From assembly GCF_004118375.1 (NCBI RefSeq), contig NZ_SDHX01000001.1, positions 1,119,693 to 1,183,692 of the forward strand: 64,000 bases of DNA. The letters run 5' to 3'. The notes beneath the pieces were generated by a model that did no database searches, was not told the origin of the DNA, and worked only from the letters and a program-made list of their open reading frames with translations. The translations under genes were made by a program, and so were the position numbers. Shown here in pieces: positions 1 to 64,000 of the stretch; within the stretch, counting starts at the first letter, position 1; each line of letters starts with the position of its first letter. Origin of the DNA: Oleiharenicola lentus (GTDB lineage Bacteria > Verrucomicrobiota > Verrucomicrobiia > Opitutales > Opitutaceae).

Positions 1-81
1 AACCGGGTGTTCCGCAAGATCGCCGGCGAGGCGCCGACCGTCTGGCGCGAGAAGCTCCAGCGCCAATCAGCGGCGGGTTGA
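1..81 (+). CDS. C-terminal tail of an AraC/XylS-type regulator (partial)
   Basis: Only the last 26 codons are in the window, ending in TGA at 79-81. They encode a short basic helix with the order F-R-K-x-x-G-E-A-P-x-x-W-R-E. That matches the end of the second helix-turn-helix of AraC-family activators (F-R-x-x-x-G-x-x-P-x-x-W/Y-R). The rest of the gene lies to the left of the window, so effector and targets are unknown. Its last 15 bases overlap the end of the convergent gene at 67-591. The call rests on a short motif and is tentative. Confidence 0.4.
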   Translation, partial: NRVFRKIAGEAPTVWREKLQRQSAAG

Positions 82-591
82 GTGGGAGGGCGGCAGGTGG
101 TGGGCCTTGCCCGCCATCTCGCAGCAACCCGGCACACCCTTGTGCTGGCAAACCGAGCAGAGCGTCTCGATCTCGCGCTGGGCCAGCGCGCGGAAACGCA
201 GCAGGACTTCCTCGATCTCGCCGCCGAGCTTGCCATGGGCGGCGGCCCGCACGGCCAGTTCGCCGGTCGTGAAGTATTTGAGCAGCGGGTTCAACCCGCA
301 GGCGCAGTAGTTGTGCACCGGGCCGACCACCGGGGCGCATTGCTTGAGCCACTGTTGCTGGGCCGTCTTGTCCTCAAGTCCGGCAAAAAGCTGCGCCAGC
401 GTCGCGTCCATCAGGAAGACGAGCGTGTCGGGACGGCCGAGGGGGGTGATGGTCGGCTCGCCACGCAGCAGCTCGGCCCACTCCTGCTTGATGGCGGGAC
501 CCAGCCCTGCCAGGCACTGGACGGAGGAGGGAGTCACGCGGCGATCATGCCACAGTGCGGGCCGGGTTGCGCCGCAGCGCTTGGCGGCCAT
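67..591 (-). CDS. Cys-rich protein of unknown function
   Basis: A 174-residue soluble protein from the ATG at 591; a TTG at 630 or a GTG at 537 are alternative starts and I see no decisive ribosome binding site. I do not recognise the family. The C-terminal third carries a Cys cluster (C-S-V-C-x6-G-C-C, then H-H) and the middle has H-N-Y-C-A-C-G. This pattern suggests metal or Fe-S binding, which is inference only. There is no signal peptide or membrane segment. The stop codon lies inside the end of the convergent AraC-type gene. Confidence 0.6.
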   Translation of the reverse strand: MAAKRCGATRPALWHDRRVTPSSVQCLAGLGPAIKQEWAELLRGEPTITPLGRPDTLVFLMDATLAQLFAGLEDKTAQQQWLKQCAPVVGPVHNYCACGLNPLLKYFTTGELAVRAAAHGKLGGEIEEVLLRFRALAQREIETLCSVCQHKGVPGCCEMAGKAHHLPPSHSTRR

Positions 592-673
592 TGCGCATTT
601 CTTGGGCAAGTCTCGCGCAACGAAGGCCAAGCGGCGCGGAGCGCCCGGGGCCGGAGCGGGTTATCGTGGTCCC

Positions 674-913
674 ATGAACCCACGACAACACATCATCCGG
701 CTGGGCGAGCCGGCCGAAAAGGATATCCAACACGCCGCCTATTTCCTCTGGGAAGAGGCTGGCCGTCCGGTGGGGCGGGATCAGGAATTCTGGTTCGCGG
801 CCCGCGAGCGCCTGCGGCACACCGCCCCGGTCAAGGTGACTGTGCGGAATTTGCCAAAGCCCGCCGCGTCTAGCGCAAGGAATGCGCAGCCGGCGGATGC
901 CGTGATCTGCTAG
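674..913 (+). CDS. DUF2934 family small protein
   Basis: A 79-residue protein starting at the ATG at 674. Residues 5-40 fit the DUF2934 pattern: a helix followed by A-Y-F-L-W-E-E-A-G-R-P-V-G-R-D, then E-F-W-x-x-A. DUF2934 proteins are short, often DNA-associated by annotation, and have no established function. The gene lies 24 bp upstream of the cbb3 locus and runs in the same direction, but there is no evidence that it belongs to that operon. The C-terminal 35 residues are low complexity and outside the domain. Confidence 0.7.
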   Translation: MNPRQHIIRLGEPAEKDIQHAAYFLWEEAGRPVGRDQEFWFAARERLRHTAPVKVTVRNLPKPAASSARNAQPADAVIC

Positions 914-937
914 GCTGGGGCAGACATAATCCACGCC

Positions 938-1195
938 ATGTCTGTCATTCCTCTTACCGTATTCTTCAGTCTGTTGCTGGCCGGCACCTTCGTCGTGCTT
1001 TTCCTGCACGAGCAGCGCCGCCGCCACCTGACCAGCCCCGAACGCGACTCGCTCCTGCCTTTGGCGGACGAGTTTCCGCAGGCAAGCGGTGCGCAGCACC
1101 ACGCCGATCGGGCGTGCGCCTGCCGGTCTGGACAACGCACGCCCTGCGCGCACTGCCTCCGCCGCCGCGATGAGCAGGACCCCGCCCATTTCTGA
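938..1195 (+). CDS. Single-TM protein at head of the cbb3 locus, CcoS-like
   Basis: An 85-residue protein with one N-terminal transmembrane helix (about residues 5-23), followed by H-E-Q-R-R-R and an acidic/leucine stretch. The size, topology and position just before the cbb3 oxidase genes resemble the assembly protein CcoS. Classical CcoS has a different C-terminal signature and is shorter. The tail contains four Cys (C-A-C, then C-A-H-C), which could bind copper or be redox active; that is inference. The next gene, ccoNO, starts 21 bp downstream, so co-transcription is likely. Confidence 0.55.
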   Translation: MSVIPLTVFFSLLLAGTFVVLFLHEQRRRHLTSPERDSLLPLADEFPQASGAQHHADRACACRSGQRTPCAHCLRRRDEQDPAHF

Positions 1196-1215
1196 TTCTC
1201 TTCCACGCACCCGCC

Positions 1216-3522
1216 ATGACGAACGGACAAAAAATAACCATCGAATTCAACGACAAGGTCGTGCGGCAGTTCATGCTCGCGGCCGTCCTCTGGGGCATAG
1301 TCGGCATGCTGGTCGGCGTGCTGATCGCCACCCAGCTCAATTTCTGGCAGGCCAACCTCGGCCAGCAGTGGCTGACCTTTGGCCGCCTGCGCCCGTTGCA
1401 CACCAACGCGGTCATCTTCGCGTTCGTCGGCAACATGATGTTTGCCGGCATCTACTACTCGACGCAGCGCCTGGTGAAGGCCCGGCTCGCGAGTGATTTC
1501 CTGTCCAACCTCCACTTCTGGGGCTGGCAGCTGATCATTGTCGCAGCCGCCATCACGCTCCCGCTCGGTCTCACCCGCGGCAAGGAATACGCCGAGCTGA
1601 TCTGGCCGATCAACATCGCCGTCGCCGTCATCTGGGTCGTGTTTGCCGTGAACTTCTTCTGGACGCTGGCAAAGCGCCACGAGAAGTCCCTCTACGTCGC
1701 CATCTGGTTCTACATCGCGACGATCATCACCGTGGCGATGCTCTACATCGTCAACCACCTGTCCATCCCGACCTCGCTGGTGCACAGCTACCCGGTCTTC
1801 GGCGGCGTGCAGGACGGCCTCGTCCAGTGGTGGTATGGCCACAACGCCGTGGCGTTCTTCCTGACCACGCCGATCCTGGGCATCATGTATTACTTCCTGC
1901 CGAAGGCGGCGGAGCGGCCGGTTTATTCCTACCGGCTGTCGGTGATCCATTTCTGGTCGCTCGTGTTCCTCTACATCTGGGCCGGTCCGCACCATCTGCT
2001 CAATACCGCGTTGCCCAACTGGCTCCAGCTGCTCGGCATGACCTTCTCGCTGATGCTGTGGGCCCCGTCGTGGGGCGGCATGCTCAACGGCCTGCTCACG
2101 CTCCGCGGCGCCTGGGGCAAGCTGCGCACCGATCCCGTCATCAAGTTCTTCGCCGCCGGCGTCACCTACTACGGCATGGCCACTTTTGAGGGGCCGCTGC
2201 TGTCCATCAAGGCGGTCAACGCCCTCGGTCACTACACCGACTGGATCATCGGCCACGTCCACGCCGGCGCGCTCGGCTGGAACGGCTTCATGGCCGCGGG
2301 CATGTTCTACTGGCTCGTGCCGCGCCTGTGGAAGACGAAGCTCCATTCCGAGTCGCTCGCCAACCTGCACTTCTGGCTCGGGATGTTCGGCATCCTCCTC
2401 TACGTGGCCGCCATGTGGGCCTCGGGCATCAGCCAGGGTCTCATGCTGAACGCCACGGCCGAGGGCGGCACTATCCTCAAGTATCCGAACTTCCTCGAGA
2501 CGCTGAACGCCATCCGCCCCCTCATGCTCCTGCGCGTCGTGGGTGGCGCCCTCTACCTGGTCGGCTTCATCATCATGGCCTACAACATCTGGCGCTCGAT
2601 CGCCGGGACCCAGGCGGTGAACGGCACCATGGAGGTCTTCCCGGAGCCGCACCGCGCCGACGAGAAGCTCGGGGCCGGCGGCACGATCTTCAGCGCCCCC
2701 GTGGTTTTCTCCACGCTCGGCCTGCTGGCGGCCTTCATCTGGATGTTTACCAGCGGCTGGCTCAACATCCTCGGCCTGATTGCGACCGCGTTCTGCGTGC
2801 TGCTCGCCATCGGTCACTTCCAGTCCCGCGGCAAGGCCTGGGGCGACTGGTATGACCGCCTCCTGCTGAACGCACTGCCGTTCACCGTGCTGACCTTTCT
2901 CTCCGTTGCCGTCGGCGGCCTCATCCAGATCATCCCGATGCTCACCATCGAGCGCCGGCTCCAGACCGAGGACCGCGTGGCCCAGGTTTACACGCCGCTC
3001 GAGCTCGCGGGGCGCGACCTCTATGTCAGCGAGGGCTGCTACACCTGCCACTCGCAGATGATCCGCACGCTCGTGCCCGACGTGATGCGTTACGGTGACT
3101 ACTCGCGCCTCGGCGAATCCATCTGGGACCATCCCTATCAGTGGGGTTCCAAGCGCACCGGTCCGGATCTCTCCCGCGTCGGCGGCAAATACAACCATGC
3201 CTGGCACTACGACCACATGCGCGACCCGCGCGCCATCTCGACCGGGTCGAACATGCCGTCCTACTCATGGCTGCACGAGAAGGCCACCGACTACGCGGCG
3301 CTCAGCTCCAAGATCCGCGTGCAGCGCCTGCTCGGCGTGCCGTTCCCCAACTGGTCGCCCGCCGAGATCGACGCCCTCGCCAGGGCCCAGGCCAAGCAGA
3401 TCGCCAGCGAGCTGCGCGACCAGGGCCGCTACACCGAGCCCGACAAGGAGATCGTCGCCCTCATCGCCTACCTCCAGTCGCTGGGCAAGAAGTGGGAGCC
3501 CACCGGAACCGCTGCGCGGTAA
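1216..3522 (+). CDS. ccoNO: cbb3-type cytochrome c oxidase, fused subunits I and II (CcoN-CcoO)
   Basis: A 768-residue inner-membrane terminal oxidase that reduces O2 to water and pumps protons. Residues 1 to about 560 are the multi-helix CcoN haem-copper subunit, with conserved His-containing helices such as H-N-A-V-A-F-F and G-P-H-H-L-L-N. The chain continues without a stop into a CcoO domain with one further TM helix and a c-type haem site C608-Y-T-C-H612 followed by S-Q-M-I-R, a CcoO hallmark. In most proteobacteria ccoN and ccoO are separate genes; fused forms are known in Bacteroidetes and related groups. It is followed by ccoQ, ccoP and ccoG on the same strand. Confidence 0.95.
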   Translation: MTNGQKITIEFNDKVVRQFMLAAVLWGIVGMLVGVLIATQLNFWQANLGQQWLTFGRLRPLHTNAVIFAFVGNMMFAGIYYSTQRLVKARLASDFLSNLHFWGWQLIIVAAAITLPLGLTRGKEYAELIWPINIAVAVIWVVFAVNFFWTLAKRHEKSLYVAIWFYIATIITVAMLYIVNHLSIPTSLVHSYPVFGGVQDGLVQWWYGHNAVAFFLTTPILGIMYYFLPKAAERPVYSYRLSVIHFWSLVFLYIWAGPHHLLNTALPNWLQLLGMTFSLMLWAPSWGGMLNGLLTLRGAWGKLRTDPVIKFFAAGVTYYGMATFEGPLLSIKAVNALGHYTDWIIGHVHAGALGWNGFMAAGMFYWLVPRLWKTKLHSESLANLHFWLGMFGILLYVAAMWASGISQGLMLNATAEGGTILKYPNFLETLNAIRPLMLLRVVGGALYLVGFIIMAYNIWRSIAGTQAVNGTMEVFPEPHRADEKLGAGGTIFSAPVVFSTLGLLAAFIWMFTSGWLNILGLIATAFCVLLAIGHFQSRGKAWGDWYDRLLLNALPFTVLTFLSVAVGGLIQIIPMLTIERRLQTEDRVAQVYTPLELAGRDLYVSEGCYTCHSQMIRTLVPDVMRYGDYSRLGESIWDHPYQWGSKRTGPDLSRVGGKYNHAWHYDHMRDPRAISTGSNMPSYSWLHEKATDYAALSSKIRVQRLLGVPFPNWSPAEIDALARAQAKQIASELRDQGRYTEPDKEIVALIAYLQSLGKKWEPTGTAAR

Positions 3523-3552
3523 ATCCCAAACGCCAAATTCCAGACTCCAAAC

Positions 3553-3583
3553 AATCAAAAATCGAGAATCCAAAATCGAAAAT
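3553..3583. repeat. AT-rich dispersed repeat, copy 1
   Basis: A 31-bp A-rich tract between ccoNO and ccoQ. It matches the reverse complement of 26890-26920 at 29 of 31 positions. It ends 13 bp before the ccoQ start codon, just ahead of that gene's AGGAG ribosome binding site. The 74-bp ccoNO-ccoQ gap consists mostly of this tract and similar A-rich sequence. Confidence 0.6.
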
Positions 3584-3596
3584 AGGAGAATTCACC

Positions 3597-3755
3597 ATGT
3601 TCCGCCGCATCATCTACGAAGACTGGCAGCTCATTTTTCCCGTCGTCGCCCTCGCCGTGGCGTCGCTCGTTTATGTGGTCGCCGCGTGGCGCGCGAGCCG
3701 CATGAAACCCGCGCAGAGCGAGCGTCTCGCCCGGATGCCCCTCGAGCACAACTGA
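3597..3755 (+). CDS. ccoQ: Small cbb3 oxidase subunit CcoQ-like
   Basis: A 52-residue protein with one central TM helix (about residues 12-31), a short N-terminus containing Y-E-D-W, and a basic then acidic C-terminal tail. Size, topology and position between ccoNO and ccoP match CcoQ/FixQ, the small subunit that stabilises cbb3 oxidase. The start is supported by AGGAG 8 bp upstream of the ATG. Sequence conservation in CcoQ is low, so the call relies largely on context. Confidence 0.75.
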   Translation: MFRRIIYEDWQLIFPVVALAVASLVYVVAAWRASRMKPAQSERLARMPLEHN

Positions 3756-3762
3756 TCCCGCC

Positions 3763-4350
3763 ATGACCCAGCCTCCGCAACCTCCGCCCGGTCAGAACGG
3801 TCCGAAACTCCGTAACCACGTCTATGACGGCATTCAGGAGTTCGACCAGCGGCTGCCCAACTGGTGGCTCTACACCCTCTACGGCGCCATCGCGTTCTCC
3901 ATCGTCTATTGGTTCGCCCACATGGTGGCCAAGGTGGTTCCGGCCGACGGGACGCAGGTGGACGCCGAGATGGCCCGCATCGCCGCCGTCAAGATGGCCG
4001 GCTCCATCGACGTGACCAACGACGACATCTTCTGGGAGATGAGCGGCAATCCGGTCTTCGTCGAGGCCGGCAAGCAGACTTACACCTCCCTGTGCGCCGC
4101 CTGCCACCTCGCCAGCCTCCGGGGCAAGGGCGAGAACCCGGCGGCGGTCGGTCCCGACCTCACCGACACCGCCTGGATTCACGGTGGCACGCCGAAGGAA
4201 GTCTACCACACCGTCTCGGCCGGCGTCCTGGCCAAGGGCATGCCGGCCTGGGAGCCCGTGCTCGGCCAGAAAAAGACCGCCGAGGTCGTGGCCTTCCTTC
4301 TTTCCCATCACCGCAAAGGAGAACCCGTCACCGTCGAGACTCCCAAGTAA
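3763..4350 (+). CDS. ccoP: cbb3-type cytochrome c oxidase subunit III (CcoP), single haem
   Basis: A 195-residue membrane-anchored cytochrome c that passes electrons to the catalytic subunit. The order is: N-terminal Pro-rich segment, Y-D-G-I-x-E-F-D-x-x-L-P-N-W-W motif, one TM helix (about residues 36-55), and one cytochrome c domain with C111-A-A-C-H115 and a distal G-M-P-A-W Met ligand. Classical CcoP has two haems and about 300 residues; this one has a single haem. Short forms occur with fused CcoNO in other phyla. It starts 7 bp after ccoQ. Confidence 0.92.
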   Translation: MTQPPQPPPGQNGPKLRNHVYDGIQEFDQRLPNWWLYTLYGAIAFSIVYWFAHMVAKVVPADGTQVDAEMARIAAVKMAGSIDVTNDDIFWEMSGNPVFVEAGKQTYTSLCAACHLASLRGKGENPAAVGPDLTDTAWIHGGTPKEVYHTVSAGVLAKGMPAWEPVLGQKKTAEVVAFLLSHHRKGEPVTVETPK

Positions 4351-4355
4351 ATCAA

Positions 4356-4408
4356 GGTGGAACCTGCGCTCTGCGCAGGTCTAGCCCGCGCGCAGCGCGG
4401 TCTCCACC
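4356..4408. repeat. Palindromic element with GGTGGA/TCCACC ends
   Basis: This 53-bp element fills most of the ccoP-ccoG gap. It starts GGTGGA and ends TCCACC, and encloses two hairpins in series: ACCTGCGC-tct-GCGCAGGT and then CCGCGC-gca-GCGCGG. A related hairpin with a different stem sequence ends in CTCCACC at 22027-22054. Hairpins with other stems and the same CTCCAC tail occur at 25752-25803, 28616-28641 and 63762-63790. It may act as an mRNA stability or attenuation hairpin between the oxidase genes and ccoG, which is inference. Confidence 0.6.
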
Positions 4409-4422
4409 CGCTCAAACCACGC

Positions 4423-5898
4423 ATGAGCGCCGATCCCAAAGTTCCCACGAATCCCGAACCCTCCCGCCCGCGTCCCGCGTCGCCCTACCGGCCGAGCGTG
4501 GACTCGGTCACGACTATCGCGAGTGACGGTTCGCGGCGCGACATCCATCCGGCCGACGTCCACGGCCGTTTCACCCGGATGCGCCGCTGGAGCGGCTGGG
4601 CGCTGATCGCCTTCTACGTCGCCCTGCCCTGGATTCCGGTCAACGGCTACCCGGCCGTCCTCCTCGACATCGCCGGCAGCCGTTTCCACTTCTTCGGTTT
4701 CACCCTCGCGGCGCAGGATGCCTGGCTGCTGTTCTTCGGCGTGACGGGGCTGGGCTTCGCGCTCTTTTTCCTGACGGCGCTCTTCGGCCGTCTCTGGTGC
4801 GGCTGGGCCTGCCCGCAGACGGTCTATCTCGAGCATGTTTACCGGGTGATCGAACGCTGGATTGACGGCGATGCTCCCGCCCGACGTGCGCTTCAGGCCG
4901 CGCCCCTCACCGCCGGCAAGGCCGGGCGGCGCATCCTCAAGCATGCGCTCTATGCCGTGGCGTCGCTCGTCATCACCCACATATTTCTCAGCTACTTCGT
5001 GAGCCTGCCCGAGGTATGGCAAATGATGCGCGAGGCCCCCCGCGATCACTGGGCGGCCTTCCTCTTCGTCTTCATCGCCGCGGGCATCCTGTATTTCAAT
5101 TTCGCGTGGTTCCGCGAGCAGCTCTGCATCGTGATCTGCCCTTACGGACGCCTGCAGTCGGCGTTGACCGACGACCACTCGATGGTGATCGGCTACGACA
5201 GCAAGCGCGGCGAGCCGCGCGGCAAGCTCGGCACGCCCGATGCCGGCGCCTGCGTGGCCTGCAACCGCTGCGTGCAGGTCTGCCCGACCGGCATCGACAT
5301 CCGTCACGGCCTCCAGCTCGAGTGCATCGGGTGCGCGGCCTGCATCGACGCCTGCGACGAGGTCATGACCAAGGTTCACCGGCCGACGGGCCTCGTGCGC
5401 TACGATTCCTTCATCGGGCTCGACGGCGGTCGCACCCGCTGGATTCGCCCGCGCATCATCGTTTACTTCATCCTGCTGCTCGTCGGCACGGCGGTCGCGA
5501 CCTACGCGTTTTCGACGGTGAAGCCGGCGAACTTCCTCGTCTATCGCATGAGCGGCGCGGCCTATTTCGTGAGCCCCGGCGACGTGCGGAACCAGTTCAT
5601 GGTGCGGCTGCTGAACAAACGCACCGAGCCGGCCACGTTTGTGGTCTCGACCGAAGGCGTTCCCGCCGGGGTTCAGCAAAGCGGCTTCACCGCGCCGGTC
5701 ACCCTCGGGCCGCTCGCCGAGTCGGTCAGTCCGCTGGTGCTGATTGTGGACCGCAAGCACTACACCGGTCCGTTCCACTTTACCGTCCGGGTCGAAGACT
5801 CGGCTCACACCTACCAACTCTCGCGCGCCGTGGAATTCATGGGGCCCGAGCCGAAACTGCTAGAGGAGGAAGACCGTGAAAAAGGCGTCCAGCGTTGA
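4423..5898 (+). CDS. ccoG: cbb3 oxidase assembly ferredoxin-type membrane protein CcoG (RdxA/FixG)
   Basis: A 491-residue polytopic membrane protein with two [4Fe-4S] motifs, the first beginning at C277 (C-V-A-C-N-R-C-V-Q-V-C-P) and the second at E-C-I-G-C-A-A-C-I-D-A-C. The N-terminal membrane region contains W-C-G-W-A-C-P-Q-T-V-Y, typical of CcoG, and the C-terminus is an IgG-like periplasmic domain. CcoG reduces Cu(II) to Cu(I) for cbb3 copper-centre maturation. The start at 4423 follows a CcoG-like unstructured N-terminus; the longer open frame upstream is derived from the palindromic element. Confidence 0.93.
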   Translation: MSADPKVPTNPEPSRPRPASPYRPSVDSVTTIASDGSRRDIHPADVHGRFTRMRRWSGWALIAFYVALPWIPVNGYPAVLLDIAGSRFHFFGFTLAAQDAWLLFFGVTGLGFALFFLTALFGRLWCGWACPQTVYLEHVYRVIERWIDGDAPARRALQAAPLTAGKAGRRILKHALYAVASLVITHIFLSYFVSLPEVWQMMREAPRDHWAAFLFVFIAAGILYFNFAWFREQLCIVICPYGRLQSALTDDHSMVIGYDSKRGEPRGKLGTPDAGACVACNRCVQVCPTGIDIRHGLQLECIGCAACIDACDEVMTKVHRPTGLVRYDSFIGLDGGRTRWIRPRIIVYFILLLVGTAVATYAFSTVKPANFLVYRMSGAAYFVSPGDVRNQFMVRLLNKRTEPATFVVSTEGVPAGVQQSGFTAPVTLGPLAESVSPLVLIVDRKHYTGPFHFTVRVEDSAHTYQLSRAVEFMGPEPKLLEEEDREKGVQR

Positions 5899-6130
5899 GA
5901 CGGGGATCACTCCTTGTAGGGTCGCCGCTGGCGGCGACCTTGAGGGCTCGCTTCCGGGGGCGGCGCAAGCACCGACCCGACAAAAGGCGCAGAAGACGGC
6001 ATGGTCCCTCTGGCTTTGGGTCGCCGCCGGCTTCCTGTTTCTCGGGGTGCTGTGGACGGTGCTGTTCATCGCCTCGCGGCGGATCGACACACGCACGGTG
6101 CCGCTCGCAACCCAGGAGGCGAAGCCATGA
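5876..6130 (+). CDS. Short single-TM protein of the cbb3 locus (CcoH position)
   Basis: An 84-residue protein with one TM helix (about residues 43-66). The GTG start at 5876 is preceded by a strong AGGAGGA and overlaps the end of ccoG by 23 bp, so translational coupling is likely. The position between ccoG and the TauE-like gene suggests a reduced CcoH/FixH-type assembly factor, but the usual periplasmic domain is missing. Residues about 13-23 are encoded by the palindromic element at 5914-5943, so part of this N-terminus seems to come from a repeat insertion. Confidence 0.6.
   Translation: MKKASSVETGITPCRVAAGGDLEGSLPGAAQAPTRQKAQKTAWSLWLWVAAGFLFLGVLWTVLFIASRRIDTRTVPLATQEAKP
5914..5943. repeat. 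TTGTAGGG palindromic element inside a gene
   Basis: A 30-bp element starting TTGTAGGG and carrying the hairpin GTCGCCGC-tg-GCGGCGAC. The copy at 21955 has GTCGTCGC-tt-GCGACGAC: one stem position has changed on both arms (C-G to T-A), so pairing is kept. It is read in frame as part of the 5876-6130 protein. Confidence 0.65.
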
Positions 6131-6828
6131 CGCACGAACTGGCCGGCATCACGGGGCCCGTCTCGGCGCTGCTCGCCGGGCTGGTGACCAGCCTGCACTG
6201 CGCCGGCATGTGCGGCCCGCTGGCGTGCTCGGTCATGCCCGCCCGGCGCGATGAGGCCGATCCGCACACGGTGGCGACGGTCTATCATGTCACCCGCCTC
6301 GTCGGCTACTCGCTGCTGGGTGCGCTCGTGGGCGGGATGGGCCGCGTGCCGTTGTCCTTCATCGGCGAGGGCGCTCTGCGCTACCTGCCGTGGTTGCTGG
6401 TGGCGTTCTTTGTCGCTGTCGCCGTGCGCTTCGACCAGCGCCTGCCGCGGCTGCCGGTGATCGGGCGGGCCTATGCGGCCGTCACCCAGCGGCTGCGCGG
6501 CGGTTCGCGGCTCAAGGCCGCGGCCGTGCTGGGACTCGCCACTCCGCTGCTGCCCTGTGGTCCGCTGTATTTTCTGCTGTCGCTCGCGCTGCTGTCGGGT
6601 TCCGCCCTGAATGGCGCCGAGACGCTGCTCGCCTTCGGTCTCGGCACGGTGCCGCTGCTGTGGTTTGCGCAGGCCAACTACCACCTCATCCGCGTGCGCA
6701 TCGGGCCGGTATGGCTCGGCCGCATCCAGACCGCGCTCGCGCTCGTCGTGGCCGCCGTCCTCGTCTGGCGGCTGCGCGGGACACTGGGCCTCGGCGGCCC
6801 GGGGGTGAACGATTTCGTGTGCTTCTGA
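6127..6828 (+). CDS. TauE/SafE-UreH-like membrane protein of the cbb3 locus
   Basis: A 233-residue polytopic membrane protein with six or so TM helices. The first helices carry S-L-H-C-A-G-M-C-G-P, and a second site, L-P-C-G-P-L-Y, opens a later helix. This Cys-Gly-Pro pair is typical of the UreH-type/DsbD-like transmembrane family often called sulfite exporter TauE/SafE, which recurs in cbb3 clusters where it is annotated as CcoH-like or a heavy-metal transporter. A role in copper or thiol handling for oxidase assembly is likely but not proven. ATG at 6127 overlaps the previous gene's stop. Confidence 0.85.
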   Translation: MTHELAGITGPVSALLAGLVTSLHCAGMCGPLACSVMPARRDEADPHTVATVYHVTRLVGYSLLGALVGGMGRVPLSFIGEGALRYLPWLLVAFFVAVAVRFDQRLPRLPVIGRAYAAVTQRLRGGSRLKAAAVLGLATPLLPCGPLYFLLSLALLSGSALNGAETLLAFGLGTVPLLWFAQANYHLIRVRIGPVWLGRIQTALALVVAAVLVWRLRGTLGLGGPGVNDFVCF

Positions 6829-6829
6829 C

Positions 6830-9283
6830 ATGAGCGATTTCCGGCAAAATTTGGTGGGCGGGGATGCGAGCCCGATGGTGCGAGTGCGTGGACTGCGCGC
6901 CCCGCAAGCCGTCCCCGTCCACCACTGCCGGCACTGCGGCACGCCGCTGCAAACGGACCCTGCGCGGGAGAGCGGCTTTTGCTGTGCGGGCTGCTCCTAT
7001 GTTTTCCGTCTCGTGCACGAGCATGGGCTGGAGGGCTATTACAAGATTCGCGACACGGTGGTCGCGCCCGTGGACCAGCTGGTTTTCCAGCCGCGGGACT
7101 TTGCCTGGCTGGCCGAGCTGCAAGCGGAGGCGGAAAAAGTGCCCGGCACGCCCGCGCTGCTGCTGGAGGTGCAGGGCATCTCCTGTGCCGGCTGCGTGTG
7201 GCTGATCGAAAAGGTGTTTCACCAGCAGAAGGGGGCGCTCGGCATCGAGACCGACGCGCAGCTGGGGCGCCTGCGCCTGCGCTGGGCGCGCGGCGAGTTT
7301 GATGCCCCGGGCTTTGCCCGCGCCCTGCAGTCCTTCAACTATCTCGTGGGGCCGCCGGGCGAGGAGCCGGCCGTGCCGGAGAGCCGCCTGCTCGTGCGCC
7401 GCCTCGGCCTGTGTGCGGCGTTCTCGATGAACATCATGCTGTTCGCCCTGCCGACCTATTTCGGCATGGAGGCCGGCTTTCGCTACGCGCCCCTCTTCGG
7501 CACTCTGGCGATGGTGTTCGCCACGCTCAGCCTGCTGAGCGGCGGCAGTTATTTTCTCAGCCGGGCCTGGCAGGCCTTGCGCAGCGGCGTGCTGCACATC
7601 GACCTGCCCATCGCCATCGGCATCATTGGCGCTTATGCCGGGTCGTTCTTCGGGTGGGCCACCGGGCGCGAGGAGTATGTGTATTTCGATTTCGTCGGTG
7701 CTTTCATCCTGCTGATGCTCGTCGGTCGCTGGGCGCAGGTGGCCGCCGTGGAGCGCAACCGCCGGCGGCTGCTGAGCGTGCAGGCCCGTCCGCACAAGGT
7801 GCGCGTGCTCGGGCCTTCGGGCGCCACGGTGGAGCAGCCCGTCGAGAACCTGCGGCCCGGGGATGTGTTTCGTGTGCGCTCGGGTCAGGTGGTGCCGGTC
7901 GAGGCCCAGCTCGAGTCGTCGGCCGCGGCCTTTGGCACGGCGTGGATCACGGGCGAGGCCGATCCGCGGGAATACCGGCTCGGCGGGCGGGTGCCGGCCG
8001 GGGCGGTGTCGCTTGCGCGGGGCGAGGTCCAGCTGCGGGCCGCGCAGGGCTGGAACGAGTCCCTGCTGGCCAAATTGCTCCAGCCCGCCGGTCGCGACCA
8101 TTTCCGCCACCGGATGTTGGAACGCATCGTCGGCGGATACCTGATCGCGATCTTCGCCGCGGCGATTCTCTCCGGTGTTTTCTGGTGGCTGGGCACGCAC
8201 GATCCCGTGCACACGCTCGCGGTGGTGACGGCGGTCTTGGTCGTTTCCTGTCCCTGCGCCGTTGGTCTGGCTTTCCCGCTGGCGGACGAGATGGCCACGG
8301 TGGCGCTGCGCCGGCACGGCGTGTTTGTCCGCGAGGGCGATCTTTGGCCGCGCTTGAGCCGCATCCGGCACCTGCTTTTCGACAAGACTGGCACGCTCAC
8401 GCTGGAGACTCCCGTGCTACGCAATCCCGCGGCCCTAGGGGAACTTGCCCCGGCGGCCCGCGCGGCCTTGCTGACCTTGGTGCGCGACAACCCGCATCCT
8501 GTCAGCCAGAGCCTGCTGGAAAACTTGCTGGCCGGAGCTGGTGGCACGGGGCTGGAACCCTTGGCCGGCACCATTCAGGAGGAGCCCGGCTTCGGTGTGC
8601 GGCTGGAAACGGCAACCGGGGTCTGGTCGCTGGGCCGGCCCGGGTGGGCCCAAAACCGAGGGGAGGGCACCCCGGCTCCAGAAGGAACCCATGACACCGA
8701 GTTTGCCTGCGACGGGGTCGTGCTGGCGCGGTTTGCCTTCGCCGATTCAGTGCGACCGGATGCGGTCGAGGAGATCACCGCGCTGCGGTGTGAGGGGTTC
8801 AAGGTCTTCATTTTGAGCGGCGACCGGCCGGAAAAAGTGGCCGCTATGGCCCGGATGCTGGGGCTGCCCGCGGATCATGCCGTGGCGGGCCGCACGCCCG
8901 AGCAGAAGGCCGCGTGGGTGCAAATGATCGACCGGCGCGACACCCTGATGCTGGGCGACGGCGCCAACGACAGTCTCGCCTTCGATGCGGCCTTCGCGCG
9001 CGGCACCCCGGTCATCCATCGCGGTGTGCTGGAAGGGAAAGCTGATTTCTACTACCTGGGCCAGGGTCTGCGTGGCCTGCGCCGCCTGTTTGAGGTCAAC
9101 ACCGCGCGCCGCCGCACGCAGCTCGCGCTCCTCGTCTTCTCCGTGGCCTACAACGCGCTCGCCGTGGGCCTGGCCGTGAGCGGACACATGAGCCCGTTGC
9201 TCGCGGCGATTCTCATGCCCGTCAGCTCGCTGCTCTCGCTCGCCATCGTCGGCGCGGGGATGCGCCGCTGGCTGAAGGTCTGA
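6830..9283 (+). CDS. ccoI: Copper-translocating P-type ATPase for cbb3 assembly (CcoI)
   Basis: An 817-residue P1B-type ATPase that exports copper for oxidase maturation. The order is: N-terminal C-x2-C and F-C-C-A-G-C zinc-ribbon-like segment, HMA domain with G-I-S-C-A-G-C, TM helices, actuator domain with T-G-E-A, transport motif C474-P-C476, phosphorylation site D518-K-T-G-T-L-T, and hinge G-D-G-A-N-D. The N-terminal Cys segment plus a single HMA domain is typical of CcoI/FixI. It starts 1 bp after the upstream stop and closes the cbb3 locus. Its stop abuts the stop of the convergent peptidase gene with no gap. Confidence 0.93.
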   Translation: MSDFRQNLVGGDASPMVRVRGLRAPQAVPVHHCRHCGTPLQTDPARESGFCCAGCSYVFRLVHEHGLEGYYKIRDTVVAPVDQLVFQPRDFAWLAELQAEAEKVPGTPALLLEVQGISCAGCVWLIEKVFHQQKGALGIETDAQLGRLRLRWARGEFDAPGFARALQSFNYLVGPPGEEPAVPESRLLVRRLGLCAAFSMNIMLFALPTYFGMEAGFRYAPLFGTLAMVFATLSLLSGGSYFLSRAWQALRSGVLHIDLPIAIGIIGAYAGSFFGWATGREEYVYFDFVGAFILLMLVGRWAQVAAVERNRRRLLSVQARPHKVRVLGPSGATVEQPVENLRPGDVFRVRSGQVVPVEAQLESSAAAFGTAWITGEADPREYRLGGRVPAGAVSLARGEVQLRAAQGWNESLLAKLLQPAGRDHFRHRMLERIVGGYLIAIFAAAILSGVFWWLGTHDPVHTLAVVTAVLVVSCPCAVGLAFPLADEMATVALRRHGVFVREGDLWPRLSRIRHLLFDKTGTLTLETPVLRNPAALGELAPAARAALLTLVRDNPHPVSQSLLENLLAGAGGTGLEPLAGTIQEEPGFGVRLETATGVWSLGRPGWAQNRGEGTPAPEGTHDTEFACDGVVLARFAFADSVRPDAVEEITALRCEGFKVFILSGDRPEKVAAMARMLGLPADHAVAGRTPEQKAAWVQMIDRRDTLMLGDGANDSLAFDAAFARGTPVIHRGVLEGKADFYYLGQGLRGLRRLFEVNTARRRTQLALLVFSVAYNALAVGLAVSGHMSPLLAAILMPVSSLLSLAIVGAGMRRWLKV

Positions 9284-10561
9284 TCAAGCGAGTGACTTCG
9301 GGATCGCGGCGGTGAGGTTTACCGGCTCGCCGGCGGTGACGAGGATGTTGTCCTCGATGCGCACGCCGCCGATGTGCAGGTGCTGGTCCACGAGGTCCCA
9401 GTTCACGACCTTGGCGTAACGCTGGCGCCGGCCCGGATCGCGCAGGATGGCCGGGATCAGGTAGAGCCCCGGCTCCACCGTCACGATGTATCCTGCACGC
9501 AGCACGAGGTCCATCCGCAGGCTGCGCAATGAAGGACGCGGATCACGGGCGCGGCCCGGCTCGAGGCCGCTGGCGTCACGCACGCCGAGGCCGACCATGT
9601 GGCCGAGGCCGTGCGGGTAGAACAGGGTGTGCACATCCTGCTCCACCAGCAGGTGGGGGTCGCCGCGCACCACGCCCATGGCGGCAAGGCTGCACATCAT
9701 GTCGGCCGCGGTCGTGAAATGCAGGTCCTTCCACTCCATGCCGGGACGGCAACGCTCGCAGGCGCGTTGCTGGGCGCCAAGCACCGCCTGGTAAAGGTCG
9801 CGCTGGAATCCCGAGAGCCGGCCGATGCCGTAGGTGCGGGTGACGTCGGTCACGTAGCGATCCACCTGCGCGCCGGAGTCGATCAGCACGAAGTCTCCGT
9901 CCTGGAGCAGCCGGTCCGGTGACGGTGAGCCGTGGAAGACCGCGCTCTGCAATCCCGCGCCGATGATGGTGTCGTAGCCCGTGCATTGGGCGCCGTGGCG
10001 AAAATACTCGGTCTCAAGCTCGATCTGGAGCGTGCGTTCGCTGACGCCAGCGCGGAGCCAAGGCTGGATCTTGGCGTAGCCGGCGGCGGTGGCGGCGGCG
10101 CCGCGTTTCATGAGTTCGACCTCGGCCGGTTCCTTGGGGCGGCGGGCGTGCTTGTATTCCTCGCGGATCGCGGCGGAGCGGGCCTCGTCGCAGGAGACGC
10201 CGGCGATGGGGGCGCCGAGCATGACGACCGGGCGGTCACGCCGGGCGGCGAGCCAGTCGGGAAACCCGGCCAGGAGCACGCCAGGGATTTGCTCGCGGCC
10301 TTCCCACACGCGGTCCAGTTCCGTCACCTCGGGCACGAAGGAGGTCCATTTTGCGTCGCGCGGATCGTAGGCGAGGATACCGCCGATGGCCTCGGTGTGG
10401 CCGGTGAGGTAGTAATACTCCTGGTGGGCGATAAACGGCAGCAGTGCGTCGCTGATCTCGGGCTTGGGGATGGGGTGGCCTGCGCCGATGAGCAGCACCT
10501 CGTGGTTCAGGGCCAGCGCCCGGGCGATGCGCTCGCGCCGGGCGGGGTAGTCAAATTGCAT
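9284..10561 (-). CDS. M24 family metallopeptidase (Xaa-Pro aminopeptidase-like)
   Basis: A 425-residue cytosolic peptidase that removes N-terminal residues next to proline. Residues 1-170 form the creatinase-like N-domain. The catalytic pita-bread domain has the dinuclear metal ligands in order: D in L-I-D-S-G-A, D in T-D-V-T-R-T-Y, H in P-H-G-L-G-H, E in T-V-E-P-G-L-Y, and E in R-I-E-D-N. This fits aminopeptidase P (PepP type). The start at 10561 gives M-Q-F-D-Y, the usual beginning of the domain; an ATG 42 bp upstream adds an unlikely leader. Confidence 0.9.
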   Translation of the reverse strand: MQFDYPARRERIARALALNHEVLLIGAGHPIPKPEISDALLPFIAHQEYYYLTGHTEAIGGILAYDPRDAKWTSFVPEVTELDRVWEGREQIPGVLLAGFPDWLAARRDRPVVMLGAPIAGVSCDEARSAAIREEYKHARRPKEPAEVELMKRGAAATAAGYAKIQPWLRAGVSERTLQIELETEYFRHGAQCTGYDTIIGAGLQSAVFHGSPSPDRLLQDGDFVLIDSGAQVDRYVTDVTRTYGIGRLSGFQRDLYQAVLGAQQRACERCRPGMEWKDLHFTTAADMMCSLAAMGVVRGDPHLLVEQDVHTLFYPHGLGHMVGLGVRDASGLEPGRARDPRPSLRSLRMDLVLRAGYIVTVEPGLYLIPAILRDPGRRQRYAKVVNWDLVDQHLHIGGVRIEDNILVTAGEPVNLTAAIPKSLA

Positions 10562-10651
10562 GCACCGACCGTAGGTGCTGAGCCGGTTGGTGCAATCCTG
10601 CATGACCGACCGTTGAGGGCCTGCGCAAAGTCAGGTGTTGCGATCGGGAGC

Positions 10652-11404
10652 TCAGGATGCCGGCTGCGTTAGTTCGGCCAGCGCCTTTTGTGCGGCCTCG
10701 AGCTTCGGGTCGTGGCGCAGCGCCGTTTCGAAACGCGTGCGGGCCTCGTCCTTGCGGCCGAGTTGCACGAGCATGCGTCCGCAGAGGTAGTGGGGCCTGC
10801 CGTGATCCGCCTGCAGCTTGGCCAGCGCTTCGTAGTGGGTGAGCGCTGTCGCGAAGTCCTCCTGTTTCTCGGCGATGTTGCCGAGTTCGGACTCGCCGAG
10901 CACCGGGTTGAGCTGGTGGACGCGTAGCGCGTATTCGCGGGCCTTGACGGGGCTGCCGCCGGCGATTTCGGGGGCGTTGGTGTAGTAGCGGCTCAGGCCG
11001 ATGAGGGCGCCGAGGTGCTGCGGGTCCAGTTCGGCGGCCTTCTCGAAGGCCTTGCGCATGCGGCCGGCGATCATCGCCTGCTGCATGAAGCCGACTTCGC
11101 CGATGCGCTGCGACAGCGCCTGACCAAGGCTGGCGTGCGCGCCCGCCTGGTCGGGCGCGAGTTTCACGGCGCGCTCGGCGAGGGCGACGGCCTCGGCCGC
11201 CCGGTTCTGACGCAGACGCACGAGGCTGAGCTGCTGGAGGACGGCGGGGTCGGGCTTTTCGCCTGCGGCCAGCGGCGAGAGCAAGGAGTCGGCGGTGGCG
11301 AGATCGCCGGCCTTGAGGGCGGCGGTGGCTTGTTCGACGGGTGTTTGCGCCGCGGAGCCGAGGGCGGTCGCAAGGAGCAGGAGCAGGAGCACGGATGTTT
11401 TCAT
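10652..11404 (-). CDS. Secreted TPR-repeat protein
   Basis: A 250-residue protein with a Sec signal peptide (M-K-T then a Leu-rich core, cleavage near A-A-Q). The remainder is helical with tetratricopeptide-type repeats: A-L-K-A-G-D-L-A-T-A, A-V-A-L-A-E-R-A-V-K-L-A-P-D, A-F-E-K-A-A-E-L-D-P, and a C-terminal R-F-E-T-A-L-R-H-D-P. It is probably a periplasmic scaffold; no enzymatic motif is seen. It starts 8 bp downstream of the permease gene at 11413-13821 on the same strand, so the two may be co-transcribed. The ATG at 11404 was chosen because it gives the signal peptide. Confidence 0.85.
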   Translation of the reverse strand: MKTSVLLLLLLATALGSAAQTPVEQATAALKAGDLATADSLLSPLAAGEKPDPAVLQQLSLVRLRQNRAAEAVALAERAVKLAPDQAGAHASLGQALSQRIGEVGFMQQAMIAGRMRKAFEKAAELDPQHLGALIGLSRYYTNAPEIAGGSPVKAREYALRVHQLNPVLGESELGNIAEKQEDFATALTHYEALAKLQADHGRPHYLCGRMLVQLGRKDEARTRFETALRHDPKLEAAQKALAELTQPAS

Positions 11405-11412
11405 GGTTAAAA

Positions 11413-13821
11413 TCAGTCTTGCTGGAGCGCCTGGGTGGGATTCAGGCGGGAGGCTCGCCATGCGGGCACCGCGGCGGCAAGCAGGCCGATGCACGGCAGG
11501 AAAAGCGCGACGGCCAGCAGCACGGGCGGATCAAAGGCCGTCACACCGGGCAAGAAACTGCCCAGCACCCGGCCGAACGCGACGGCTCCCAGCAGGCCCA
11601 GAGTCGTGCCCGCCAGGCAAAGCCGGCCGGCGTGCTGGAGCATCCAACCGAGAATGCCGGCCGGGCTCGCACCGAGCGCCATGCGCACGCCAATTTCGCG
11701 CACACGTTGCCCGGTGGTGAACGCCATGCTCGCGTAGAGTCCGAAGGCCGAGAGGCCGAGTGCGGCGGCGGCAAACCCGCCGAACAACAAGGTGCGCAAT
11801 CGCGGCTCCGTGGCGGTGCGGGCGATGTTGCGCTCAAGCGGCACGAGATCCATCGGCAGGGCCGGGTCCGCCTGACGTAACGCGGCCTGCAGTTCGCCCA
11901 GCCGTGCGGCGCCGCCCGCCACCCGCACCAGCAGCGTGCCAAAAAACCACGGCGATTGGGCCTGCGGCACGTAGATCTGCGGCGGGGGCGCGTCGGCGAG
12001 GTTGTCCTGTCTCACGTCGGCGACCACACCGACGATCTCGCGATACTCGCTGAGCAGAAAGGGCACGGTCTGGAGGTGGCGGCCGATCGGATCTTCGCCG
12101 GGAAAGGCCCGCTCCGCGAGCGCCTGGTTGATGACGCAGACCTTGCGCGTGGTGCGCTCGTCGCCGGGCTCGATGAAACGGCCGCGGAGCAGCGGGAGGC
12201 GGAGGGTTTTCAGAAAATCCGGCGTCACGGCGTTGAACACGGCGTCGTCGGCGTTGCCCTCGTCGCGCGGGCGGCCGCGCACCCAGAACGGATAGCGCAG
12301 CGAGATGCCGCAGAGCGGGGCGCTGGAGTCAAAGGCCGCGGCCTCCACGCCCGGCACGCGGCGTGCCGTTTCCACCAGGCGCTCGTAGTAGCGGTTGAGC
12401 GCGGCGAAGTCCTGCCAGCGGCTCTCGGGCGGGGCCACGCGCAGCGTGAGCACGTCGCGGGCGTCGAAGCCCACCGGCGTGTGTTGCAGCGAGAACAGGC
12501 TGCGCGCCAGCAAGGCCGCCCCGGTGAGGACCATGAGCGTCAGCGCCAGCTGGCCGGTGATGAGCGCGGCCTGCGCCCGGCTGGCGAAGCGCCCGGTGCC
12601 GCCGCGGGTGCCGCCGGCCTTGAGGGTGGCGTTGAGATTGGTGCGCAGCACCTGCCATGCGGGCAGCAGACCGAACACAAGCCCGGTAAGCCCCGAAACA
12701 CCCAGCGCGAAAGCCAGCGCCCAGCTGTCCACCGCCACGGCGTGCGAGCGGGGAATTATTCCCGGCGGCAGCTGCCCGGTCAGGACCGGCAGGCCCACGA
12801 TGGCCAGCAACGTGCCGAGCAGGCCGCCGCCCAGCGCAAGGAGCAGGCTTTCAAAGAGAATGGTGCGGGCCAGGGTTCCGGAACTGGCGCCGAGGGCGAG
12901 CCGCACGGCGAACTCCCCGAGCCGGGACACCCCGCGCGCCAGCATGAGGTTGGCGAGGTTGACGCAGGCGACCAGCAACACGAGCCCGACTGCCCCCGCC
13001 AACATCAGCAGTGTGCCGCGCAGGCCGTCCACCCGCAGATCGAGCAGGGGGCGCACCGACGCAGACCAGCCGCGGTTGGTGGCCGGGTATTCGCGGGCGA
13101 GGGATTCGGCGAGCGTGACGGCCTCGGCCTGGGCCGCGGTGGCGGTCACGCCGGGCGCGAGCCGGCCCACCGTGGTCCAGTAACGCGAGTCGCGCGCCAG
13201 GTTCTCCGGTGCCTCGGCGGGGAACGGCAGCCACAGGTCCACGAACTCCGGTTCGCGAAAACCGGCCGGCATGATGCCCACGACGGTCACGGCCTGGTCG
13301 TCGAGCAGGATGGTGCGGCCGAGCAGGGCCGGGTCCTCCCCAAAAAGCCGGCGCCACACGCCCTCGGAAATCACCACGCTGCGGGCCGCTTCGACGCTGA
13401 ATTCCTCGGGCGTGAAGATCCGGCCGCGGATCGGCTTCAGGCCGAAGAGGGCAAAGAAATCCTCGGTGACCAGGGCGCCAACAAGCTGCACGGCGTCGCC
13501 TCCGGTCGGTCGATAGGAAGTGAAATTGGGCCGAAACGCGGCTAGTGCGGCGTAGGCGCGGGCGTTTTCCTTGAAATCGCGGAAGTCACTGGCCGAAAGC
13601 GACGGCATCGCGAGAGCCTTGGCGGTGTTGACCGCACCGAGCCCGACGAGCCGGTCAGCCTCCGGGTAGGGCAACGGGCTCAGGATGATCGAGCGGAAGA
13701 GGGAAAAGATCGCGACGTTGGCGCCGATGCCGAGCGCCAGCATGGCCACGGCCAGCAGGGAGAATCCCGGCGAACGGCGCAGGTGGCGGAGGGCGGAGGT
13801 GAACTCGGCGACGAGAGACAT
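11413..13821 (-). CDS. MacB/FtsX-type ABC transporter permease (ADOP family)
   Basis: An 802-residue membrane protein made of two MacB-PCD/FtsX units. Residues 1-20 contain the R-H-L-R-R-S-P-G-F-S signature that precedes the first TM helix in acidobacterial/verrucomicrobial duplicated orphan permeases. A large periplasmic domain follows, then three TM helices (about residues 270-380), then a second periplasmic domain and three TM helices (about 680-790). No ATPase gene adjoins it, which is usual for this orphan group. Substrate unknown; MacB relatives act mechanically on peptides, lipids or antibiotics. A palindrome about 70 bp upstream resembles one upstream of the kinase at 14837-16003. Confidence 0.88.
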   Translation of the reverse strand: MSLVAEFTSALRHLRRSPGFSLLAVAMLALGIGANVAIFSLFRSIILSPLPYPEADRLVGLGAVNTAKALAMPSLSASDFRDFKENARAYAALAAFRPNFTSYRPTGGDAVQLVGALVTEDFFALFGLKPIRGRIFTPEEFSVEAARSVVISEGVWRRLFGEDPALLGRTILLDDQAVTVVGIMPAGFREPEFVDLWLPFPAEAPENLARDSRYWTTVGRLAPGVTATAAQAEAVTLAESLAREYPATNRGWSASVRPLLDLRVDGLRGTLLMLAGAVGLVLLVACVNLANLMLARGVSRLGEFAVRLALGASSGTLARTILFESLLLALGGGLLGTLLAIVGLPVLTGQLPPGIIPRSHAVAVDSWALAFALGVSGLTGLVFGLLPAWQVLRTNLNATLKAGGTRGGTGRFASRAQAALITGQLALTLMVLTGAALLARSLFSLQHTPVGFDARDVLTLRVAPPESRWQDFAALNRYYERLVETARRVPGVEAAAFDSSAPLCGISLRYPFWVRGRPRDEGNADDAVFNAVTPDFLKTLRLPLLRGRFIEPGDERTTRKVCVINQALAERAFPGEDPIGRHLQTVPFLLSEYREIVGVVADVRQDNLADAPPPQIYVPQAQSPWFFGTLLVRVAGGAARLGELQAALRQADPALPMDLVPLERNIARTATEPRLRTLLFGGFAAAALGLSAFGLYASMAFTTGQRVREIGVRMALGASPAGILGWMLQHAGRLCLAGTTLGLLGAVAFGRVLGSFLPGVTAFDPPVLLAVALFLPCIGLLAAAVPAWRASRLNPTQALQQD

Positions 13822-13889
13822 GCCAGTAACTTAGCAGGAAGCTTCCTCGCGCACATGGCCCGGAGGTCAGGGTCATGGTCATGCCCGCG

Positions 13890-13906
13890 CATGACCCGGG
13901 GGCATG
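13890..13906. promoter_or_regulatory. Candidate operator, CATGACCC...CATG palindrome (site A)
   Basis: The 17-bp segment CATGACCCGGGGGCATG lies 69 bp upstream of the ADOP permease start. It closely resembles, with a 2-bp shorter centre, the palindrome upstream of the histidine kinase (16052-16066, read on the other strand). An overlapping inverted repeat, GGGTCATG/CATGACCC, spans 13870-13897. It may be a binding site for the LuxR-type regulator at 14000-14656; no direct evidence. Confidence 0.4.
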
Positions 13907-13920
13907 GTCCACTATCGTTG

Positions 13921-13985
13921 GTGGGCGGCGAGCTCGCTCGCGCCACTTGGTCGGCATGCGTGGCGCCAGCAAGCTGGCCGCCCAC
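13921..13985. repeat. Long near-perfect inverted repeat between permease and response regulator
   Basis: Two 26-bp arms (13921-13946 and 13960-13985) pair at 23 of 26 positions around a 13-bp loop. Each arm also holds a smaller internal palindrome (for example GCGAGCTCGC). It lies 14 bp after the response regulator stop codon, so it could terminate or protect that transcript. Its design resembles the palindromic elements elsewhere in the window. Confidence 0.6.
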
Positions 13986-13999
13986 AAAGGGCAACTTCT

Positions 14000-14656
14000 T
14001 CAGATCAGCCCCAGCTCGCGAGCGCGGAGGGCGGCCTGGGTGCGGTCGAGCACCCCGAGTTTGCCGAGCACGTTCGTCATGTGGTTTTTCACGGTGCCCT
14101 CGGTGATGCCGAGCTCGCCGCCGATCTCCTTGTTGCTGCGGCCGGCGGCGAGCAGGCGCAACACGGCGAGTTCGCGGTCGGTGAGCGGGTCGGAGAGGGC
14201 TGGCGCGACCTTGCGGCCCTCGCGGGTCGCGGCCCGGTTGACCTCGGCCATCATGCGGGCGGCGACGGAGGGCTCGAGCACCGAGGCGCCCTTGGCGGCG
14301 GCGCGGACGGATTCGCAGAGCTTGTCGGCCGAACAGGCCTTGAGCAGGTAGCCGTTGGCGCCGGCGCGCAGGGCCTCGAAGACCTCTTCGTCCTCATCGA
14401 AAGTGGTCAGCACGACAACGCGGGCGGACGGCACCGCCTGCAGGAGGCGGCGCGTGGACTCGACGCCGCCCATGACCGGCATGCGGAGATCCATGAGCAC
14501 CACGTCGGGACGGTGGGCCTTGGCGAGAGTGATGGCGCGTTCACCGTTCTCGGCCTCGGCGACGATCTCGAAGTCAGGCTGCAGCGAGAGCAGCGTGCGC
14601 AAGGCCTCGCGGAAGAGCGACTGGTCGTCCACGAGCAGGAGGCGGAGTTTTTTCAT
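14000..14656 (-). CDS. NarL/LuxR-type response regulator
   Basis: A 218-residue two-component regulator. The receiver domain (residues 1-120) has the acidic pair D10-D11, phospho-acceptor D56 in L-M-D-L-R-M-P, and T in V-L-T-T-F. A LuxR-type helix-turn-helix (about residues 150-215) shows L-T-D-R-E-L-A-V-L-R-L-L-A and N-K-E-I-G-G-E-L. It is the partner of the histidine kinase encoded just upstream at 14837-16003, separated by a 150-bp inverted-repeat element. Targets unknown; the nearby permease and kinase genes share a candidate operator. Confidence 0.93.
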   Translation of the reverse strand: MKKLRLLLVDDQSLFREALRTLLSLQPDFEIVAEAENGERAITLAKAHRPDVVLMDLRMPVMGGVESTRRLLQAVPSARVVVLTTFDEDEEVFEALRAGANGYLLKACSADKLCESVRAAAKGASVLEPSVAARMMAEVNRAATREGRKVAPALSDPLTDRELAVLRLLAAGRSNKEIGGELGITEGTVKNHMTNVLGKLGVLDRTQAALRARELGLI

Positions 14657-14672
14657 TCAGGAAGGAGGGAAA

Positions 14673-14822
14673 CCACGAAATACACGAAACACACGAAAAC
14701 CTGGGACGATTTGATAAAGGGGAAAAATCAGGAAACGCCTCGGTCAGAGGCTGCCTTGTTCTGATCGGTTGGGCGTTTCATGGGGAAGGTTTCCGTTTTC
14801 GTGTGTTTGGTGTATTTCGTGG
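14673..14822. repeat. 150-bp element with 28-bp terminal inverted repeats (MITE-like)
   Basis: The ends at 14673-14700 and 14795-14822 are inverted copies of a 28-bp sequence beginning CCACGAAATACACG, with one mismatch. An internal inverted repeat (GAAACGCC/GGCGTTTC) lies within. The element fills nearly the whole 180-bp gap between kinase and response regulator genes, which would otherwise be a simple operon. No coding capacity. It looks like a non-autonomous mobile element, but no target-site duplication could be identified with confidence. Confidence 0.65.
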
Positions 14823-14836
14823 TGACCCTTTTCGCC

Positions 14837-16003
14837 TCACGCCGGCACCTCCACGCGGAGGGCGAAGCCGCCTTCGAGGCGGTTGCCGCTGGCCACGGTG
14901 CCGCCGAGCAGTTCGATGCGCTCGCGCAGGCCGCGGAGGCCGAAGCCGGTGCCGTTCGCGCCATTGGCCCCGACGCCGTTGTCGGCGAGCTCGAGCACGA
15001 CGCGCTGCGGCGTGCGGAAGTCGAGGCGCAGGAGAGCGTTGGTGGCACGGGCATGTTTGCGGATGTTGGTCAGGCCTTCCTGGGCGGCGCGGAAGAGCGC
15101 GTGCTCGACCCCCGGGGCCAGCGGGCGCGGCTCGCCCTCGATGGCGAGCGTGGGCGCGGGTTCGCCGTGGGCGGCGAGTTCCTTCAGCGCCTCGGGCAGG
15201 GGCGGGCGGGTGGCGTCGGTGCGCAGGGTGCCGACGGAGCGGCGCACGTCGTCGAGCGCCTCGGCGGCGAGTTTCGCGGCCTTGCCGACGGCCTCGCGGG
15301 CGCGGTCCGGCTGGGCGGGCAGGAGCGCGGAGGCGGCGTCGAGCTGGGTCTTCACGACGGTGAGGTAGTGGCCGACGCCGTCGTGGATCTCGCGGGCGAC
15401 GCGGTTGCGTTCGCGGGTGGTGGCGAGTTCCTCCGTCTGGGCGGCCTGGGCGCGGAGCTGAAGGTTGGCCTTTTCGAGTTCATGGCGGAGTTTCTCCGAA
15501 CAATGCCGGGCCTCGAGCGCCTGCCGGGTGATGGCGGTGAAAACGACGGTGAAGGCGAAACCGGCGGAGTAGCTGATGAGGGCCTGAAGGGCGGAGCCCC
15601 AACCGTAGGGCACGCCCCACAGCGCGACGTTGATGCCGTAGAGATAGGCGGTGACCAGTGCCGCACCGCGCCAGCCGAGCAGCAGGACCGACTGGCTCAC
15701 GACCGGCAACACAAGGACGCCCATGAAACCCCGGATGGGGCTGATCAGCAGGATGACGGTCAGCAGGGCGCATTGTCCCAGGAAGTAGAGCACGGACTGC
15801 CGCCGGGAATCGGCGGCGGCGTAGTCGGTGCAAAAGATGCCCAGCGTCACATGCACCGCGCCGAGGACAAACGAGAGCAGGGCCATCCACTCCGACGTGT
15901 AGAAGGTGCGGGTGTTGAAATAGCCCGCGTAGCAGCCCAGCACCACGCTCGCGAAGGCGAACGAGCCGTAATACGTGCCGCGGTCCTTGGGCCAGATGTC
16001 CAT
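14837..16003 (-). CDS. Membrane sensor histidine kinase, HisKA_3 (NarL-partner) type
   Basis: A 388-residue kinase. Residues 1-160 form about six TM helices with short loops, so the signal is probably sensed in or near the membrane. A coiled-coil linker (about 165-195) leads to the HisKA_3 dimerisation box E-R-N-R-V-A-R-E-I-H207-D-G, and a HATPase_c domain with E-L-A-D-N-G-V-G and G-F-G-L-R-G-L-R-E-R. It is transcribed ahead of the response regulator at 14000-14656. A palindrome similar to that upstream of the permease lies 49 bp before the start codon, consistent with autoregulation (inference). Confidence 0.92.
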   Translation of the reverse strand: MDIWPKDRGTYYGSFAFASVVLGCYAGYFNTRTFYTSEWMALLSFVLGAVHVTLGIFCTDYAAADSRRQSVLYFLGQCALLTVILLISPIRGFMGVLVLPVVSQSVLLLGWRGAALVTAYLYGINVALWGVPYGWGSALQALISYSAGFAFTVVFTAITRQALEARHCSEKLRHELEKANLQLRAQAAQTEELATTRERNRVAREIHDGVGHYLTVVKTQLDAASALLPAQPDRAREAVGKAAKLAAEALDDVRRSVGTLRTDATRPPLPEALKELAAHGEPAPTLAIEGEPRPLAPGVEHALFRAAQEGLTNIRKHARATNALLRLDFRTPQRVVLELADNGVGANGANGTGFGLRGLRERIELLGGTVASGNRLEGGFALRVEVPA

Positions 16004-16051
16004 CCCGCCAGCCTACCACATCCCGGCGGATTGGCGATATGGGAAGAAAGT

Positions 16052-16066
16052 CATGCCCGGGTCATG
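16052..16066. promoter_or_regulatory. Candidate operator, CATG-palindrome (site B)
   Basis: CATGCCCGGGTCATG, 49 bp upstream of the histidine kinase start. Read on the other strand it is CATGACCCGGGCATG, nearly the same as site A upstream of the permease. The paired occurrence before two genes of one locus suggests a shared regulator, possibly the local LuxR-type protein. Confidence 0.4.
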
Positions 16067-16089
16067 GCAGACCGGAACGGTCGCCCTCC

Positions 16090-19000
16090 TCAGCCCCGGC
16101 GGCGGCGCAGAAAAACCACCGAGAGCAGGCCGGTGACCACGAGCGCGTAGGTGGAGGGCTCGGGCACGGGGCTGAAATTGAGATAGAGGGCGGGGTTGGC
16201 GCCGTTCAGCCCCTGGGTGAGCGAAAACACGCCGCCATTGAGGCTGTTGGTGAAGGCAGAGGCATCGAGGATGAACTTGTTCGTCACGAACCCGTTGATG
16301 CCGGAGACGGAATTGCCCTGGAAGATCATCCAGGTGTAGCCGGTGGAGGACGAGAAATCCGAAACGTCGCCGGGATCGCCCAGCGTATCGAGGGACGTCA
16401 GCTTGATCGTGAAGGGCGAACCGGAAGTGGCGGTGATGTCGAGCAGGCCGGCGGAGACGTTCACCAGATCGAAGCCGGTGCCGGCGATGCCGGTGGCGGC
16501 CTGCACCTCGAATTCCAGGTTGCCGCCGGGGGCGAGGGTGAGGCCGGCGGTGAAAGTCAGGGTGCCGGGGGACGCGCCGGGGGCGAGGGTGACGTTGGTG
16601 CCGGCGGTGATCGGGACGGAGAACGTGCCGCTGCCGCCGAGGGTGCCGCCGTTGGCGCCGAAGGTCACGGCGTTGGCCAGCGTGACGCCGAAATCGGTGC
16701 CGAGTTCACCGCCGTTGATCGTGATGGTGCCCGTGCCGAGCGCGGTGGCGGAACCGGCGATCAACTTGCCGTCGTTAATCGTGGTGCCGCCGCTGAAGGG
16801 AGTGTGGACGTTGTTGTCCGCGCCCACCAGGCCGCCGATGGTCAGCGTTCCACTGCCGTTCTTGACCAGCGAGCCGACACCCGTGCCCTGACCGATGGCG
16901 CCTTCGAAAGTGCCATCATCCGCCTGGTTGATGGTGAGCGTGGCGTTGCCGCTGGTGGCGAATTCAAGAACCGAGGAGCGCTCGTAGACGCCATCGGTAT
17001 CATCGAAGTAGGTGCCGCCGAGGAGGAGGCTGCCGATCTGGGGCGCGGCGGAGGTGAACCGCACGGTGGAGCCGGTGTCCAGGCTCAAGCCACCCGAGCC
17101 GAGGGAGGTATGGGTGGTAGCGGTCACCAAGGTGCCGGCGGGCACATAGGTGCCGCCGCTGTAGGTGTTCGCACCGGACAGGGTCAGGTCGCTGTTGATG
17201 GTCAGGCTGCCCGTGCCGGAAATCACACCGGAAAAGGTGCTGTTGCTGCCCCAGTAGAGGCTCAGATCGACGGCACCCAGGGTGATGCTGTTGGACAGGG
17301 TGCTGTTGCTCGGCCCTTCCAGATACGGTGAGGAGGTGCCATCGACCGCGACGGTCGTAATCGGGCCGGTGCCGAGGGAACCGGCCGCCGCGACAATCAG
17401 CGAGCCGGTGTTGAGGAAAGTGCCGCCGGTGTAGGTGTTGTTGACGTGTTCGAGATAGACCGAGCCGGCCTCTCCTTGTGCTATGCCGACATGGAGCGCC
17501 TTGCTGCCGGTGAGCTGGGAGGAAACCTCGAGTTCGGCATAGCCATACCCGGTCAGGAAATAATCGCCCGTGTTGCCATTGGCGGTGGTGATCACGCCGC
17601 TGAAGGCGGTGTGTCCGCCGGCGGTGCCGAGATAGACGTCGGTCGTGAGGGCGGAGAAATCGACGGGGGCCGTGTAGAGGTAGGTGTTGAATCCACCGAA
17701 CAGGTTGGCGGAGTTGTCGAAACCGATCACGCCGCCGTTGGTGACGGTGCCGATCTTGCTGACCAGGTTGGCGATCGAGAGCGTGGAGGTGTCGGTAACG
17801 CTGACGTAACCGCCGTTGGCGAGATGAATGGTGGTCGAAGCGGACAACGAGCCCGGCGAGTTGAGGACGATGGCGGCGTTATCCGCATAAGTGCCACCCG
17901 TGTAGGTGTTGGCCACGCTTTGTGCCAGAACCAGCATGCCGGGGACCGAGGCGTTGGCAAACGAGGTCGAGTGAACGCTCCGGCTGCCCGAAAGTGGATT
18001 GGCGCCTTCCACGAAGAGCGTGCCGCTGTTGCGGAACCGGTATTGGTTGGAGGTGCTGGAGGGGGTGATCAGGCCCGTCAGGAAGGCATAGCCACGCGTG
18101 CCGATGGACGCCGAGCCGCCGTTGGCGGAGAAGCTGCTCAGGTCGATGTTGCCGGTAAAGGTGGAATCATCGTTCTCAATTCCGATGGTGCCGCTGAAGG
18201 TGGCGGCGTCGAGTTTGCTCAGGAAGGCGGTCTGCAGCGTCGGGCTCTCGATGCCGGCATAGGCATCGGTGGCCGCGGTGATGAGGCCGGTGGCCGGGAT
18301 GGCAGCGGCCGTGCCGAAGATGACCGTGGCGTCGGCGTTCACCGCGGTGCCGCCGGTGTGGGTATTGGTGCCGGTCAGGCGGAAATACCCTCCCAGTAGA
18401 CCGCCAACTCCGGCCTCGTCGGTGAAGGCGTAGGTAGTGGCGCCGCTGCCATCAGCGAGGCTGCCGCCGATGACCACGGGCCCGGTGCTGTAGGCGACAT
18501 TGACATTGACCGTGGTCGGCCCGGCCGCGACGGGAGTGAGCGTCGTGCTGCCGTTGCCGAGCTGGGGACTGCTGGCGGCTGCGTAGCTGCTCAGAGTGAC
18601 GTTGGTCCCGAGCAGGATATTGTAGCCCAGGGTGTAGGCACTGCCTGACAGGGTGAGCGTGCCCGAGTTGATCGTGACGGGTCCGGTGCCGAGCGAGCTG
18701 CTGCCGTTGACGAGGACGGTGCCGCCGTTGACGGTGGTGCCGCCGGAGTAGGTGTTGACCGAGTTGAAAAGGGCCAAGGTGCCGCTGTCTACGGCGATGC
18801 CGCCGGTGCCCGACACGACGCCAGTCTGGAAAACATGGTTGCTGCCCGCGTAGGTGTGGTTCCCGGCGGAGAGGATGACCGGGAGCGAGATGTTACCTAC
18901 ATTGCCCACGGCGGCTACGTTGCCATGGAGGGTGAGCGGGCCTGTGCCACTGAGATAAAAACTGTAGTAGTTTCCGTTGAACGTGATGTCTCCAGCGCTG

Positions 19001-19236
19001 GTCGGTGAGTTGAGAATCGCGGTGAAGCCCACTTCATCCAGCAGGTTCGCCGGCAGACCCGGGAAAACCAGATTGTCCGTCGCAGTTCCGGCGGGTGCCA
19101 CGTTGCCCTGCCAGTTGTTAGGATTGGTGAAGATCGAATCACCGCCCAATCCCGACCAAGTATAGGTTGTCTGTGCCGCCGCGATCGTGGCCATCAAGCA
19201 GGCAAGCGTGAGGCCCAAGGTGTGGCGAAGGCGCAT
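16090..19236 (-). CDS. PEP-CTERM surface protein with autotransporter-type beta-strand repeats
   Basis: A 1048-residue exported protein. A signal peptide (ending A-A-A-Q) is followed by at least five copies of a beta-strand repeat recognisable by N-T-Y-S/T-G-G-T, G-S-L-G-T-G-P-I-T and similar patches, the PATR/autotransporter-associated repeat. The C-terminus has V-P-E-P-S-T-Y, a hydrophobic helix and R-R-R-R, a PEP-CTERM signal recognised by exosortase. There is no outer-membrane barrel, so it is not a classical autotransporter. It likely folds as a long beta-helix on the cell surface or in exopolysaccharide. The ATG at 19236 gives the signal peptide. Confidence 0.92.
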   Translation of the reverse strand: MRLRHTLGLTLACLMATIAAAQTTYTWSGLGGDSIFTNPNNWQGNVAPAGTATDNLVFPGLPANLLDEVGFTAILNSPTSAGDITFNGNYYSFYLSGTGPLTLHGNVAAVGNVGNISLPVILSAGNHTYAGSNHVFQTGVVSGTGGIAVDSGTLALFNSVNTYSGGTTVNGGTVLVNGSSSLGTGPVTINSGTLTLSGSAYTLGYNILLGTNVTLSSYAAASSPQLGNGSTTLTPVAAGPTTVNVNVAYSTGPVVIGGSLADGSGATTYAFTDEAGVGGLLGGYFRLTGTNTHTGGTAVNADATVIFGTAAAIPATGLITAATDAYAGIESPTLQTAFLSKLDAATFSGTIGIENDDSTFTGNIDLSSFSANGGSASIGTRGYAFLTGLITPSSTSNQYRFRNSGTLFVEGANPLSGSRSVHSTSFANASVPGMLVLAQSVANTYTGGTYADNAAIVLNSPGSLSASTTIHLANGGYVSVTDTSTLSIANLVSKIGTVTNGGVIGFDNSANLFGGFNTYLYTAPVDFSALTTDVYLGTAGGHTAFSGVITTANGNTGDYFLTGYGYAELEVSSQLTGSKALHVGIAQGEAGSVYLEHVNNTYTGGTFLNTGSLIVAAAGSLGTGPITTVAVDGTSSPYLEGPSNSTLSNSITLGAVDLSLYWGSNSTFSGVISGTGSLTINSDLTLSGANTYSGGTYVPAGTLVTATTHTSLGSGGLSLDTGSTVRFTSAAPQIGSLLLGGTYFDDTDGVYERSSVLEFATSGNATLTINQADDGTFEGAIGQGTGVGSLVKNGSGTLTIGGLVGADNNVHTPFSGGTTINDGKLIAGSATALGTGTITINGGELGTDFGVTLANAVTFGANGGTLGGSGTFSVPITAGTNVTLAPGASPGTLTFTAGLTLAPGGNLEFEVQAATGIAGTGFDLVNVSAGLLDITATSGSPFTIKLTSLDTLGDPGDVSDFSSSTGYTWMIFQGNSVSGINGFVTNKFILDASAFTNSLNGGVFSLTQGLNGANPALYLNFSPVPEPSTYALVVTGLLSVVFLRRRRG

Positions 19237-19301
19237 AGGGCCAATTATCCTTATGTTGAAGGTGGCCACAAGGGGAAACACGGGGACAGCCAGCCGGTGT
19301 G

Positions 19302-21119
19302 TCAGGTCGTCGCTGGCTCGAACAGCGGCAGGATCTGCATGCCGGGCACGGTCACCAGGCCCTTGTCGGTGATGCGGATCTCGGGGATCACGGAGAGCGG
19401 GATGAGGTTGAAGCCCATGTAGGGGAGGGTGCAGCCGGCGGCGCTCCAGGCGGTCTTGAGGGCGGTGGACTCGGCGGCGACGACAGTGGCGCGTTTGTCG
19501 GAAAGCAGGCCGGCGACGGGGAGGGCGACCTTCGCGACGACCTTGCCGCCGCGGATGACGCAGACGCCGCCGCGCATGGCCTTGATGGTTTTAAGCGCGA
19601 GCTGCAGGTCGGCCTCGTTGGTGCCGGCGAGGATGATGTTGTGCGCATCGTGGCCGACCGAGCTGCCGACCGCGCCTTCCTTCAGGCCGAAGTCCTTGAG
19701 CAGGCCGTGGGCGACCTTGCCGGATTTGCCGTGGCGCTCGATGACGGTGACGAAACACAGGCCGTGCTTCGCGAACAGGTCGGACCAAGTCTCGCCGGGC
19801 TGCGGGTTGAGGGCGACCTTCTCGTGGAAGAGGATGATGCCGGGCAGCGCGGTGCGGATGCAGTTGGCCGTGACCGGGCCGGTGGGCAGCGCGGGCGTGA
19901 GCGTGAGCTTCGGCGCGAGCTTCACGGTTTCGTAGGCGGCCTTCGGGTAACGGTAGCGCTTCGAGAGGGCCTTATCGAGGAGCGGCGTGACCTTGCGGTT
20001 CTCGACGACGAGTTCGCCGCCATACCAGGTGTTCTGCGGCACGAGGTCGTCGTTGAGCAGCACGAGGTCGGCGCGACGGGCGGGGCCGAAGCCGCCAATG
20101 TCTCCGTCCTTGGCGTAACGCGTGGCCGGGTGCAGCGAGCCCATGCTCCAGGCGGTGACGGGCTTCATGCCGTGCTTCACGGCCTCGCGCACGACCCAGT
20201 CCATGCCGAACAGGAAAAGATCGTCGGCGTCGCGATCGTCAGTGCAGACACACACGCGCTTAGGGTGGGCGCCGAGTTCGGTGACGGTCTTGATGGCCTG
20301 GGGCAGCGAGTGCCAGGGCGTGGTCGGCGGACCGCCGCGGAGGAACACCCATACGCCGTTCTCGAGAAAGTCATCGGCGATGTCGCGGTCGATGGCTTCG
20401 TGGGTGTCGTTGATGCCGCTGGCGGCACCGGCCGCGACAAATTCGCGACCGTAGATGTGGCCGCAGACGGGCTTGCCGCGCTTGATCGCCTCGGCGAGGA
20501 CGCCGTGGCTGCGTTTGTCGCCCATGGCGACCTGCACGAAATCCATCTTCTCGCCCAGCGCGACGGCCTCGGGCCACTTGTCGAAGAGTTTGCCGATCTT
20601 CGCGGGCGTCAGGTCGCCGCCGGCGGTCTCGAAGAACGCCGACGTGGCCGGCACGGTGCTGGGGACCGTCAGGAAGATGTTGAGCGGGGCCTGCCGGGCG
20701 TCGCGCAGCATCCACTCGATGCCCGCGGCGTCGCAGACGTTGCCGATCTCATGACTGTCGCAGAAGATGGTGGTCGTGCCGTTGAGCAACGCACCTTCGG
20801 CGTAGGCGCAGGCGGTCATCATCGAGCTCTCGATGTGGATGTGCGGGTCCACGAGACCGGGGGCGAGCAGGCCGCCGCGCACGTCGTAGAGTTTGGTTTT
20901 GTCCTTCGGGCCGGCCTTGAACGTGCCGGCAGGTTTCACCACGGCGATGCGGCCGGATTTGATCCAGACCTCGCGGTTCTCGTGAATGCGCTCGGTGTAG
21001 GTGGAAAGAATGCGGGCACCGGTGATGACGAGGTCGGGCGCCTTGCGCCCCATGGCAACGGCAGCCAGCGAGCGGGTGACGGTGTGCAGCGGCGGGACGG
21101 AGAAGCGGGTGAGGGGCAT
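19302..21119 (-). CDS. ade: Adenine deaminase
   Basis: A 605-residue amidohydrolase converting adenine to hypoxanthine and ammonia in purine salvage. The metal-binding motif P-H-I-H-I-E-S-S follows the amidohydrolase G-L-V-D segment, with S-H-E-I-G-N-V next; these are characteristic of AdeC rather than AMP or adenosine deaminases. Length matches the family (about 570-600). The ATG at 21119 is the first Met near the domain start; the longer open frame upstream runs into a palindromic repeat. It is followed by the YdiJ-like gene's 3' end on the same strand, with no obvious functional link. Confidence 0.9.
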
Positions 21120-21170
21120 AGTGGCAGGATAGACAGGAGCAGCGCCGATGCCAGCCCGGGAATTTCTTGA

Positions 21171-21218
21171 GTAGGACCGGTCTTCGACCGGTCGCGGCCA
21201 GTCACAGACTGTCCCTAC
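21171..21218. repeat. GTAGG/CCCTAC palindromic element at a gene end
   Basis: A 48-bp element bounded by GTAGGAC and GTCCCTAC, with two hairpins: GACCGGTC-ttc-GACCGGTC and a CAGTC/GACTG stem. The stop codon of the YdiJ-like gene (TAG on the minus strand, 21215-21217) lies inside its CCCTAC end, so the element supplies the termination codon. Confidence 0.6.
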
Positions 21219-24200
21219 CTCAGCGCCTCGTGCAGAATCTCCACCGGGTGCAGCGCGATCCGGCCGGTACCGTCGAGGATCTGATGACGGCAGCTGGTGC
21301 CGGGCGCAGCGATGACGACCTCTGGGGCGGCGGAGCGTACGGCGGGGAAGAGCACGAGTTCGCCGACCTGCTGGGAAACGGCGAAGTGCTCCGCCTCGTA
21401 GCCGAAGGACCCGGCCATGCCGCAGCAACCGCTGGGGATGACCGATACCTTGTGACCGGCCGGCAGTTGCAGCATTTTCACGGTCGGAGCGACGGAGGAC
21501 AGGGCCTTTTGGTGGCAGTGGCCATGAAGCTTGATCGTGCGTTCCGTGGCGCGGAACTGTTCCGGCCGGATGCGGCCGGCCTCGGCTTCGCGGGCGATGA
21601 ACTCGTCTATCATCAGGGCGTGCTTCGCGAGCGTGCGCGCGGCGTCTTTCAGGGAAGCGGGCACGAGGTCGGGGTATTCGTCGCGGAAGCCGAGGATGGC
21701 CGACGGCTCGATGCCGATGAGCGGGGCCTCGGCGGTGACGACGTCCTTGAGCAGCTCGACGTTGCGGATGGCGAGACGCTGGGCGTCGCGCACGAGGCCC
21801 TTCGACAGATGGGCCCGGCCACTCTCAACCTGCGCGGGAAGGACGACCTCGTAGCCAAGCCGTTCGAGGAGCTGCACCGCCTTGATCCCGACAGTGGCGT
21901 CGGTGGTGTCGGTGAATTCGTCGCAGAAGAGGTGGACGCGGCGGGGGCGATCCTTTGTAGGGTCGTCGCTTGCGACGACCTGGTTCGAGGGCGAGGTCGG
22001 CCCAAGGGCCGACCCTACAAGAGAACCGAGCCCGCGCTCCGCGCGGGCTCCACCTTGCGCCATCCACTTCCGCAGCGTGGTCGCCGGCAGGGTGGGCAGG
22101 CTGCGCTGCCGGGCGAAGCCGGTGAAATCCTTGATCCAACGCGAAACATCGGGCGCGGTGACGATCCAGTTGTAGAGCGCCGGAACCAGCGTGGCCCAGC
22201 GCATGGAGGCGCTGTAGCCGGCGACAATCCGCGAACGCAGCGGCACGCCGTGGGCATCGTGGTAGTGTTGCTGCCACTCGGCCTTGAGGCGGGTGACGTC
22301 CACATTCGAGGGGCACTCGGATTTGCAGGCTTTGCAGGAAAGGCACAGGGCCATGACCTCCTTCACCTGCTGGCTGTCCCACGCGTTCATGCCCTCGCGC
22401 GCATTGGTCAGGACCTGGCGCAACAGGTTGGCGCGGGCGCGCGTCGTGTCCTGCTCGTTGCGCGTGGCCATGTAGCTCGGGCACATGGTGCCGCCCATGA
22501 GGTGGGACTTGCGGCACTCGCCGACACCGTTGCACTTCTCGGCAGCGCGGAGCACGCCCTGGGAGGCGCTGAAGTCGAATACAGTCTTATAGTCCGGCGT
22601 CGGGTGGTCCGGGCCGTGCCGCAGGGCCGTGTCCATCGGCGGCGTATCGATGATCTTGCCCGGATTGAAAATGTTGGCCGGATCGAAGACCGACTTGATG
22701 CGGCGCATGAGCGCGTAGCATTCCGGGCCGACCATGAAGGGGATGAACTCGCCGCGCAGGCGGCCGTCGCCGTGCTCACCGGAGAGGGAGCCGCGATATT
22801 TTTTCACGAGCGCGGCCACGTCGGTGGCGATGCCGCGGAACATCCGCAGTCCCTCCGCCGTCTTGAGGTCGAAGAGCGGGCGGGTGTGCAGCTCGCCGGC
22901 GCCGGCGTGGGCGTAATAGACGCTGCTGATGCCGTATTTCTCGCGCAGCAATGCGTCGAACTCGGCGATGTAGGCGGGCAGATCCTCGACGGCGACAGCG
23001 GTGTCTTCGACGACCTCGCGCGGCTTGGCGTCGCCCGGCACGTTCATCATCAGGCCCTGGCCCGCGCGGCGCAGGTCCCACACGCGGTTGCAGTCCTCGC
23101 CCCAGAGCACGGGAAAGGCGTAGCCGAGCCCGGCGGCGCGCAGCTCCGCTTCGAGCGTGCGCATCGTGGCCTCGATGGTGGCGCGGTCGGCATGGCGCAC
23201 CTCAATGACGAGCACGGCTCCCGGGTCGCCCTGCACGAAGAAGCGGTTGCGCGCCTGCTCGAGGTTGGCCTTGGTGCATTCGAGGATGTGGCGGTCGATC
23301 AGTTCGCAGCCAAAGGGCCGGTGCCGCATCGCGATGAGCGTGGCCTTGAGCGAATCGTGCACGCTGGCGAAATGGGCGCACATGAGCGCGCCGGGCGGCG
23401 GCAGCAGCTCAACGTTCAGCTCGAACTCCACGCCAACGAAGAGCGTGCCCTCGGAGCCGGCCAGGAGCTGGCAGAGGTTGAAGGGCCGGTCGGACGCCGG
23501 GTCGAACACGTGGCACGTCATCAGCCGGTCGAGCGCGTAGCCGGTATTGCGGCGCGTGACGGCGGGCTTCGGATAGTGGTCGCGGATGAGCTGGCGGTTG
23601 CCGGCGTCGCCGAGCACGGCCCGGACCTCGCGGTAGATTCTGGTTTCGAGCGTGTCGGGTCCGGCGCACTTGGCCGCGAATTCCGCCGCTGTCAGAGGAC
23701 CGAAGGTGGCCTCCGATCCATCACTCAGGTAGCCGCGCGCGGAGATGAGGTGTTCCCGCGTGGTGCCGTGGACGATGGAGTTGGCGCCGCAGGAATTGTT
23801 GCCGACCATGCCCCCGATCATCGCGCGGTTGGCCGTGGAGGTCTCGGGGGTGAAGAACAGGCCGTGCGGCTGAAGGAACAGGTTGAGTTCATTGCGCACG
23901 ACGCCCGGTTGCACCCGCACGCGGCGAGTGCTGCGATCGAAGGAGACGATCTGGTTGAGATGCCGGCCGAGGTCCACGACGATGCCGCTGCCGACGACCT
24001 GGCCCGCCAGCGAAGTGCCGGCCGTGCGGGGGATGAGGCCGATCCGGTGTTGCGCCGCGAAGCGCACCAGTTCGCGCACGTCCGCCTCGGTGCGGGGCAG
24101 GGCGACGGCCAGCGGCAGTTCCTGGTATTCGGAAGCGTCGGTCGCGTAGAGTGCGCGCATCGTCCGTCCCATGTGCAGCGCGCCGGTGAGGCGGGCGGCG

Positions 24201-24232
24201 AGGGCGGAGAGGTCGGGAGGCGTTGCGATCAT
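21215..24232 (-). CDS. FAD-linked oxidase/Fe-S dehydrogenase, YdiJ-like (candidate D-2-hydroxyglutarate dehydrogenase)
   Basis: A 1005-residue protein. The order is: FAD-binding type 4 domain ([16 protein letters not shown]), GlcD-type C-terminal cap, a [4Fe-4S] segment (C-N-G-V-G-E-C-R-K, then [12 protein letters not shown]), and a CCG-type cysteine-rich domain (H-G-H-C-H-Q-K and S-G-C-C-G-M-A-G). This architecture and length match E. coli YdiJ, described as a D-2-hydroxyglutarate dehydrogenase; D-lactate or glycolate remain possible substrates. It is divergent from the lysine-degradation genes. About 30 residues between the Fe-S and CCG parts are encoded by two palindromic repeats (21955-22054). 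Confidence 0.85.
21955..22020. repeat. TTGTAGGG...CCCTACAA element, 66 bp, in frame within a gene
   Basis: Bounded by TTGTAGGGTCG (21955-21965) and its exact inverse CGACCCTACAA (22010-22020). It contains GTCGTCGC-tt-GCGACGAC and a second hairpin, GGTCGGCCC-aa-GGGCCGACC. The length is 66 bp, exactly 22 codons, and it is read through without a stop in the minus-strand dehydrogenase gene. Confidence 0.75.
22027..22054. repeat. GAGCCCGCGC hairpin with CTCCACC tail, in frame within a gene
   Basis: The hairpin GAGCCCGCGC-tcc-GCGCGGGCTC is followed by CACC, 6 bp after the previous element. It resembles the unit at 4356-4408 with a longer stem. It is also translated within the dehydrogenase gene. 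Confidence 0.6.
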
Positions 24233-24351
24233 CTGGACTGATAGAACACGAAGCAGCGAAGCAGCAAAGGCCAAAGCCGCGCCCGCTTCGGCCCAAAAAA
24301 TCTTGGTTAATCGCGCCGGACCTTTATGACACACGCAACAAAACTTACCCC
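24233..24351. promoter_or_regulatory. Divergent promoter region of the lysine-degradation locus
   Basis: 119 bp between two divergent start codons. It must hold promoters for both the YdiJ-like gene and the VOC-fold gene, so both units are probably controlled together. No convincing -35/-10 pair or operator palindrome could be fixed by eye. Confidence 0.4.
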
Positions 24352-25743
24352 ATGTCTTCCCTCCAAACTCCCGACAACTTCAACTGGCCGCTGGCCTACG
24401 AGGCCGAGGCGCTGCTCTCGCGGCATATCAACGCCTTCCTCGAGAAAAACTCCTTCGCGGCCGCGCTGGCGCAACGCATGCACGCCGAGACCGGCACGGA
24501 ATTTTTCGAATGGGTGGATCACTTCGTCGTCTCGCCGGAGCACGAGAAGGAATTTCGCGCCGCCGGCTTCGTGCCGGAGACCACCGAGGTCCCGGCCGGG
24601 CAGATGGCGCTGGCGCATCCGCACGCCATGCTGCCGCGCGTGCTGGTGGCCGCCGGGGCCGCGCCGTCGGCCTTTCCCCGCATCCTGGCGATCCGCCCGG
24701 AATTTCTGGCGGACTTCATGGGGCGGCATGGGCTGACGGGCGAAATCTGCGGTGCACCGGGTGCGCGGTTGCGGCAAGTGCGCGTCGGCGAGGAAAACGG
24801 CGCCACCTTGCTGGCCGTCGAGCGACTCGGCTATCGCGGCTTTGTCGTCCAAGAGCCGCCGGCCGGATTCGCGACCACGCTGCTGCGGGCGCGCGAGTTG
24901 TGGCGGACGCGCAAGCGCAACTTCGCCAACGACGACGAGGGCGTGCAGCAGGCCTTTGCCGTGCTGGAGAAATGCATCGGCCTCGTCGGTCGCGACGTGG
25001 CCTGCGAGCTGTTCTTCGCCGAGGAGCGCGAGTTCTGGATGTTCCGCAACCGGGCCGGCCGCGTGCAGAAGCGCCGGCAGGACATGCTCGGTCTTGGCTG
25101 GGCCAACCACGATCACCACACCTACCGCTGCTCGCGGCGGCATTTCCCGGACCTGGTGAAGTTCATGGAGCGACTCGGGCTGGAGAAGCGCGAGCGCTTC
25201 TACGCCGGCGCCGAGGCGGGGTGGGGTGCGCAGGTGATGGAGACGGCCGCGGTCGGCATCGTGGTCTTTGCCGACGTGGACCTGCTCCCCGACGAGGTGA
25301 ACGAGGACTATGCCGCGAAGCGCCTGCCCGAGGTGGCCAAGGTCGGCACGGTCGGCCTGTGGTGCGGTTTGCACGGGGACAGCTTCCTGCAAGCGGGCAT
25401 GCATCACCTCGAGGCGCGGTTCAACCACCCGCTGCTGCGCGAACAGCTCGCGGCCGAAGGCATCGCCACGATGCGGCCGTTTTCGGATTTCCCGTTCCTC
25501 AAGCAGGCCTTCACCGAGGGCGAGCGCTGGACGGTGGACCCGGGCCGCGTCGAACGGCTGCGCGCGCGCGGCTCGATCACCGATGCGCAGGCGGCGGCCT
25601 TCGTGAAGGACGGCGCCATCGGCAGCCACCTGGAGAACCTTGAGCGCAAGGGCGGTTTCAAGGGGTTCAACCAGAAGGCCGTCAGCGCCATCATCGCGGC
25701 CGTCGATCCGCGCAACGTGCGCGAGGTTTCCCACACCCATTAA
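24352..25743 (+). CDS. VOC-fold-like protein of unknown function (candidate 2-oxoadipate-acting enzyme)
   Basis: A 463-residue soluble protein I cannot assign with certainty. Two similar parts appear, each with possible metal ligands: V-D-H-F-V-V near residue 58, and D-H-H-T-Y-R-C-S near 255 followed by H-F-P-D-L-V-K-F-M-E-R-L-G, a vicinal-oxygen-chelate style beta-alpha pattern. The C-terminal part has L-H-G-D-S-F-L-Q-A-G-M-H-H and P-F-S-D-F-P-F-L. Length and cluster resemble HglS (DUF1338, 2-oxoadipate dioxygenase/decarboxylase), but similarity is weak. It heads the operon with saccharopine dehydrogenase and semialdehyde dehydrogenase genes. Function is inferred from context only. Confidence 0.55.
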   Translation: MSSLQTPDNFNWPLAYEAEALLSRHINAFLEKNSFAAALAQRMHAETGTEFFEWVDHFVVSPEHEKEFRAAGFVPETTEVPAGQMALAHPHAMLPRVLVAAGAAPSAFPRILAIRPEFLADFMGRHGLTGEICGAPGARLRQVRVGEENGATLLAVERLGYRGFVVQEPPAGFATTLLRARELWRTRKRNFANDDEGVQQAFAVLEKCIGLVGRDVACELFFAEEREFWMFRNRAGRVQKRRQDMLGLGWANHDHHTYRCSRRHFPDLVKFMERLGLEKRERFYAGAEAGWGAQVMETAAVGIVVFADVDLLPDEVNEDYAAKRLPEVAKVGTVGLWCGLHGDSFLQAGMHHLEARFNHPLLREQLAAEGIATMRPFSDFPFLKQAFTEGERWTVDPGRVERLRARGSITDAQAAAFVKDGAIGSHLENLERKGGFKGFNQKAVSAIIAAVDPRNVREVSHTH

Positions 25744-25751
25744 CCTAGGAA

Positions 25752-25803
25752 GGCTCAGCTCCAGCTGAGCCGCGCGGCCCAGCTGGAGCTGGGCCCTCCA
25801 CCC
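25752..25803. repeat. Double AGCT hairpin element with CTCCACCC end
   Basis: Two consecutive hairpins, GGCTCAGCT-cc-AGCTGAGCC (25752-25771) and GGCCCAGCT-gg-AGCTGGGCC (25776-25795), then CTCCACCC. The stems differ by a T-A to C-G pair change that keeps pairing. It lies between the VOC-fold gene and the saccharopine dehydrogenase gene. Confidence 0.7.
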
Positions 25804-25816
25804 AATCATTTACTTC

Positions 25817-26890
25817 ATGAAAATCGGCATCATCGGGGCGGGCAAGGTCGGCGGCACGATCGCGACTTTGCTCGAATCCTGCAAATTCTGCAAAAACGTC
25901 GCACTCGCGGATGTGCGCCCGGGCGTGGATCTCCAAGGCCTGAAAAAGTCCAAATTCGCCCGCGTTGACGTCAACAAGCCGGCAGAGCTCGCCGCCTTCG
26001 TGGGCGGACGCGATGCGGTCGTCAGCGCGGCGCCCTACTTCCTCAACAAGACCATCGCCGCGGCCTGTGCGGAGGCGGGCGTGAGTTATTTCGATCTCAC
26101 GGAGGACGTCGAGACGACGACCTTCGTGCGCGGGTTGGCGGCAAAGCACAAAGGCACGTTCATGCCGCAGTGCGGCCTCGCTCCTGGCGCGATCAACATC
26201 GTGGGCGGCTCGCTGGCGTCATCGCTGGAGAACGTCCGCACCTGCGAGATGCGCGTGGGCGCGCTGCCGCTCAACGCCAGCAACCAGATGAAGTATTACC
26301 TCAGCTGGAGCACGGCCGGTCTGATCAACGAATACTGCCAGCCCGGCGACGCGCTCTACGGCGGGCGGCGCGTGACGACCATGCCGCTCGACGGCGTGGA
26401 GCGGCTCACGGTGGACGGCGTCGAATACGAGGCCTTCAACACCTCGGGCGGCGTGGCCACCATGGGCGAGACCTTCGCCGGGCGCGTGCAGGAGCTGAAC
26501 TACAAGACCCTGCGCTATCCCGGCCACCGCGACCTGATGAAATTCCTCCTGCACGATCTCAACCTCGCGCCGCGGCAGGAACTGGTGACGCAGATCTTCG
26601 ACCAGGAGGTGCCGCTCACGGAATCGGATGTCGTCGTGTTTTATGTCAGCGTCGTCGGCACCGACCGCGAGGGCCGGCTGAAACAGCGCAGCTTCATCAA
26701 GAAAATGCACGGCGCCGTCATCGCCGGCCGCAAGCTCAACGCCATCCAACTCACCACCGCCGCCGGCATCACCGGCGTGCTGGAGCTGTTCGCGAAGAAA
26801 AAGCTCGGCCCCGGTTTCGTGAAACAGGAGAGCGTCTCGCTGGAGGACTTCCTCGGCACCCAGTGGGGCGGGAAAGTTTACGGCGGATAA
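25817..26890 (+). CDS. Saccharopine dehydrogenase family protein
   Basis: A 357-residue NAD(P)-dependent dehydrogenase. The N-terminus is a Rossmann fold with G-I-I-G-A-G-K-V-G-G, followed by A-D-V-R-P-G and V-S-A-A-P-Y-F, as in LYS9/LysDH-type enzymes; the C-terminal saccharopine-binding domain follows (P-L-N-A-S-N-Q-M-K-Y-Y). It probably splits saccharopine to glutamate and 2-aminoadipate semialdehyde, or acts on lysine itself; the sequence alone does not decide. The semialdehyde dehydrogenase encoded next would take the product. Confidence 0.85.
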   Translation: MKIGIIGAGKVGGTIATLLESCKFCKNVALADVRPGVDLQGLKKSKFARVDVNKPAELAAFVGGRDAVVSAAPYFLNKTIAAACAEAGVSYFDLTEDVETTTFVRGLAAKHKGTFMPQCGLAPGAINIVGGSLASSLENVRTCEMRVGALPLNASNQMKYYLSWSTAGLINEYCQPGDALYGGRRVTTMPLDGVERLTVDGVEYEAFNTSGGVATMGETFAGRVQELNYKTLRYPGHRDLMKFLLHDLNLAPRQELVTQIFDQEVPLTESDVVVFYVSVVGTDREGRLKQRSFIKKMHGAVIAGRKLNAIQLTTAAGITGVLELFAKKKLGPGFVKQESVSLEDFLGTQWGGKVYGG

Positions 26891-26920
26891 TTTTCGATTT
26901 TGGATTCTTGATTTTCGATT
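26890..26920. repeat. AT-rich dispersed repeat, copy 2 (inverted)
   Basis: The reverse complement matches 3553-3583 at 29 of 31 positions. It starts at the last base of the saccharopine dehydrogenase stop codon. Confidence 0.6.
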
Positions 26921-26939
26921 CACCAACCCAGCCCATATC

Positions 26940-27042
26940 TGTCATTCTGAGCAGAGCGAAGTCCCGAGCGAAGCGACATCCTCATCCAGCAGGACAAACG
27001 CACCGCACATGCCTTGGATCCTTCACTGCGCTCAGGTTGACA
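26940..27042. repeat. 103-bp element with TGTCA...TGACA inverted ends
   Basis: The left end TGTCATTCTGAGC and the right end GCGCTCAGGTTGACA form imperfect terminal inverted repeats with a further G-A-A-G/C-T-T-C pair inside. Elements with this kind of end (TGTCATTCTGAGCGAAG) are common intergenic repeats in many bacteria. It ends 10 bp before the ALDH start codon. A single arm of the same type is found inside metH at 63489-63509. Confidence 0.55.
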
Positions 27043-27052
27043 CGCTTCTAAA

Positions 27053-28594
27053 ATGCCCTATTCCTCCACCTCCGTCGCCACGGTCGCCAAGGCGATCTTT
27101 CCCAAGCTCGGTCTCTCCATGAAGACCGCCAATCCCGGCGTGTTCGCGGGCGAATGGGGCGGGTCCGGGCCGGTGATCGACAAGTTCTCGCCGATTGACG
27201 GCTCGCTGATCGGCCGCGTGCGCACCGCCTCGCCGGCGGACTACGAACGTACGGTCAAGGCGGCGGCGGAGGCCTTCATCGACTGGCGCGACCTGCCGGC
27301 GCCGAAGCGCGGTGAGGTCATCCGTCGCTACGGTGAGGCGCTGCGCGGGCTCAAGCGCGAGCTCGGTCGGCTCGTGTCGCTGGAGGCGGGCAAGATCCCG
27401 GCCGAAGGCGAGGGCGAGGTGCAGGAGATGATAGACATCTGCGACTTCGCCACCGGACTTTCGCGGCAATTGCACGGCCTGACGATCGCCTCGGAGCGTC
27501 CGGGCCACCGCATGCTGGAGCAATGGCAGCCGTTGGGGGTCGTTGGCATCATCTCGGCCTTCAATTTTCCCGTGGCCGTCTGGGCGTGGAACAGCGCGCT
27601 GGCCGCCGTGTGCGGCGACACCACGCTCTGGAAGCCGTCCGAAAAAACGCCGCTCACGGCCATCGCCTGCATCCGGCTCGCCGAGATGGTCTGCCATGAG
27701 TGCGACGTGAATCCGGCGATTTTCTCCCTCGCCGTCGGCGCGGCGGAGATCGGTGAGCTGCTCGCGGCGGACACGCGGGTGCCGCTGGTCTCGGCCACGG
27801 GCTCGACGCGCATGGGCCGGCGCGTGGCCGAGGTGGTGGCGCACCGCTTCGGGCGCTCGCTGCTGGAACTGGGCGGCAACAACGCGATCATCGTGACGCC
27901 GTCCGCCGACCAGAAATTGGCCTTGCGGGCCGTGCTCTTCGGCGCGGCGGGCACCGCCGGCCAGCGTTGCACGACGACGCGCCGGATCATCGTCCACAAG
28001 TCGGTGTACAAGGCCTTTGTCGCCTCGCTCGTCACCGCTTACCGCCAGCTGCCGGTCGGCAACCCGCTCAAACCCGGCACGCTGGTCGGCCCGTTGATCG
28101 ACGAGACGGCGGTGGCCGCGATGCAGGCTGCGCTCGACGAGGTGAAGGCCCGCGGCGGACGCGTGCTCCACGGTGGTGAGCACCTCGGCGGCACCTACGT
28201 GACGCCCGCCATTGTCGAGGCCGAGAATTCCTGGCCGGTGGTGCAGTACGAGACCTTCGCGCCGATCCTTTACGTGATGACCTACAAGACAATCGACGAG
28301 GCGATCACCCTACAGAATGCCGTGCCGCAGGGCCTGAGCTCCGCGATTTTCACGACCGACCTGCGCGAGTCGGAGCATTTCCTGTCCGCCCGGGGCAGCG
28401 ACTGTGGCATCGCCAACGTGAACATCGGCACGAGCGGTGCTGAGATCGGCGGCGCCTTCGGCGGCGAAAAGGAAACCGGAGGCGGCCGCGAGAGCGGCAG
28501 CGACGCCTGGAAAGCCTACATGCGCCGGCAGACGGTCACGATCAACTACTCCGACGACCTGCCGCTCGCGCAGGGGATCAGGTTTGGCGATTGA
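27053..28594 (+). CDS. 2-aminoadipate semialdehyde dehydrogenase-like (ALDH7 type)
   Basis: A 513-residue NAD(P)-dependent aldehyde dehydrogenase. Catalytic residues are visible: Glu in L-E-L-G-G-N-N, nucleophile C306 in G-T-A-G-Q-R-C-T-T, and W-K-P-S-E-K in the coenzyme site; N in F-N-F-P-V-A-V-W is the oxyanion Asn. The G-Q-R-C-T-T-T-R-R and G-G-E-K-E-T-G-G-G-R-E-S-G patches are typical of ALDH7A1/antiquitin, which oxidises 2-aminoadipate semialdehyde to 2-aminoadipate in lysine degradation. The neighbouring saccharopine dehydrogenase supports that substrate. Confidence 0.88.
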   Translation: MPYSSTSVATVAKAIFPKLGLSMKTANPGVFAGEWGGSGPVIDKFSPIDGSLIGRVRTASPADYERTVKAAAEAFIDWRDLPAPKRGEVIRRYGEALRGLKRELGRLVSLEAGKIPAEGEGEVQEMIDICDFATGLSRQLHGLTIASERPGHRMLEQWQPLGVVGIISAFNFPVAVWAWNSALAAVCGDTTLWKPSEKTPLTAIACIRLAEMVCHECDVNPAIFSLAVGAAEIGELLAADTRVPLVSATGSTRMGRRVAEVVAHRFGRSLLELGGNNAIIVTPSADQKLALRAVLFGAAGTAGQRCTTTRRIIVHKSVYKAFVASLVTAYRQLPVGNPLKPGTLVGPLIDETAVAAMQAALDEVKARGGRVLHGGEHLGGTYVTPAIVEAENSWPVVQYETFAPILYVMTYKTIDEAITLQNAVPQGLSSAIFTTDLRESEHFLSARGSDCGIANVNIGTSGAEIGGAFGGEKETGGGRESGSDAWKAYMRRQTVTINYSDDLPLAQGIRFGD

Positions 28595-28615
28595 GTGGCT
28601 GAGCGCGCAGCCTGC

Positions 28616-28641
28616 GGTCCAGCTGGAGCTGGACCCTCCAC
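28616..28641. repeat. AGCT hairpin with CTCCAC tail
   Basis: The hairpin GGTCCAGCT-gg-AGCTGGACC is followed by CTCCAC, a third stem variant of the 25752-25803 type. It lies 21 bp after the ALDH stop codon. Confidence 0.65.
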
Positions 28642-28648
28642 AAAAGTA

Positions 28649-28674
28649 AGGCGCCGGTCGAGGGACCGGCGCCT
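28649..28674. terminator. Hairpin between convergent genes, possible bidirectional terminator
   Basis: A perfect 10-bp stem, AGGCGCCGGT/ACCGGCGCCT, with a 6-bp loop, located between the convergent ALDH and Gfo/Idh genes. There is no long T-run, so intrinsic termination would be weak; its main role may be 3'-end protection. Confidence 0.45.
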
Positions 28675-28704
28675 GGGCAGAAACGAGACCGCGGACAGGG
28701 TTCC

Positions 28705-30198
28705 TCAGCCTCGGCGGATGCGAGCGGCTTGGGGCATCGGGAGCGGACCGGTGCGGGAGGGCATCGGGGCGTATTCGGGGGTGCCGAGGCCGGTGACGAG
28801 CTTGCGGATGTCCACGGGCTGGTGGGTGGTGAAGCACTGGTTCGCCGCGGCGCCGATCAAAATGGAGATGGCACCGGCGCGCTCGTCGGCGGCGCGCAGG
28901 TATTTGTCGGCGGGCGGGGCGGGCAGGAAGAGGTCGTCGAGCATCAGCTTGTCGCCGCCCCCGTGGGAACCGGTGCCGGTCCAGGGCTCGACCTTGCGGC
29001 CGGCGCCGCGCAGCGGGATGACGCGGGTGCGCGTGCCGCCCTCGGCAATGGCGCCCTGGGCGTCGTCGGAGTCGGCGGCGTTCACATAGACCTGCTCGAC
29101 GATGCTGTGCTCGAGGCGGCCGAGCGTGCCGTTGAAGGCGATCTGGTAGCCCTCCCACGCGTTGAAGGCGTTGAGGCTGTAGTTGAGGGTGACGTTGTTG
29201 TCGTAGCCGACGATGACGTTCATCGTGTCCTCGATGTCGATGCGCGGGTTGAACACGCACTGGTCGCGGAAGTAGCCGTCATGGTGTTCCTGGTCGAGGT
29301 AGAGGGACTTGAGGCCGGGGTTGTCGGCGAGGCTCATGAAGAAGCCGCACTTGTCCTTTTCCGGGCAGGTGTGGCAGCGGTCGTGGTGCGACGACAGGCC
29401 GAAGCGCTTCGCCATGGCCGGGGTGTAGAACTCGCGCTTGCCGGTGGCGTCCACGCGCACGGGCACGGCGCCGAGCCACCAGTTGACGAGGTCGAAGTGG
29501 TGGGTGGCCTTGTGGATCATGAGGCCGCCGGAGTTTTCCTTCCGGCCGTGCCAGCGGCGGAAGTAGTCGGCGCCGTGGCTGGTGTTGAGCAGCCACTGGA
29601 AATCAACGGACAACACCTCGCCGATCTCGCCGGACATGAGGATGTCCTTCACCTGCGTGCGGGGCGGGGAGTAGCGGTAGTTGAAGAGGACGCGCACGAG
29701 CTTCCCGGTCTTCGCGCGGGCATCGAGGATGCGCTGGCACTTGTCGGGCGTGGTGGTCATCGGCTTCTCCGTGACCGTGTCACAGCCGAGCTCCATGGCG
29801 CGCACAAGGTATTCGTCATGCGTGGAGTCCATGGTGGTGACGATGACGACATCGGGCTTCGCCTCGCGGACCATCTTGTCGAAATCGGTGTGCAGGTAGC
29901 CGGCGGGCACGGGGGCGCCGTTTTCCGCGGAGCGCTTTTGCGCGAGGGCGAGGCGGCCGGCGTTTTTGTCGCAGAGGGCGACGAGCTCGGCGTGTTCCTT
30001 GTAGGTTTTCTCGATCGCGTCGTGATACATCCGGTAGCGCGAGCCGAGGCCGACGATGGCGTAGCGCTTGCGCCGGCCGGTGACGGCGGCGGCAAGCAGG
30101 CCCGGGGCGGCGCCAAGCACGAGGCCGGCGGCCGAGAGGGTTTTCATGAAGTGACGCCGGTCAACGCCGGCCGGGGTGGGGCCTTGAGGGGGAAGCAT
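28705..30198 (-). CDS. Tat-exported Gfo/Idh/MocA family oxidoreductase
   Basis: A 497-residue NAD(P)-dependent oxidoreductase-like protein with a twin-arginine signal (D-R-R-H-F-M-K, then a hydrophobic core to L-L-A-A). The Rossmann domain has Y-A-I-V-G-L-G-S-R and the catalytic-type E-K-P-M segment. The C-terminal domain includes a Cys cluster C-H-T-C-P-E-K-D-K-C that may bind a metal. Such exported members are numerous in Verrucomicrobiota and Planctomycetota and probably act on sugars or glycosides with tightly bound cofactor. The substrate cannot be told. The start at 30198 puts the RR motif near residue 14. Confidence 0.85.
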   Translation of the reverse strand: MLPPQGPTPAGVDRRHFMKTLSAAGLVLGAAPGLLAAAVTGRRKRYAIVGLGSRYRMYHDAIEKTYKEHAELVALCDKNAGRLALAQKRSAENGAPVPAGYLHTDFDKMVREAKPDVVIVTTMDSTHDEYLVRAMELGCDTVTEKPMTTTPDKCQRILDARAKTGKLVRVLFNYRYSPPRTQVKDILMSGEIGEVLSVDFQWLLNTSHGADYFRRWHGRKENSGGLMIHKATHHFDLVNWWLGAVPVRVDATGKREFYTPAMAKRFGLSSHHDRCHTCPEKDKCGFFMSLADNPGLKSLYLDQEHHDGYFRDQCVFNPRIDIEDTMNVIVGYDNNVTLNYSLNAFNAWEGYQIAFNGTLGRLEHSIVEQVYVNAADSDDAQGAIAEGGTRTRVIPLRGAGRKVEPWTGTGSHGGGDKLMLDDLFLPAPPADKYLRAADERAGAISILIGAAANQCFTTHQPVDIRKLVTGLGTPEYAPMPSRTGPLPMPQAARIRRG

Positions 30199-30302
30199 GA
30201 CGCATGCTGTAGCCACGCGCGGAGCACGCGCAAGTTTTCACCGCCGGTTTGCGTTCGAAGCGTCAGACCGGGCGAAGTTCAGGGATGAACCAGCGTCAGA
30301 AT

Positions 30303-30752
30303 TCAGCCGTGCTTGTCGGCGGGCGGAATCACGAGCACGGCGCACTTGGTGCGCTTGATGACGCCGCTGGCCGTGCTGCCGACCAGGAAATCGTAGAGGC
30401 GGCCGTGACCGTGCGAACCCATGATGATGGCGTCGGCCTCGATCTTGGCGGCTTCCTCCAGGATGGCGAAGTCGGGCGCCCCGACGACGGTGGAGGCGGA
30501 GCATTCGATGCCGGCGCCCCGGAAGGTCTCGAGCCGGCCGTCGAGCTTCTGGAGGGCGTTGCGCTTGTTGGTGTTCACGGCCTCCTCGACAATCTCGACC
30601 GGCAGCGCGAACTCGCCGCTGCCGACGACGGGGGGTTGGATGACGTGGAGCAGGTGAACCCGCCCCCGAAAGGCCTTGGCCTGCGCCAGGGCCGCCTCGA
30701 TCACCTTTTCGGTGACCGCAGAGAAATCAACGGGCACGAGCAGGGTTTTCAT
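30303..30752 (-). CDS. Universal stress protein UspA family
   Basis: A 149-residue single-domain protein beginning L-L-V-P-V-D-F-S and with the ATP-binding signature G-S-H-G-H-G-x9-G-S followed by V-L-V-I-P. This is the nucleotide-binding UspA subgroup. USPs modulate stress survival; no specific partner is seen. It is divergent from the EF-hand membrane protein at 30891, with a 138-bp shared upstream region. Confidence 0.9.
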   Translation of the reverse strand: MKTLLVPVDFSAVTEKVIEAALAQAKAFRGRVHLLHVIQPPVVGSGEFALPVEIVEEAVNTNKRNALQKLDGRLETFRGAGIECSASTVVGAPDFAILEEAAKIEADAIIMGSHGHGRLYDFLVGSTASGVIKRTKCAVLVIPPADKHG

Positions 30753-30890
30753 AGTCCAATCTAGCACGGTTCTCCTTCCGCCGGACAGCGGTTCCTTGGC
30801 AAGAACTGCGCACATCTTGGCAGATGCCGGCCACTTCGCGTTTGCCAGCCTCATCGCCCCGGGGAAACATGCGCGGACACACTCCCGACC

Positions 30891-33080
30891 ATGCATACTT
30901 GGAAATTCTTCCGCACCGGCGGGCTTGACCAGGTGACGCTCGAAAGCGGCGCCGACCTGCTCAATCTCGAAAACCTCGATCAGAAACTGTGGGTCGCGCT
31001 CAGCTGCCCGGTCAAGGGCCTGGAACTGGACGAGGCCACCCTCAAGCTGATCGACAGCGACGGCGACGGACGCATTCGCGTGCCCGAGTTGATTGCCGCG
31101 ATCAAGTGGGCGTCCCTCCGGCTGAAAGACACTGGCGTGCTCCTGCGCGGCACCGACGGCCTTGCCCTGGCCGACATTAACGAGGCGACGCCGGAGGGGA
31201 AAATCGCCCTCGCTTCCGCGCGACAAGTGCTGGTCAACCTCGGCAAGAAGGATTCCGCGGTCATCACGGTGGCCGACACAAACAACACCGCTGCCATCTT
31301 CGCCGCGAGTCCGCTCAACGGGGACGGCGTCATCCCGCCCGAGGCCAGCGAGGACGCAGCCGTGCAGGCCCTCATCAAGGACATCATCGCCTGCACCGGC
31401 GGCACCGCCGATCGCACCGGTTCCGTGGGCGTCACGGCCGCGCAGGTGGATGCCTTCTTTGCCGACCTCGCGGCCTACGCGGCCTGGATTGAGAACAGCG
31501 CGCTCAAGGACATCGCCGTCCTCGGTGAAGCCACCGACGCCGCGGTCACCGCGCTGAAGGCCGTGCGGGCCAAGGTCGAGGATTACTTCGGCCGCTGCCG
31601 GCTGGCCGCCTTCGACAAGCGCGCCGCCGCGGCGCTCAACCGCAGCGAGAGCGAATACCTCGCGATTGCCGCGAAGGACCTGAAGATCACCGCCGACGAG
31701 GTCTCAGGCTTTCCGCTGGCCGCCGTCGAGGGTGGTCGGGCGCTGCCGCTGCTGGACGGCGTGAATCCTGCCTGGGCCGCGGCCCTGGCCACCCTGCACA
31801 AGACCGTTGTCACCCCTCTGCTCGGGGCCGCGAAAACGTCCCTCACCGAGGCCGACTGGGCCGCGCTCAACGCGAAGCTGGCACCCTACGAGACATGGCT
31901 CGGCAGCAAGGCCGGCAGCACCGTCGAGAAGCTTGGCCTGGCCCGCATCAAGGAAATCCTGGCGGGCAAGGGCCTGGACGCACTCGCGGCGCTTGTGGCC
32001 AAGGACAAGGCGCTGGAGCCCGAGTTCAAGGCCATCAGCGACGTGGACCGCCTGGCGCATTATCACCGCGACCTGCGCGCTCTGCTGCACAATTTCGTCA
32101 ACTTCGCGGACTTTTACTCGCAAGACCGTTGGGCGATGTTCCAGGCCGGCACGCTCTACCTGGACAGCCGCAGCACCGAGCTTTGCATCCGGGTCGATGC
32201 CGCCAATCCCCTCGCGGCGATGAGCAAGGCCTACATCGCCTACTGCGCCTGCACGCGGCCCGGCGGCAAGACGATGAACATCGCCGCCTGCTTCACGCAG
32301 GGCGACAGCGACTATCTCTTCGTCGGCCGGCACGGTGTGTTCTATGACCGCGCCGGCAACGACTGGGATGCCGTCATCACCAGCATTGTGGACAATCCGA
32401 TCAGCATCCGGCAGGCCTTCTGGTCGCCCTACAAGAAGTTCATCCGCATGATCGAGGAGCAGGTGGCCAAGCGCGCCGCCGCGGCCGAGGCCGCTTCGAA
32501 CGCCAAGCTCGCCGGCGCGGCCGATGCCGCCGCCAACGCCGACAAGGCCAAGCCCGCCGAGCCGCCCAAGAAGGTGGACGTGGGGGCCGTCGCCGCCATC
32601 GGTGTGGCGATCACCGGCGCCATCAGCGCCCTCACGCTGATCCTCGGCTACGTATTCCAGCTCAAGGCCTGGCAGTATCCGCTGGTGCTCGTCGGTCTCA
32701 TGCTGGTGATTTCCACCCCCTCGATGGTGATCGCCTGGCTCAAACTGCGGCAACGCACGCTCGGACCCATCCTCGAGGGCAACGGCTGGGCTGTGAACGG
32801 CCGGGTGATGATCAACATTCCCTTCGGCACCAAGCTGACCGATCTTGCCGTGTTGCCCGCCGGGTCGAAACGCTCCTTGGAGGATCCCTACGAGGACAAG
32901 GAAGCCGCGCGTCGCCGCCGTCTCATTTGGCTGTTCCTGGTCGTGCTGGTGGCCGCCGCCGGCTACATCCGCTGGGATCACAACCAGAGGGGGCACTATT
33001 TCTGGCAGGAGCCGCCTCCGGCGGAAGCGCCCGCGGCCCCGGCTCCCGCGACAGCGCCAGTGGCAGAGCCGGCCAAATAA
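30891..33080 (+). CDS. Large EF-hand-containing membrane protein, conserved hypothetical
   Basis: A 729-residue protein. Residues 55-66 form a canonical EF-hand calcium loop (D-S-D-G-D-G-R-I-R-V-P-E); a second, weaker loop lies around N-G-D-G-V-I-P-P-E. A long, mostly helical soluble region follows (to about residue 520), then an Ala/Lys-rich coiled-coil-like linker, two TM helices (about 565-620) and a third (about 680-698), ending in a Pro/Ala tail. No catalytic motif is recognised. A calcium-responsive membrane-associated role is inference. A hairpin terminator follows at 33105-33140. Confidence 0.8.
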   Translation: MHTWKFFRTGGLDQVTLESGADLLNLENLDQKLWVALSCPVKGLELDEATLKLIDSDGDGRIRVPELIAAIKWASLRLKDTGVLLRGTDGLALADINEATPEGKIALASARQVLVNLGKKDSAVITVADTNNTAAIFAASPLNGDGVIPPEASEDAAVQALIKDIIACTGGTADRTGSVGVTAAQVDAFFADLAAYAAWIENSALKDIAVLGEATDAAVTALKAVRAKVEDYFGRCRLAAFDKRAAAALNRSESEYLAIAAKDLKITADEVSGFPLAAVEGGRALPLLDGVNPAWAAALATLHKTVVTPLLGAAKTSLTEADWAALNAKLAPYETWLGSKAGSTVEKLGLARIKEILAGKGLDALAALVAKDKALEPEFKAISDVDRLAHYHRDLRALLHNFVNFADFYSQDRWAMFQAGTLYLDSRSTELCIRVDAANPLAAMSKAYIAYCACTRPGGKTMNIAACFTQGDSDYLFVGRHGVFYDRAGNDWDAVITSIVDNPISIRQAFWSPYKKFIRMIEEQVAKRAAAAEAASNAKLAGAADAAANADKAKPAEPPKKVDVGAVAAIGVAITGAISALTLILGYVFQLKAWQYPLVLVGLMLVISTPSMVIAWLKLRQRTLGPILEGNGWAVNGRVMINIPFGTKLTDLAVLPAGSKRSLEDPYEDKEAARRRRLIWLFLVVLVAAAGYIRWDHNQRGHYFWQEPPPAEAPAAPAPATAPVAEPAK

Positions 33081-33104
33081 TATCCGCCATCATACTCCTG
33101 CTGC

Positions 33105-33140
33105 AAGACGCCGTGGTTAACCCCCACGGCGTCTTTGTTT
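33105..33140 (+). terminator. Rho-independent terminator
   Basis: A 12-bp stem, AAGACGCCGTGG/CCACGGCGTCTT, with a 7-bp loop, followed by TGTTT. It lies 25 bp after the EF-hand protein gene. Confidence 0.8.
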
Positions 33141-33365
33141 ATGGGTGCAATACCCCAAAATAATGACCAATTCTGGATGCTAATCGCGCCTATTAATTTT
33201 TAACGATGAGCTATATAGTTACTTAACTATATAAAGGATAGCATGAAGGGATAATAATTAAGCTCCGTGTATTCTGGATAATAGCCCTATTATAAATAGG
33301 GTAAAATACCTATCTTGATTTGGGTAAGGACTGCCGATTGTGGGGTCATCCACTGATTAATTGCT
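33141..33365. promoter_or_regulatory. AT-rich region with two palindromes upstream of a response regulator
   Basis: About 225 bp of unusually AT-rich DNA in a GC-rich window. It holds TATATAGTTA/TAACTATATA (33212-33233, 2-bp spacer) and CCCTATT/AATAGGG (33285-33301, 3-bp spacer), plus TATAAT-like boxes around 33290. These are good candidates for operator and promoter of the receiver-only gene at 33366. No coding ORF is supported here. Confidence 0.5.
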
Positions 33366-33767
33366 ATGACTTCCACCCCTGACAACAGCCCGGCCAAGCC
33401 AGTATTCCCTGCCTGGGTTCTGGTGGTAGATGATGAAGAGCCGATTCGGCAGGTGATGGCGGGTTTCATCCGCGAGACAGGGGTTGAAGTGGTGGAGGCA
33501 TTTGATGCGGCCTCCGCCCTGGTGATTCTCGGCCAGCGTCCGACCGAGCCGCTCATTGTTTTCGTGGATGTGGTCATGCCGGGCATGGATGGGCTCACAC
33601 TGGCGCGCAAGTTGCGCCCGACCCTGAAAACTGCCCGAATCGTGCTCATGAGCGGTCAGACCAGCCGCAAATCTTGGTGGCCGGCGGACCTGCTCGAGCT
33701 GACGTTTCTGACCAAGCCGTTCCGGCACTCGGAAATCATGGAGCTGCTTCGCGTGGCTCGCGGTTAA
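33366..33767 (+). CDS. Receiver-only response regulator (first of two)
   Basis: A 133-residue protein that is nothing but a receiver domain. It has the acidic pair in V-V-D-D-E-E, phospho-acceptor Asp in F-V-D-V-V-M-P-G-M-D-G, Ser in L-M-S-G-Q and Lys in L-T-K-P-F. No output domain is present, so it works by protein-protein contact or as a phosphate relay. It closely resembles the next gene product (33917-34327), suggesting duplication. No kinase gene lies nearby. Confidence 0.9.
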   Translation: MTSTPDNSPAKPVFPAWVLVVDDEEPIRQVMAGFIRETGVEVVEAFDAASALVILGQRPTEPLIVFVDVVMPGMDGLTLARKLRPTLKTARIVLMSGQTSRKSWWPADLLELTFLTKPFRHSEIMELLRVARG

Positions 33768-33916
33768 CAGATCACGGACTGAAAGGCGTCATCCTTCCGA
33801 GCGCATGAACCGGTTCGGTTCCGTGACTTATGGCATGATTAGCGGTCAATTTCCTCTGGCGGTGACGATTTACAACTTCCACTCACGCGCAAAACCCTTC
33901 GAATCATTAATTTCAG

Positions 33917-34327
33917 ATGTCTCACCTCAGCTCACGGCAGAACTCCTCCCCGGCCACCCCGTGGGTTCTCTTGGTTGATGACGAGGTCTCGATCCGGACC
34001 TTGATGACCCGGTTTCTGGCTGAGACCGGTCTGGAGATTGAGGAAGCCGGCAATGCCGACCAGGCGCTTGCTGTGCTGGCCAAACGGACCACCGAGCCGC
34101 TGGTGGCGTTCGTGGATGTGATGATGCCCGGAGTCGACGGCCTGACGCTGGCCCGCAAGTTTCGGGCCCGGTTCAAGCGGGGCAGCATCGTGGTCATGAG
34201 CGGACACCTCAGTGACGTCTCGTATTGGCCCGAAGACCTGCGGGACGTGGATTTCATGGCGAAACCGTTCCGGCTGGAGCTGGTCCTCGAAAAGGTGACG
34301 GCGGCTCGCGCCGCGCAGGGTTCCTGA
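33917..34327 (+). CDS. Receiver-only response regulator (second of two)
   Basis: A 136-residue receiver domain with L-V-D-D-E, F-V-D-V-M-M-P-G-V-D-G, M-S-G-H and M-A-K-P-F. Its central part, D-G-L-T-L-A-R-K, is identical to the upstream paralogue. It ends 6 bp before the CNB-domain membrane protein gene, so the two are almost certainly co-transcribed, and it may regulate that protein. Confidence 0.9.
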   Translation: MSHLSSRQNSSPATPWVLLVDDEVSIRTLMTRFLAETGLEIEEAGNADQALAVLAKRTTEPLVAFVDVMMPGVDGLTLARKFRARFKRGSIVVMSGHLSDVSYWPEDLRDVDFMAKPFRLELVLEKVTAARAAQGS

Positions 34328-34333
34328 GCGGTC

Positions 34334-36247
34334 ATGGACATCAATCTTACCCTCACGGCAAAAAAATGGCAGCTGGCCTCGCAGCTGCAGCGCACTTCCT
34401 CGTATGGCGGCGTGCAGGTGGTGAAAAACATTCCGGAGCGGACCTACCTGACCATCACGTCGAAGCAGTGGGTCGTGCTGGAACAGTTTGGCGAGGCACG
34501 CACCGTCCCGCAGGTGCTGGAATCGGCGATCACGGAGCGTTTCAGTCCTGCACTGGGAGAGTTCTACGAGATCATCCTCAAGGCCGTGCGCGCGCGCATC
34601 CTGGTGGAGCCCGGTCAGACCACCGTGCCGGTGATGGCCGCCAGCTGGCCGTTGAGCCTGCGCATGGCCTATTGGTCACCGATCCTTTGGGTGATGCTTC
34701 TGTTGGGGCTGGGCGTCTCGGTATATTTCCGACCCCTTCTGCCTTTGGGTTGGCAGGATGCGGCCATCGGCACCGGGCTGGCCCTGCTGGCAGGTTTGGT
34801 GGGTGCCTCCCTCGGAGCGTCGCTCCTGCGTGGGGCCAAGGGCGAGGTTTACCTGAAGCGCTGGTTTATCTGCACGGATGACGCCTGCATGCTCCCGCCG
34901 GAGGATCAGCGCACGGTGGCCGTCGGACCGTTGTCTTTCGTGGCGCTGACGGCCGGGCTGCTGTGCTGGTTGCGGCCGGAATGGGCCATCCCACCGCTGG
35001 CCTTTCTTTTCATCCTGGGCCGGCCGTTCCTGCGCGCCCGCATGAACGCCATCATCCGCGTGGGCGCCCACCGCCGGCTGAACGACGCGAGCCATCATTT
35101 CATCTTTCCGCCCAACCGCTCGGTGCGCAACCGCGTGAAGCTGCTGGCGCTGGGCCTGCGCAGCGCGACGACCTGGCTGGAGGTCGCCTACGGCGTGGTC
35201 TGGACGCTACTCCTGGCCTATTTCTTTGGCGAGCTGTCGGAGATGCCCCCGTGGAAGCTCGCCTTCTGGCAGACGCTCGGTCCGCGTCTCGGCCTGGCGG
35301 CGGCCGGTTCCCTCGGCCTGCTCGCGCTGATCTACCTCGGTCTCGAGATCTACGTGTTCTCGCGCGACCATGCGCGCCGCTGGAAGGAATGGCTGGTCCT
35401 CACTTTCCGCCGCTGGTGCCGCCGCGGCAAGCTCCCCACCGACGAAGCCGCCCGGCTCCGCGCCTTGCTCGCCTCGCCGGCGCTCCGGCTCCTGCCGCCG
35501 CAGGTCCAGCAACCGCTGGCCAAGGCCTTTCGCTCGGAGGAACTGGGACCGTGGAAGCCGCTGCCGCTGGACGGCCGGTTCGGGGTGATTCTCTCCGGCG
35601 AGGTCGGTGTTTATCGCCTGGCCCAGAGCGGCCGGCGGGTGCTGGTGCAGGTGCTGGGCGAGGGCGACCTCGTCGGCCTGCACGATCTGGCGGATCCCGC
35701 GCGGCCCGACAGCACCTGCCGCACGCTCACGCCGGTTCACCTGCTTCTGACCGAGCGCGCGCCCTACGAGGTCGAGTTGCTCGCCCGGATGCCGCTCCCC
35801 GCGCTGACCCACCAGGTGCGCATCGCTCCTTTCCTCTCCCGCATCTCGCTCTGCGCCTCGTGGCACCGGCAGGCGGTGCAGCGTTTCGCCGAGCTTTCCC
35901 TGATCAAGAACTACGCCGACAAGGAGGTCATCCTCGAGCAGGGTTTCTTCAGCGAAAGCTTTTTCATCATCCTTGAGGGCGAAGCCCAGATCATCGCGGG
36001 CCAGCGCCGGCTGGCGGTCATCGGCCGCGGCAGCTACTTCGGCGAGATCGGCCTGCTGCAAAACAGCAACTCCGTCGCGCGCGTCGTGGCGCAGACGGGC
36101 ACCCGCTGCCTCTGCGTGCCGCGCAAGGAGTTCATGCGCTTCGTCACGCACAACCACTCGGTGGCACTCGAACTCGAGCGGGTCAGCTCGAAGCGCCTCG
36201 GTCATCCGATCTTTCCGCTCTCGCCGGGCAACTTCCGTCAACACTGA
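34334..36247 (+). CDS. Membrane protein with tandem cyclic-nucleotide-binding-like domains and M50-like membrane region
   Basis: A 637-residue protein. The N-terminus (residues 30-90) is PqqD-like in pattern (L-T-I-T-S-K-Q-W, V-L-E-Q-F-G-E-A-R-T-V-P-Q-V-L). The following TM region (about 110-360) recalls M50-type membrane proteins, but no H-E-x-x-H zinc site is present. Two CNB-type beta-roll domains follow; the second has F-G-E-I-G-L-L-Q starting at residue 569, yet the Arg that normally binds the cyclic phosphate is Ser. It is probably a signalling or scaffolding membrane protein rather than a cAMP sensor. Co-transcribed with the receiver-only gene. Confidence 0.7.
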   Translation: MDINLTLTAKKWQLASQLQRTSSYGGVQVVKNIPERTYLTITSKQWVVLEQFGEARTVPQVLESAITERFSPALGEFYEIILKAVRARILVEPGQTTVPVMAASWPLSLRMAYWSPILWVMLLLGLGVSVYFRPLLPLGWQDAAIGTGLALLAGLVGASLGASLLRGAKGEVYLKRWFICTDDACMLPPEDQRTVAVGPLSFVALTAGLLCWLRPEWAIPPLAFLFILGRPFLRARMNAIIRVGAHRRLNDASHHFIFPPNRSVRNRVKLLALGLRSATTWLEVAYGVVWTLLLAYFFGELSEMPPWKLAFWQTLGPRLGLAAAGSLGLLALIYLGLEIYVFSRDHARRWKEWLVLTFRRWCRRGKLPTDEAARLRALLASPALRLLPPQVQQPLAKAFRSEELGPWKPLPLDGRFGVILSGEVGVYRLAQSGRRVLVQVLGEGDLVGLHDLADPARPDSTCRTLTPVHLLLTERAPYEVELLARMPLPALTHQVRIAPFLSRISLCASWHRQAVQRFAELSLIKNYADKEVILEQGFFSESFFIILEGEAQIIAGQRRLAVIGRGSYFGEIGLLQNSNSVARVVAQTGTRCLCVPRKEFMRFVTHNHSVALELERVSSKRLGHPIFPLSPGNFRQH

Positions 36248-36269
36248 CCCGCCGCTGGGCGTCGCGCGG

Positions 36270-38555
36270 TCACTTCAGCACCTCGAAGAGGCTGGCGTGG
36301 TCGTCGGTCCAGTCCACCAGCCGTGCCGTTTCGTCGGGCGGCTCCTCGGCCGCCTGGCTGATGGCCTCGGCCTTCAGCAGTTTTTCGTCGGCGCTCAGCA
36401 GCATCCAGGTCGTGTTGTAGAGCCACCAGTTTTCCTTTTCCACGGTGTCGCTGATGGTGACGAAGTGCAGCCCGTGGTGCCGCGCCAGGCTCTCAACCAC
36501 GGGGCGAAGGTCGAGGTGGCGGTTTGAGATGTGGATCGCCAGCAGCCCGCCCGGCTTCAGGTGCTGCCGGTAGATCGCCATGGCCTCGCGGGTCAGCAGA
36601 TGCACGGGGATGGCGTCGCCGCTGAAGGCGTCGAGGATGAGCAGGTCGAATTCCTGCGGCCCGCGGTCCCGCAGTTCGGCCTCCATGGAGAGCCGCGCGT
36701 CTCCCAGCGCAATTTCCACCCGGGCCGGAGTACGCCGGAGGTAGCTGAAGTAGTCGCGGGCCACGCCGACGATGGCGGGGTCGATCTCGTAGAAGCGGAA
36801 AACATCGTCGGGCCGCCCGTAGGTGACGAGGGAGCCGGCGCCCAGCCCGACCAGTCCGATACGCCGGGCGCCGCTGACCGAGTCCAGCGCCCGCGCCACG
36901 CCGCTGGTGGCGCCGTAGTAGGTCGTGGGCCAGTCGAGGTAGTCGGCGTGCGTGAGCTGCATGCCGTGAGTGATGCCGCCATGCGAGAGGAGGTGGCTGC
37001 GCGAGCGCTCATGCTCCTCGCCGTAGAGCAGCACCTTGTAGGCGCCGTAGAAATTGCGCGCCGCGGCCAGCACCAGCGTCCCTTCCTTGCGGGCCTGCAC
37101 GACAAAGAGCACGCCCAGCAGCACCGCCGCGAGCAGGGGGATGCCCGCGTGGCGAAGTTTCCAGACACCGGTGCCGATCCGCCAGCGGTGTCGCAGGGTC
37201 AGCGCCAGGAAGCCCGCGCCGGCCGTGATCACCGGCCCATTTTCACCGAAGAACCCGACGGTTTCCTGCGCCCATGAAGTGAACCACGTCGCCCCTCCCC
37301 GGCTCGTCTCGGCCTGAAGCGCGGGCACGAGGAGGACTATCGCCAGCGCGCCGACGGCCGAGCCCGTGGCCAGCGCACGGCTGCGTTTCAGCACGCAGGT
37401 GACGCCCATGAAGTAGAGCGCCAGCACCAGGCCGACCTGCAGTTCGCGGTAGTCGGCGAACAGCAGCGGCCCGCCGAGCGCGACAAACAAACTGCCCGCC
37501 GCCCCGCCCAGGGCGATGACGAGGTAGTAGCCCGTGAGCCTGGAAGGGGCCGGACGCAGCCGGTAAAGTTCCCCGTGGCAGACCATGCCGGCCGCGAAGA
37601 GGGTGGCGGTGAAAACGCCGACCTGCACCGGCAGGGTAATCGTTGAGTCGGCCAGGCAACGGGCTGTGCCGCCGCAGCCCAGCACAAGCAGCGCGCTCCA
37701 GAGGCGGCGTGAATACCAGCGGGGGTGATCAAAACAGAGAATGAAGGTCAGCAGGTAAACCGCCAGCGGCAGAACCCAGAGGAACGGCACCGCGGCGATA
37801 TCCAGGCAGATCTTGTTGGTGACGGCCAGCAGCAGTAGCGAGGCCACGGCGGGCAAGGCAAACCACATCAGCCGGTCGGTGGCGTTCGGGGCTAAGTCAT
37901 CCGCCTGCGATAAGGGGCTTGCCGGATCGGCATCGGCCAGGCCGGAGACCGGCCCTGCACGGTCTCGGCCCGCCGGCCAGGCCCGCACGCGCCAGGCCAG
38001 CGCGCCGCAAAGCCCCGCGAACACCACGAATCCCGCCGACCAGCCCCAGCCGAGCGCCGTGCGCGTGGCGTGCGGCTCGAAGACGAAGGGAAAACTCACG
38101 AGTGCGAGCAAAGAACCCGCGTTGGAGAGGGCGTAAAGCCGGTAGGGCGACGCCGTCGGGTTGCCCAGACTGATCCAGCGTTGCACGAGCGGCCCGGTCG
38201 CCGAGAGAGCGAGGTAGGGCAGCCCAACGGTGGCTGCGAGCAGCAGCAGGATGCGCAACACCGGTACATCGCTGCCGGTTGGCTTCCAGCCGGCGCCCGG
38301 GATCACCGGCAGAAAAAGGAGCGCCCCGGCAAGCAGTCCGAGATGCACGACAGCCTGCTTCCGGGGCGGCAGTTTCGTGGTGATCCCGTGGGCGTAGGCG
38401 TAACCGGCGAGCAGCAGCGTCTGGAAAAACAACATGCATGTCGTCCATACTCCCGGCCCGCCCCCGAACCACGGCAGCAGAAACTTGCCCATCAGGGGCT
38501 GGAGCTGAAACAGCAGGAAGGCGCCGAGGAAAATGGTGAGCGCGGGAAGCAGCAT
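36270..38555 (-). CDS. Fused membrane transporter-like/spermidine synthase-like protein
   Basis: A 761-residue protein. The N-terminal 500 residues form about twelve TM helices and start with the F-L-G-A-F-L-L-F-Q-L-Q-P-L motif of the fused MFS/spermidine-synthase family. The C-terminal 230 residues are a spermidine-synthase-like Rossmann methyltransferase fold: G-L-V-G-L-G-A-G-S-L, F-Y-E-I-D-P, and L-L-I-L-D-A-F-S-G-D-A-I-P. Substrate unknown; polyamine synthesis is not assured for this fusion family. Around residue 202 a G-P-V-S patch is encoded by a palindromic repeat at 37940-37959. Confidence 0.85.
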   Translation of the reverse strand: MLLPALTIFLGAFLLFQLQPLMGKFLLPWFGGGPGVWTTCMLFFQTLLLAGYAYAHGITTKLPPRKQAVVHLGLLAGALLFLPVIPGAGWKPTGSDVPVLRILLLLAATVGLPYLALSATGPLVQRWISLGNPTASPYRLYALSNAGSLLALVSFPFVFEPHATRTALGWGWSAGFVVFAGLCGALAWRVRAWPAGRDRAGPVSGLADADPASPLSQADDLAPNATDRLMWFALPAVASLLLLAVTNKICLDIAAVPFLWVLPLAVYLLTFILCFDHPRWYSRRLWSALLVLGCGGTARCLADSTITLPVQVGVFTATLFAAGMVCHGELYRLRPAPSRLTGYYLVIALGGAAGSLFVALGGPLLFADYRELQVGLVLALYFMGVTCVLKRSRALATGSAVGALAIVLLVPALQAETSRGGATWFTSWAQETVGFFGENGPVITAGAGFLALTLRHRWRIGTGVWKLRHAGIPLLAAVLLGVLFVVQARKEGTLVLAAARNFYGAYKVLLYGEEHERSRSHLLSHGGITHGMQLTHADYLDWPTTYYGATSGVARALDSVSGARRIGLVGLGAGSLVTYGRPDDVFRFYEIDPAIVGVARDYFSYLRRTPARVEIALGDARLSMEAELRDRGPQEFDLLILDAFSGDAIPVHLLTREAMAIYRQHLKPGGLLAIHISNRHLDLRPVVESLARHHGLHFVTISDTVEKENWWLYNTTWMLLSADEKLLKAEAISQAAEEPPDETARLVDWTDDHASLFEVLK
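37940..37959. repeat. GGCCGGAGACCGGCCCTGCA repeat inside a gene
   Basis: It matches the metH-embedded element at 63797-63821, apart from a TAC deletion plus one adjacent shift and one substitution in the CTCCA tail. Both are read in the same frame, giving G-P-V-S on the minus strand. Confidence 0.45.
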
Positions 38556-38674
38556 GAAGGCAGAGACCTGAAACTTGAAACCTAAGACCCGAAGATGGAA
38601 CCGGACAGGGGCGGATTTGTTTTCGGAATTCTCCCTCAGGTCTTAGCCCTCAGGTCTCGGGGTCTCGCCCCCGC

Positions 38675-39340
38675 TCACCGAATAAGATAGAACGGATTCG
38701 GGAGCTTATAGGTGCGCTCGGCCAGGCCTCCGACGAGGTCGCTTTGCTGGTCGCCGATGTTCAGCACGATCGTGTAGCCTTCGTTGATCAGCTTGCGACG
38801 GATCGTGGTCTTGAACTGGCGGGCGGACATCCCCGGGACCGGCTTGTAGTGGATGCCGGTCCACACGGTGTAGCCGGTTTCGCGCAGGTTGCGCTCGGTG
38901 CCGGTGGCATCCTCGGGGCCGCGGCCGGTGATGAAGAAAACCGCCACGCCGTTGCGCACGGCGTGGTCGTAGATGAGCTGCACCGGCACGATGGGCTTGG
39001 CCTGGCCGGCGGCCACCCACTTGTCCCACACCTCCGGCACATAGCCGAAGTCGTGGGCCATGATGTGGCTGAGATTGGTGAGCGCGGTCTCGTCGATATC
39101 GAAGACGACGGCGCGCTTCTCGCCCTCCTTGGGCGGCTTGGCCAGCCGCCGCACGAGGTATTTGTTCGCGCTCACCGCGACCTTGGTCAGGTCGCGGCCG
39201 TATTCGCCCGAGTTGATGTAGCGCACAACCGCCTCCTTGGCCGGGCTGAGGTTGGCCGGCTCGGCGGCGGTTTGTTTCACCGGCAGCGCGAGGACGGCCG
39301 ACAGGAGGAGCAGGGCGGGGAGGCGCTTCAACTTCAACAT
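38675..39340 (-). CDS. Secreted HAD-superfamily acid phosphatase (class IIIB)
   Basis: A 221-residue exported phosphatase. A signal peptide (Leu-rich, cleavage near T-A-A-E) precedes the HAD catalytic motif V-V-F-D-I-D-E-T-A-L-T-N, with F-I-T-G-R as motif II, a Lys in R-R-K-L and N-I-G-D-Q-Q-S-D as motif III/IV. This set matches the plant/bacterial acid phosphatase (class B/VSP-like) HAD IIIB subfamily. It probably hydrolyses phosphomonoesters in the periplasm. The ATG at 39340 was chosen because it gives the signal peptide. Confidence 0.88.
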   Translation of the reverse strand: MLKLKRLPALLLLSAVLALPVKQTAAEPANLSPAKEAVVRYINSGEYGRDLTKVAVSANKYLVRRLAKPPKEGEKRAVVFDIDETALTNLSHIMAHDFGYVPEVWDKWVAAGQAKPIVPVQLIYDHAVRNGVAVFFITGRGPEDATGTERNLRETGYTVWTGIHYKPVPGMSARQFKTTIRRKLINEGYTIVLNIGDQQSDLVGGLAERTYKLPNPFYLIR

Positions 39341-39455
39341 GCGGCGAAGAAAGCAGGCCGCGGGCAAAACACAACCCGCGGCTGTGTTCCCTGACGGGCC
39401 AGCCGTTCGTCCAAACCCGGCTTGCACCGCGCCCGCGCGGTTGGTGACCTCACGC

Positions 39456-41228
39456 ATGCGAAACCTCCTCCGCCTGCTCCCCGTCCTGTCGCTGCTGCTC
39501 GTCCCCTTTGCCGGCCTGGCCGCCGTTCCGGCCACGCCCGCGGCGGTGGAGCAGATCTGCGCCGACTACTGGGAGGACTACCTCCGGGCGAATCCCCTCA
39601 GCGCGACCTTCAACGGCGACAACCGCTACAACGACCGCTTCGGTCCCGTTACTTCCGCCGAGGAAATCGCCGCCACTCGCGGGCTCGCGGAAAAATACCT
39701 CGCGCGTCTCGCCGAACTCGATCCCGCCGGTCTGCCGTCCGAGGATCGCATCAGCTACGACCTGCTCCGCTACCAGCAGCAGCAGTCGCTCGAGGCGCTG
39801 CAGTTTCCGTCGCACCTGCTGCCCGTCAACCAGATGAGCAGCCTGCATCTGTTGCTCGCCCAGCTCGGCTCGGGCCGGCTCGCGCAGCCGTTCAACACCG
39901 TGGAGGACTACGACCGCTGGCTCGCCCGCGCCGCCTCGTTTGCGCCCTATGTGGACGGCATCATCGCCGACATGCGCACGGGCATCGCGCAGGGCATCGT
40001 GCTGCCGAAGGCGCTTGCCAAGCCCGTGCTGCCGCAGCTCGAAAATCTCGGCACGGCAGACCTCGGGAAGAGCGTGTTCATGTCCCCCGTGCGGAAGTTT
40101 CCGCAAGCCTTCAGCGAGGCCGACCGGACCCGCCTGACCGCCGCCTTCACCGCGCTGGTGACGGACACACTGGCGCCGGCCTACCAGCGGTTGCACGTTT
40201 TCCTGCGCGACACCTACCTGCCGGCCTGTCGCGACACCGTCGCGCTCGGCGATCTGCCCGGCGGCAAGGAGTGGTATGCCTTCCTGGCGAAGAGTGCGAC
40301 GACCACCGACCTCGACCCTGAGTCGATCCACGCCATCGGTCTCGCCGAGGTGGCGCGCATCCGCGGGCAGTTCGAGGAGGCGAAGGTGCGCGTCGGCTTC
40401 AAGGGCACGCTCAAGGAATTCTTCACCCACCTGCTCACCGAACCGACCCTGAAATTCAGCACCCGCGAGGAAATCCAGGCCGCCTACGAGGGGCTGCGCG
40501 CCAAGGTCGAGGCGAAGGTGCCGGCCCTCTTCGGACGCACGCCGAAGACGCCTTATGAGATCCGCCCCGTCGAGTCCTTTCGCGAGGTCAGCGGTCCGCC
40601 GGCGCAGTATTACCAGGGCCTGCCCGACGGTTCGCGTCCAGGTATCTTCTACTACAACGCCTACAAGCCCGAGACGCGCACGCGCTTCACGACCACCGCC
40701 TACTTCGTGCACGAGGCTGTGCCCGGCCATCATTTTGAAAACAGCCTCGCGCTGGAACACCCTTCGTTGCCGGCCTTCCGCCGTTTCGGCGGCAGCACCG
40801 CCTACAGCGAGGGCTGGGGCCTTTACAGCGAGAGGCTCGGGATTGAGATGGGGCTCTACGAGGACCCGTGGCAATGGGTCGGCCGGCACTCCGCCGAGAT
40901 CTGGCGCGCCGTGCGCCTCGTGGTGGACACCGGCATCCACGCCAAGGGCTGGACTCGCGAGCAGGCCATCGCCTATTTCATCGACAACGTGCCGCAGAGC
41001 GAGGTCGTCGCCGTGCAGGAGATCGAGCGCTACATCGCGATTCCCGGCCAGGCGCTGAGCTACAAGATCGGCGAGATCAAGATCCGCGAATTGCGGGCCC
41101 GGGCGGAGAAGACCCTCGGCGCGAAGTTCGACATCCGCGCCTTCCACGACGAAGTGCTCGCCCACGGCTCCGTGCCCCTCAGTGTGCTCGAAGCTGCCGT
41201 GGACCGGTGGATCACGGCTCAAGAATAA
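39456..41228 (+). CDS. DUF885 family secreted protein (peptidase-like)
   Basis: A 590-residue protein with a signal peptide (R-N-L-L-R-L-L-P, cleavage near G-L-A-A). The DUF885 hallmark H-E-A-V-P-G-H-H lies about two-thirds along, an HExxxGHH-type motif likely to bind zinc, followed by S-E-G-W-G-L-Y-S-E. DUF885 members are annotated as putative metallopeptidases or dipeptidyl carboxypeptidase-like proteins of the M3/M32-related fold. Specificity unknown. Starts with ATG at 39456, divergent from the acid phosphatase gene. Confidence 0.85.
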   Translation: MRNLLRLLPVLSLLLVPFAGLAAVPATPAAVEQICADYWEDYLRANPLSATFNGDNRYNDRFGPVTSAEEIAATRGLAEKYLARLAELDPAGLPSEDRISYDLLRYQQQQSLEALQFPSHLLPVNQMSSLHLLLAQLGSGRLAQPFNTVEDYDRWLARAASFAPYVDGIIADMRTGIAQGIVLPKALAKPVLPQLENLGTADLGKSVFMSPVRKFPQAFSEADRTRLTAAFTALVTDTLAPAYQRLHVFLRDTYLPACRDTVALGDLPGGKEWYAFLAKSATTTDLDPESIHAIGLAEVARIRGQFEEAKVRVGFKGTLKEFFTHLLTEPTLKFSTREEIQAAYEGLRAKVEAKVPALFGRTPKTPYEIRPVESFREVSGPPAQYYQGLPDGSRPGIFYYNAYKPETRTRFTTTAYFVHEAVPGHHFENSLALEHPSLPAFRRFGGSTAYSEGWGLYSERLGIEMGLYEDPWQWVGRHSAEIWRAVRLVVDTGIHAKGWTREQAIAYFIDNVPQSEVVAVQEIERYIAIPGQALSYKIGEIKIRELRARAEKTLGAKFDIRAFHDEVLAHGSVPLSVLEAAVDRWITAQE

Positions 41229-41461
41229 GTGCAGATGTCGGTTGCCGCTTGATCGGTTGATTCGGTGGCGAAGCCAATAGAAGTAACGATCCGGTGCTGA
41301 GGCCCTTTCGTAACTCGATACCTTGTGTCGATAAATCTTACAAAATGACCATCGAGCTGACTCATAGATTATTTGTGTAAATATATTATAGCACTGAATA
41401 TCAATATAATGAAAATGCATAAGTGTTTTTGGCCTAACATTTGCAAGACGGTGGCACCCTT

Positions 41462-42124
41462 ATGAAAAACTACCTCAAACACACATGCCTCGCCATGGTG
41501 GCGCTGATCGGCCTTTCCCAGGTCGTGCGCGCTGATACCACCTTCGGTGAGAATCCGGTGCAGGATTATTGGAATCCAGTTTCTCCCAACGGCACCCACG
41601 TTTACGCGCAAAGCTTCGTGGCTCAGGCCAGCGGCGACGTTTCCGTGTTGGGCACTTGGCTGAATACGTTGGACTATGATGCGTCCACCACGCTCAAGTT
41701 CCAGATCCTCGGCTCCCTCTCGGGTAACCCGGTGCTCGGCCCCACCATCAGCACGGTGTATGCATCCACCGCTGCGATTGGCTCGATGTCCGGTCCGACC
41801 TCTTACTATTCCGGCGCGGCCACCTCCTACACGTCGTTGGTTGCCGGTCAGACCTATTGGTTTGCCATCAATGCGATCGGCGGCGGCGGCAATGGTCGCT
41901 ACCAGGCTTCCAGTGCCAATGACGATCTCCAGGATGGTGGTAGTTTCTGGTATTCCAACTCTTCGGGCTCCTACTTCGACGGCCAAAACAATCAGCCGGG
42001 CATGGCCTTCAAGGTCACGGTGAGCGACAGCTCGAGCGTTCCTGATGCCGGCTCCACCGTGCTGCTGCTGCTCTCCGGTTTTGTCGGTCTGGTGGCGGTG
42101 CGCCGCAAGCTGGCGGTCCGCTGA
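41462..42124 (+). CDS. VPD-CTERM exported surface protein
   Basis: A 220-residue protein with a signal peptide (cleavage near V-R-A-D). A beta-rich, Gly/Ser/Thr/Tyr-rich body follows (Y-S-G-A-A-T-S-Y-T and similar). The C-terminus has V-P-D-A-G-S-T, a hydrophobic helix and R-R-K, a VPDSG-CTERM-type sorting signal seen in Verrucomicrobiota. It is probably a choice-of-anchor surface protein handled by an exosortase. The 233-bp AT-rich upstream region holds no gene and likely its promoter; a strong terminator follows at 42164-42198. Confidence 0.88.
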   Translation: MKNYLKHTCLAMVALIGLSQVVRADTTFGENPVQDYWNPVSPNGTHVYAQSFVAQASGDVSVLGTWLNTLDYDASTTLKFQILGSLSGNPVLGPTISTVYASTAAIGSMSGPTSYYSGAATSYTSLVAGQTYWFAINAIGGGGNGRYQASSANDDLQDGGSFWYSNSSGSYFDGQNNQPGMAFKVTVSDSSSVPDAGSTVLLLLSGFVGLVAVRRKLAVR

Positions 42125-42163
42125 AACTCCTGAAATTCAGGCGCCTGATTGCAAGGCGACTTC

Positions 42164-42198
42164 AAGGATAGCCGATTATGCGGCTATCCTTTTTTTTG
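42164..42198 (+). terminator. Rho-independent terminator
   Basis: An 11-bp stem, AAGGATAGCCG/CGGCTATCCTT, with a 6-bp loop, followed by a run of T. It lies 39 bp after the VPD-CTERM gene. Confidence 0.9.
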
Positions 42199-42431
42199 CC
42201 CGAATTCGAAAAGATCGCTGCAGGCTGCCTTCCGCTTTTGGGATCCCTATGAGCAGTTGAATGGGAGGTTGGCGAGAAGGCCGCAGATCCGAGCGTGGTC
42301 CGTGGGAAATTATCCTCGCACGAAGCCCGCCCGACTGAGGGGCCAGGACAAAGCCACCAAACGCAAAGCTAACGAACCGATCTCAACTTGGCTGGCTCTG
42401 GTGCTCCGAGCCTTGGGTCGAAATAAATGAC

Positions 42432-43406
42432 TCACTCTTCGTCCGGAGCACCGCCGCCGGAGGCGGTGATGTCCTCGGGCTTGATCCGGTCCACGTTGAA
42501 GCGGTCCACCTTGCCGCGGATGGTCCTGATGAGTTCCTCGAGTGCGGGTGGCTCCTTCATGAAGCGGAGGGGATTCGAGCGGGCGACGACGAAGCTCTTC
42601 AGATACGGGCTCACGAAGCCCTTCGCCTTCAGCTTCGCCACGACGGCGGCGACCGCGGCGTCGAGCTCCAGCAGCAGGGCGGCGATGCGCTCGTGCTCCT
42701 TGAGGGACTTGGTGAGCGACTCGTCGCTGAACTGCGAAAGGCGGCGGACAAAAGAATTATAGACGCCGCCGCTAAAGCGCGGGTGCTGTTCGTAACACAG
42801 GCCCATCGTAATGAGCGAGGCCTCCTCGAAGTAGTAGGCGAATTCCTTCTCCGCCGCCGCGGCGCGTTCCTCGAGCAGGTTGCGGAAGATGCGTATGACC
42901 TCGAGGGACTTGTCCTTCAGGTTGTGCGCCTTCTCGGTGTTGAGGGCGAGGATCTGCCAGGCGATCTCGCGCTTGGGCACGACAAGCGCGGTGATGGCCT
43001 TCGCGCCGAGGCGTTTCATGGCCGCGAGGCGGTGGCCGCCGTTGGGCGTCCAAAATCCGCCGCCCGGTGCCGTGATGGCGATGATGGGATCGAGGAAGAT
43101 GCCCGTGCGATCGATGACGTCGGCGAGTTTCTTATGATGGAGGTCCGACACGTCGCGCTGGAAGGGCGTGGGCTCGACCTTCGCCACCGGCAGCACGGCC
43201 ACGAGGAGCGGCGACTGGCCGATGGGATCAAGATACTGGCCCACGACCACGCCCCCCGCCGCCTCGACCGTCGCCTTCGTGTCGGCCGCCATGCCGGTCA
43301 GCCCGGGCAGGAGCGCCGCGGCGGCGTCGGCTCCGCGCGAACCGGCCTTGGCCTTGCGCGGACGTTTCTTGGGGGGCAGACGTTTGAGGGCGGGTTTTGC
43401 GGGCAT
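42432..43406 (-). CDS. ParB-like nuclease/partition domain protein
   Basis: A 324-residue protein. A Lys/Arg/Pro-rich N-terminus (residues 1-25) precedes a ParB-type N-domain with L-P-V-A-K-V-E-P-T-P-F-Q-R-D, D-P-I-I-A-I and the box G-G-H-R-L-A-A-M-K-R-L-G. The C-terminal half is helical. Genuine chromosomal ParB sits next to parA, which is absent here, so this is more likely a ParB-fold relative with another role. The start at 43406 (M-P-A-K) was chosen because the longer open frame upstream overlaps another gene. Confidence 0.8.
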   Translation of the reverse strand: MPAKPALKRLPPKKRPRKAKAGSRGADAAAALLPGLTGMAADTKATVEAAGGVVVGQYLDPIGQSPLLVAVLPVAKVEPTPFQRDVSDLHHKKLADVIDRTGIFLDPIIAITAPGGGFWTPNGGHRLAAMKRLGAKAITALVVPKREIAWQILALNTEKAHNLKDKSLEVIRIFRNLLEERAAAAEKEFAYYFEEASLITMGLCYEQHPRFSGGVYNSFVRRLSQFSDESLTKSLKEHERIAALLLELDAAVAAVVAKLKAKGFVSPYLKSFVVARSNPLRFMKEPPALEELIRTIRGKVDRFNVDRIKPEDITASGGGAPDEE

Positions 43407-43462
43407 GGGAAACGGGGTTGGCCACAGGAAGCACAAAAAGCGCAAAAAGGGGAGTCCGGGTT

Positions 43463-43488
43463 GCCGATGCGACGCTGCGCATCGCGGC
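43463..43488. repeat. GCCGATGCG/CGCATC-CGGC hairpin
   Basis: An intergenic palindrome between the divergent ParB-like and membrane-protein genes, of the same variable-stem style as other hairpins in the window. It has no GTAGGG or CTCCAC ends, so its membership is uncertain. Confidence 0.35.
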
Positions 43489-43545
43489 GCTTGCGCGGGT
43501 GGAGAGGCTTGGCAGATTGAGGCGACCGTGAAACTGGAGCGGACC

Positions 43546-44712
43546 ATGGCGGGCTTGGAGGCGCGGCTGACCCCGCGCGGCGCGGGGCGTTTCGGCGGCG
43601 CGGCTTTCCTCGGCCTGTGGCTCTGTTTCTGGGCGGTGGGCGAGTTTTTTGCGCTCTGGATTCTGATCGCGGGCGGCTGGGCCTGGGCCACGGGACAACC
43701 GCCCGGTCCGGGCCGTGCGCCGCTGGAGACGGGGCCGGCGCTGATGACGGGCGTGTTCCTCCTCGGGTGGACGGCGTTCTGGACCTTCGGCGGACTGATG
43801 GCGTGGCACGAGTTTTTCCGCCTGATCTGGAGCAGCGACCGCCTGATTGCGCGGAGCGACGGTCTCGATCTCGTGCGGCGCGTGGGGCCGTTCACGAAGC
43901 GGCGCTTCCTGCCGCTCGACACGCTGCGCAGCCTGTTTCGCGTCGAGGCCAACACCGCGGTGCAGGCCGAGACCACCGGCGGGGTGGTGGAGCTGACGCG
44001 CAACGGCACGCCGGCCCAGCAGGCGGAGCTGATCGTGGCCTTCGCCGCGGAGCTGCGGCTGCCCCCGGCGGACCGGCTGCCTCCCGTGCTGCCCGCCGAG
44101 TGGTGCGAAGTGCGTGCACCGGAGGGCGGGGAGGTCCTGGTGCAGAATCCCGCGACCCGCCGCAGCGCCGCGCGTCTCATGTGGCTCGTGGCGTTGCCGC
44201 TGACGTGGGCGGCGCTCATGGTCGGGCGCGAAGCGTGGGACAACCTGAACCTCGGCGCGGCGGCGGCCATCCTCGCGGCGCTGGCCGGCTTGGCGATCTG
44301 GGGCGTGGTCCGGCTTACTTGGGCGCGCACGGAGTGGCGATTGGAGCAAGGGTGCGTGGTGCGGCAGAAACGCTTCGGCCTGGGGCGCACGGAGAACTTC
44401 GTGGGCACGGCGCTGCTCCTGGGCGAGACGACCGACAGCGACGGCGACCGCTGGTTCAGACTCGACCTGCGCGACAAGGGCGGCAAGTCGCACAAGCTGG
44501 TGCAGCACATCAACGACCCGACCGAGCCGCGCCAGCTCGGCCGCTGGCTCGCAGCGCGCACGGGCCTGCCTTTCGAGGACCGGACGACCGCGGAGCAACT
44601 GGCCCGTGCCGAGGCGGAGCGCGCCGAGTTGCAGGCCGAGCAGCTACGCTACCTGCGCGAAACCTGGTCCAGCTGGCTGCGCTCGCTCCCGGGCTTCGGC
44701 CGGCGGGAGTAG
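43546..44712 (+). CDS. Membrane protein of unknown function
   Basis: A 388-residue protein with two TM helices near the N-terminus (about residues 20-45 and 65-85), a soluble domain, and two more TM helices (about 210-260), ending in an Arg/Glu coiled-coil-like tail. Two similar cytoplasmic stretches resemble PH-like domains of bacterial membrane proteins (for example L-D-L-V-R-R-V-G-P-F-T-K-R-R-F), but no family is certain. An in-frame GTG at 43528 could be the start instead. Confidence 0.7.
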   Translation: MAGLEARLTPRGAGRFGGAAFLGLWLCFWAVGEFFALWILIAGGWAWATGQPPGPGRAPLETGPALMTGVFLLGWTAFWTFGGLMAWHEFFRLIWSSDRLIARSDGLDLVRRVGPFTKRRFLPLDTLRSLFRVEANTAVQAETTGGVVELTRNGTPAQQAELIVAFAAELRLPPADRLPPVLPAEWCEVRAPEGGEVLVQNPATRRSAARLMWLVALPLTWAALMVGREAWDNLNLGAAAAILAALAGLAIWGVVRLTWARTEWRLEQGCVVRQKRFGLGRTENFVGTALLLGETTDSDGDRWFRLDLRDKGGKSHKLVQHINDPTEPRQLGRWLAARTGLPFEDRTTAEQLARAEAERAELQAEQLRYLRETWSSWLRSLPGFGRRE

Positions 44713-44718
44713 CGCGGA

Positions 44719-47106
44719 TCAGATGTCCGGACTGGCTGCGGCCGCGGGCGCGGTTGACGCAGGCGGGGCCCCCGCCCAGGGCAGGCCGGCGTCAATCCAG
44801 GCGCGGAGGCGGAGAATTTCGTCGGCCTTCAGCGGCGGGTGTTCGTCGCGTTTGCTCAAGGGCGGCATCTCCGCGTCCTCGACCTGGTCGGAGACCATGG
44901 CAATCAGCATGCTGGCGGCGCCATTGCCGGGGATAACGGCCGGGTCGCCGGACTGGCCGCCTTTCAGGAGGCTCTCGCGGGTCGCGAGGCTGAATTTGCC
45001 CTTCTTGCGGTCGCCTCCGTGGCAGTCGTAACAGGAGCGTTCGAGCATGGGCTGGATTTCCTGGGCGTAATCGACTGTCGAAACCGCCGCGGTCGCGGCG
45101 GCGGCGGCCGGAATATCGGAAGGCTGCGGCACGCTCAGGCTCATCCAATCCACGCGCACGGGGGTCATGGTCTTGGGCTGCGTCAGGAGCAACGCCATGG
45201 CGGCCCAGGCGGTGCCGCCGGCGGAGATCCATTGGTCCTTGCCGTGGGGGAACCCGCTTTCAAACTGCGGCTGGAACGGCCAGGCGCGGCTGCGCACATA
45301 CCACGAACCGTCGTCGAACTGCGTGCGCAGCAGGAAGGCCGCGCCGCGGCGGTAGGCGGGATCGGACACCTTGAGCGTGCCGGTCGTGGCGAGCGTATAG
45401 AGCGCCTGGCCGGTCGCCCACGCGTCGCTGTCGAGGCCGTCGAGTTGCGCCCAGCCGCCATCCGACCGCTGCTGGCGGAGGATTGTCTGGGCGAGCGGTT
45501 GCAACGCCGCGGGTGCTTCGCCGGCCCACCCGAGTCCGAGCAACTGGAACAGCTGCTGGCCGAAGGTCACGGGTTTGGCGCGGGCCAGCCACTCCTGCGC
45601 GAGCGTGATGCGTTCGCGGCATTCCGCCTCGCGACCGCGGAGCGGATAAAGTTGCAGGGCGCGGATGCCGAACGCGACCGCCTCGATGGGACCGTCTTCC
45701 ATCGGCGGCCGGTAGTCATAGGTTTCCCAGGTGCCGTCGGGCAACTGGGCGTCGAGGTAATACCACGCCATGGCATCGGTGAGTTCGTCGGCCGGATACT
45801 CGAGTGCGGCGAAGCCCAGCATGCCGTAACCGACCACGGTGGGGAAATCCGGCTGGGGCGCGACCCGTTCGTAGGTGCGCTGGACCTTGTTCCGGTTGCG
45901 CCAGTAGGAGGCCTGGTCCTGCAACTGGCGGGCGAGGGAGACGTCGTCGAGGGCATGGCCGCGCTCGCGGGCCAAGGCGTAGGCGACGGCCGGCAGCGTC
46001 TGCTGATGACAGGAGACGCATTGCTGCTGGCGCACGACGCCGCTCAGGAGAAAACCGTCGGAGGTGCGCTGCAGCAACGGCAGCGCGCGGGCGATCGCGG
46101 CCTGCGTCATCGCGGCCTGCTCCGCCGGGGCGGCGGGCACGGCACGCGCCGGGATGCTTTTGCGTTTCGCGGGGCTTTTGCCGGGCTTGGCGCCGGCGGC
46201 GAGCAGAACGGCCTCCACCTTTTGCAGGCGGCGGTCCCGGGCCCAGTCGAGGGCGCTCTCGCCGCGTTCGCTCAGGAGGTTGGGATCGGCGCCGCGGTCC
46301 AGCATCGCCTGGACGACGGAGGGGTCATCCTCCTGGAGGTAGGTCGCCCAGAGGATTGGCGGGGTCTTGTGTTCGCCCGTGGGCGAGCGGTGGGTGAGGT
46401 CGGCGCCGCGTGCGATGAGCAGCTTCGCGTTTTCGGTCTGCTGGGCGTAGAGCGCAAAATTGAGAGCGTGCCCGGCGAAGCCCGGGCTGAACTTGAGGTC
46501 GGCGCCGGCGTCGAGGAGCTTGGCGACGAGGGCCGGGTCGCCGAGGGTGGACGCACCGACCACCTCGTTCGGCTTGGCGCCGGCGGCGAGGAGCAGGTCA
46601 ACGGTCTCGGTGTCGCCGTGGCCGGCGGCGAGGTCAATGGGCGCGCCCTCGCCTGGCAGGGTGACGGTGAAATCCGCCTGGTGGGCGAGAAGGATGCGCA
46701 CGACCTCCGCCGAGCGCGGCCGGCGGGTCGCGGCGATGAGGGCGGTGGTCTTGGCGGCGGTCGCGTGGTTCACGTTGGCGCCCTTGGCGAGCAGGGCGGT
46801 GACGGCCTCGGGGCGGGCCACGGCGTAGATCAGGGGTGTCGCGCCCGCGGTGTTGGTGGCGTTGACGTCGGCGCCCCGGTCGAGGAGGGCGGTGAGCGTG
46901 GCCGTGTCGTTGTTGAGCGCCGCCCAGTGCAGGGCGGTGTTGCCGAGGTCATCCTTGCCGGCGAGATCGGGGCCGCCGGCCAGCAGGGCGGTGATGGCGG
47001 ACTTGTCCTGAAAACGAACCGCCTCGACGAGCGGATCGGCGGAAACGGAGACCAGGCCGATGCAAACGAGCACGAATATCCCGAAACCGTGGAGGCGGGG
47101 AGTCAT
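44719..47106 (-). CDS. Exported ankyrin/cyclase-fold/cytochrome c hybrid protein
   Basis: A 795-residue exported protein. The order is: signal peptide (to about residue 23), seven or so ankyrin repeats (N-T-A-L-H-W-A-A-L-N-N, G-A-D-V-N-A-T, about 30-310), a haem site C363-V-S-C-H367, a squalene-cyclase/prenyltransferase-like alpha-toroid (about 390-650, with Q-R-S-D-G-G-W-A-Q-L), and a Planctomycete-type cytochrome c domain with C692-Y-D-C-H696-G-G and distal A-E-M-P-P-L-S. The cyclase part lacks a visible D-x-D-D acid. The role is unknown; electron transfer linked to a large binding scaffold is plausible. Confidence 0.82.
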   Translation of the reverse strand: MTPRLHGFGIFVLVCIGLVSVSADPLVEAVRFQDKSAITALLAGGPDLAGKDDLGNTALHWAALNNDTATLTALLDRGADVNATNTAGATPLIYAVARPEAVTALLAKGANVNHATAAKTTALIAATRRPRSAEVVRILLAHQADFTVTLPGEGAPIDLAAGHGDTETVDLLLAAGAKPNEVVGASTLGDPALVAKLLDAGADLKFSPGFAGHALNFALYAQQTENAKLLIARGADLTHRSPTGEHKTPPILWATYLQEDDPSVVQAMLDRGADPNLLSERGESALDWARDRRLQKVEAVLLAAGAKPGKSPAKRKSIPARAVPAAPAEQAAMTQAAIARALPLLQRTSDGFLLSGVVRQQQCVSCHQQTLPAVAYALARERGHALDDVSLARQLQDQASYWRNRNKVQRTYERVAPQPDFPTVVGYGMLGFAALEYPADELTDAMAWYYLDAQLPDGTWETYDYRPPMEDGPIEAVAFGIRALQLYPLRGREAECRERITLAQEWLARAKPVTFGQQLFQLLGLGWAGEAPAALQPLAQTILRQQRSDGGWAQLDGLDSDAWATGQALYTLATTGTLKVSDPAYRRGAAFLLRTQFDDGSWYVRSRAWPFQPQFESGFPHGKDQWISAGGTAWAAMALLLTQPKTMTPVRVDWMSLSVPQPSDIPAAAAATAAVSTVDYAQEIQPMLERSCYDCHGGDRKKGKFSLATRESLLKGGQSGDPAVIPGNGAASMLIAMVSDQVEDAEMPPLSKRDEHPPLKADEILRLRAWIDAGLPWAGAPPASTAPAAAASPDI

Positions 47107-47209
47107 GCCGTCGGAGTAGGGCGGAGAACCGCCGACGACGCAAGGTGGATGCTCGGCGCCTGCGGCGACAAGCCGTTCCGCCTTGAGGCAACCCGGCGCA
47201 AGCGGCTGC

Positions 47210-47728
47210 CTAGGCCCGCGCGGTCAGTTCGCTCGCGGCGGCGGTGTAGGCTTCGTGAAGCCGGTAGGTCTGATGCGCGCCGAGCTTCTGACCGAGCTGG
47301 GCAAAGAGATAGAGCAGGAGCGCCCCGATCACCATGCAGCCGCAGATCCACAAGCCCCACGGGTTCTGTCCCAGGCGATGCTGCACGAAGCCATAGATGC
47401 CCGAGAACGTGCCGAGCAGGCCGGTGCCGAGGTAGCCGTAGAGAAAGACCGACCAAATCTCGATTTCCGGACCGTAGATGCCCTCGATGCGCGTGCGGTC
47501 GCTGGATGCGGCTTCCACGCTGAGGAACAGCCGGGGCGACCAATAGCGGCGTTCGGCATCGGGGATGTGAACGGCGATGAAACCCGGGAATGTCCGCACC
47601 ACCAGCGTGGGGGCGTGCGCCTCAAGCCCGCGCTTCAAACCGGCATGCACGGCGTCAGGTGGAGCGGCGACCCAAGCTTCGAAACGCGGGCGGACCTGAA
47701 AACTGCTGAGCGGGGCTGGGGTGCTCAT
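47210..47728 (-). CDS. Small membrane protein of unknown function
   Basis: A 172-residue protein with a soluble N-terminal half (beta-rich, about residues 1-80) and two closely spaced TM helices (about 92-140), ending in a helical tail. I do not recognise a family. It lies between the ankyrin hybrid gene (same strand, 103 bp downstream) and a 260-bp intergenic region. Confidence 0.6.
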   Translation of the reverse strand: MSTPAPLSSFQVRPRFEAWVAAPPDAVHAGLKRGLEAHAPTLVVRTFPGFIAVHIPDAERRYWSPRLFLSVEAASSDRTRIEGIYGPEIEIWSVFLYGYLGTGLLGTFSGIYGFVQHRLGQNPWGLWICGCMVIGALLLYLFAQLGQKLGAHQTYRLHEAYTAAASELTARA

Positions 47729-47988
47729 GACGGTGGGGTCCCGCAGTCAGTCAATATTGCCGTTCACGCGCAAGCGGGTCGTTTTGGTCCGGTCGTTACC
47801 CCTTGCGAAACCATGTGTCCCAAGGGGCGCGGTGGACCCAGGCCTGGCAGTTCGACCACCCGGACCCTTGGGTTTATTCCCCTCCCTGATGGGCTCGCCG
47901 GCCCTTGCTAAAGAAAATTGAAAGTGGGCCACCCTACGGTGGATTTCGTTGTAATCGAGTGCCTAACGGGCCGATAAAGCAGGGCCGA

Positions 47989-48987
47989 ATGACTCCATCA
48001 ACCGCCATGCCCATCGATGCCAGCCCGGATGCCGCGCCTTCCTTGCCGGCCTTGTGGCGCGCCGCGGTTGGCCGGGTCTTCAAGCTCGTTACCAAGACCC
48101 ACGGACTGCGCCAGGTGACCTACACGCGCGTCAAGACCGTGCGGGCGCCGGGAGCCGACGGGGCCTTCGACATCGAGGTGCAGTGCGTGGACATCATTTC
48201 CCGCGTCATCGAGGGCAAGCGCACCCACAGCAACATCAGCAAGGAGGGCGTGTTGCGGCAGCATACTCGCGACGGATTGCCCCCCGAGAGCTTCGGTGCG
48301 GAGTGCCCGCTCGCGGAGTTCGAAAAGGTCACGGAGGCGATCCTCGCCTACACCAACACCTACCTCGAGTGGGTGATCCAGGATTCGCCCGAGGAGAACA
48401 ACGAGATCAGCATCCCGGTGGACGTGCCGCACCTGCGCCTCAACGCCATGGAGGCGAGTCTGGTCCGGCATTCCCCGTTCCTCTCCGGCGCCGTCTATTT
48501 TCTCACGCCCAACTCCATCGAGGCGGCGATGGCCTCGATCCGCATCGAGATGATGCGGGCCTCGCGGAACGTCCATCTTACCGACGCGGTGGACCCGGTC
48601 TATGTTGAGGAGAAGAACACCGCCGCCGCGTTGCTTCGCACCCGCCTGCACAAGGCACGCCTCGAGGCCGCCGCGGCGGTCCGGCCCGTCGCCGTCGATG
48701 CCGCGCTGCAGATCGACAGCCTTTGCCTCGCCCTGCTGGGGCGGCCCTCGTCCACAACGCTCAGCTGGATCAATGCGAATCCCAGCGAGGAGGGCGTCGT
48801 CGCCTGCCTCGGCATCAACCGCAGCCCGCTCGATTTCGTGCGCTGGGCCCACGTCTCCGGCCGCCTCGTGCCGGAGGAGCAGGCGGACCGGCTGAAGCTG
48901 CGCGACTTTTTCCGCGGCTGGAACAACAGCTACACCGGCCCCGACAAGGACGGTTTCTACCCGCTGCTGCGCCCGGCGACGGAGTGA
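47989..48987 (+). CDS. Conserved hypothetical protein
   Basis: A 332-residue soluble protein, ATG at 47989; an ATG at 48007 is equally possible. No signal peptide or TM helix. It contains a beta-rich segment (V-K-T-V-R-A-P-G-A-D), several acidic/His patches and a C-terminal helix with R-D-F-F-R-G-W-N-N-S-Y. I do not recognise the family. The 260-bp region upstream (47729-47988) has a short CCACC/GGTGG hairpin but no gene. Confidence 0.55.
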   Translation: MTPSTAMPIDASPDAAPSLPALWRAAVGRVFKLVTKTHGLRQVTYTRVKTVRAPGADGAFDIEVQCVDIISRVIEGKRTHSNISKEGVLRQHTRDGLPPESFGAECPLAEFEKVTEAILAYTNTYLEWVIQDSPEENNEISIPVDVPHLRLNAMEASLVRHSPFLSGAVYFLTPNSIEAAMASIRIEMMRASRNVHLTDAVDPVYVEEKNTAAALLRTRLHKARLEAAAAVRPVAVDAALQIDSLCLALLGRPSSTTLSWINANPSEEGVVACLGINRSPLDFVRWAHVSGRLVPEEQADRLKLRDFFRGWNNSYTGPDKDGFYPLLRPATE

Positions 48988-49032
48988 GCCGCCCGGCTCA
49001 ACGCGGCACCACGACGGATGCGGCACGGGCTT

Positions 49033-49545
49033 TCAGCCGCGCAGCAGGGCGAGTTTCGTGAGCTGGGATTCGAGCGTGGCGATGGAGTCCCAGGGCAGGA
49101 TGGGGGAGTTGCGGCGCTCGTCGGGCGGGTCGCGCTCGAGCGTGTCGGACCAGCCGCCGCAGCCGGTGAGGGGCAGCAGCGGACGCTTGTGCAGCCACGC
49201 AAGGCAGACTTCGGACTTGGTGCCGGCACGGCCGCCGATCACAAGGCAGGCGTCGCCCGCGAGGGCCATGAGGAGGTTGCGCGCGTCGCCCATGCCGCAG
49301 GGGATGAGCACGGAGCAGGGCCAGTCCTTCACGCCGATGTCGTCGTGGGGCACGATGCTCACGACCGTGCCGCCGGCGGCGAGGGCACGCTCGGCGGCCA
49401 CACGGGTGGCGGGGGCGCCGCAGCCACTGACGACGGTGATGCCGCGGCGGGCGAGCATTTCGCCGGCGGCGCCGGCGAGCTCATAAGCGCGCGAGCCGGG
49501 CTCGGCGCTGCCGAGGATGCAGACCTGGGGGGCGCGGGAATTCAT
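49033..49545 (-). CDS. SLOG/LOG-type nucleotide-binding protein (TIGR00725-like)
   Basis: A 170-residue Rossmann-like protein beginning V-C-I-L-G-S-A-E-P-G and carrying L-V-I-G-G-R-A-G-T-K-S-E-V, the G-G-x-x-G-T-x-x-E signature of the LOG/SLOG group. This group includes cytokinin-activating phosphoribohydrolases and DprA-like sensors; members of this size are usually annotated TIGR00725. The exact substrate is unknown. The ATG at 49545 was chosen; the 12 codons upstream are not conserved-looking. Confidence 0.8.
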   Translation of the reverse strand: MNSRAPQVCILGSAEPGSRAYELAGAAGEMLARRGITVVSGCGAPATRVAAERALAAGGTVVSIVPHDDIGVKDWPCSVLIPCGMGDARNLLMALAGDACLVIGGRAGTKSEVCLAWLHKRPLLPLTGCGGWSDTLERDPPDERRNSPILPWDSIATLESQLTKLALLRG

Positions 49546-49634
49546 GCCGACCGACAGTGCACGGTCCATCCGTCGCTCCAAGGCAAATGCCGTGCGGAAC
49601 TTATTTCGCGGCCGGCTGCCTAACCGTGGCTCCC

Positions 49635-50909
49635 GTGTTTAACCGACCCCGATTGTCCGGCCCTGTGTTCAGATCATGGATTGCGGCTGCCTGCCTGCTG
49701 ACCGGCGTGGCGGCCGGAGCGACGGAGCCGCCCGCGACCGAGTTTGGCCAGGATGTGCAGCTCGCGACCTTCGTCGTGCAGGGCAAGCCGCTGTCGATTT
49801 CCATCCACGCGCGCACCAAGGGCGACCGGCGCTACGCCGAGAAATTTGCCGACGAGGTGGTCGAGATCGCCTACGAAACGCTCGGCGATTCGCCGGGCAA
49901 GGGACTCGTCATCGTGGGGGCGAAGGGTGAACCGCATCCCGTGTTGCTCATGCGGAAATTCATCGCCTGGTCCGAGGCCGGCCGGATTGATCCCGGCCTG
50001 GCCCCGGCCGCCGCGCAGATGAAGGCCGCGCTCGGGCACGTCCAGGACAAGTTCAAGATCGACGACCAGGAGAGTGCGCGGATGGGAATCACCTTTGACA
50101 CCTTCATGCCGGCCATGCCCATGCCGCTGGTCGGGCCCGCCTCGCCCCTCTACCAATTCGCCTGGGCCGAGGGCTTCGACGACGCGCGGATCGAGCGGCG
50201 CCTGCAGCGTCTCACGCTCGCGGAGCTGGAACGCGACCAGCTCACGCGCTACGACTGGGTCTTTTATCTGCCGCCGCGCAGCGCCACGGGTCCCGTGCTG
50301 AAGGAACTCATGGACAAGGCCATGAAGGGACAGAAAATGGGCGTCCTCAAACGCGCGGCCGTCAAGAGCGCGGTGTTCACCTTCAAACCGGTCATCAACA
50401 AGGCCGTCGAGGCCATGCGGAGCGGTTTTCTGTTTGCGACGATCCTGCGCGCCGAAGGCACCTACAGTGAAGACGACATTGATCACCTCACGCGGGCCTA
50501 TGCACGCGAACTGATGCCGGACCTGAAACCCGGCTCCGGCGACGAGAAGCGCCGCGCCCTTGCCGCGATCGAGCAGCAGAAAATCGCCAACGCCGAATAC
50601 GCCAAGGATCCCTTCGTTAAGCCCGACCGCCTCGCCACTTTCGACCCGCTGGCCTACGCTGCCTTCGAGGGGGAATACACTGACAAACCCCCGGAGACCA
50701 CGCACCGGTTCGTGCGCGCGGGAGAGACCTTCCACTGGAACTTCCACCGGGACAAAGATCCGCGGGTATTTTATCCCGCCGGCGACCGGCTCCTCGTCAA
50801 CCAGGAGGGTACCATGACGATCCGATTCCTCGTGGACGAGTCGGGCCGGGTCACCGGCGTCGAAGAGCGGTGGGTGCGCCGCCGGCAGACCGTCCCGCGG
50901 AAGTCGTAG
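49635..50909 (+). CDS. Exported protein of unknown function
   Basis: A protein of about 424 residues with an N-terminal signal peptide (hydrophobic run A-A-C-L-L-T-G-V-A-A-G). GTG codons at 49626, 49635 and 49665 and an ATG further upstream are possible starts. The mature part is mixed alpha/beta with D-K-A-M-K-G-Q-K-M-G and T-F-K-P-V-I-N-K-A patches; I do not recognise the family. It is followed at 51 bp by the DUF3500 gene on the same strand, and the two may be an operon. Confidence 0.65.
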   Translation: MFNRPRLSGPVFRSWIAAACLLTGVAAGATEPPATEFGQDVQLATFVVQGKPLSISIHARTKGDRRYAEKFADEVVEIAYETLGDSPGKGLVIVGAKGEPHPVLLMRKFIAWSEAGRIDPGLAPAAAQMKAALGHVQDKFKIDDQESARMGITFDTFMPAMPMPLVGPASPLYQFAWAEGFDDARIERRLQRLTLAELERDQLTRYDWVFYLPPRSATGPVLKELMDKAMKGQKMGVLKRAAVKSAVFTFKPVINKAVEAMRSGFLFATILRAEGTYSEDDIDHLTRAYARELMPDLKPGSGDEKRRALAAIEQQKIANAEYAKDPFVKPDRLATFDPLAYAAFEGEYTDKPPETTHRFVRAGETFHWNFHRDKDPRVFYPAGDRLLVNQEGTMTIRFLVDESGRVTGVEERWVRRRQTVPRKS

Positions 50910-50960
50910 TTGCGGCAAGTTGGGGATTGTTCGCCAACTGGGGCGCAGATAGTCAGGGGC

Positions 50961-52157
50961 ATGCCCCACGCCGCCCCACGTCGTCGTCTGTTCACATTTA
51001 TTTGGGCTGCATTTGCGGCCGCCCTCGTCGCCGCCGAAACCGAGCAGGAACAGGTCACGCGGATGTTCGCCGAACGGCAGCAGCAGGCGCTGGCCCAACC
51101 GTTCCACGGCGTGACCACGCCCGAAGGAAAATCGGCCGGTCTCTTTCCGGTGAAGAAGACCGGCGTGTCCACCGATCAGCTGCTCGGGGCCGCCCAGGCT
51201 TTCCTCGCCGCACTGTCACCCGAACAGAAGAAGCGCACGGCTTTCGCGGTGGACGACAGCGAATGGCGCAAGTGGTGCAACGTGGACAACGGCATCTACG
51301 TGCGCCAGGGCACGAGCCTGAAGGAAATGGACGCCGTCCAGCGCGCCGCCGCGCGCGAGCTCATGCGCGCCACGCTCAGCGCCAAGGGCCTGGCGCTCGC
51401 CGATGCCATCCGCCGCACCGACCAGACGCTGCGCGAGTTGAACGAAGGCGACCCGGCCTACGACGAGGAACTCTACTTTTTCACGGTCATGGGCACGCCC
51501 TCGGCCACCGAACCGTGGGGGTGGCAGCTCGACGGGCACCACCTTGTCATCAACACCTTTGTGCTCGGCGACCAGGTAACGATGACCCCGGCTTTCTGGG
51601 GCGGCGAGCCGGTGCACACCACCTCCGGAAAATACTCGGGCAACGTCATCCTGCAGGAAGAACAGGACCAGGGCCTCGCCTTCATGCGCAGTCTCGATGC
51701 GGCGCAGCAGTCGGCCGCCCGCCTCGCTCCGCGCAAGGAGCGCGACGACATGAAGGCCGCCGCGTTCCAGGACAACCTCGTGCTGCCCTTCGCCGGCCTG
51801 CCGGCCAAGCAGCTCTCGCCCGCGCAAAAGCGGCAGCTTCTCGCGCTGACCGCACTTTTTGTGAACAACCAGAGCGACGGTCACGCCCGGGTGAAGCTCG
51901 ACGAGGTCGCCGCCCAACTCGACGGGACCTGGTTCGCCTGGATTGGCGACACCTCGCCCGACGCCGTGTTCTACTTCCGCATCCATTCGCCGGTGATCCT
52001 GATCGAGTTCGACCACCAGCGACCGGTCGGGGTGCCCGGCGTGCCGCGCACCGTCACGCGCGAGCACATCCACGTCATCGTGCGCACGCCCAACGGCAAC
52101 GATTACGGCAAGGACCTCCTCCGCCAGCACCTCGAGCAGCACCCGCATCCGCTTTGA
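50961..52157 (+). CDS. DUF3500 family exported protein
   Basis: A 398-residue protein with a signal peptide (about residues 1-25, cleavage near V-A-A-E). The body has the DUF3500 features W-C-N-V, G-W-Q-L-D-G-H-H-L, and T-P-A-F-W-G-G-E-P. DUF3500 proteins are secreted and common in Verrucomicrobiota and Planctomycetota; no activity is known. The ATG at 50961 was chosen to give the signal peptide. Confidence 0.88.
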   Translation: MPHAAPRRRLFTFIWAAFAAALVAAETEQEQVTRMFAERQQQALAQPFHGVTTPEGKSAGLFPVKKTGVSTDQLLGAAQAFLAALSPEQKKRTAFAVDDSEWRKWCNVDNGIYVRQGTSLKEMDAVQRAAARELMRATLSAKGLALADAIRRTDQTLRELNEGDPAYDEELYFFTVMGTPSATEPWGWQLDGHHLVINTFVLGDQVTMTPAFWGGEPVHTTSGKYSGNVILQEEQDQGLAFMRSLDAAQQSAARLAPRKERDDMKAAAFQDNLVLPFAGLPAKQLSPAQKRQLLALTALFVNNQSDGHARVKLDEVAAQLDGTWFAWIGDTSPDAVFYFRIHSPVILIEFDHQRPVGVPGVPRTVTREHIHVIVRTPNGNDYGKDLLRQHLEQHPHPL

Positions 52158-52334
52158 GTGCGGTATCCGGAATGCCGGCTTTCCGTTTGAGTGAGGATGC
52201 CGGCTGCTGGATTCAAAAAACCGGCCGGGCGGTTGCGGACCTTGTGCGGGCGACCGCCGTGGTTGTTCAGGCCCAGCAGTCTCAGGCAACTGATGGTGGT
52301 CGCTATTGCGGCGGACCGGGTGTAGGAGTGCCGG

Positions 52335-52538
52335 ATGCCTGAGCAACAAGTCAAAGACCTGGAGGCCAAACTTCAGACCGCCAACGAATCCGTGGCCCAA
52401 CTCACGAAGGCCAACGCCGAGCTGACCGCGCAGCTAAAGGCCGGTGAAGTGGCCTTCAAGCGCGTCCGGCGCAACGCCCGCCAGGACGGCAACACCCTGC
52501 GCGACGAGATCGCCGTGCTCCAGAAGCGCCGTGGCTGA
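52335..52538 (+). CDS. Small coiled-coil protein
   Basis: A 67-residue, almost wholly helical protein with heptad-like Leu spacing (V-K-D-L-E-A-K-L, V-A-Q-L-T-K-A-N-A-E-L) and a basic C-terminus. GTAGGAG lies 8 bp upstream of the ATG. Function unknown. A hairpin at 52590-52626 may terminate its transcript. Confidence 0.65.
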   Translation: MPEQQVKDLEAKLQTANESVAQLTKANAELTAQLKAGEVAFKRVRRNARQDGNTLRDEIAVLQKRRG

Positions 52539-52589
52539 GAATCCGGCTTCACCAGTCTTGGCCGGGGTCGCTTTGGCCGGCATGGGCTT

Positions 52590-52626
52590 GCGGGGCTGAG
52601 GCGTTTCAGCCCGCCCCGTATTTTTT
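52590..52626 (+). terminator. Rho-independent terminator
   Basis: A GCGGGGCTGA/TCAGCCCGC-type stem with one bulge, followed by CCCCGTA and TTTTTT, 51 bp after the coiled-coil gene. Confidence 0.65.
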
Positions 52627-52742
52627 ATCCTGCGCTGCGCAGCCCGGCGTGGGCGCACAGTGACAGGAACTCTGCTGCGCACCAAATCCCGCTGCTCCCG
52701 AAGCGGACGCCACGGGAACTCGCAGAATCCGGGTTAACCGGG

Positions 52743-53060
52743 CTAGAAGCTGTATTTGTGTTCCGCCAGGCTCTCCACAGATTCCCCCGGAAGCATCGTG
52801 CGGGCGGTGTGCAGGTAGCGATGGTTCGCCACATCCTCGACTTGGATCTCCTCGTCGAGTGTCTCCCAGCGAATGATGCGACCGCCGTCATGCAGGTGGA
52901 TCTTCTCGAGCTCGACCTGTGGGGCGTAGGCCAGCCGGTCGTATTTGCTCGCGGGAAAACTGATGGTGCGGCGCTCGGTGATCTCGAGGTATACCCGCCG
53001 GCCGCGCATCTGACAGCGGAGGGCGGCGAGACGCGTGTCAGGCTTGGCGATAGTTATCAT
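52743..53060 (-). CDS. DUF2442-like protein
   Basis: A 105-residue soluble protein with the DUF2442-type pattern of alternating strands and F-P-A-S-K-Y-D-R-L. DUF2442 proteins are often found near toxin-antitoxin genes, but no toxin is adjacent here. The ATG at 53060 gives the typical family length; the longer open frame upstream is not credible. Confidence 0.7.
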   Translation of the reverse strand: MITIAKPDTRLAALRCQMRGRRVYLEITERRTISFPASKYDRLAYAPQVELEKIHLHDGGRIIRWETLDEEIQVEDVANHRYLHTARTMLPGESVESLAEHKYSF

Positions 53061-53269
53061 GAGCCGAGGGTATTTCGGTTTCGGCCAATAGCGAAGCTTA
53101 TCGCCGGCAGACGCACGACGGACAACGAGAGTGGTTTTAAAGAAAGGAGCAAAGGAGCGAAGGCGCGGGAACTGGGCTGCTTTGCTTCCTGGTGTGCGAT
53201 AAACCGATCCGGCAGGATGCCTCCTTCTTGGGTCTCGTCTTTGCGCGGCGCACGGCAAGGCTGGGCGCC

Positions 53270-53845
53270 ATGAAAGGTGCCAAGCCTGCGAAGAAGGAGT
53301 TGTCGGCCAAGGAGCGCGAGGCGTTGATCGGGGTGTTGCAGAGCCGGTTCGGGAAAAACCCGGGTCGCCACGCGGGCATCGCATGGGCCGGGGTGCAGGC
53401 TAGGCTGGAGGCCAAGCCTGCGAAGCTGGGGGCGCTGGCGGAGATGGAGCGCACCGGCGGCGAACCGGATGTCACCGGCCAAGACCGGAAAACAGGCGAA
53501 TATCTTTTTATGGATTGCGCCCCGCAAAGTCCCGTCGGTCGCCAGAGCCTGTGCTACGACCGCGAGGCGCTGGATGGTCGGAAGAAGTTTCCGCCGAAGG
53601 GCTGTGTCACCGAGCTGGCTGCGGCCATGGGCGCGGAAATCCTGACCGAGGAGCAGTATTTCGCGCTGCAGCAGCTCGGCGAGTTCGACACCAAGACCTC
53701 GAGCTGGCTGCTGACTCCACCGGAGATCCGAAAGCGCGGAGGCGCGATCTACGGTGACCGGCGCTACAACCGCGTCTTCATCGGCCACAACGGCGCCGAT
53801 TCCTATTACAGCGGCCGGGGTTTCCGGTGCTGGCTCAAGGTGTAG
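53270..53845 (+). CDS. DUF4256 family protein
   Basis: A 191-residue protein with the DUF4256 hallmarks F-M-D-C-A-P-Q-S-P, S-L-C-Y-D-R-E-A-L and S-W-L-L-T-P, plus Y-S-G-R-G-F-R at the end. DUF4256 is a widespread small domain with unknown activity. The ATG at 53270 was chosen because the preceding 26 codons are not family-like. Confidence 0.85.
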   Translation: MKGAKPAKKELSAKEREALIGVLQSRFGKNPGRHAGIAWAGVQARLEAKPAKLGALAEMERTGGEPDVTGQDRKTGEYLFMDCAPQSPVGRQSLCYDREALDGRKKFPPKGCVTELAAAMGAEILTEEQYFALQQLGEFDTKTSSWLLTPPEIRKRGGAIYGDRRYNRVFIGHNGADSYYSGRGFRCWLKV

Positions 53846-53869
53846 TGGTCTTAAAATTCGATCGCCGTC

Positions 53870-55456
53870 ATGATTCCTGTCGTCCTCCCCCGGCAATTTT
53901 TCGTTCGGCCTGGTGTCAGGTCGTTGGCTGTGCTGCTGGCGTTGGCTGTCGGCGTGGGCTACTCGGTTGCGGGGGAGCCTGTCGGACTGGCCGACCGGCC
54001 GGTGGACTACGAAACGTTCGGCGCGGTCGGGGATGGCGTGGCCGACGATCTGCCGGCCATCGTCAAGGCCCATGCTTTTGCCAACGCCCACGGACTGACG
54101 GTGAAGACCAAGCCCGGCGCCACCTATCACCTCGGCCGCCGGGCGCTGACCGCGATCATCGCCACGGACACCGACTGGGGGACCTCGAAATTCATCATCG
54201 ACGATACGGACGTCGAGAACCACCGCCTCTCGCTCTTTGTCGTGCAGTCGCGGTTGGAGCCCGAGACGCTGGTGATCCCGCGGCTGGTGCGCGACCAGCC
54301 GCGGCTCGACGTGCGGCCGCAGCGCGATTGTTGGGTGAGGGTCGAAAACAGCCATTGGCGGCGCTACATCCGCGAAGGGCTCAACCAGAACAACGGCTCG
54401 GCCCAGCGCGACTGTTTCATCCTCCGGCGTGACGGCACCATCGAGGGCGCCATCGACTGGGACTACGACGTGGTCACACGGGTGGAAGCGCGTCCGATCG
54501 ACGAACAACCGCTCGTGCTGCGGGGTGGGATCTTCACCACCCGCGCCAACCGCATGAAGCAGGAGCAGGGCTACAATTACTGGCTGCGCAACATCGCCAT
54601 CACCCGCTCCAACACCACGGTGGTCGGCCTGACCCACCACGTCGTGGACGAAGGGGAGTTCGGCCATCCTTACAACGGATTCCTGGCGGCGCAGGGTTGC
54701 GCCAACATCGTCTTCCGCGACTGCTTCGTGACCGGACACAAGACCTACTCCACCATCGGGTCCGCGGGCAAACCGGTGAGCATGGGCAGCTACGACCTGA
54801 ACGCCAACGAGGTGGTCAATTTCACGATGACCGGCGTGCGCATGGACAATATTTGCGATGCGACGCGCTGGGGTGTGATCGGCACGAATTTCTGCAAGAA
54901 CATCGTATTGGAGAACTGTACGCTGTCCCGCATGGACTCGCACCAGGGCGTGTCCGGCCTCTACACGATTCGCGGCACCACGCTCGGCCACGCCGGGCTG
55001 AACGCCATTGGTCGTGGCACGCTGACGATCGAGGATTCGACCCTGAACGGCCGGGCCTTGCTCAGCCTGCGTGCCGACTACGGCAGCACGTGGGAAGGCA
55101 CGGTGGTCATCCGCAACTCCCGCTGGCGGCCCGGCTGCGGGGCGCCGATTCAGCCCACGCTGTTTGCGATGGCAAACAGCGGGCAGCACGACTTCGGCTA
55201 TCCCTGTTTCATGCCCGCGCAGATCGTTATCGACGGGCTGGTCATCGAAGACAGCCAGCACCCTTCGGATTACTCCGGCCCTTTTCTCTTCAATGATCCC
55301 GACGGCAAGACGCCGCCCGGCGCCGCCCGGCCCTTCCCCTACCAGCTGACCGAACAGGTGACGATCCGTCGCCTGACCACGGCCAGCGGACAGAATATTC
55401 GCATCTCCCCCGACGCTGAATTCGCCGCCCGGGTGAAGATGATCCAGCAGGAATGA
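53870..55456 (+). CDS. Exported right-handed beta-helix protein (pectate lyase-like)
   Basis: A 528-residue protein with a signal peptide (about residues 15-35). The first mature motif, F-G-A-V-G-D-G-V-A-D-D, is the start of the pectate-lyase-3/GH28-like fold, followed by repeated Asn-ladder style strands (N-C-T-L-S-R-M, G-N-x-x-A). It probably degrades or binds a plant or algal polysaccharide outside the cell; no catalytic residues could be assigned. A GH16 gene lies nearby (56932). Confidence 0.8.
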   Translation: MIPVVLPRQFFVRPGVRSLAVLLALAVGVGYSVAGEPVGLADRPVDYETFGAVGDGVADDLPAIVKAHAFANAHGLTVKTKPGATYHLGRRALTAIIATDTDWGTSKFIIDDTDVENHRLSLFVVQSRLEPETLVIPRLVRDQPRLDVRPQRDCWVRVENSHWRRYIREGLNQNNGSAQRDCFILRRDGTIEGAIDWDYDVVTRVEARPIDEQPLVLRGGIFTTRANRMKQEQGYNYWLRNIAITRSNTTVVGLTHHVVDEGEFGHPYNGFLAAQGCANIVFRDCFVTGHKTYSTIGSAGKPVSMGSYDLNANEVVNFTMTGVRMDNICDATRWGVIGTNFCKNIVLENCTLSRMDSHQGVSGLYTIRGTTLGHAGLNAIGRGTLTIEDSTLNGRALLSLRADYGSTWEGTVVIRNSRWRPGCGAPIQPTLFAMANSGQHDFGYPCFMPAQIVIDGLVIEDSQHPSDYSGPFLFNDPDGKTPPGAARPFPYQLTEQVTIRRLTTASGQNIRISPDAEFAARVKMIQQE

Positions 55457-55562
55457 GCGAGACGGAAGGCGTGGCGCCCGCGACGCGGGATCCAACGCGG
55501 CTGCCGCTCAATTTAACCCGCCCGGGCGCGGGGGGCCGGGCGGATCGGTGTCGTCCTGAAGC

Positions 55563-56654
55563 TCAGGCCGCGGGCGGCGGCATCTGGTAACCGGGGGTGG
55601 ATTTCGACAGCGCTTCCTCGTCGGCGCTCATGCCCTCGGCAATGCCTTCGAACAGCGGCGTGGTCATGTAGCGCTCACCGGTGTCGGGCAGCATCGCGAG
55701 GATCACTGATCCGGCGGGCGCTTTCTCGGCCACCTGCATGGCCACAGCGAAGGTGGCGCCGGCGGAGATGCCGGTGAAGATGCCTTCCTTTTGTGCCAGC
55801 TTGCGCGACCACTCGATGCCGGCGGGGCCGGCGATGGCGATGAGTTCGTCGTAGAATTTCTTGTCCAGGCCCTCCTGCAGCACGTAGGGGATGAAGTCCG
55901 GCGTCCAGCCCTGCACCGGGTGCGGCGTCCAGGCCGGGTGTCCGGCGGCCGGGCCCTGGTCGGCCGCGCGGACCTGCGCCGTGCCGCTGGCGACGAGCGG
56001 GGCGCTGGCGGGTTCACAGAGGATGATCTTCGTTTGCGGCAGCTCCTTGCGCAGCACGCGGCTCACGCCGGTGAACGTGCCGCCCGTGCCGTAGCCGGTC
56101 ACGAAATAGTCGAGGCGCTTGCCCTTGAAGTCGGCGACAATTTCGCGGCCCGTGGTGTTCTCGTGGATGGTGGCGTTGGCCGCGGTCTCAAACTGGCGGG
56201 CGAAGAACCAGCCGTTCTTCTCGGCGAGTTCCTTGGCCTTGGCATACATGCCGTAACCCTTGGCGGCGCGCGGGGTCAGCACGACCTTGGCGCCGAGAAA
56301 ACGCATGAGCTTGCGACGCTCGATGGAGAAGCTGTCGGCCATCGTCACGACGAGCGGGTAGCCCTTGGCCGCGCAGACCATCGCGAGACCGATGCCGGTG
56401 TTGCCGCTGGTGGCCTCGACCACGGTCTGGCCGGGCTTGAGCGCACCGGAACGCTCGGCCTCCTCGATGATGCTGATGGCGAGGCGGTCCTTCACCGACG
56501 CCGCGGGATTGAAGAACTCCGCTTTAACGTAGACGGTGACGTGCTTCGGGGCGAGGTGGTTGATGCGGACGCAGGGGGTATTGCCGATGGTGTCGAGGAT
56601 GCTGTCGTAAAGGCGGCCCTGGCCGCTGGTCTGGCGTGGAGTGGGGGAGCTCAT
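55563..56654 (-). CDS. cysK: Cysteine synthase A (O-acetylserine sulfhydrylase)
   Basis: A 363-residue PLP enzyme making L-cysteine from O-acetylserine and sulfide. The PLP lysine is K55 in N-P-A-A-S-V-K-D-R; the substrate loop is E-A-T-S-G-N-T-G-I-G; the PLP-phosphate loop is G-T-G-G-T-F-T-G. Family length is about 310-330; the extra 30 residues include an insertion near P-A-A-G-H-P-A-W. It stands alone, convergent with the beta-helix gene and divergent from the GH16 gene. Confidence 0.93.
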   Translation of the reverse strand: MSSPTPRQTSGQGRLYDSILDTIGNTPCVRINHLAPKHVTVYVKAEFFNPAASVKDRLAISIIEEAERSGALKPGQTVVEATSGNTGIGLAMVCAAKGYPLVVTMADSFSIERRKLMRFLGAKVVLTPRAAKGYGMYAKAKELAEKNGWFFARQFETAANATIHENTTGREIVADFKGKRLDYFVTGYGTGGTFTGVSRVLRKELPQTKIILCEPASAPLVASGTAQVRAADQGPAAGHPAWTPHPVQGWTPDFIPYVLQEGLDKKFYDELIAIAGPAGIEWSRKLAQKEGIFTGISAGATFAVAMQVAEKAPAGSVILAMLPDTGERYMTTPLFEGIAEGMSADEEALSKSTPGYQMPPPAA

Positions 56655-56931
56655 AGGGACACGCAGCCTAGCGCGGCGGGTCGTCCGGGCAAGGGCGCAT
56701 ACGGGACCCTGACCGAAAGTCTAGTAATCCACACCCTGCGGAAGTGCCGGGAGGCCTGGCGTCGAAATGAAAACCTGCAATCGGCACGCGACGATCCGGC
56801 GGGGAAGCCAATGGCGGAGGCGCGGTTTCTACGTCGTGATTTGCATAACAATTTCCGTTTGTTGCGCGGAAGCACGTTGCTGCGACCGGCGTGGCGACGG
56901 ATATTCTGAGGTGCGGACCGTCCGCTTCCCC

Positions 56932-58146
56932 ATGAAATCGCTTCTCCCCACCGTCAGGCGCGCCCTGTTAGCGGGTGCGTCGATCCTTCTCGGCCATGTT
57001 CCGCTCGCCGCGCAGGTTACGCCCGACAATTGGGCGCCGGGGACGGGCTGGTCCCTCGTCTGGGCCGACGAGTTCAACGGCGGCGTGGTGAATCCCGACC
57101 ACTGGACCTATGATCTCGGCGCGGGCGGCTGGGGCAACAATGAGCTGCAGTCCTATGCCGCGGCCAACGCCACCGTGCAGGACGGCGAGCTGCGCATCAC
57201 GGCGCGGCAGAATGCCGACGGCAGCTACAGCTCGGCTCGACTCAAGACCCAGGGCCGGCTCGCCTGGACCTACGGCAAGTTCGCCGCCCGTCTGCGGCTG
57301 CCGCAGGGGCAGGGCATCTGGCCAGCCTTCTGGATGCTCGGCACGAATATCACCACCGTCGGCTGGCCGAAGTGCGGCGAGATCGACATCATGGAGATGA
57401 TCGGCGGGGGCGAAAACCGCGACGACTCCGCCTACGGCACGATCCACTGGGACGCCGGCGGCCACGCCTCGGTCGGGAGCAGCCGCATCGAACTCGTGGA
57501 CCCGGAGATTTTTCACGACAACTACCACGTCTTCGAGGTCGAGTGGACGCCGACCAGCATCGCCTGGAAAATCGACGGCGTCGAAACTGCCCGCGTCAGC
57601 ATCGACCGCACCGTCTGGCCCGAGATGGAGGAATTTCACCAGCCGTTCTTCGTCATCCTCAATCTCGCCGTCGGCGGCAACTGGCCCGGCTCACCGGACG
57701 CCAGCACCGTGTTTCCCCAGACCCTGGCGGTGGATTGGGTGCGCGTGTATGCGAGCGCGACCACGGGCAACGCGCCTGCCATCACCACACAACCGGCTGC
57801 GCAAACGGTTACCGCCGGCCAGTCTGTCACGTTCAGCGTGGCGGTCAGCGGCAATCCCACGCCGACCATCCAGTGGCAGAAGGACGGTGCCGACCTTGCC
57901 GGCGCCACCGGCACGAGCTTCCAGATCAGCCGCGTCGCGGCCGGCGACGCCGGCACCTACCGCGCGGTGGTCACCAACGCCCTCGGCAGCGTTACGAGCA
58001 ACGGCGCCAGCCTGTCTGTCGCCGCCGCGCCCGTGACCCCGCCGCCCGCCTCGGGCGGTGGCAGCGGAGGTGGCGGAGGCGCGCCGAGCCTGTATTTCGC
58101 AGTGGCTCTGCTCGTGCTGGCCTGGGGACGTTTCCGCCGCCATTGA
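56932..58146 (+). CDS. Secreted GH16 endo-beta-1,3-glucanase-like with Ig domain
   Basis: A 404-residue protein. A signal peptide (cleavage near L-A-A-Q) precedes a GH16 domain (about residues 35-270) with the catalytic motif G-E150-I-D152-I-M-E155-M, typical of laminarinases. An Ig-like domain (about 280-360) follows, with G-D-A-G-T-Y, then a Gly/Ser-rich linker, a hydrophobic helix and R-F-R-R-H, a C-terminal sorting tail (GG-CTERM-like). It probably hydrolyses beta-1,3- or mixed-linked glucans at the cell surface. The ATG at 56932 gives the signal peptide. Confidence 0.9.
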   Translation: MKSLLPTVRRALLAGASILLGHVPLAAQVTPDNWAPGTGWSLVWADEFNGGVVNPDHWTYDLGAGGWGNNELQSYAAANATVQDGELRITARQNADGSYSSARLKTQGRLAWTYGKFAARLRLPQGQGIWPAFWMLGTNITTVGWPKCGEIDIMEMIGGGENRDDSAYGTIHWDAGGHASVGSSRIELVDPEIFHDNYHVFEVEWTPTSIAWKIDGVETARVSIDRTVWPEMEEFHQPFFVILNLAVGGNWPGSPDASTVFPQTLAVDWVRVYASATTGNAPAITTQPAAQTVTAGQSVTFSVAVSGNPTPTIQWQKDGADLAGATGTSFQISRVAAGDAGTYRAVVTNALGSVTSNGASLSVAAAPVTPPPASGGGSGGGGGAPSLYFAVALLVLAWGRFRRH

Positions 58147-58275
58147 GCGCGAATGGTCTGGCTAGCAAACCCGGCTTCCGTGCTCCCGCGCCGAGACCAA
58201 GGATCGGAATCAGTTTTGTGCCTTCCGGATCATGGAAGTGCCCCGGACGAGTTCCGGTCGGAGCGCGGCAGCGCC

Positions 58276-58839
58276 TCAACGCGAAGCGGGCTCCGGCCAA
58301 CGGGCCCAGATATTGGCCACGCTATCCTCGGGGAATTTCACGGACACCTCGAACCGCACGCCGCCGTTCTCGTAGAGGTGGGTCGTGTGGGTGTGGGTTC
58401 GGCCGATGGCGATGACACCGCTGCCGGTGGGGCGGGATGTCTTCTGTGTTTCGCCGTGTCCGAGCACCTGCACCACCTCGGCCTCGGGGATCCCGGTGGT
58501 GATCACCGTGTCGTTGCCGGCGCGGATCGACTGGCCCATCACCTCGGTCGCACGGTCCTCGCGGTCAAAGGCGACCGTGAGCTGGCCGTAGTTCCAGGTG
58601 GCGATGCGGCCCGATGAGCCCGGGCGGTCATCGCGCGGTTCGCCGAGGCGCTCCCGGATCGCCGTGTAACGGTCACCCGGTCGCACGCCGTCCACGGTCC
58701 AGGGCGAGGTGCCGGTGTAGCGCGGCCGGCGGGCCATGGCCGATTCGTCGGTCACCTCGCGGTAGCATCCCGCGAGCAGCAGGGCCGCAAGCGCCAGCCA
58801 AGGGGCCAGTGAGCGCAACGTGAAGCGGTTTGCGGACAT
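58276..58839 (-). CDS. Lipoprotein of unknown function
   Basis: A 187-residue protein with a lipobox (L-L-L-A-G-C) near residue 25. The mature part has V-R-P-G-D-R-Y-x-x-I-R-E-R-L-G-E-P, a pattern reminiscent of SmpA/OmlA-like (BamE-type) small outer-membrane lipoproteins, but too divergent to name. It starts 60 bp after the GIDE-LemA gene on the same strand. Confidence 0.75.
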   Translation of the reverse strand: MSANRFTLRSLAPWLALAALLLAGCYREVTDESAMARRPRYTGTSPWTVDGVRPGDRYTAIRERLGEPRDDRPGSSGRIATWNYGQLTVAFDREDRATEVMGQSIRAGNDTVITTGIPEAEVVQVLGHGETQKTSRPTGSGVIAIGRTHTHTTHLYENGGVRFEVSVKFPEDSVANIWARWPEPASR

Positions 58840-58898
58840 GCCAGCAGGGTGCGCGGGTGCGATGGTCCACGCAAGCATCGGCACGCCGCGGCGTCGTT

Positions 58899-60194
58899 TC
58901 AAGCGAGGTGCACGTTGACCGTGGCGCGTTCGAAGTCCGCCGCTGCGAGCAGGGCGGCGGGACGCATGCGGCCGATCCGGGCGACCCAGCGGTCCGGGAC
59001 GCATTCGAGCCGGGTGGCGTAGGCGGTGGCGATGTCGTTGTAGTAGGCGCGGGCCAGCGCCACGCGTTGCTCGGTGGCGACAAGTTCCTCGTGCAACCGC
59101 GCGAAGCTCGCCTGCGCCATCAGGTCGGGGTGGCGTTCGATTACCCCGCGGAGTGATCGGGCCAGCCCGGCGAAGTCGGCGCCAGCCTCGCCCGGCGGCG
59201 TGGCCTGCTGCTGGGCGCGCAGGGCGGCCAGCGCGGCCTGGGTCGCGGCTTCGTGAGCGGCGAGGCCGGTGCAGGCGGCGACCAAGCCGGGGATCAGGTC
59301 GTGCCGGCGCTTGAGCTGCACATCGACGAGCGACCAGCCCTGCCGCGTGCGTTCGCGGAGACCGACGAGGCTGTTGTAAACCATCCACACCCAGCCCAGC
59401 GCGAAGGCGGCGAGGTAACCGGTGCTCATGGCGACGAGCGGTCCGATCGCGGAGGGCGTGCCCTGCTGGTTTTGGTAGGCGATCAATCCGCCGAGAACGC
59501 AAAGCAGACCGAGCACCAGACAGAGCCAGGACCAAAGCGCGTAGCCGGATTGGACCTTCTCCTCCGAACGCGCCGAGATGAGAAACAACTCGGCTTCGGG
59601 GTCGGACGCGATCTCGGCGGCGACGAGATCGGCGCGTTCCCGCGCCTGCCCGACGACGAAGAGCGGCGTGTGCAAGGGCAGGCCGGTCTCGGTGAAGCGC
59701 CGGCGATGATCGGAATTGGCCACAGCGCCGGCCGGGCCCTTGGCATAGTAGAGCGGGTCGCCGCGCGACACTGTTTCGTCGAACAAGTCCAGCGGCTCGA
59801 TCTTCGCCCCCTCGGGCCGGACCAACACGATGCCGGTGTCGTCCTTGACATAGAAGTCCACGGTCTCGCCCCCGGAGGCGATTTCGGTCCAGCCGCTCTC
59901 GCGCTTGGTCGTGGTGCGCGACCGGCCCTTGCTGTCGGTGGTGGTCACGGTCACGAGCCGCGACCAGTGCTCCTCCACGCGGTAGTGGTAGTGCACGCAC
60001 GGGGTGCCGGCGAGGAAGCTGCGGCGGGGCGCCTCGCATTCGGCCGTGCCCTGCATTTCCGTCAGCCCGATGAACACGCCCGCGGCCTTCGAGGTCGGCA
60101 TGTCGGCCAGCAGGCGCTGACGCCGGCGGAGCCGCAGGCTGCCCCAGAGGAACAGCAGGCTCACCAGCGCGCTAAGCGGCAACAGCCAGGGCAT
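58899..60194 (-). CDS. GIDE-LemA membrane protein
   Basis: A 431-residue protein. An N-terminal TM helix (about residues 2-20) is followed by a GIDE domain, related to the eukaryotic MULAN/GIDE ubiquitin-ligase membrane region, with H-Y-H-Y-R-V-E-E-H-W and D-F-Y-V-K-D-D-T-G. Two TM helices (about 225-280) lead to a LemA-type helical bundle (N-S-L-V-G-L-R-E-R, R-R-H-D-L-I-P-G-L). The eukaryotic RING finger is absent. Function in bacteria unknown. The ATG at 60194 was chosen; the longer open frame continues into other genes. Confidence 0.85.
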   Translation of the reverse strand: MPWLLPLSALVSLLFLWGSLRLRRRQRLLADMPTSKAAGVFIGLTEMQGTAECEAPRRSFLAGTPCVHYHYRVEEHWSRLVTVTTTDSKGRSRTTTKRESGWTEIASGGETVDFYVKDDTGIVLVRPEGAKIEPLDLFDETVSRGDPLYYAKGPAGAVANSDHRRRFTETGLPLHTPLFVVGQARERADLVAAEIASDPEAELFLISARSEEKVQSGYALWSWLCLVLGLLCVLGGLIAYQNQQGTPSAIGPLVAMSTGYLAAFALGWVWMVYNSLVGLRERTRQGWSLVDVQLKRRHDLIPGLVAACTGLAAHEAATQAALAALRAQQQATPPGEAGADFAGLARSLRGVIERHPDLMAQASFARLHEELVATEQRVALARAYYNDIATAYATRLECVPDRWVARIGRMRPAALLAAADFERATVNVHLA

Positions 60195-60241
60195 GGGCGG
60201 GAACGGGAAACAGACCAGCGGGGGGCATGGGACTGGGCAGG

Positions 60242-61420
60242 CTAGAAAATTGAACGCAGGCCGGGGATGCGACGGGCGAGATCGGCCAGGACGTAGCTGA
60301 CAACCAGGCCGGCGAGAGTGAGCAGCACGACCAGCCCGTAGAGGTGGTAGGGCAGGGCGCGGAACAGCATGGCCAAAGCCACCAGCACCGGCGCGTGCAG
60401 CACATAGACTCCGAACGAGCGGTCCGCCAGCCAGCGCAGCCACCGCGACTCGAAATTGAAGCGTCGCGAGAACAGCGCCAGTGCGCCGACGGCGAGTCCC
60501 AGCCCGGTGAGCTGTTCCCACAGGGCCATCCCGAAAGCCTGCCAATGCGGCCCGCCGAAGAAGATTTCCGGCGGGGCCTGGCGCGCGCCGATGATCATCA
60601 AGGGGAGCATGGCCAGCGGTCCTCCGATCAGCGCCAGCCAGCCGGCCGTGCGGGCTTGGGGCGATGCCGCCAGCGACGCCAGCCAGCCGTGACGAGCGGC
60701 ATGCAGACCGGCGAGGAACCACGCGAGGTATTGCACGAAGAAGCAAAGCTGCAGGTTCAGGATGTTCGTGCCGATCGGCTGCACGAGCCGGACGGCGAAG
60801 GAACCGAGACCCAGCGCGAGGGCGAAGCCGGCCAGACTTTTCCCCGAGGGCGGCGTCCCGCCGGGCGAAGCGGCGACGCGGGACCCCGCCGCGCGCTTCC
60901 ATCCGGCCAAGGCGAGGCAGAAGAGGAGGAGGGCCACGGCGAACCAGAGCGGCCCGCTCTCGCCGAGGAATTCTCCGGATCCGAGGTAGCGCGCGTAGAA
61001 AGCGGCGGGCGGGCCGAAGTCGTGGTTCCACGGGTTGAGCGCGAGCAGGATGAAGGGGTGGATGGCCAGCATGTAGAGCAGGGCGGGCAGGCCGAGGCGC
61101 ACAAGCCGCTCGCGCGCGAAGCCTCCCGGGCCGCGCCGTGCGAGCGAGCCGGCGGCGAAATAGGCCGACACAAAGAACAACAACCCCATGAAGAACGATT
61201 GCAGCATGCCCTGCCACACGATGAACGGCACCTTGGCCGCCAGCGTCGGCTCGGGCTCCGCCATCATATACCAGTCGCCCACGTGGCTGTAGGTCACGCA
61301 GGCGTGCATGTTGACGACGAGCAGGATCGTGGCCGTGCGCAGATGATCGATCCACGGCAGCCGGGTGGGGGACGCTGGGCTCACGCGCCGCAGGCTGCGC
61401 CGGCCCGGTTTGCCCGACAA
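60242..61420 (-). CDS. Acyltransferase 3 family membrane protein
   Basis: A 392-residue integral membrane protein with about ten TM helices. It starts I-D-H-L-R-T-A-T and has the catalytic-type H in N-M-H-A-C, plus G-V-Y-V-L-H-A-P, both typical of OafA/YrhL-type acyltransferase 3 proteins (as in glucan modification, OpgC-like). It probably transfers acyl groups to surface sugars. It lies upstream of the GIDE-LemA gene on the same strand, with 47 bp between them. Confidence 0.88.
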   Translation of the reverse strand: MSGKPGRRSLRRVSPASPTRLPWIDHLRTATILLVVNMHACVTYSHVGDWYMMAEPEPTLAAKVPFIVWQGMLQSFFMGLLFFVSAYFAAGSLARRGPGGFARERLVRLGLPALLYMLAIHPFILLALNPWNHDFGPPAAFYARYLGSGEFLGESGPLWFAVALLLFCLALAGWKRAAGSRVAASPGGTPPSGKSLAGFALALGLGSFAVRLVQPIGTNILNLQLCFFVQYLAWFLAGLHAARHGWLASLAASPQARTAGWLALIGGPLAMLPLMIIGARQAPPEIFFGGPHWQAFGMALWEQLTGLGLAVGALALFSRRFNFESRWLRWLADRSFGVYVLHAPVLVALAMLFRALPYHLYGLVVLLTLAGLVVSYVLADLARRIPGLRSIF

Positions 61421-61610
61421 CGCTATTTCTCCTGGGCGCGGTCATGATTTGGCCCGCCGGGGGCAACCTCAAGGTAGCCGTATGAATTGTCGGTCGGTTC
61501 GGCAAGTTGGGACTCATCTCAGTGTCTGCGATCCAAGCCGAGCTAGGGGTTAAGGTGGGCGTTCGGATTGGTGATTGAGTAATACCGGATAACGGCTTTA
61601 TTGCGACTAT

Positions 61611-61895
61611 ATGACGACGCTCTCTCCGACCAAGGCGCGCGCGAACCTCACCCACTGGCTAAAGAAAGCCTCGGCGGGGGAGGACATCGGCATCCTGTGC
61701 GGTGACAAGGTCATCGCCCTGCGCCCGGTGCGCGTGTTCTCGGAGGACGCCGACTACGCCAAGCGCGAATACGGGGTGACCGATGCCGAGCTGAAGGCTT
61801 TTGTGAAACGGGCCAATGCACAGAATGCGCGTGACCGCCGGGCCGGGCGGATGACGCGTTACAAGGGAGATTTGCGTGCCGCCCTTAGAGATTGA
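61611..61895 (+). CDS. Phd/YefM-type antitoxin
   Basis: A 94-residue protein with S-P-T-K-A-R-A-N-L at the start and G-D-K-V-I-A-L-R-P-V, as in Phd/YefM antitoxins that bind DNA by their N-domain and the toxin by a disordered C-terminus. The toxin gene overlaps its end by 20 bp. It likely represses the operon from the region just upstream. Confidence 0.8.
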   Translation: MTTLSPTKARANLTHWLKKASAGEDIGILCGDKVIALRPVRVFSEDADYAKREYGVTDAELKAFVKRANAQNARDRRAGRMTRYKGDLRAALRD

Positions 61896-62160
61896 TTTTA
61901 CTCCCCAGTTTCGACGTCGGGCCCGTCAATTAACGGAGGATCAGCGCAGGCAACTTGCCGAGGCGGCGGATGAGCTGCGCCTGGCTTTGGGTAACCCGCA
62001 TCAGCATCGTGGGCTGGGGGTTCGCCGGCTGGGCGGAAACCTTTTCGAGTTCCGGGTAGGACGCGACCTAAGGGTGATCTTCGAATTGCAGGGCGGCGTC
62101 GCGGAACTCTGCATGATCGGCAATCACGACGAGGTGCGGGCGTTCCTGAGGAACCGGTAA
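61876..62160 (+). CDS. RelE/ParE-type toxin
   Basis: A 94-residue protein from a GTG start, with the ParE/RelE pattern F-T-P-Q-F-R-R-R-A, H-R-G-L-G-V-R-R-L, F-E-F-R-V-G-R-D-L-R-V-I-F, and a C-terminal N-H-D-E-V. It is probably an mRNA interferase or gyrase-type inhibitor neutralised by the overlapping antitoxin. Whether it is RelE-like or ParE-like cannot be told by eye. Confidence 0.82.
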   Translation: MPPLEIDFTPQFRRRARQLTEDQRRQLAEAADELRLALGNPHQHRGLGVRRLGGNLFEFRVGRDLRVIFELQGGVAELCMIGNHDEVRAFLRNR

Positions 62161-62229
62161 GAACCGCAAACAGTGGAAGTGGGTGAACCACTAATCAGTT
62201 TCGCCAAGGGCAGAAACTTTGAGCGTCCC

Positions 62230-62399
62230 CTCCGACTGATCGTCTCCGGTTTTGTTTCGTGGGGTCTGCTGATCGCAGACCGGGAAAACGAGCCGCCGAT
62301 TTCAGCCGCAGCACAGGCTGCGCGACTGATCCCGGACTGCCAGCGGGCAGCAACAGAAAGCCGGACCCGGAACCAATCGGCGGAGACGATTAGTCGGAG
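62230..62399. repeat. 170-bp element with 19-bp terminal inverted repeats (MITE-like)
   Basis: CTCCGACTGATCGTCTCCG (62230-62248) and its inverse at 62381-62399 differ at one base. A perfect hairpin GGATTCAT/ATGAATCC follows at 62411-62432. The 343-bp gap between the toxin gene and the metH remnant holds this element and no credible gene. Confidence 0.6.
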
Positions 62400-62503
62400 C
62401 GTACTCTTGAGGATTCATCCGTTGATGAATCCATGAGTAGTTAAAAACCTGTGGGATCGAGGCGTTGGACGCGCAAGGGTGGTTGGTGGAAACCACCGCT
62501 ACC

Positions 62504-62737
62504 TCAATAATCCAGGTATGGCGCCAACCACTTCTCGGATTCGGTGACCGCGATGCCCTTCCGGGCGGCGTAGTCTTCGATCTGGTCCTTGGCGATTTTG
62601 CCCACCGCGAAGTATTTCGAATCCGGATGATTGAAGTAATGGCCGCTGACGCTGCTCGGTGGGTGCATGGCGCAGGATTCGGTGAGCTCGATGCCGGTGA
62701 GCGCGGTGGCGTTGAGGAGCTCGAAGAGGATAGGCTT
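62504..62737 (-). pseudogene. Diverged duplicate of the metH 3' end
   Basis: The reading frame 62504-62809 ends with 77 codons that align without gaps to the last 77 residues of the metH product encoded at 62852-64000 (58 of 77 identical by hand alignment). Both end in W-L-A-P-Y-L-D-Y. The upstream part of the frame (62738-62809) is made of palindromic repeat sequence, so there is no complete protein. It is a 3' fragment left by duplication or by loss of a second metH. Confidence 0.8.
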
Positions 62738-62742
62738 TTGTG

Positions 62743-62803
62743 GCCGAAGTCGCCCCAAGGGCACCCGACTTCGACCACCCCTTTGGGGCCAAACCTGCGG
62801 TTT
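62743..62803. repeat. Palindromic segment at the junction of the metH fragment
   Basis: The inverted pairs CCGAAGTCG/CGACTTCG, CCCCAAGGG-type pairs and GGCCAAACC-tgc-GGTTTGACC lie in series between the duplicated metH end and the intact gene. The style is that of the other variable-stem elements; it may mark the recombination point. Confidence 0.5.
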
Positions 62804-62851
62804 GACCATCTCCGCGCTGCCGCGCTGCGTCCGTTACCAAGCCAAGCTGCC

Positions 62852-64000
62852 TCAATAATCCAGATACGGCGCCAACCACTTCTCTGCGTCCGCGACTGGT
62901 ATTTCCATCCGCTTGGCGAGGTCTTCGATTTGGTCTTTGGCCAACTTGCCCGTCGCGAAATATTTGGAGTCCGGGTGATTGAAATACCAGCCGCTCACGC
63001 TCGACGCAGGATACATCGCATTCGACTCCGTGAGGGTGATTCCCGTCGCGGCTTGGGCGCCGAGCAATTCAAAGAGAGGCGGCTTGGCTTGATGATCGGG
63101 GCAGGCGGGATAGCCGGGGGCGGGGCGGATGCCGCGGTATTTTTCGCGGATGATGTCCTTCATCTCCAAATTCTCGGTCTTGCCGTAGCCGGAATACTCG
63201 CGGGCCTTCTTGTGCATCAGCTCGGCGAGGGCCTCGGCGAGACGGTCGCCCAGCGCCTTGGCCATGATGGCGCTGTAGTCGTCGTGCTTCGCCTCGAACT
63301 CCCTGGCGAACTCCTCGACCCCGTGGCCCGCCGTGACGGCGAAGCCGCCGACGTAGTCGAGGCGGCCCGAATCCTTCGGGGCGATGAAGTCGGCGAGGCA
63401 GTGGTTGTGCTGATTGGCCGGTTTCTCGTTTTGCTGGCGCAGGAAGTGGAAGGTCTTGAGTGGCTTCAAACCCTCGGGCCTGGCCGCGTTCGCTCCGCTC
63501 AGGGTGACAGAGGTGGGGTCGTAAACCTCGACGGAGTCGCCGAGGGCGTTCGCGGGCCAAAAGCCGATGACGGCTTTGGCAGTGTAGCGTTGCTCGGCGA
63601 TGATGCGCTTCAGCATCGCCTGCGCGTCGGCGTAGAGCTTCGTCGCCTCGGTGCCGACGACGGCGTCGGTGAGGATGTCGGGGAAGCGGCCGTGGAGTTC
63701 CCAGGCGGAGAAAAACGGAGACCAATCAATATAGCTCGCAATTTCCTCCAGTGTGAGAGGCAGCGGAACAGCTGGAGCTGAGCCCTCCACGGAAGCGGCC
63801 GGTACGGAGACCGGCCCTCCAGAAGTGAAGACGCGCGTGCCGAGGAACTCGGGGACGGGGATATCCACGTGGGTCCAGTCGAAGGTCTGGCGGCGGTTGC
63901 GGGCCTCGGCGAGGGGGAGGAGCTTGCGGGCGCCCTGGCGCTCGGCGAAGTCGGTGCGCTGTTTCACCTGCTTAGCCTTCAGGTCGGCGACGAACCTGGG
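62852..64000 (-). CDS. metH: Cobalamin-dependent methionine synthase, C-terminal part (partial)
   Basis: The 3' end of metH; the frame is open to the window edge. It encodes the reactivation (AdoMet-binding) domain with A-V-I-G-F-W-P-A-N, R-P-A-P-G-Y-P-A-C-P-D-H and S-S-V-S-G-W-Y-F. MetH transfers the methyl group of 5-methyltetrahydrofolate to homocysteine via cobalamin; this domain uses AdoMet to reactivate oxidised cobalamin. Two palindromic elements (63762-63790 and 63797-63821) and a repeat arm (63489-63509) are read in frame within it. A partial copy of its end follows at 62504-62737. Confidence 0.92.
   Translation of the reverse strand, partial: PRFVADLKAKQVKQRTDFAERQGARKLLPLAEARNRRQTFDWTHVDIPVPEFLGTRVFTSGGPVSVPAASVEGSAPAVPLPLTLEEIASYIDWSPFFSAWELHGRFPDILTDAVVGTEATKLYADAQAMLKRIIAEQRYTAKAVIGFWPANALGDSVEVYDPTSVTLSGANAARPEGLKPLKTFHFLRQQNEKPANQHNHCLADFIAPKDSGRLDYVGGFAVTAGHGVEEFAREFEAKHDDYSAIMAKALGDRLAEALAELMHKKAREYSGYGKTENLEMKDIIREKYRGIRPAPGYPACPDHQAKPPLFELLGAQAATGITLTESNAMYPASSVSGWYFNHPDSKYFATGKLAKDQIEDLAKRMEIPVADAEKWLAPYLDY
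63489..63509. repeat. TTCGCTCCGCTCAGGGTGACA arm inside metH
   Basis: It matches the right end of the 26940-27042 element with three mismatches in 21. It is translated on the minus strand as part of the segment T-S-V-T-L-S-G-A-N-A-A-R between the V-E-V-Y and L-R-Q-Q motifs, which is about 12 residues longer than in the E. coli protein as I recall it. Confidence 0.5.
63762..63790. repeat. AGCT hairpin with CTCCAC tail inside metH
   Basis: AGCT-gg-AGCTGAGCC followed by CTCCAC, as in the intergenic copies at 25752-25803 and 28616-28641; the left arm is partly degenerate. Read in frame, it gives V-E-G-S-A-P-A-V. Confidence 0.6.
63797..63821. repeat. GGCCGGT...ACCGGCC hairpin with CTCCA tail inside metH
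   Basis: GGCCGGT-acggag-ACCGGCC followed by CTCCA. It is nearly the same as 37940-37959 in the MFS/spermidine-synthase gene. Read in frame, it gives G-G-P-V-S-V-P-A. Confidence 0.6.

Follow-up and report, generated by a model that had tools for sequence, protein, structure and literature searches.

An in-frame REPIN in a dehydrogenase gene of Oleiharenicola lentus, at a protein linker where related species carry other REP families

Two palindromic elements lie inside the coding sequence of a YdiJ-like dehydrogenase gene of Oleiharenicola lentus, and the locus raises the question of what these elements are and how a gene comes to carry them. The features of interest in the window, i.e., the whole analyzed stretch of 64,000 nucleotides of contig NZ_SDHX01000001.1, are the following.

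21215-24232, minus strand: gene of the YdiJ-like FAD/Fe-S dehydrogenase; likely ATG at 24230-24232, stop TAG at 21215-21217
21171-21218: GTAG-tipped inverted pair, recognized from sequence (half at 21196-21218), whose tip is the TAG stop of the dehydrogenase gene
21955-22020: family-A REPIN, in frame, 66 bp or 22 codons, about residues 737-759 of 1004
21957-21980, plus strand: family-A REP half, GTAG with a 9-bp stem and a TT loop; the same 24-mer is found at 8 places in the genome
21995-22018, minus strand: family-A REP half, GGCCC subvariant
22028-22054, minus strand: single family-B REP (GGTGGAGCCCGCGCGGAGCGCGGGCTC), about residues 726-734
5916-5981: the other family-A REPIN of the window; it lies at the end of ORF 4351-5895 and overlaps the start of the open frame 5944-6825
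4382-4408: family-B-like half within the upstream part of ORF 4351-5895 and ahead of a likely ATG; this ORF thus has REP material at both ends

The element at 21955-22020 is a REPIN of two inverted GTAG REPs, beside a half element of a second REP family. The first-pass annotation of this DNA had described a 66-bp element of 22 codons with perfect inverted ends, and indeed 11-bp ends (TTGTAGGGTCG and CGACCCTACAA) bound it at these positions. In the repeat search, the inverted arms were 21955-21981 and 21994-22020, with 85% complementarity. The two REP halves stand in opposite orientation with 14 nt between them and a tip-to-tip length of 62 nt, a family-A half being GTAG followed by a GGTCGTCGC-TT-GCGACGACC-like hairpin. 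The second hairpin was also found (stem at 22028-22050, 10 pairs, loop of 3), but its stem starts 7 bp from the 66-bp element and not 6 bp as had been described. Both palindromes are read without a stop, as claimed, minus-strand ORF 21215-24334 being uninterrupted, and the pair at 21171-21218 does supply the stop codon of the gene, its GTAG tip giving the TAG at 21215-21217. The RNA of the minus strand at 21935-22070 was predicted to fold stably (z of -3.87; none of 200 shuffles equally stable). A promoter search found none, a terminator-like match at the second hairpin was near chance (1 found versus 0.6 expected), and an Rfam scan of 20500-23000 (E ≤ 1) gave no family at the element and one subthreshold CRISPR repeat match elsewhere. 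Within the window, GTAGGGACAG from the pair at 21171-21218 occurred once, and TGTAGGGTCG had four matches at one mismatch, as many as were reached by 18 of 100 shuffles; TGTAGGGTCG thus is no commoner in the window than by chance, and the signal lies in the genome-wide copies.

In the own genome (4.71 Mb, two contigs), the 24-nt family-A half-site had 37 and 33 matches on the two strands at up to three mismatches, and the reversed control had none. The second hairpin, which belongs to family B, had 26 matches on each strand versus 1 for the control, but it is a palindrome, so that one site may count on both strands. REPs are extragenic by name, and these families show the features of GTAG REPs and REPINs: a GTAG tip with a hairpin, inverted pairs with a short spacer, and many dispersed, mostly extragenic copies. 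We examined 61 family-A elements around known copies, of which 41 were pairs and 20 were singles; 28 of the 40 pairs listed were 58 nt long, with a spacer of mostly 10 nt in pairs other than the window copy. Compensating changes keep the stem. Among 60 distinct family-A halves, stem pair 10-19 was G-C in 25, C-G in 17, and T-A in 8, stem pair 12-17 was G-C in 43 and C-G in 10, and each stem position was paired in 47 to 57 halves. In a census that excluded repeats of the same site and elements less than 200 bases from the end of a locus, the same open frame lay on both flanks of 6 of 61 family-A and 5 of 22 family-B elements, as judged by a codon model and not by annotation. After reading, four family-A sites were truly in genes (those for the YdiJ-like protein, RecD2, XdhA, and an Rsm22-like protein), as were three family-B sites (the YdiJ-like gene and those for a DUF2264 protein and a GH2 enzyme). 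The family-A candidates in L011 (2461) and L020 and the family-B candidates in L196 and at 4382 of the window had an in-frame score, yet a likely start codon follows each of them, and they were rejected as in-gene copies.

The reading frame of the host gene is open up to 24334, and its product matched the Pfam models FAD_binding_4, FAD-oxidase_C, and Fer4. The NCBIfam model for YdiJ (NF049975) scored 578 bits, below its cutoff of 1350, and GlpC models, also below cutoff, covered the C-terminal part; the label CCG domain for this part stands for GlpC similarity and cysteine motifs judged by eye. The family-A REPIN and the family-B half both are read in frame in the linker before the GlpC/CCG-like part. 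Solved structures of relatives (E ≤ 1e-10) covered the FAD part only, and therefore we used an AlphaFold model, built from 35 sequences. Its mean pLDDT was 88.3, and the sole segment below 50 was residues 733-759, which is the stretch coded by the REPIN together with the last residues of the family-B stretch. With the inserts, the linker would carry some 30 extra residues, predicted to be disordered.

Among 252 genomes from the bacterial family, the gene was present at E ≤ 1e-40 in 84, and the linker was read in 85 gene copies from these 84 genomes. Fifty-six linkers were compact (42 to 57 nt) and lacked the segment, while 29 were enlarged (72 to 237 nt), and all 85 were stop free and a multiple of three in length. 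Long linkers made up 16 of 19 in genus g1, 6 of 9 in g40, 2 of 4 in g2, 2 of 2 in g28, 1 of 3 in g22, 1 of 2 in g4, and 1 of 1 in g8. Compact linkers predominate in outgroup genera and other phyla; in 80 loci from other genomes, 77 linkers were readable, 67 of these were 57 nt or shorter, and the peptide of the window was absent from all 77. No distant orthologue with the same peptide in unrelated codons, which would have spoken against insertion, thus was seen, and the comparison supports the first-pass suggestion that the segment was inserted in frame. The compact linkers did not fold better than shuffles (mean z of 0.26, none of 56 below -2), in contrast to the enlarged ones (mean z of -2.32), of which 15 of 29 were below -2 and the other 14 were not significantly folded; the enlarged linker of G090 folded worse than its own shuffles (z of 1.62). 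The flanks GLGG-P and FPHG are common to long linkers of several genera. We also observed two classes of linker, one PPSLAYPNG-like and the other TG...FPHG-like and often carrying GLGG-P; which of the two a species has switches between sisters and does not follow the tree of the flanks.

Two orthologues from Bacteroidetes were examined further. In L371, from an uncultured member of this group, the linker is 186 nt long with a RHSELVSES-like peptide and a hairpin-forming repeat (z of -2.86 for its first 139 to 140 nt), so the same linker may be filled by a different hairpin-forming insert in another phylum. L363 is similar by eye, but it had a z of 0.38 over the first 139 nt and was not kept as a hairpin insert; its protein has TPEGG...GGL-type segments at two places, one in the FAD part and one within the linker, which may stem from another repeat family.

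We assigned 21 of the 29 long linkers by eye to eight REP families and left 8 unsorted; the first-pass annotation had passed over the other REP families in this linker in other species.

Family A: G000, G168, and a degenerate form in G163
Family B: G167 and G166; half in G000
Family C: G162, G154, G040, and G091
Family D: G068 and G027; half in G089
Family E: G170, G152, and G095
Family F: G090, G092, and G164
Family G: G160 and G165
Family H: G037

Families A, B, C, D, F, and H have dispersed copies in the same or a related genome; none were found for E and G among the loci searched. Six listed genomes had 17 to 91 copies of the family-C core, other genomes had 0 to 3, and the family-D core had 0 to 297 copies per genome, with none in G092 and G040. 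In a search of other loci from 11 genomes for further copies of the REP tips of the linkers, second copies were found for F (G164), for H (G037, where two of four matches were the same linker as contained in another locus), for A (G168), and, weakly, for C. Matches for the tip of G153 were at the level of the G153 control, and no second copies were found in the other loci of G170, G160, G165, G166, and G167. Four C-like REPs that surround a RAYT gene in G154 (L228) were set aside, because they resemble Pseudomonas REPs and may be contamination of this metagenome-assembled genome.

A protein tree of the linker flanks, in which 36 of 82 inner branches were well supported, placed different linker states side by side (support as ultrafast bootstrap/SH-aLRT).

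G168 (A) and G161 (compact), 100/98
G154 (C) and G158 (compact), 100/97
G000 (A and B) and G167 (B), 100/99
G040 and G091 (C) and G092 (F), 100/93; the compact G094 adjoins, 100/99
G152 (E) and G027 (D), 100/97
G068 (D) and G021 (compact), 98/95

Excluding the 8 enlarged linkers that could not be sorted, this tree requires no fewer than 20 changes in family state and no fewer than 12 in presence.

RecD2, XdhA, and the Rsm22-like protein were chosen solely for their family-A copy in the own genome, and these three sites and that of the YdiJ-like gene were compared within the own genus (21 genomes, 70 linkers read). Enlarged linkers were found in 10 of 19 RecD2, 10 of 13 XdhA, 11 of 19 Rsm22-like, and 16 of 19 YdiJ-like genes, and each of the three additional sites carried several different palindromes. 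Only 1 of the 70 linkers was out of frame, a 101-nt linker with a REP remnant in XdhA of the draft genome G154. The two parts of this gene (L288/L290) lie in different frames, which could be either a frameshift made by the REPIN or a draft error.

Genes with the Y1_Tnp domain were found in 16 of the 21 genomes of the genus. The own genome has four, one of which was above the cutoff of NF047646 REP_Tyr_transpos (87.4 versus 80 bits), and recognized family-A REPs adjoined none of the four. In the congener G168, a RAYT-like gene adjoins recD2 and is flanked by family-A REPs in opposite orientation; it carries one in-frame stop and for that reason may be dead, and its closest relative in the own genome had 35% identity over 77 amino acids. 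In G162 and G165, RAYT-like genes are bracketed by GTAG-type REPs that differ in sequence from family A. Under stricter automatic criteria, flanking pairs were seen at 6 of 32 Y1_Tnp loci, including one with an unrelated repeat in the own genome (L062). Over the four sites, the 40 enlarged linkers from genomes with Y1_Tnp had a mean z of -2.98, with 22 below -2, while the 7 from genomes in which no Y1_Tnp was detected had a mean z of 0.03, with none below -2. This contrast is only suggestive of a loss of hairpins in the latter, because the 7 linkers come essentially from one clade (three of the genomes G155, G156, G169, and G171) and two of the genomes are incomplete (G155, 69%; G156, 80%).

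The reading that we prefer, with a probability of roughly 80%, is that REPINs land often and that only stop-free, frame-keeping copies in disordered linkers survive, to erode or be replaced later. REPINs are nonautonomous and probably moved by RAYT (Y1, REP-associated tyrosine) transposases, and most copies are intergenic. A copy within a gene would be translated and nearly neutral, and it would persist only with its frame kept, without a stop, and at a site tolerant of extra residues, here presumably the flexible linker before the GlpC/CCG-like part. The same linkers would be struck repeatedly in different species by whichever REP family is active, because tolerant sites in a genome are few and REPINs are many, and the inserts later would erode, vanish, or be overlaid by new ones. 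Recurrence could instead reflect insertion preference, with a transposase that prefers a target sequence or hairpin. All four sites examined did show strong recurrence, and next to the family-A REPIN of G000 lies a family-B half, at a place where the closely related G167 carries a family-B REPIN, which would fit an attraction of REPs to REPs. However, eight families share one site, the four genes have no obvious common target motif by eye, and no fewer than three of the four sites fall between domains or at the protein surface according to what is known of the protein families, and we consider target preference improbable. It appears very unlikely that the hairpins serve the host through an RNA structure that slows ribosomes at the domain border or tunes mRNA stability: the folds at this border are very stable and one coincides with the terminator-like match, but the 56 compact orthologues and close sisters do without the structure, and the clade without Y1_Tnp has not kept it.

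Independent insertion alone leaves the shared GLGG-P and FPHG flanks unexplained, and these speak for a single old insertion whose sequence later changed through gene conversion or recombination among REP families and among species. GLGG-P or a close form precedes the REPIN in the long linkers of G168, G154, G170, G027, and G152, many long linkers across genera end in FPHG while sisters have compact PPSLAYPNG-like linkers, and the nonsisters G000 and G168 share a family-A insert with a similar spacer. In contrast, the linkers of G168 and G161 are wholly unrelated while their 60-bp flanks show 91% identity on one side and 98% on the other, so that no long foreign tract is apparent; G154/G158 and G092/G094 show a similar pattern. 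Together with the mostly compact linkers of outgroup genera and other phyla, this makes an old insertion quite improbable. A native linker, or palindromes that arose by chance in GC-rich coding DNA, might be thought of in a GC-rich genome with linkers that vary anyway, but 70 copies versus none for the reversed control and the absence of the segment from orthologues refute this. Extending the preferred reading of repeated landing and selective survival, we tentatively suggest that such linkers are standing refuges for REPINs of several families, perhaps in several phyla, with turnover on the time scale of species and selection for translatability. All four in-gene family-A copies use the GTA (Val-Gly-Ser) frame, even though no stop closes the GT-AGG frame, and for this reason mobile palindromes may keep supplying proteins with new linker sequence.

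Taken alone, the element is an ordinary REPIN, and REPs read in frame were already on record for this group of bacteria. The accessible parts of Di Nocera (2013; PMC3733652) report intragenic GTAG REPs, most of them in Opitutus terrae (Verrucomicrobia), GTAG tips that serve as stop codons, and intragenic pairs that code for 20 to 30 residues; they propose, as a guess, that linkers tolerate REPs, and they mention that, in two Xanthomonas species, recB carries different REPs at roughly the same position. An in-gene palindrome in another phylum, as pointed out in the first-pass annotation, is therefore not new. Its comparison with the Rickettsia palindromic elements (known here through PMC3733652) holds for the way of working, as both are palindromic, lie in frame in ORFs, and add a peptide, but the present element belongs to another phylum and is set apart by its RAYT-type GTAG architecture. 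With the GTAG REPs and REPINs with RAYTs, as described in the accessible parts of PMC3733652 and of Bertels and Rainey (2011; PMC3116915), it shares the GTAG tip, the hairpin, inverted pairs, dispersal, a mostly extragenic location with some copies in frame within ORFs, and the tip as a stop codon; added here are eight families that replace one another at one linker, sister contrasts, several genes, and possible erosion where no Y1_Tnp was found. MITEs within enterobacterial and other genes, so far as covered by the available parts of PMC2759123 and PMC10969869, also are small nonautonomous repeats read as peptide but have terminal repeats with target duplication, while the linkers around the insert are too diverged for a clean empty site, and no target-site duplication was demonstrated at the linkers compared. 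In the literature covered (mostly open-access articles), several REP families at one linker were not reported beyond the recB note in PMC3733652. We thus found no description of the extent of recurrence seen here, nor of unrelated families that take one another's place again and again at a single linker, in different species and at several genes. Should a few linkers in every genome go on catching REPs, short selfish palindromes would steadily feed disordered sequence into housekeeping enzymes, sister alleles with and without an insert would be a natural experiment on the insertions that proteins tolerate, and REPIN activity, along with its decay after transposase loss, could be measured on the set of tolerant sites.

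RecD2 showed additional variation. At a second variable site, REP-like palindromes or halves were seen in L247, L249, L250, L251, and L254. Open frames of 922 to 1156 amino acids, versus 795, were found in G165 (L258/L265), G160 (L259/L270), G167 (L260/L275), and G171 (L263/L272), and in G165 about 1 kb of additional open frame near query residues 380-391, by the P-loop, is possibly an intein.
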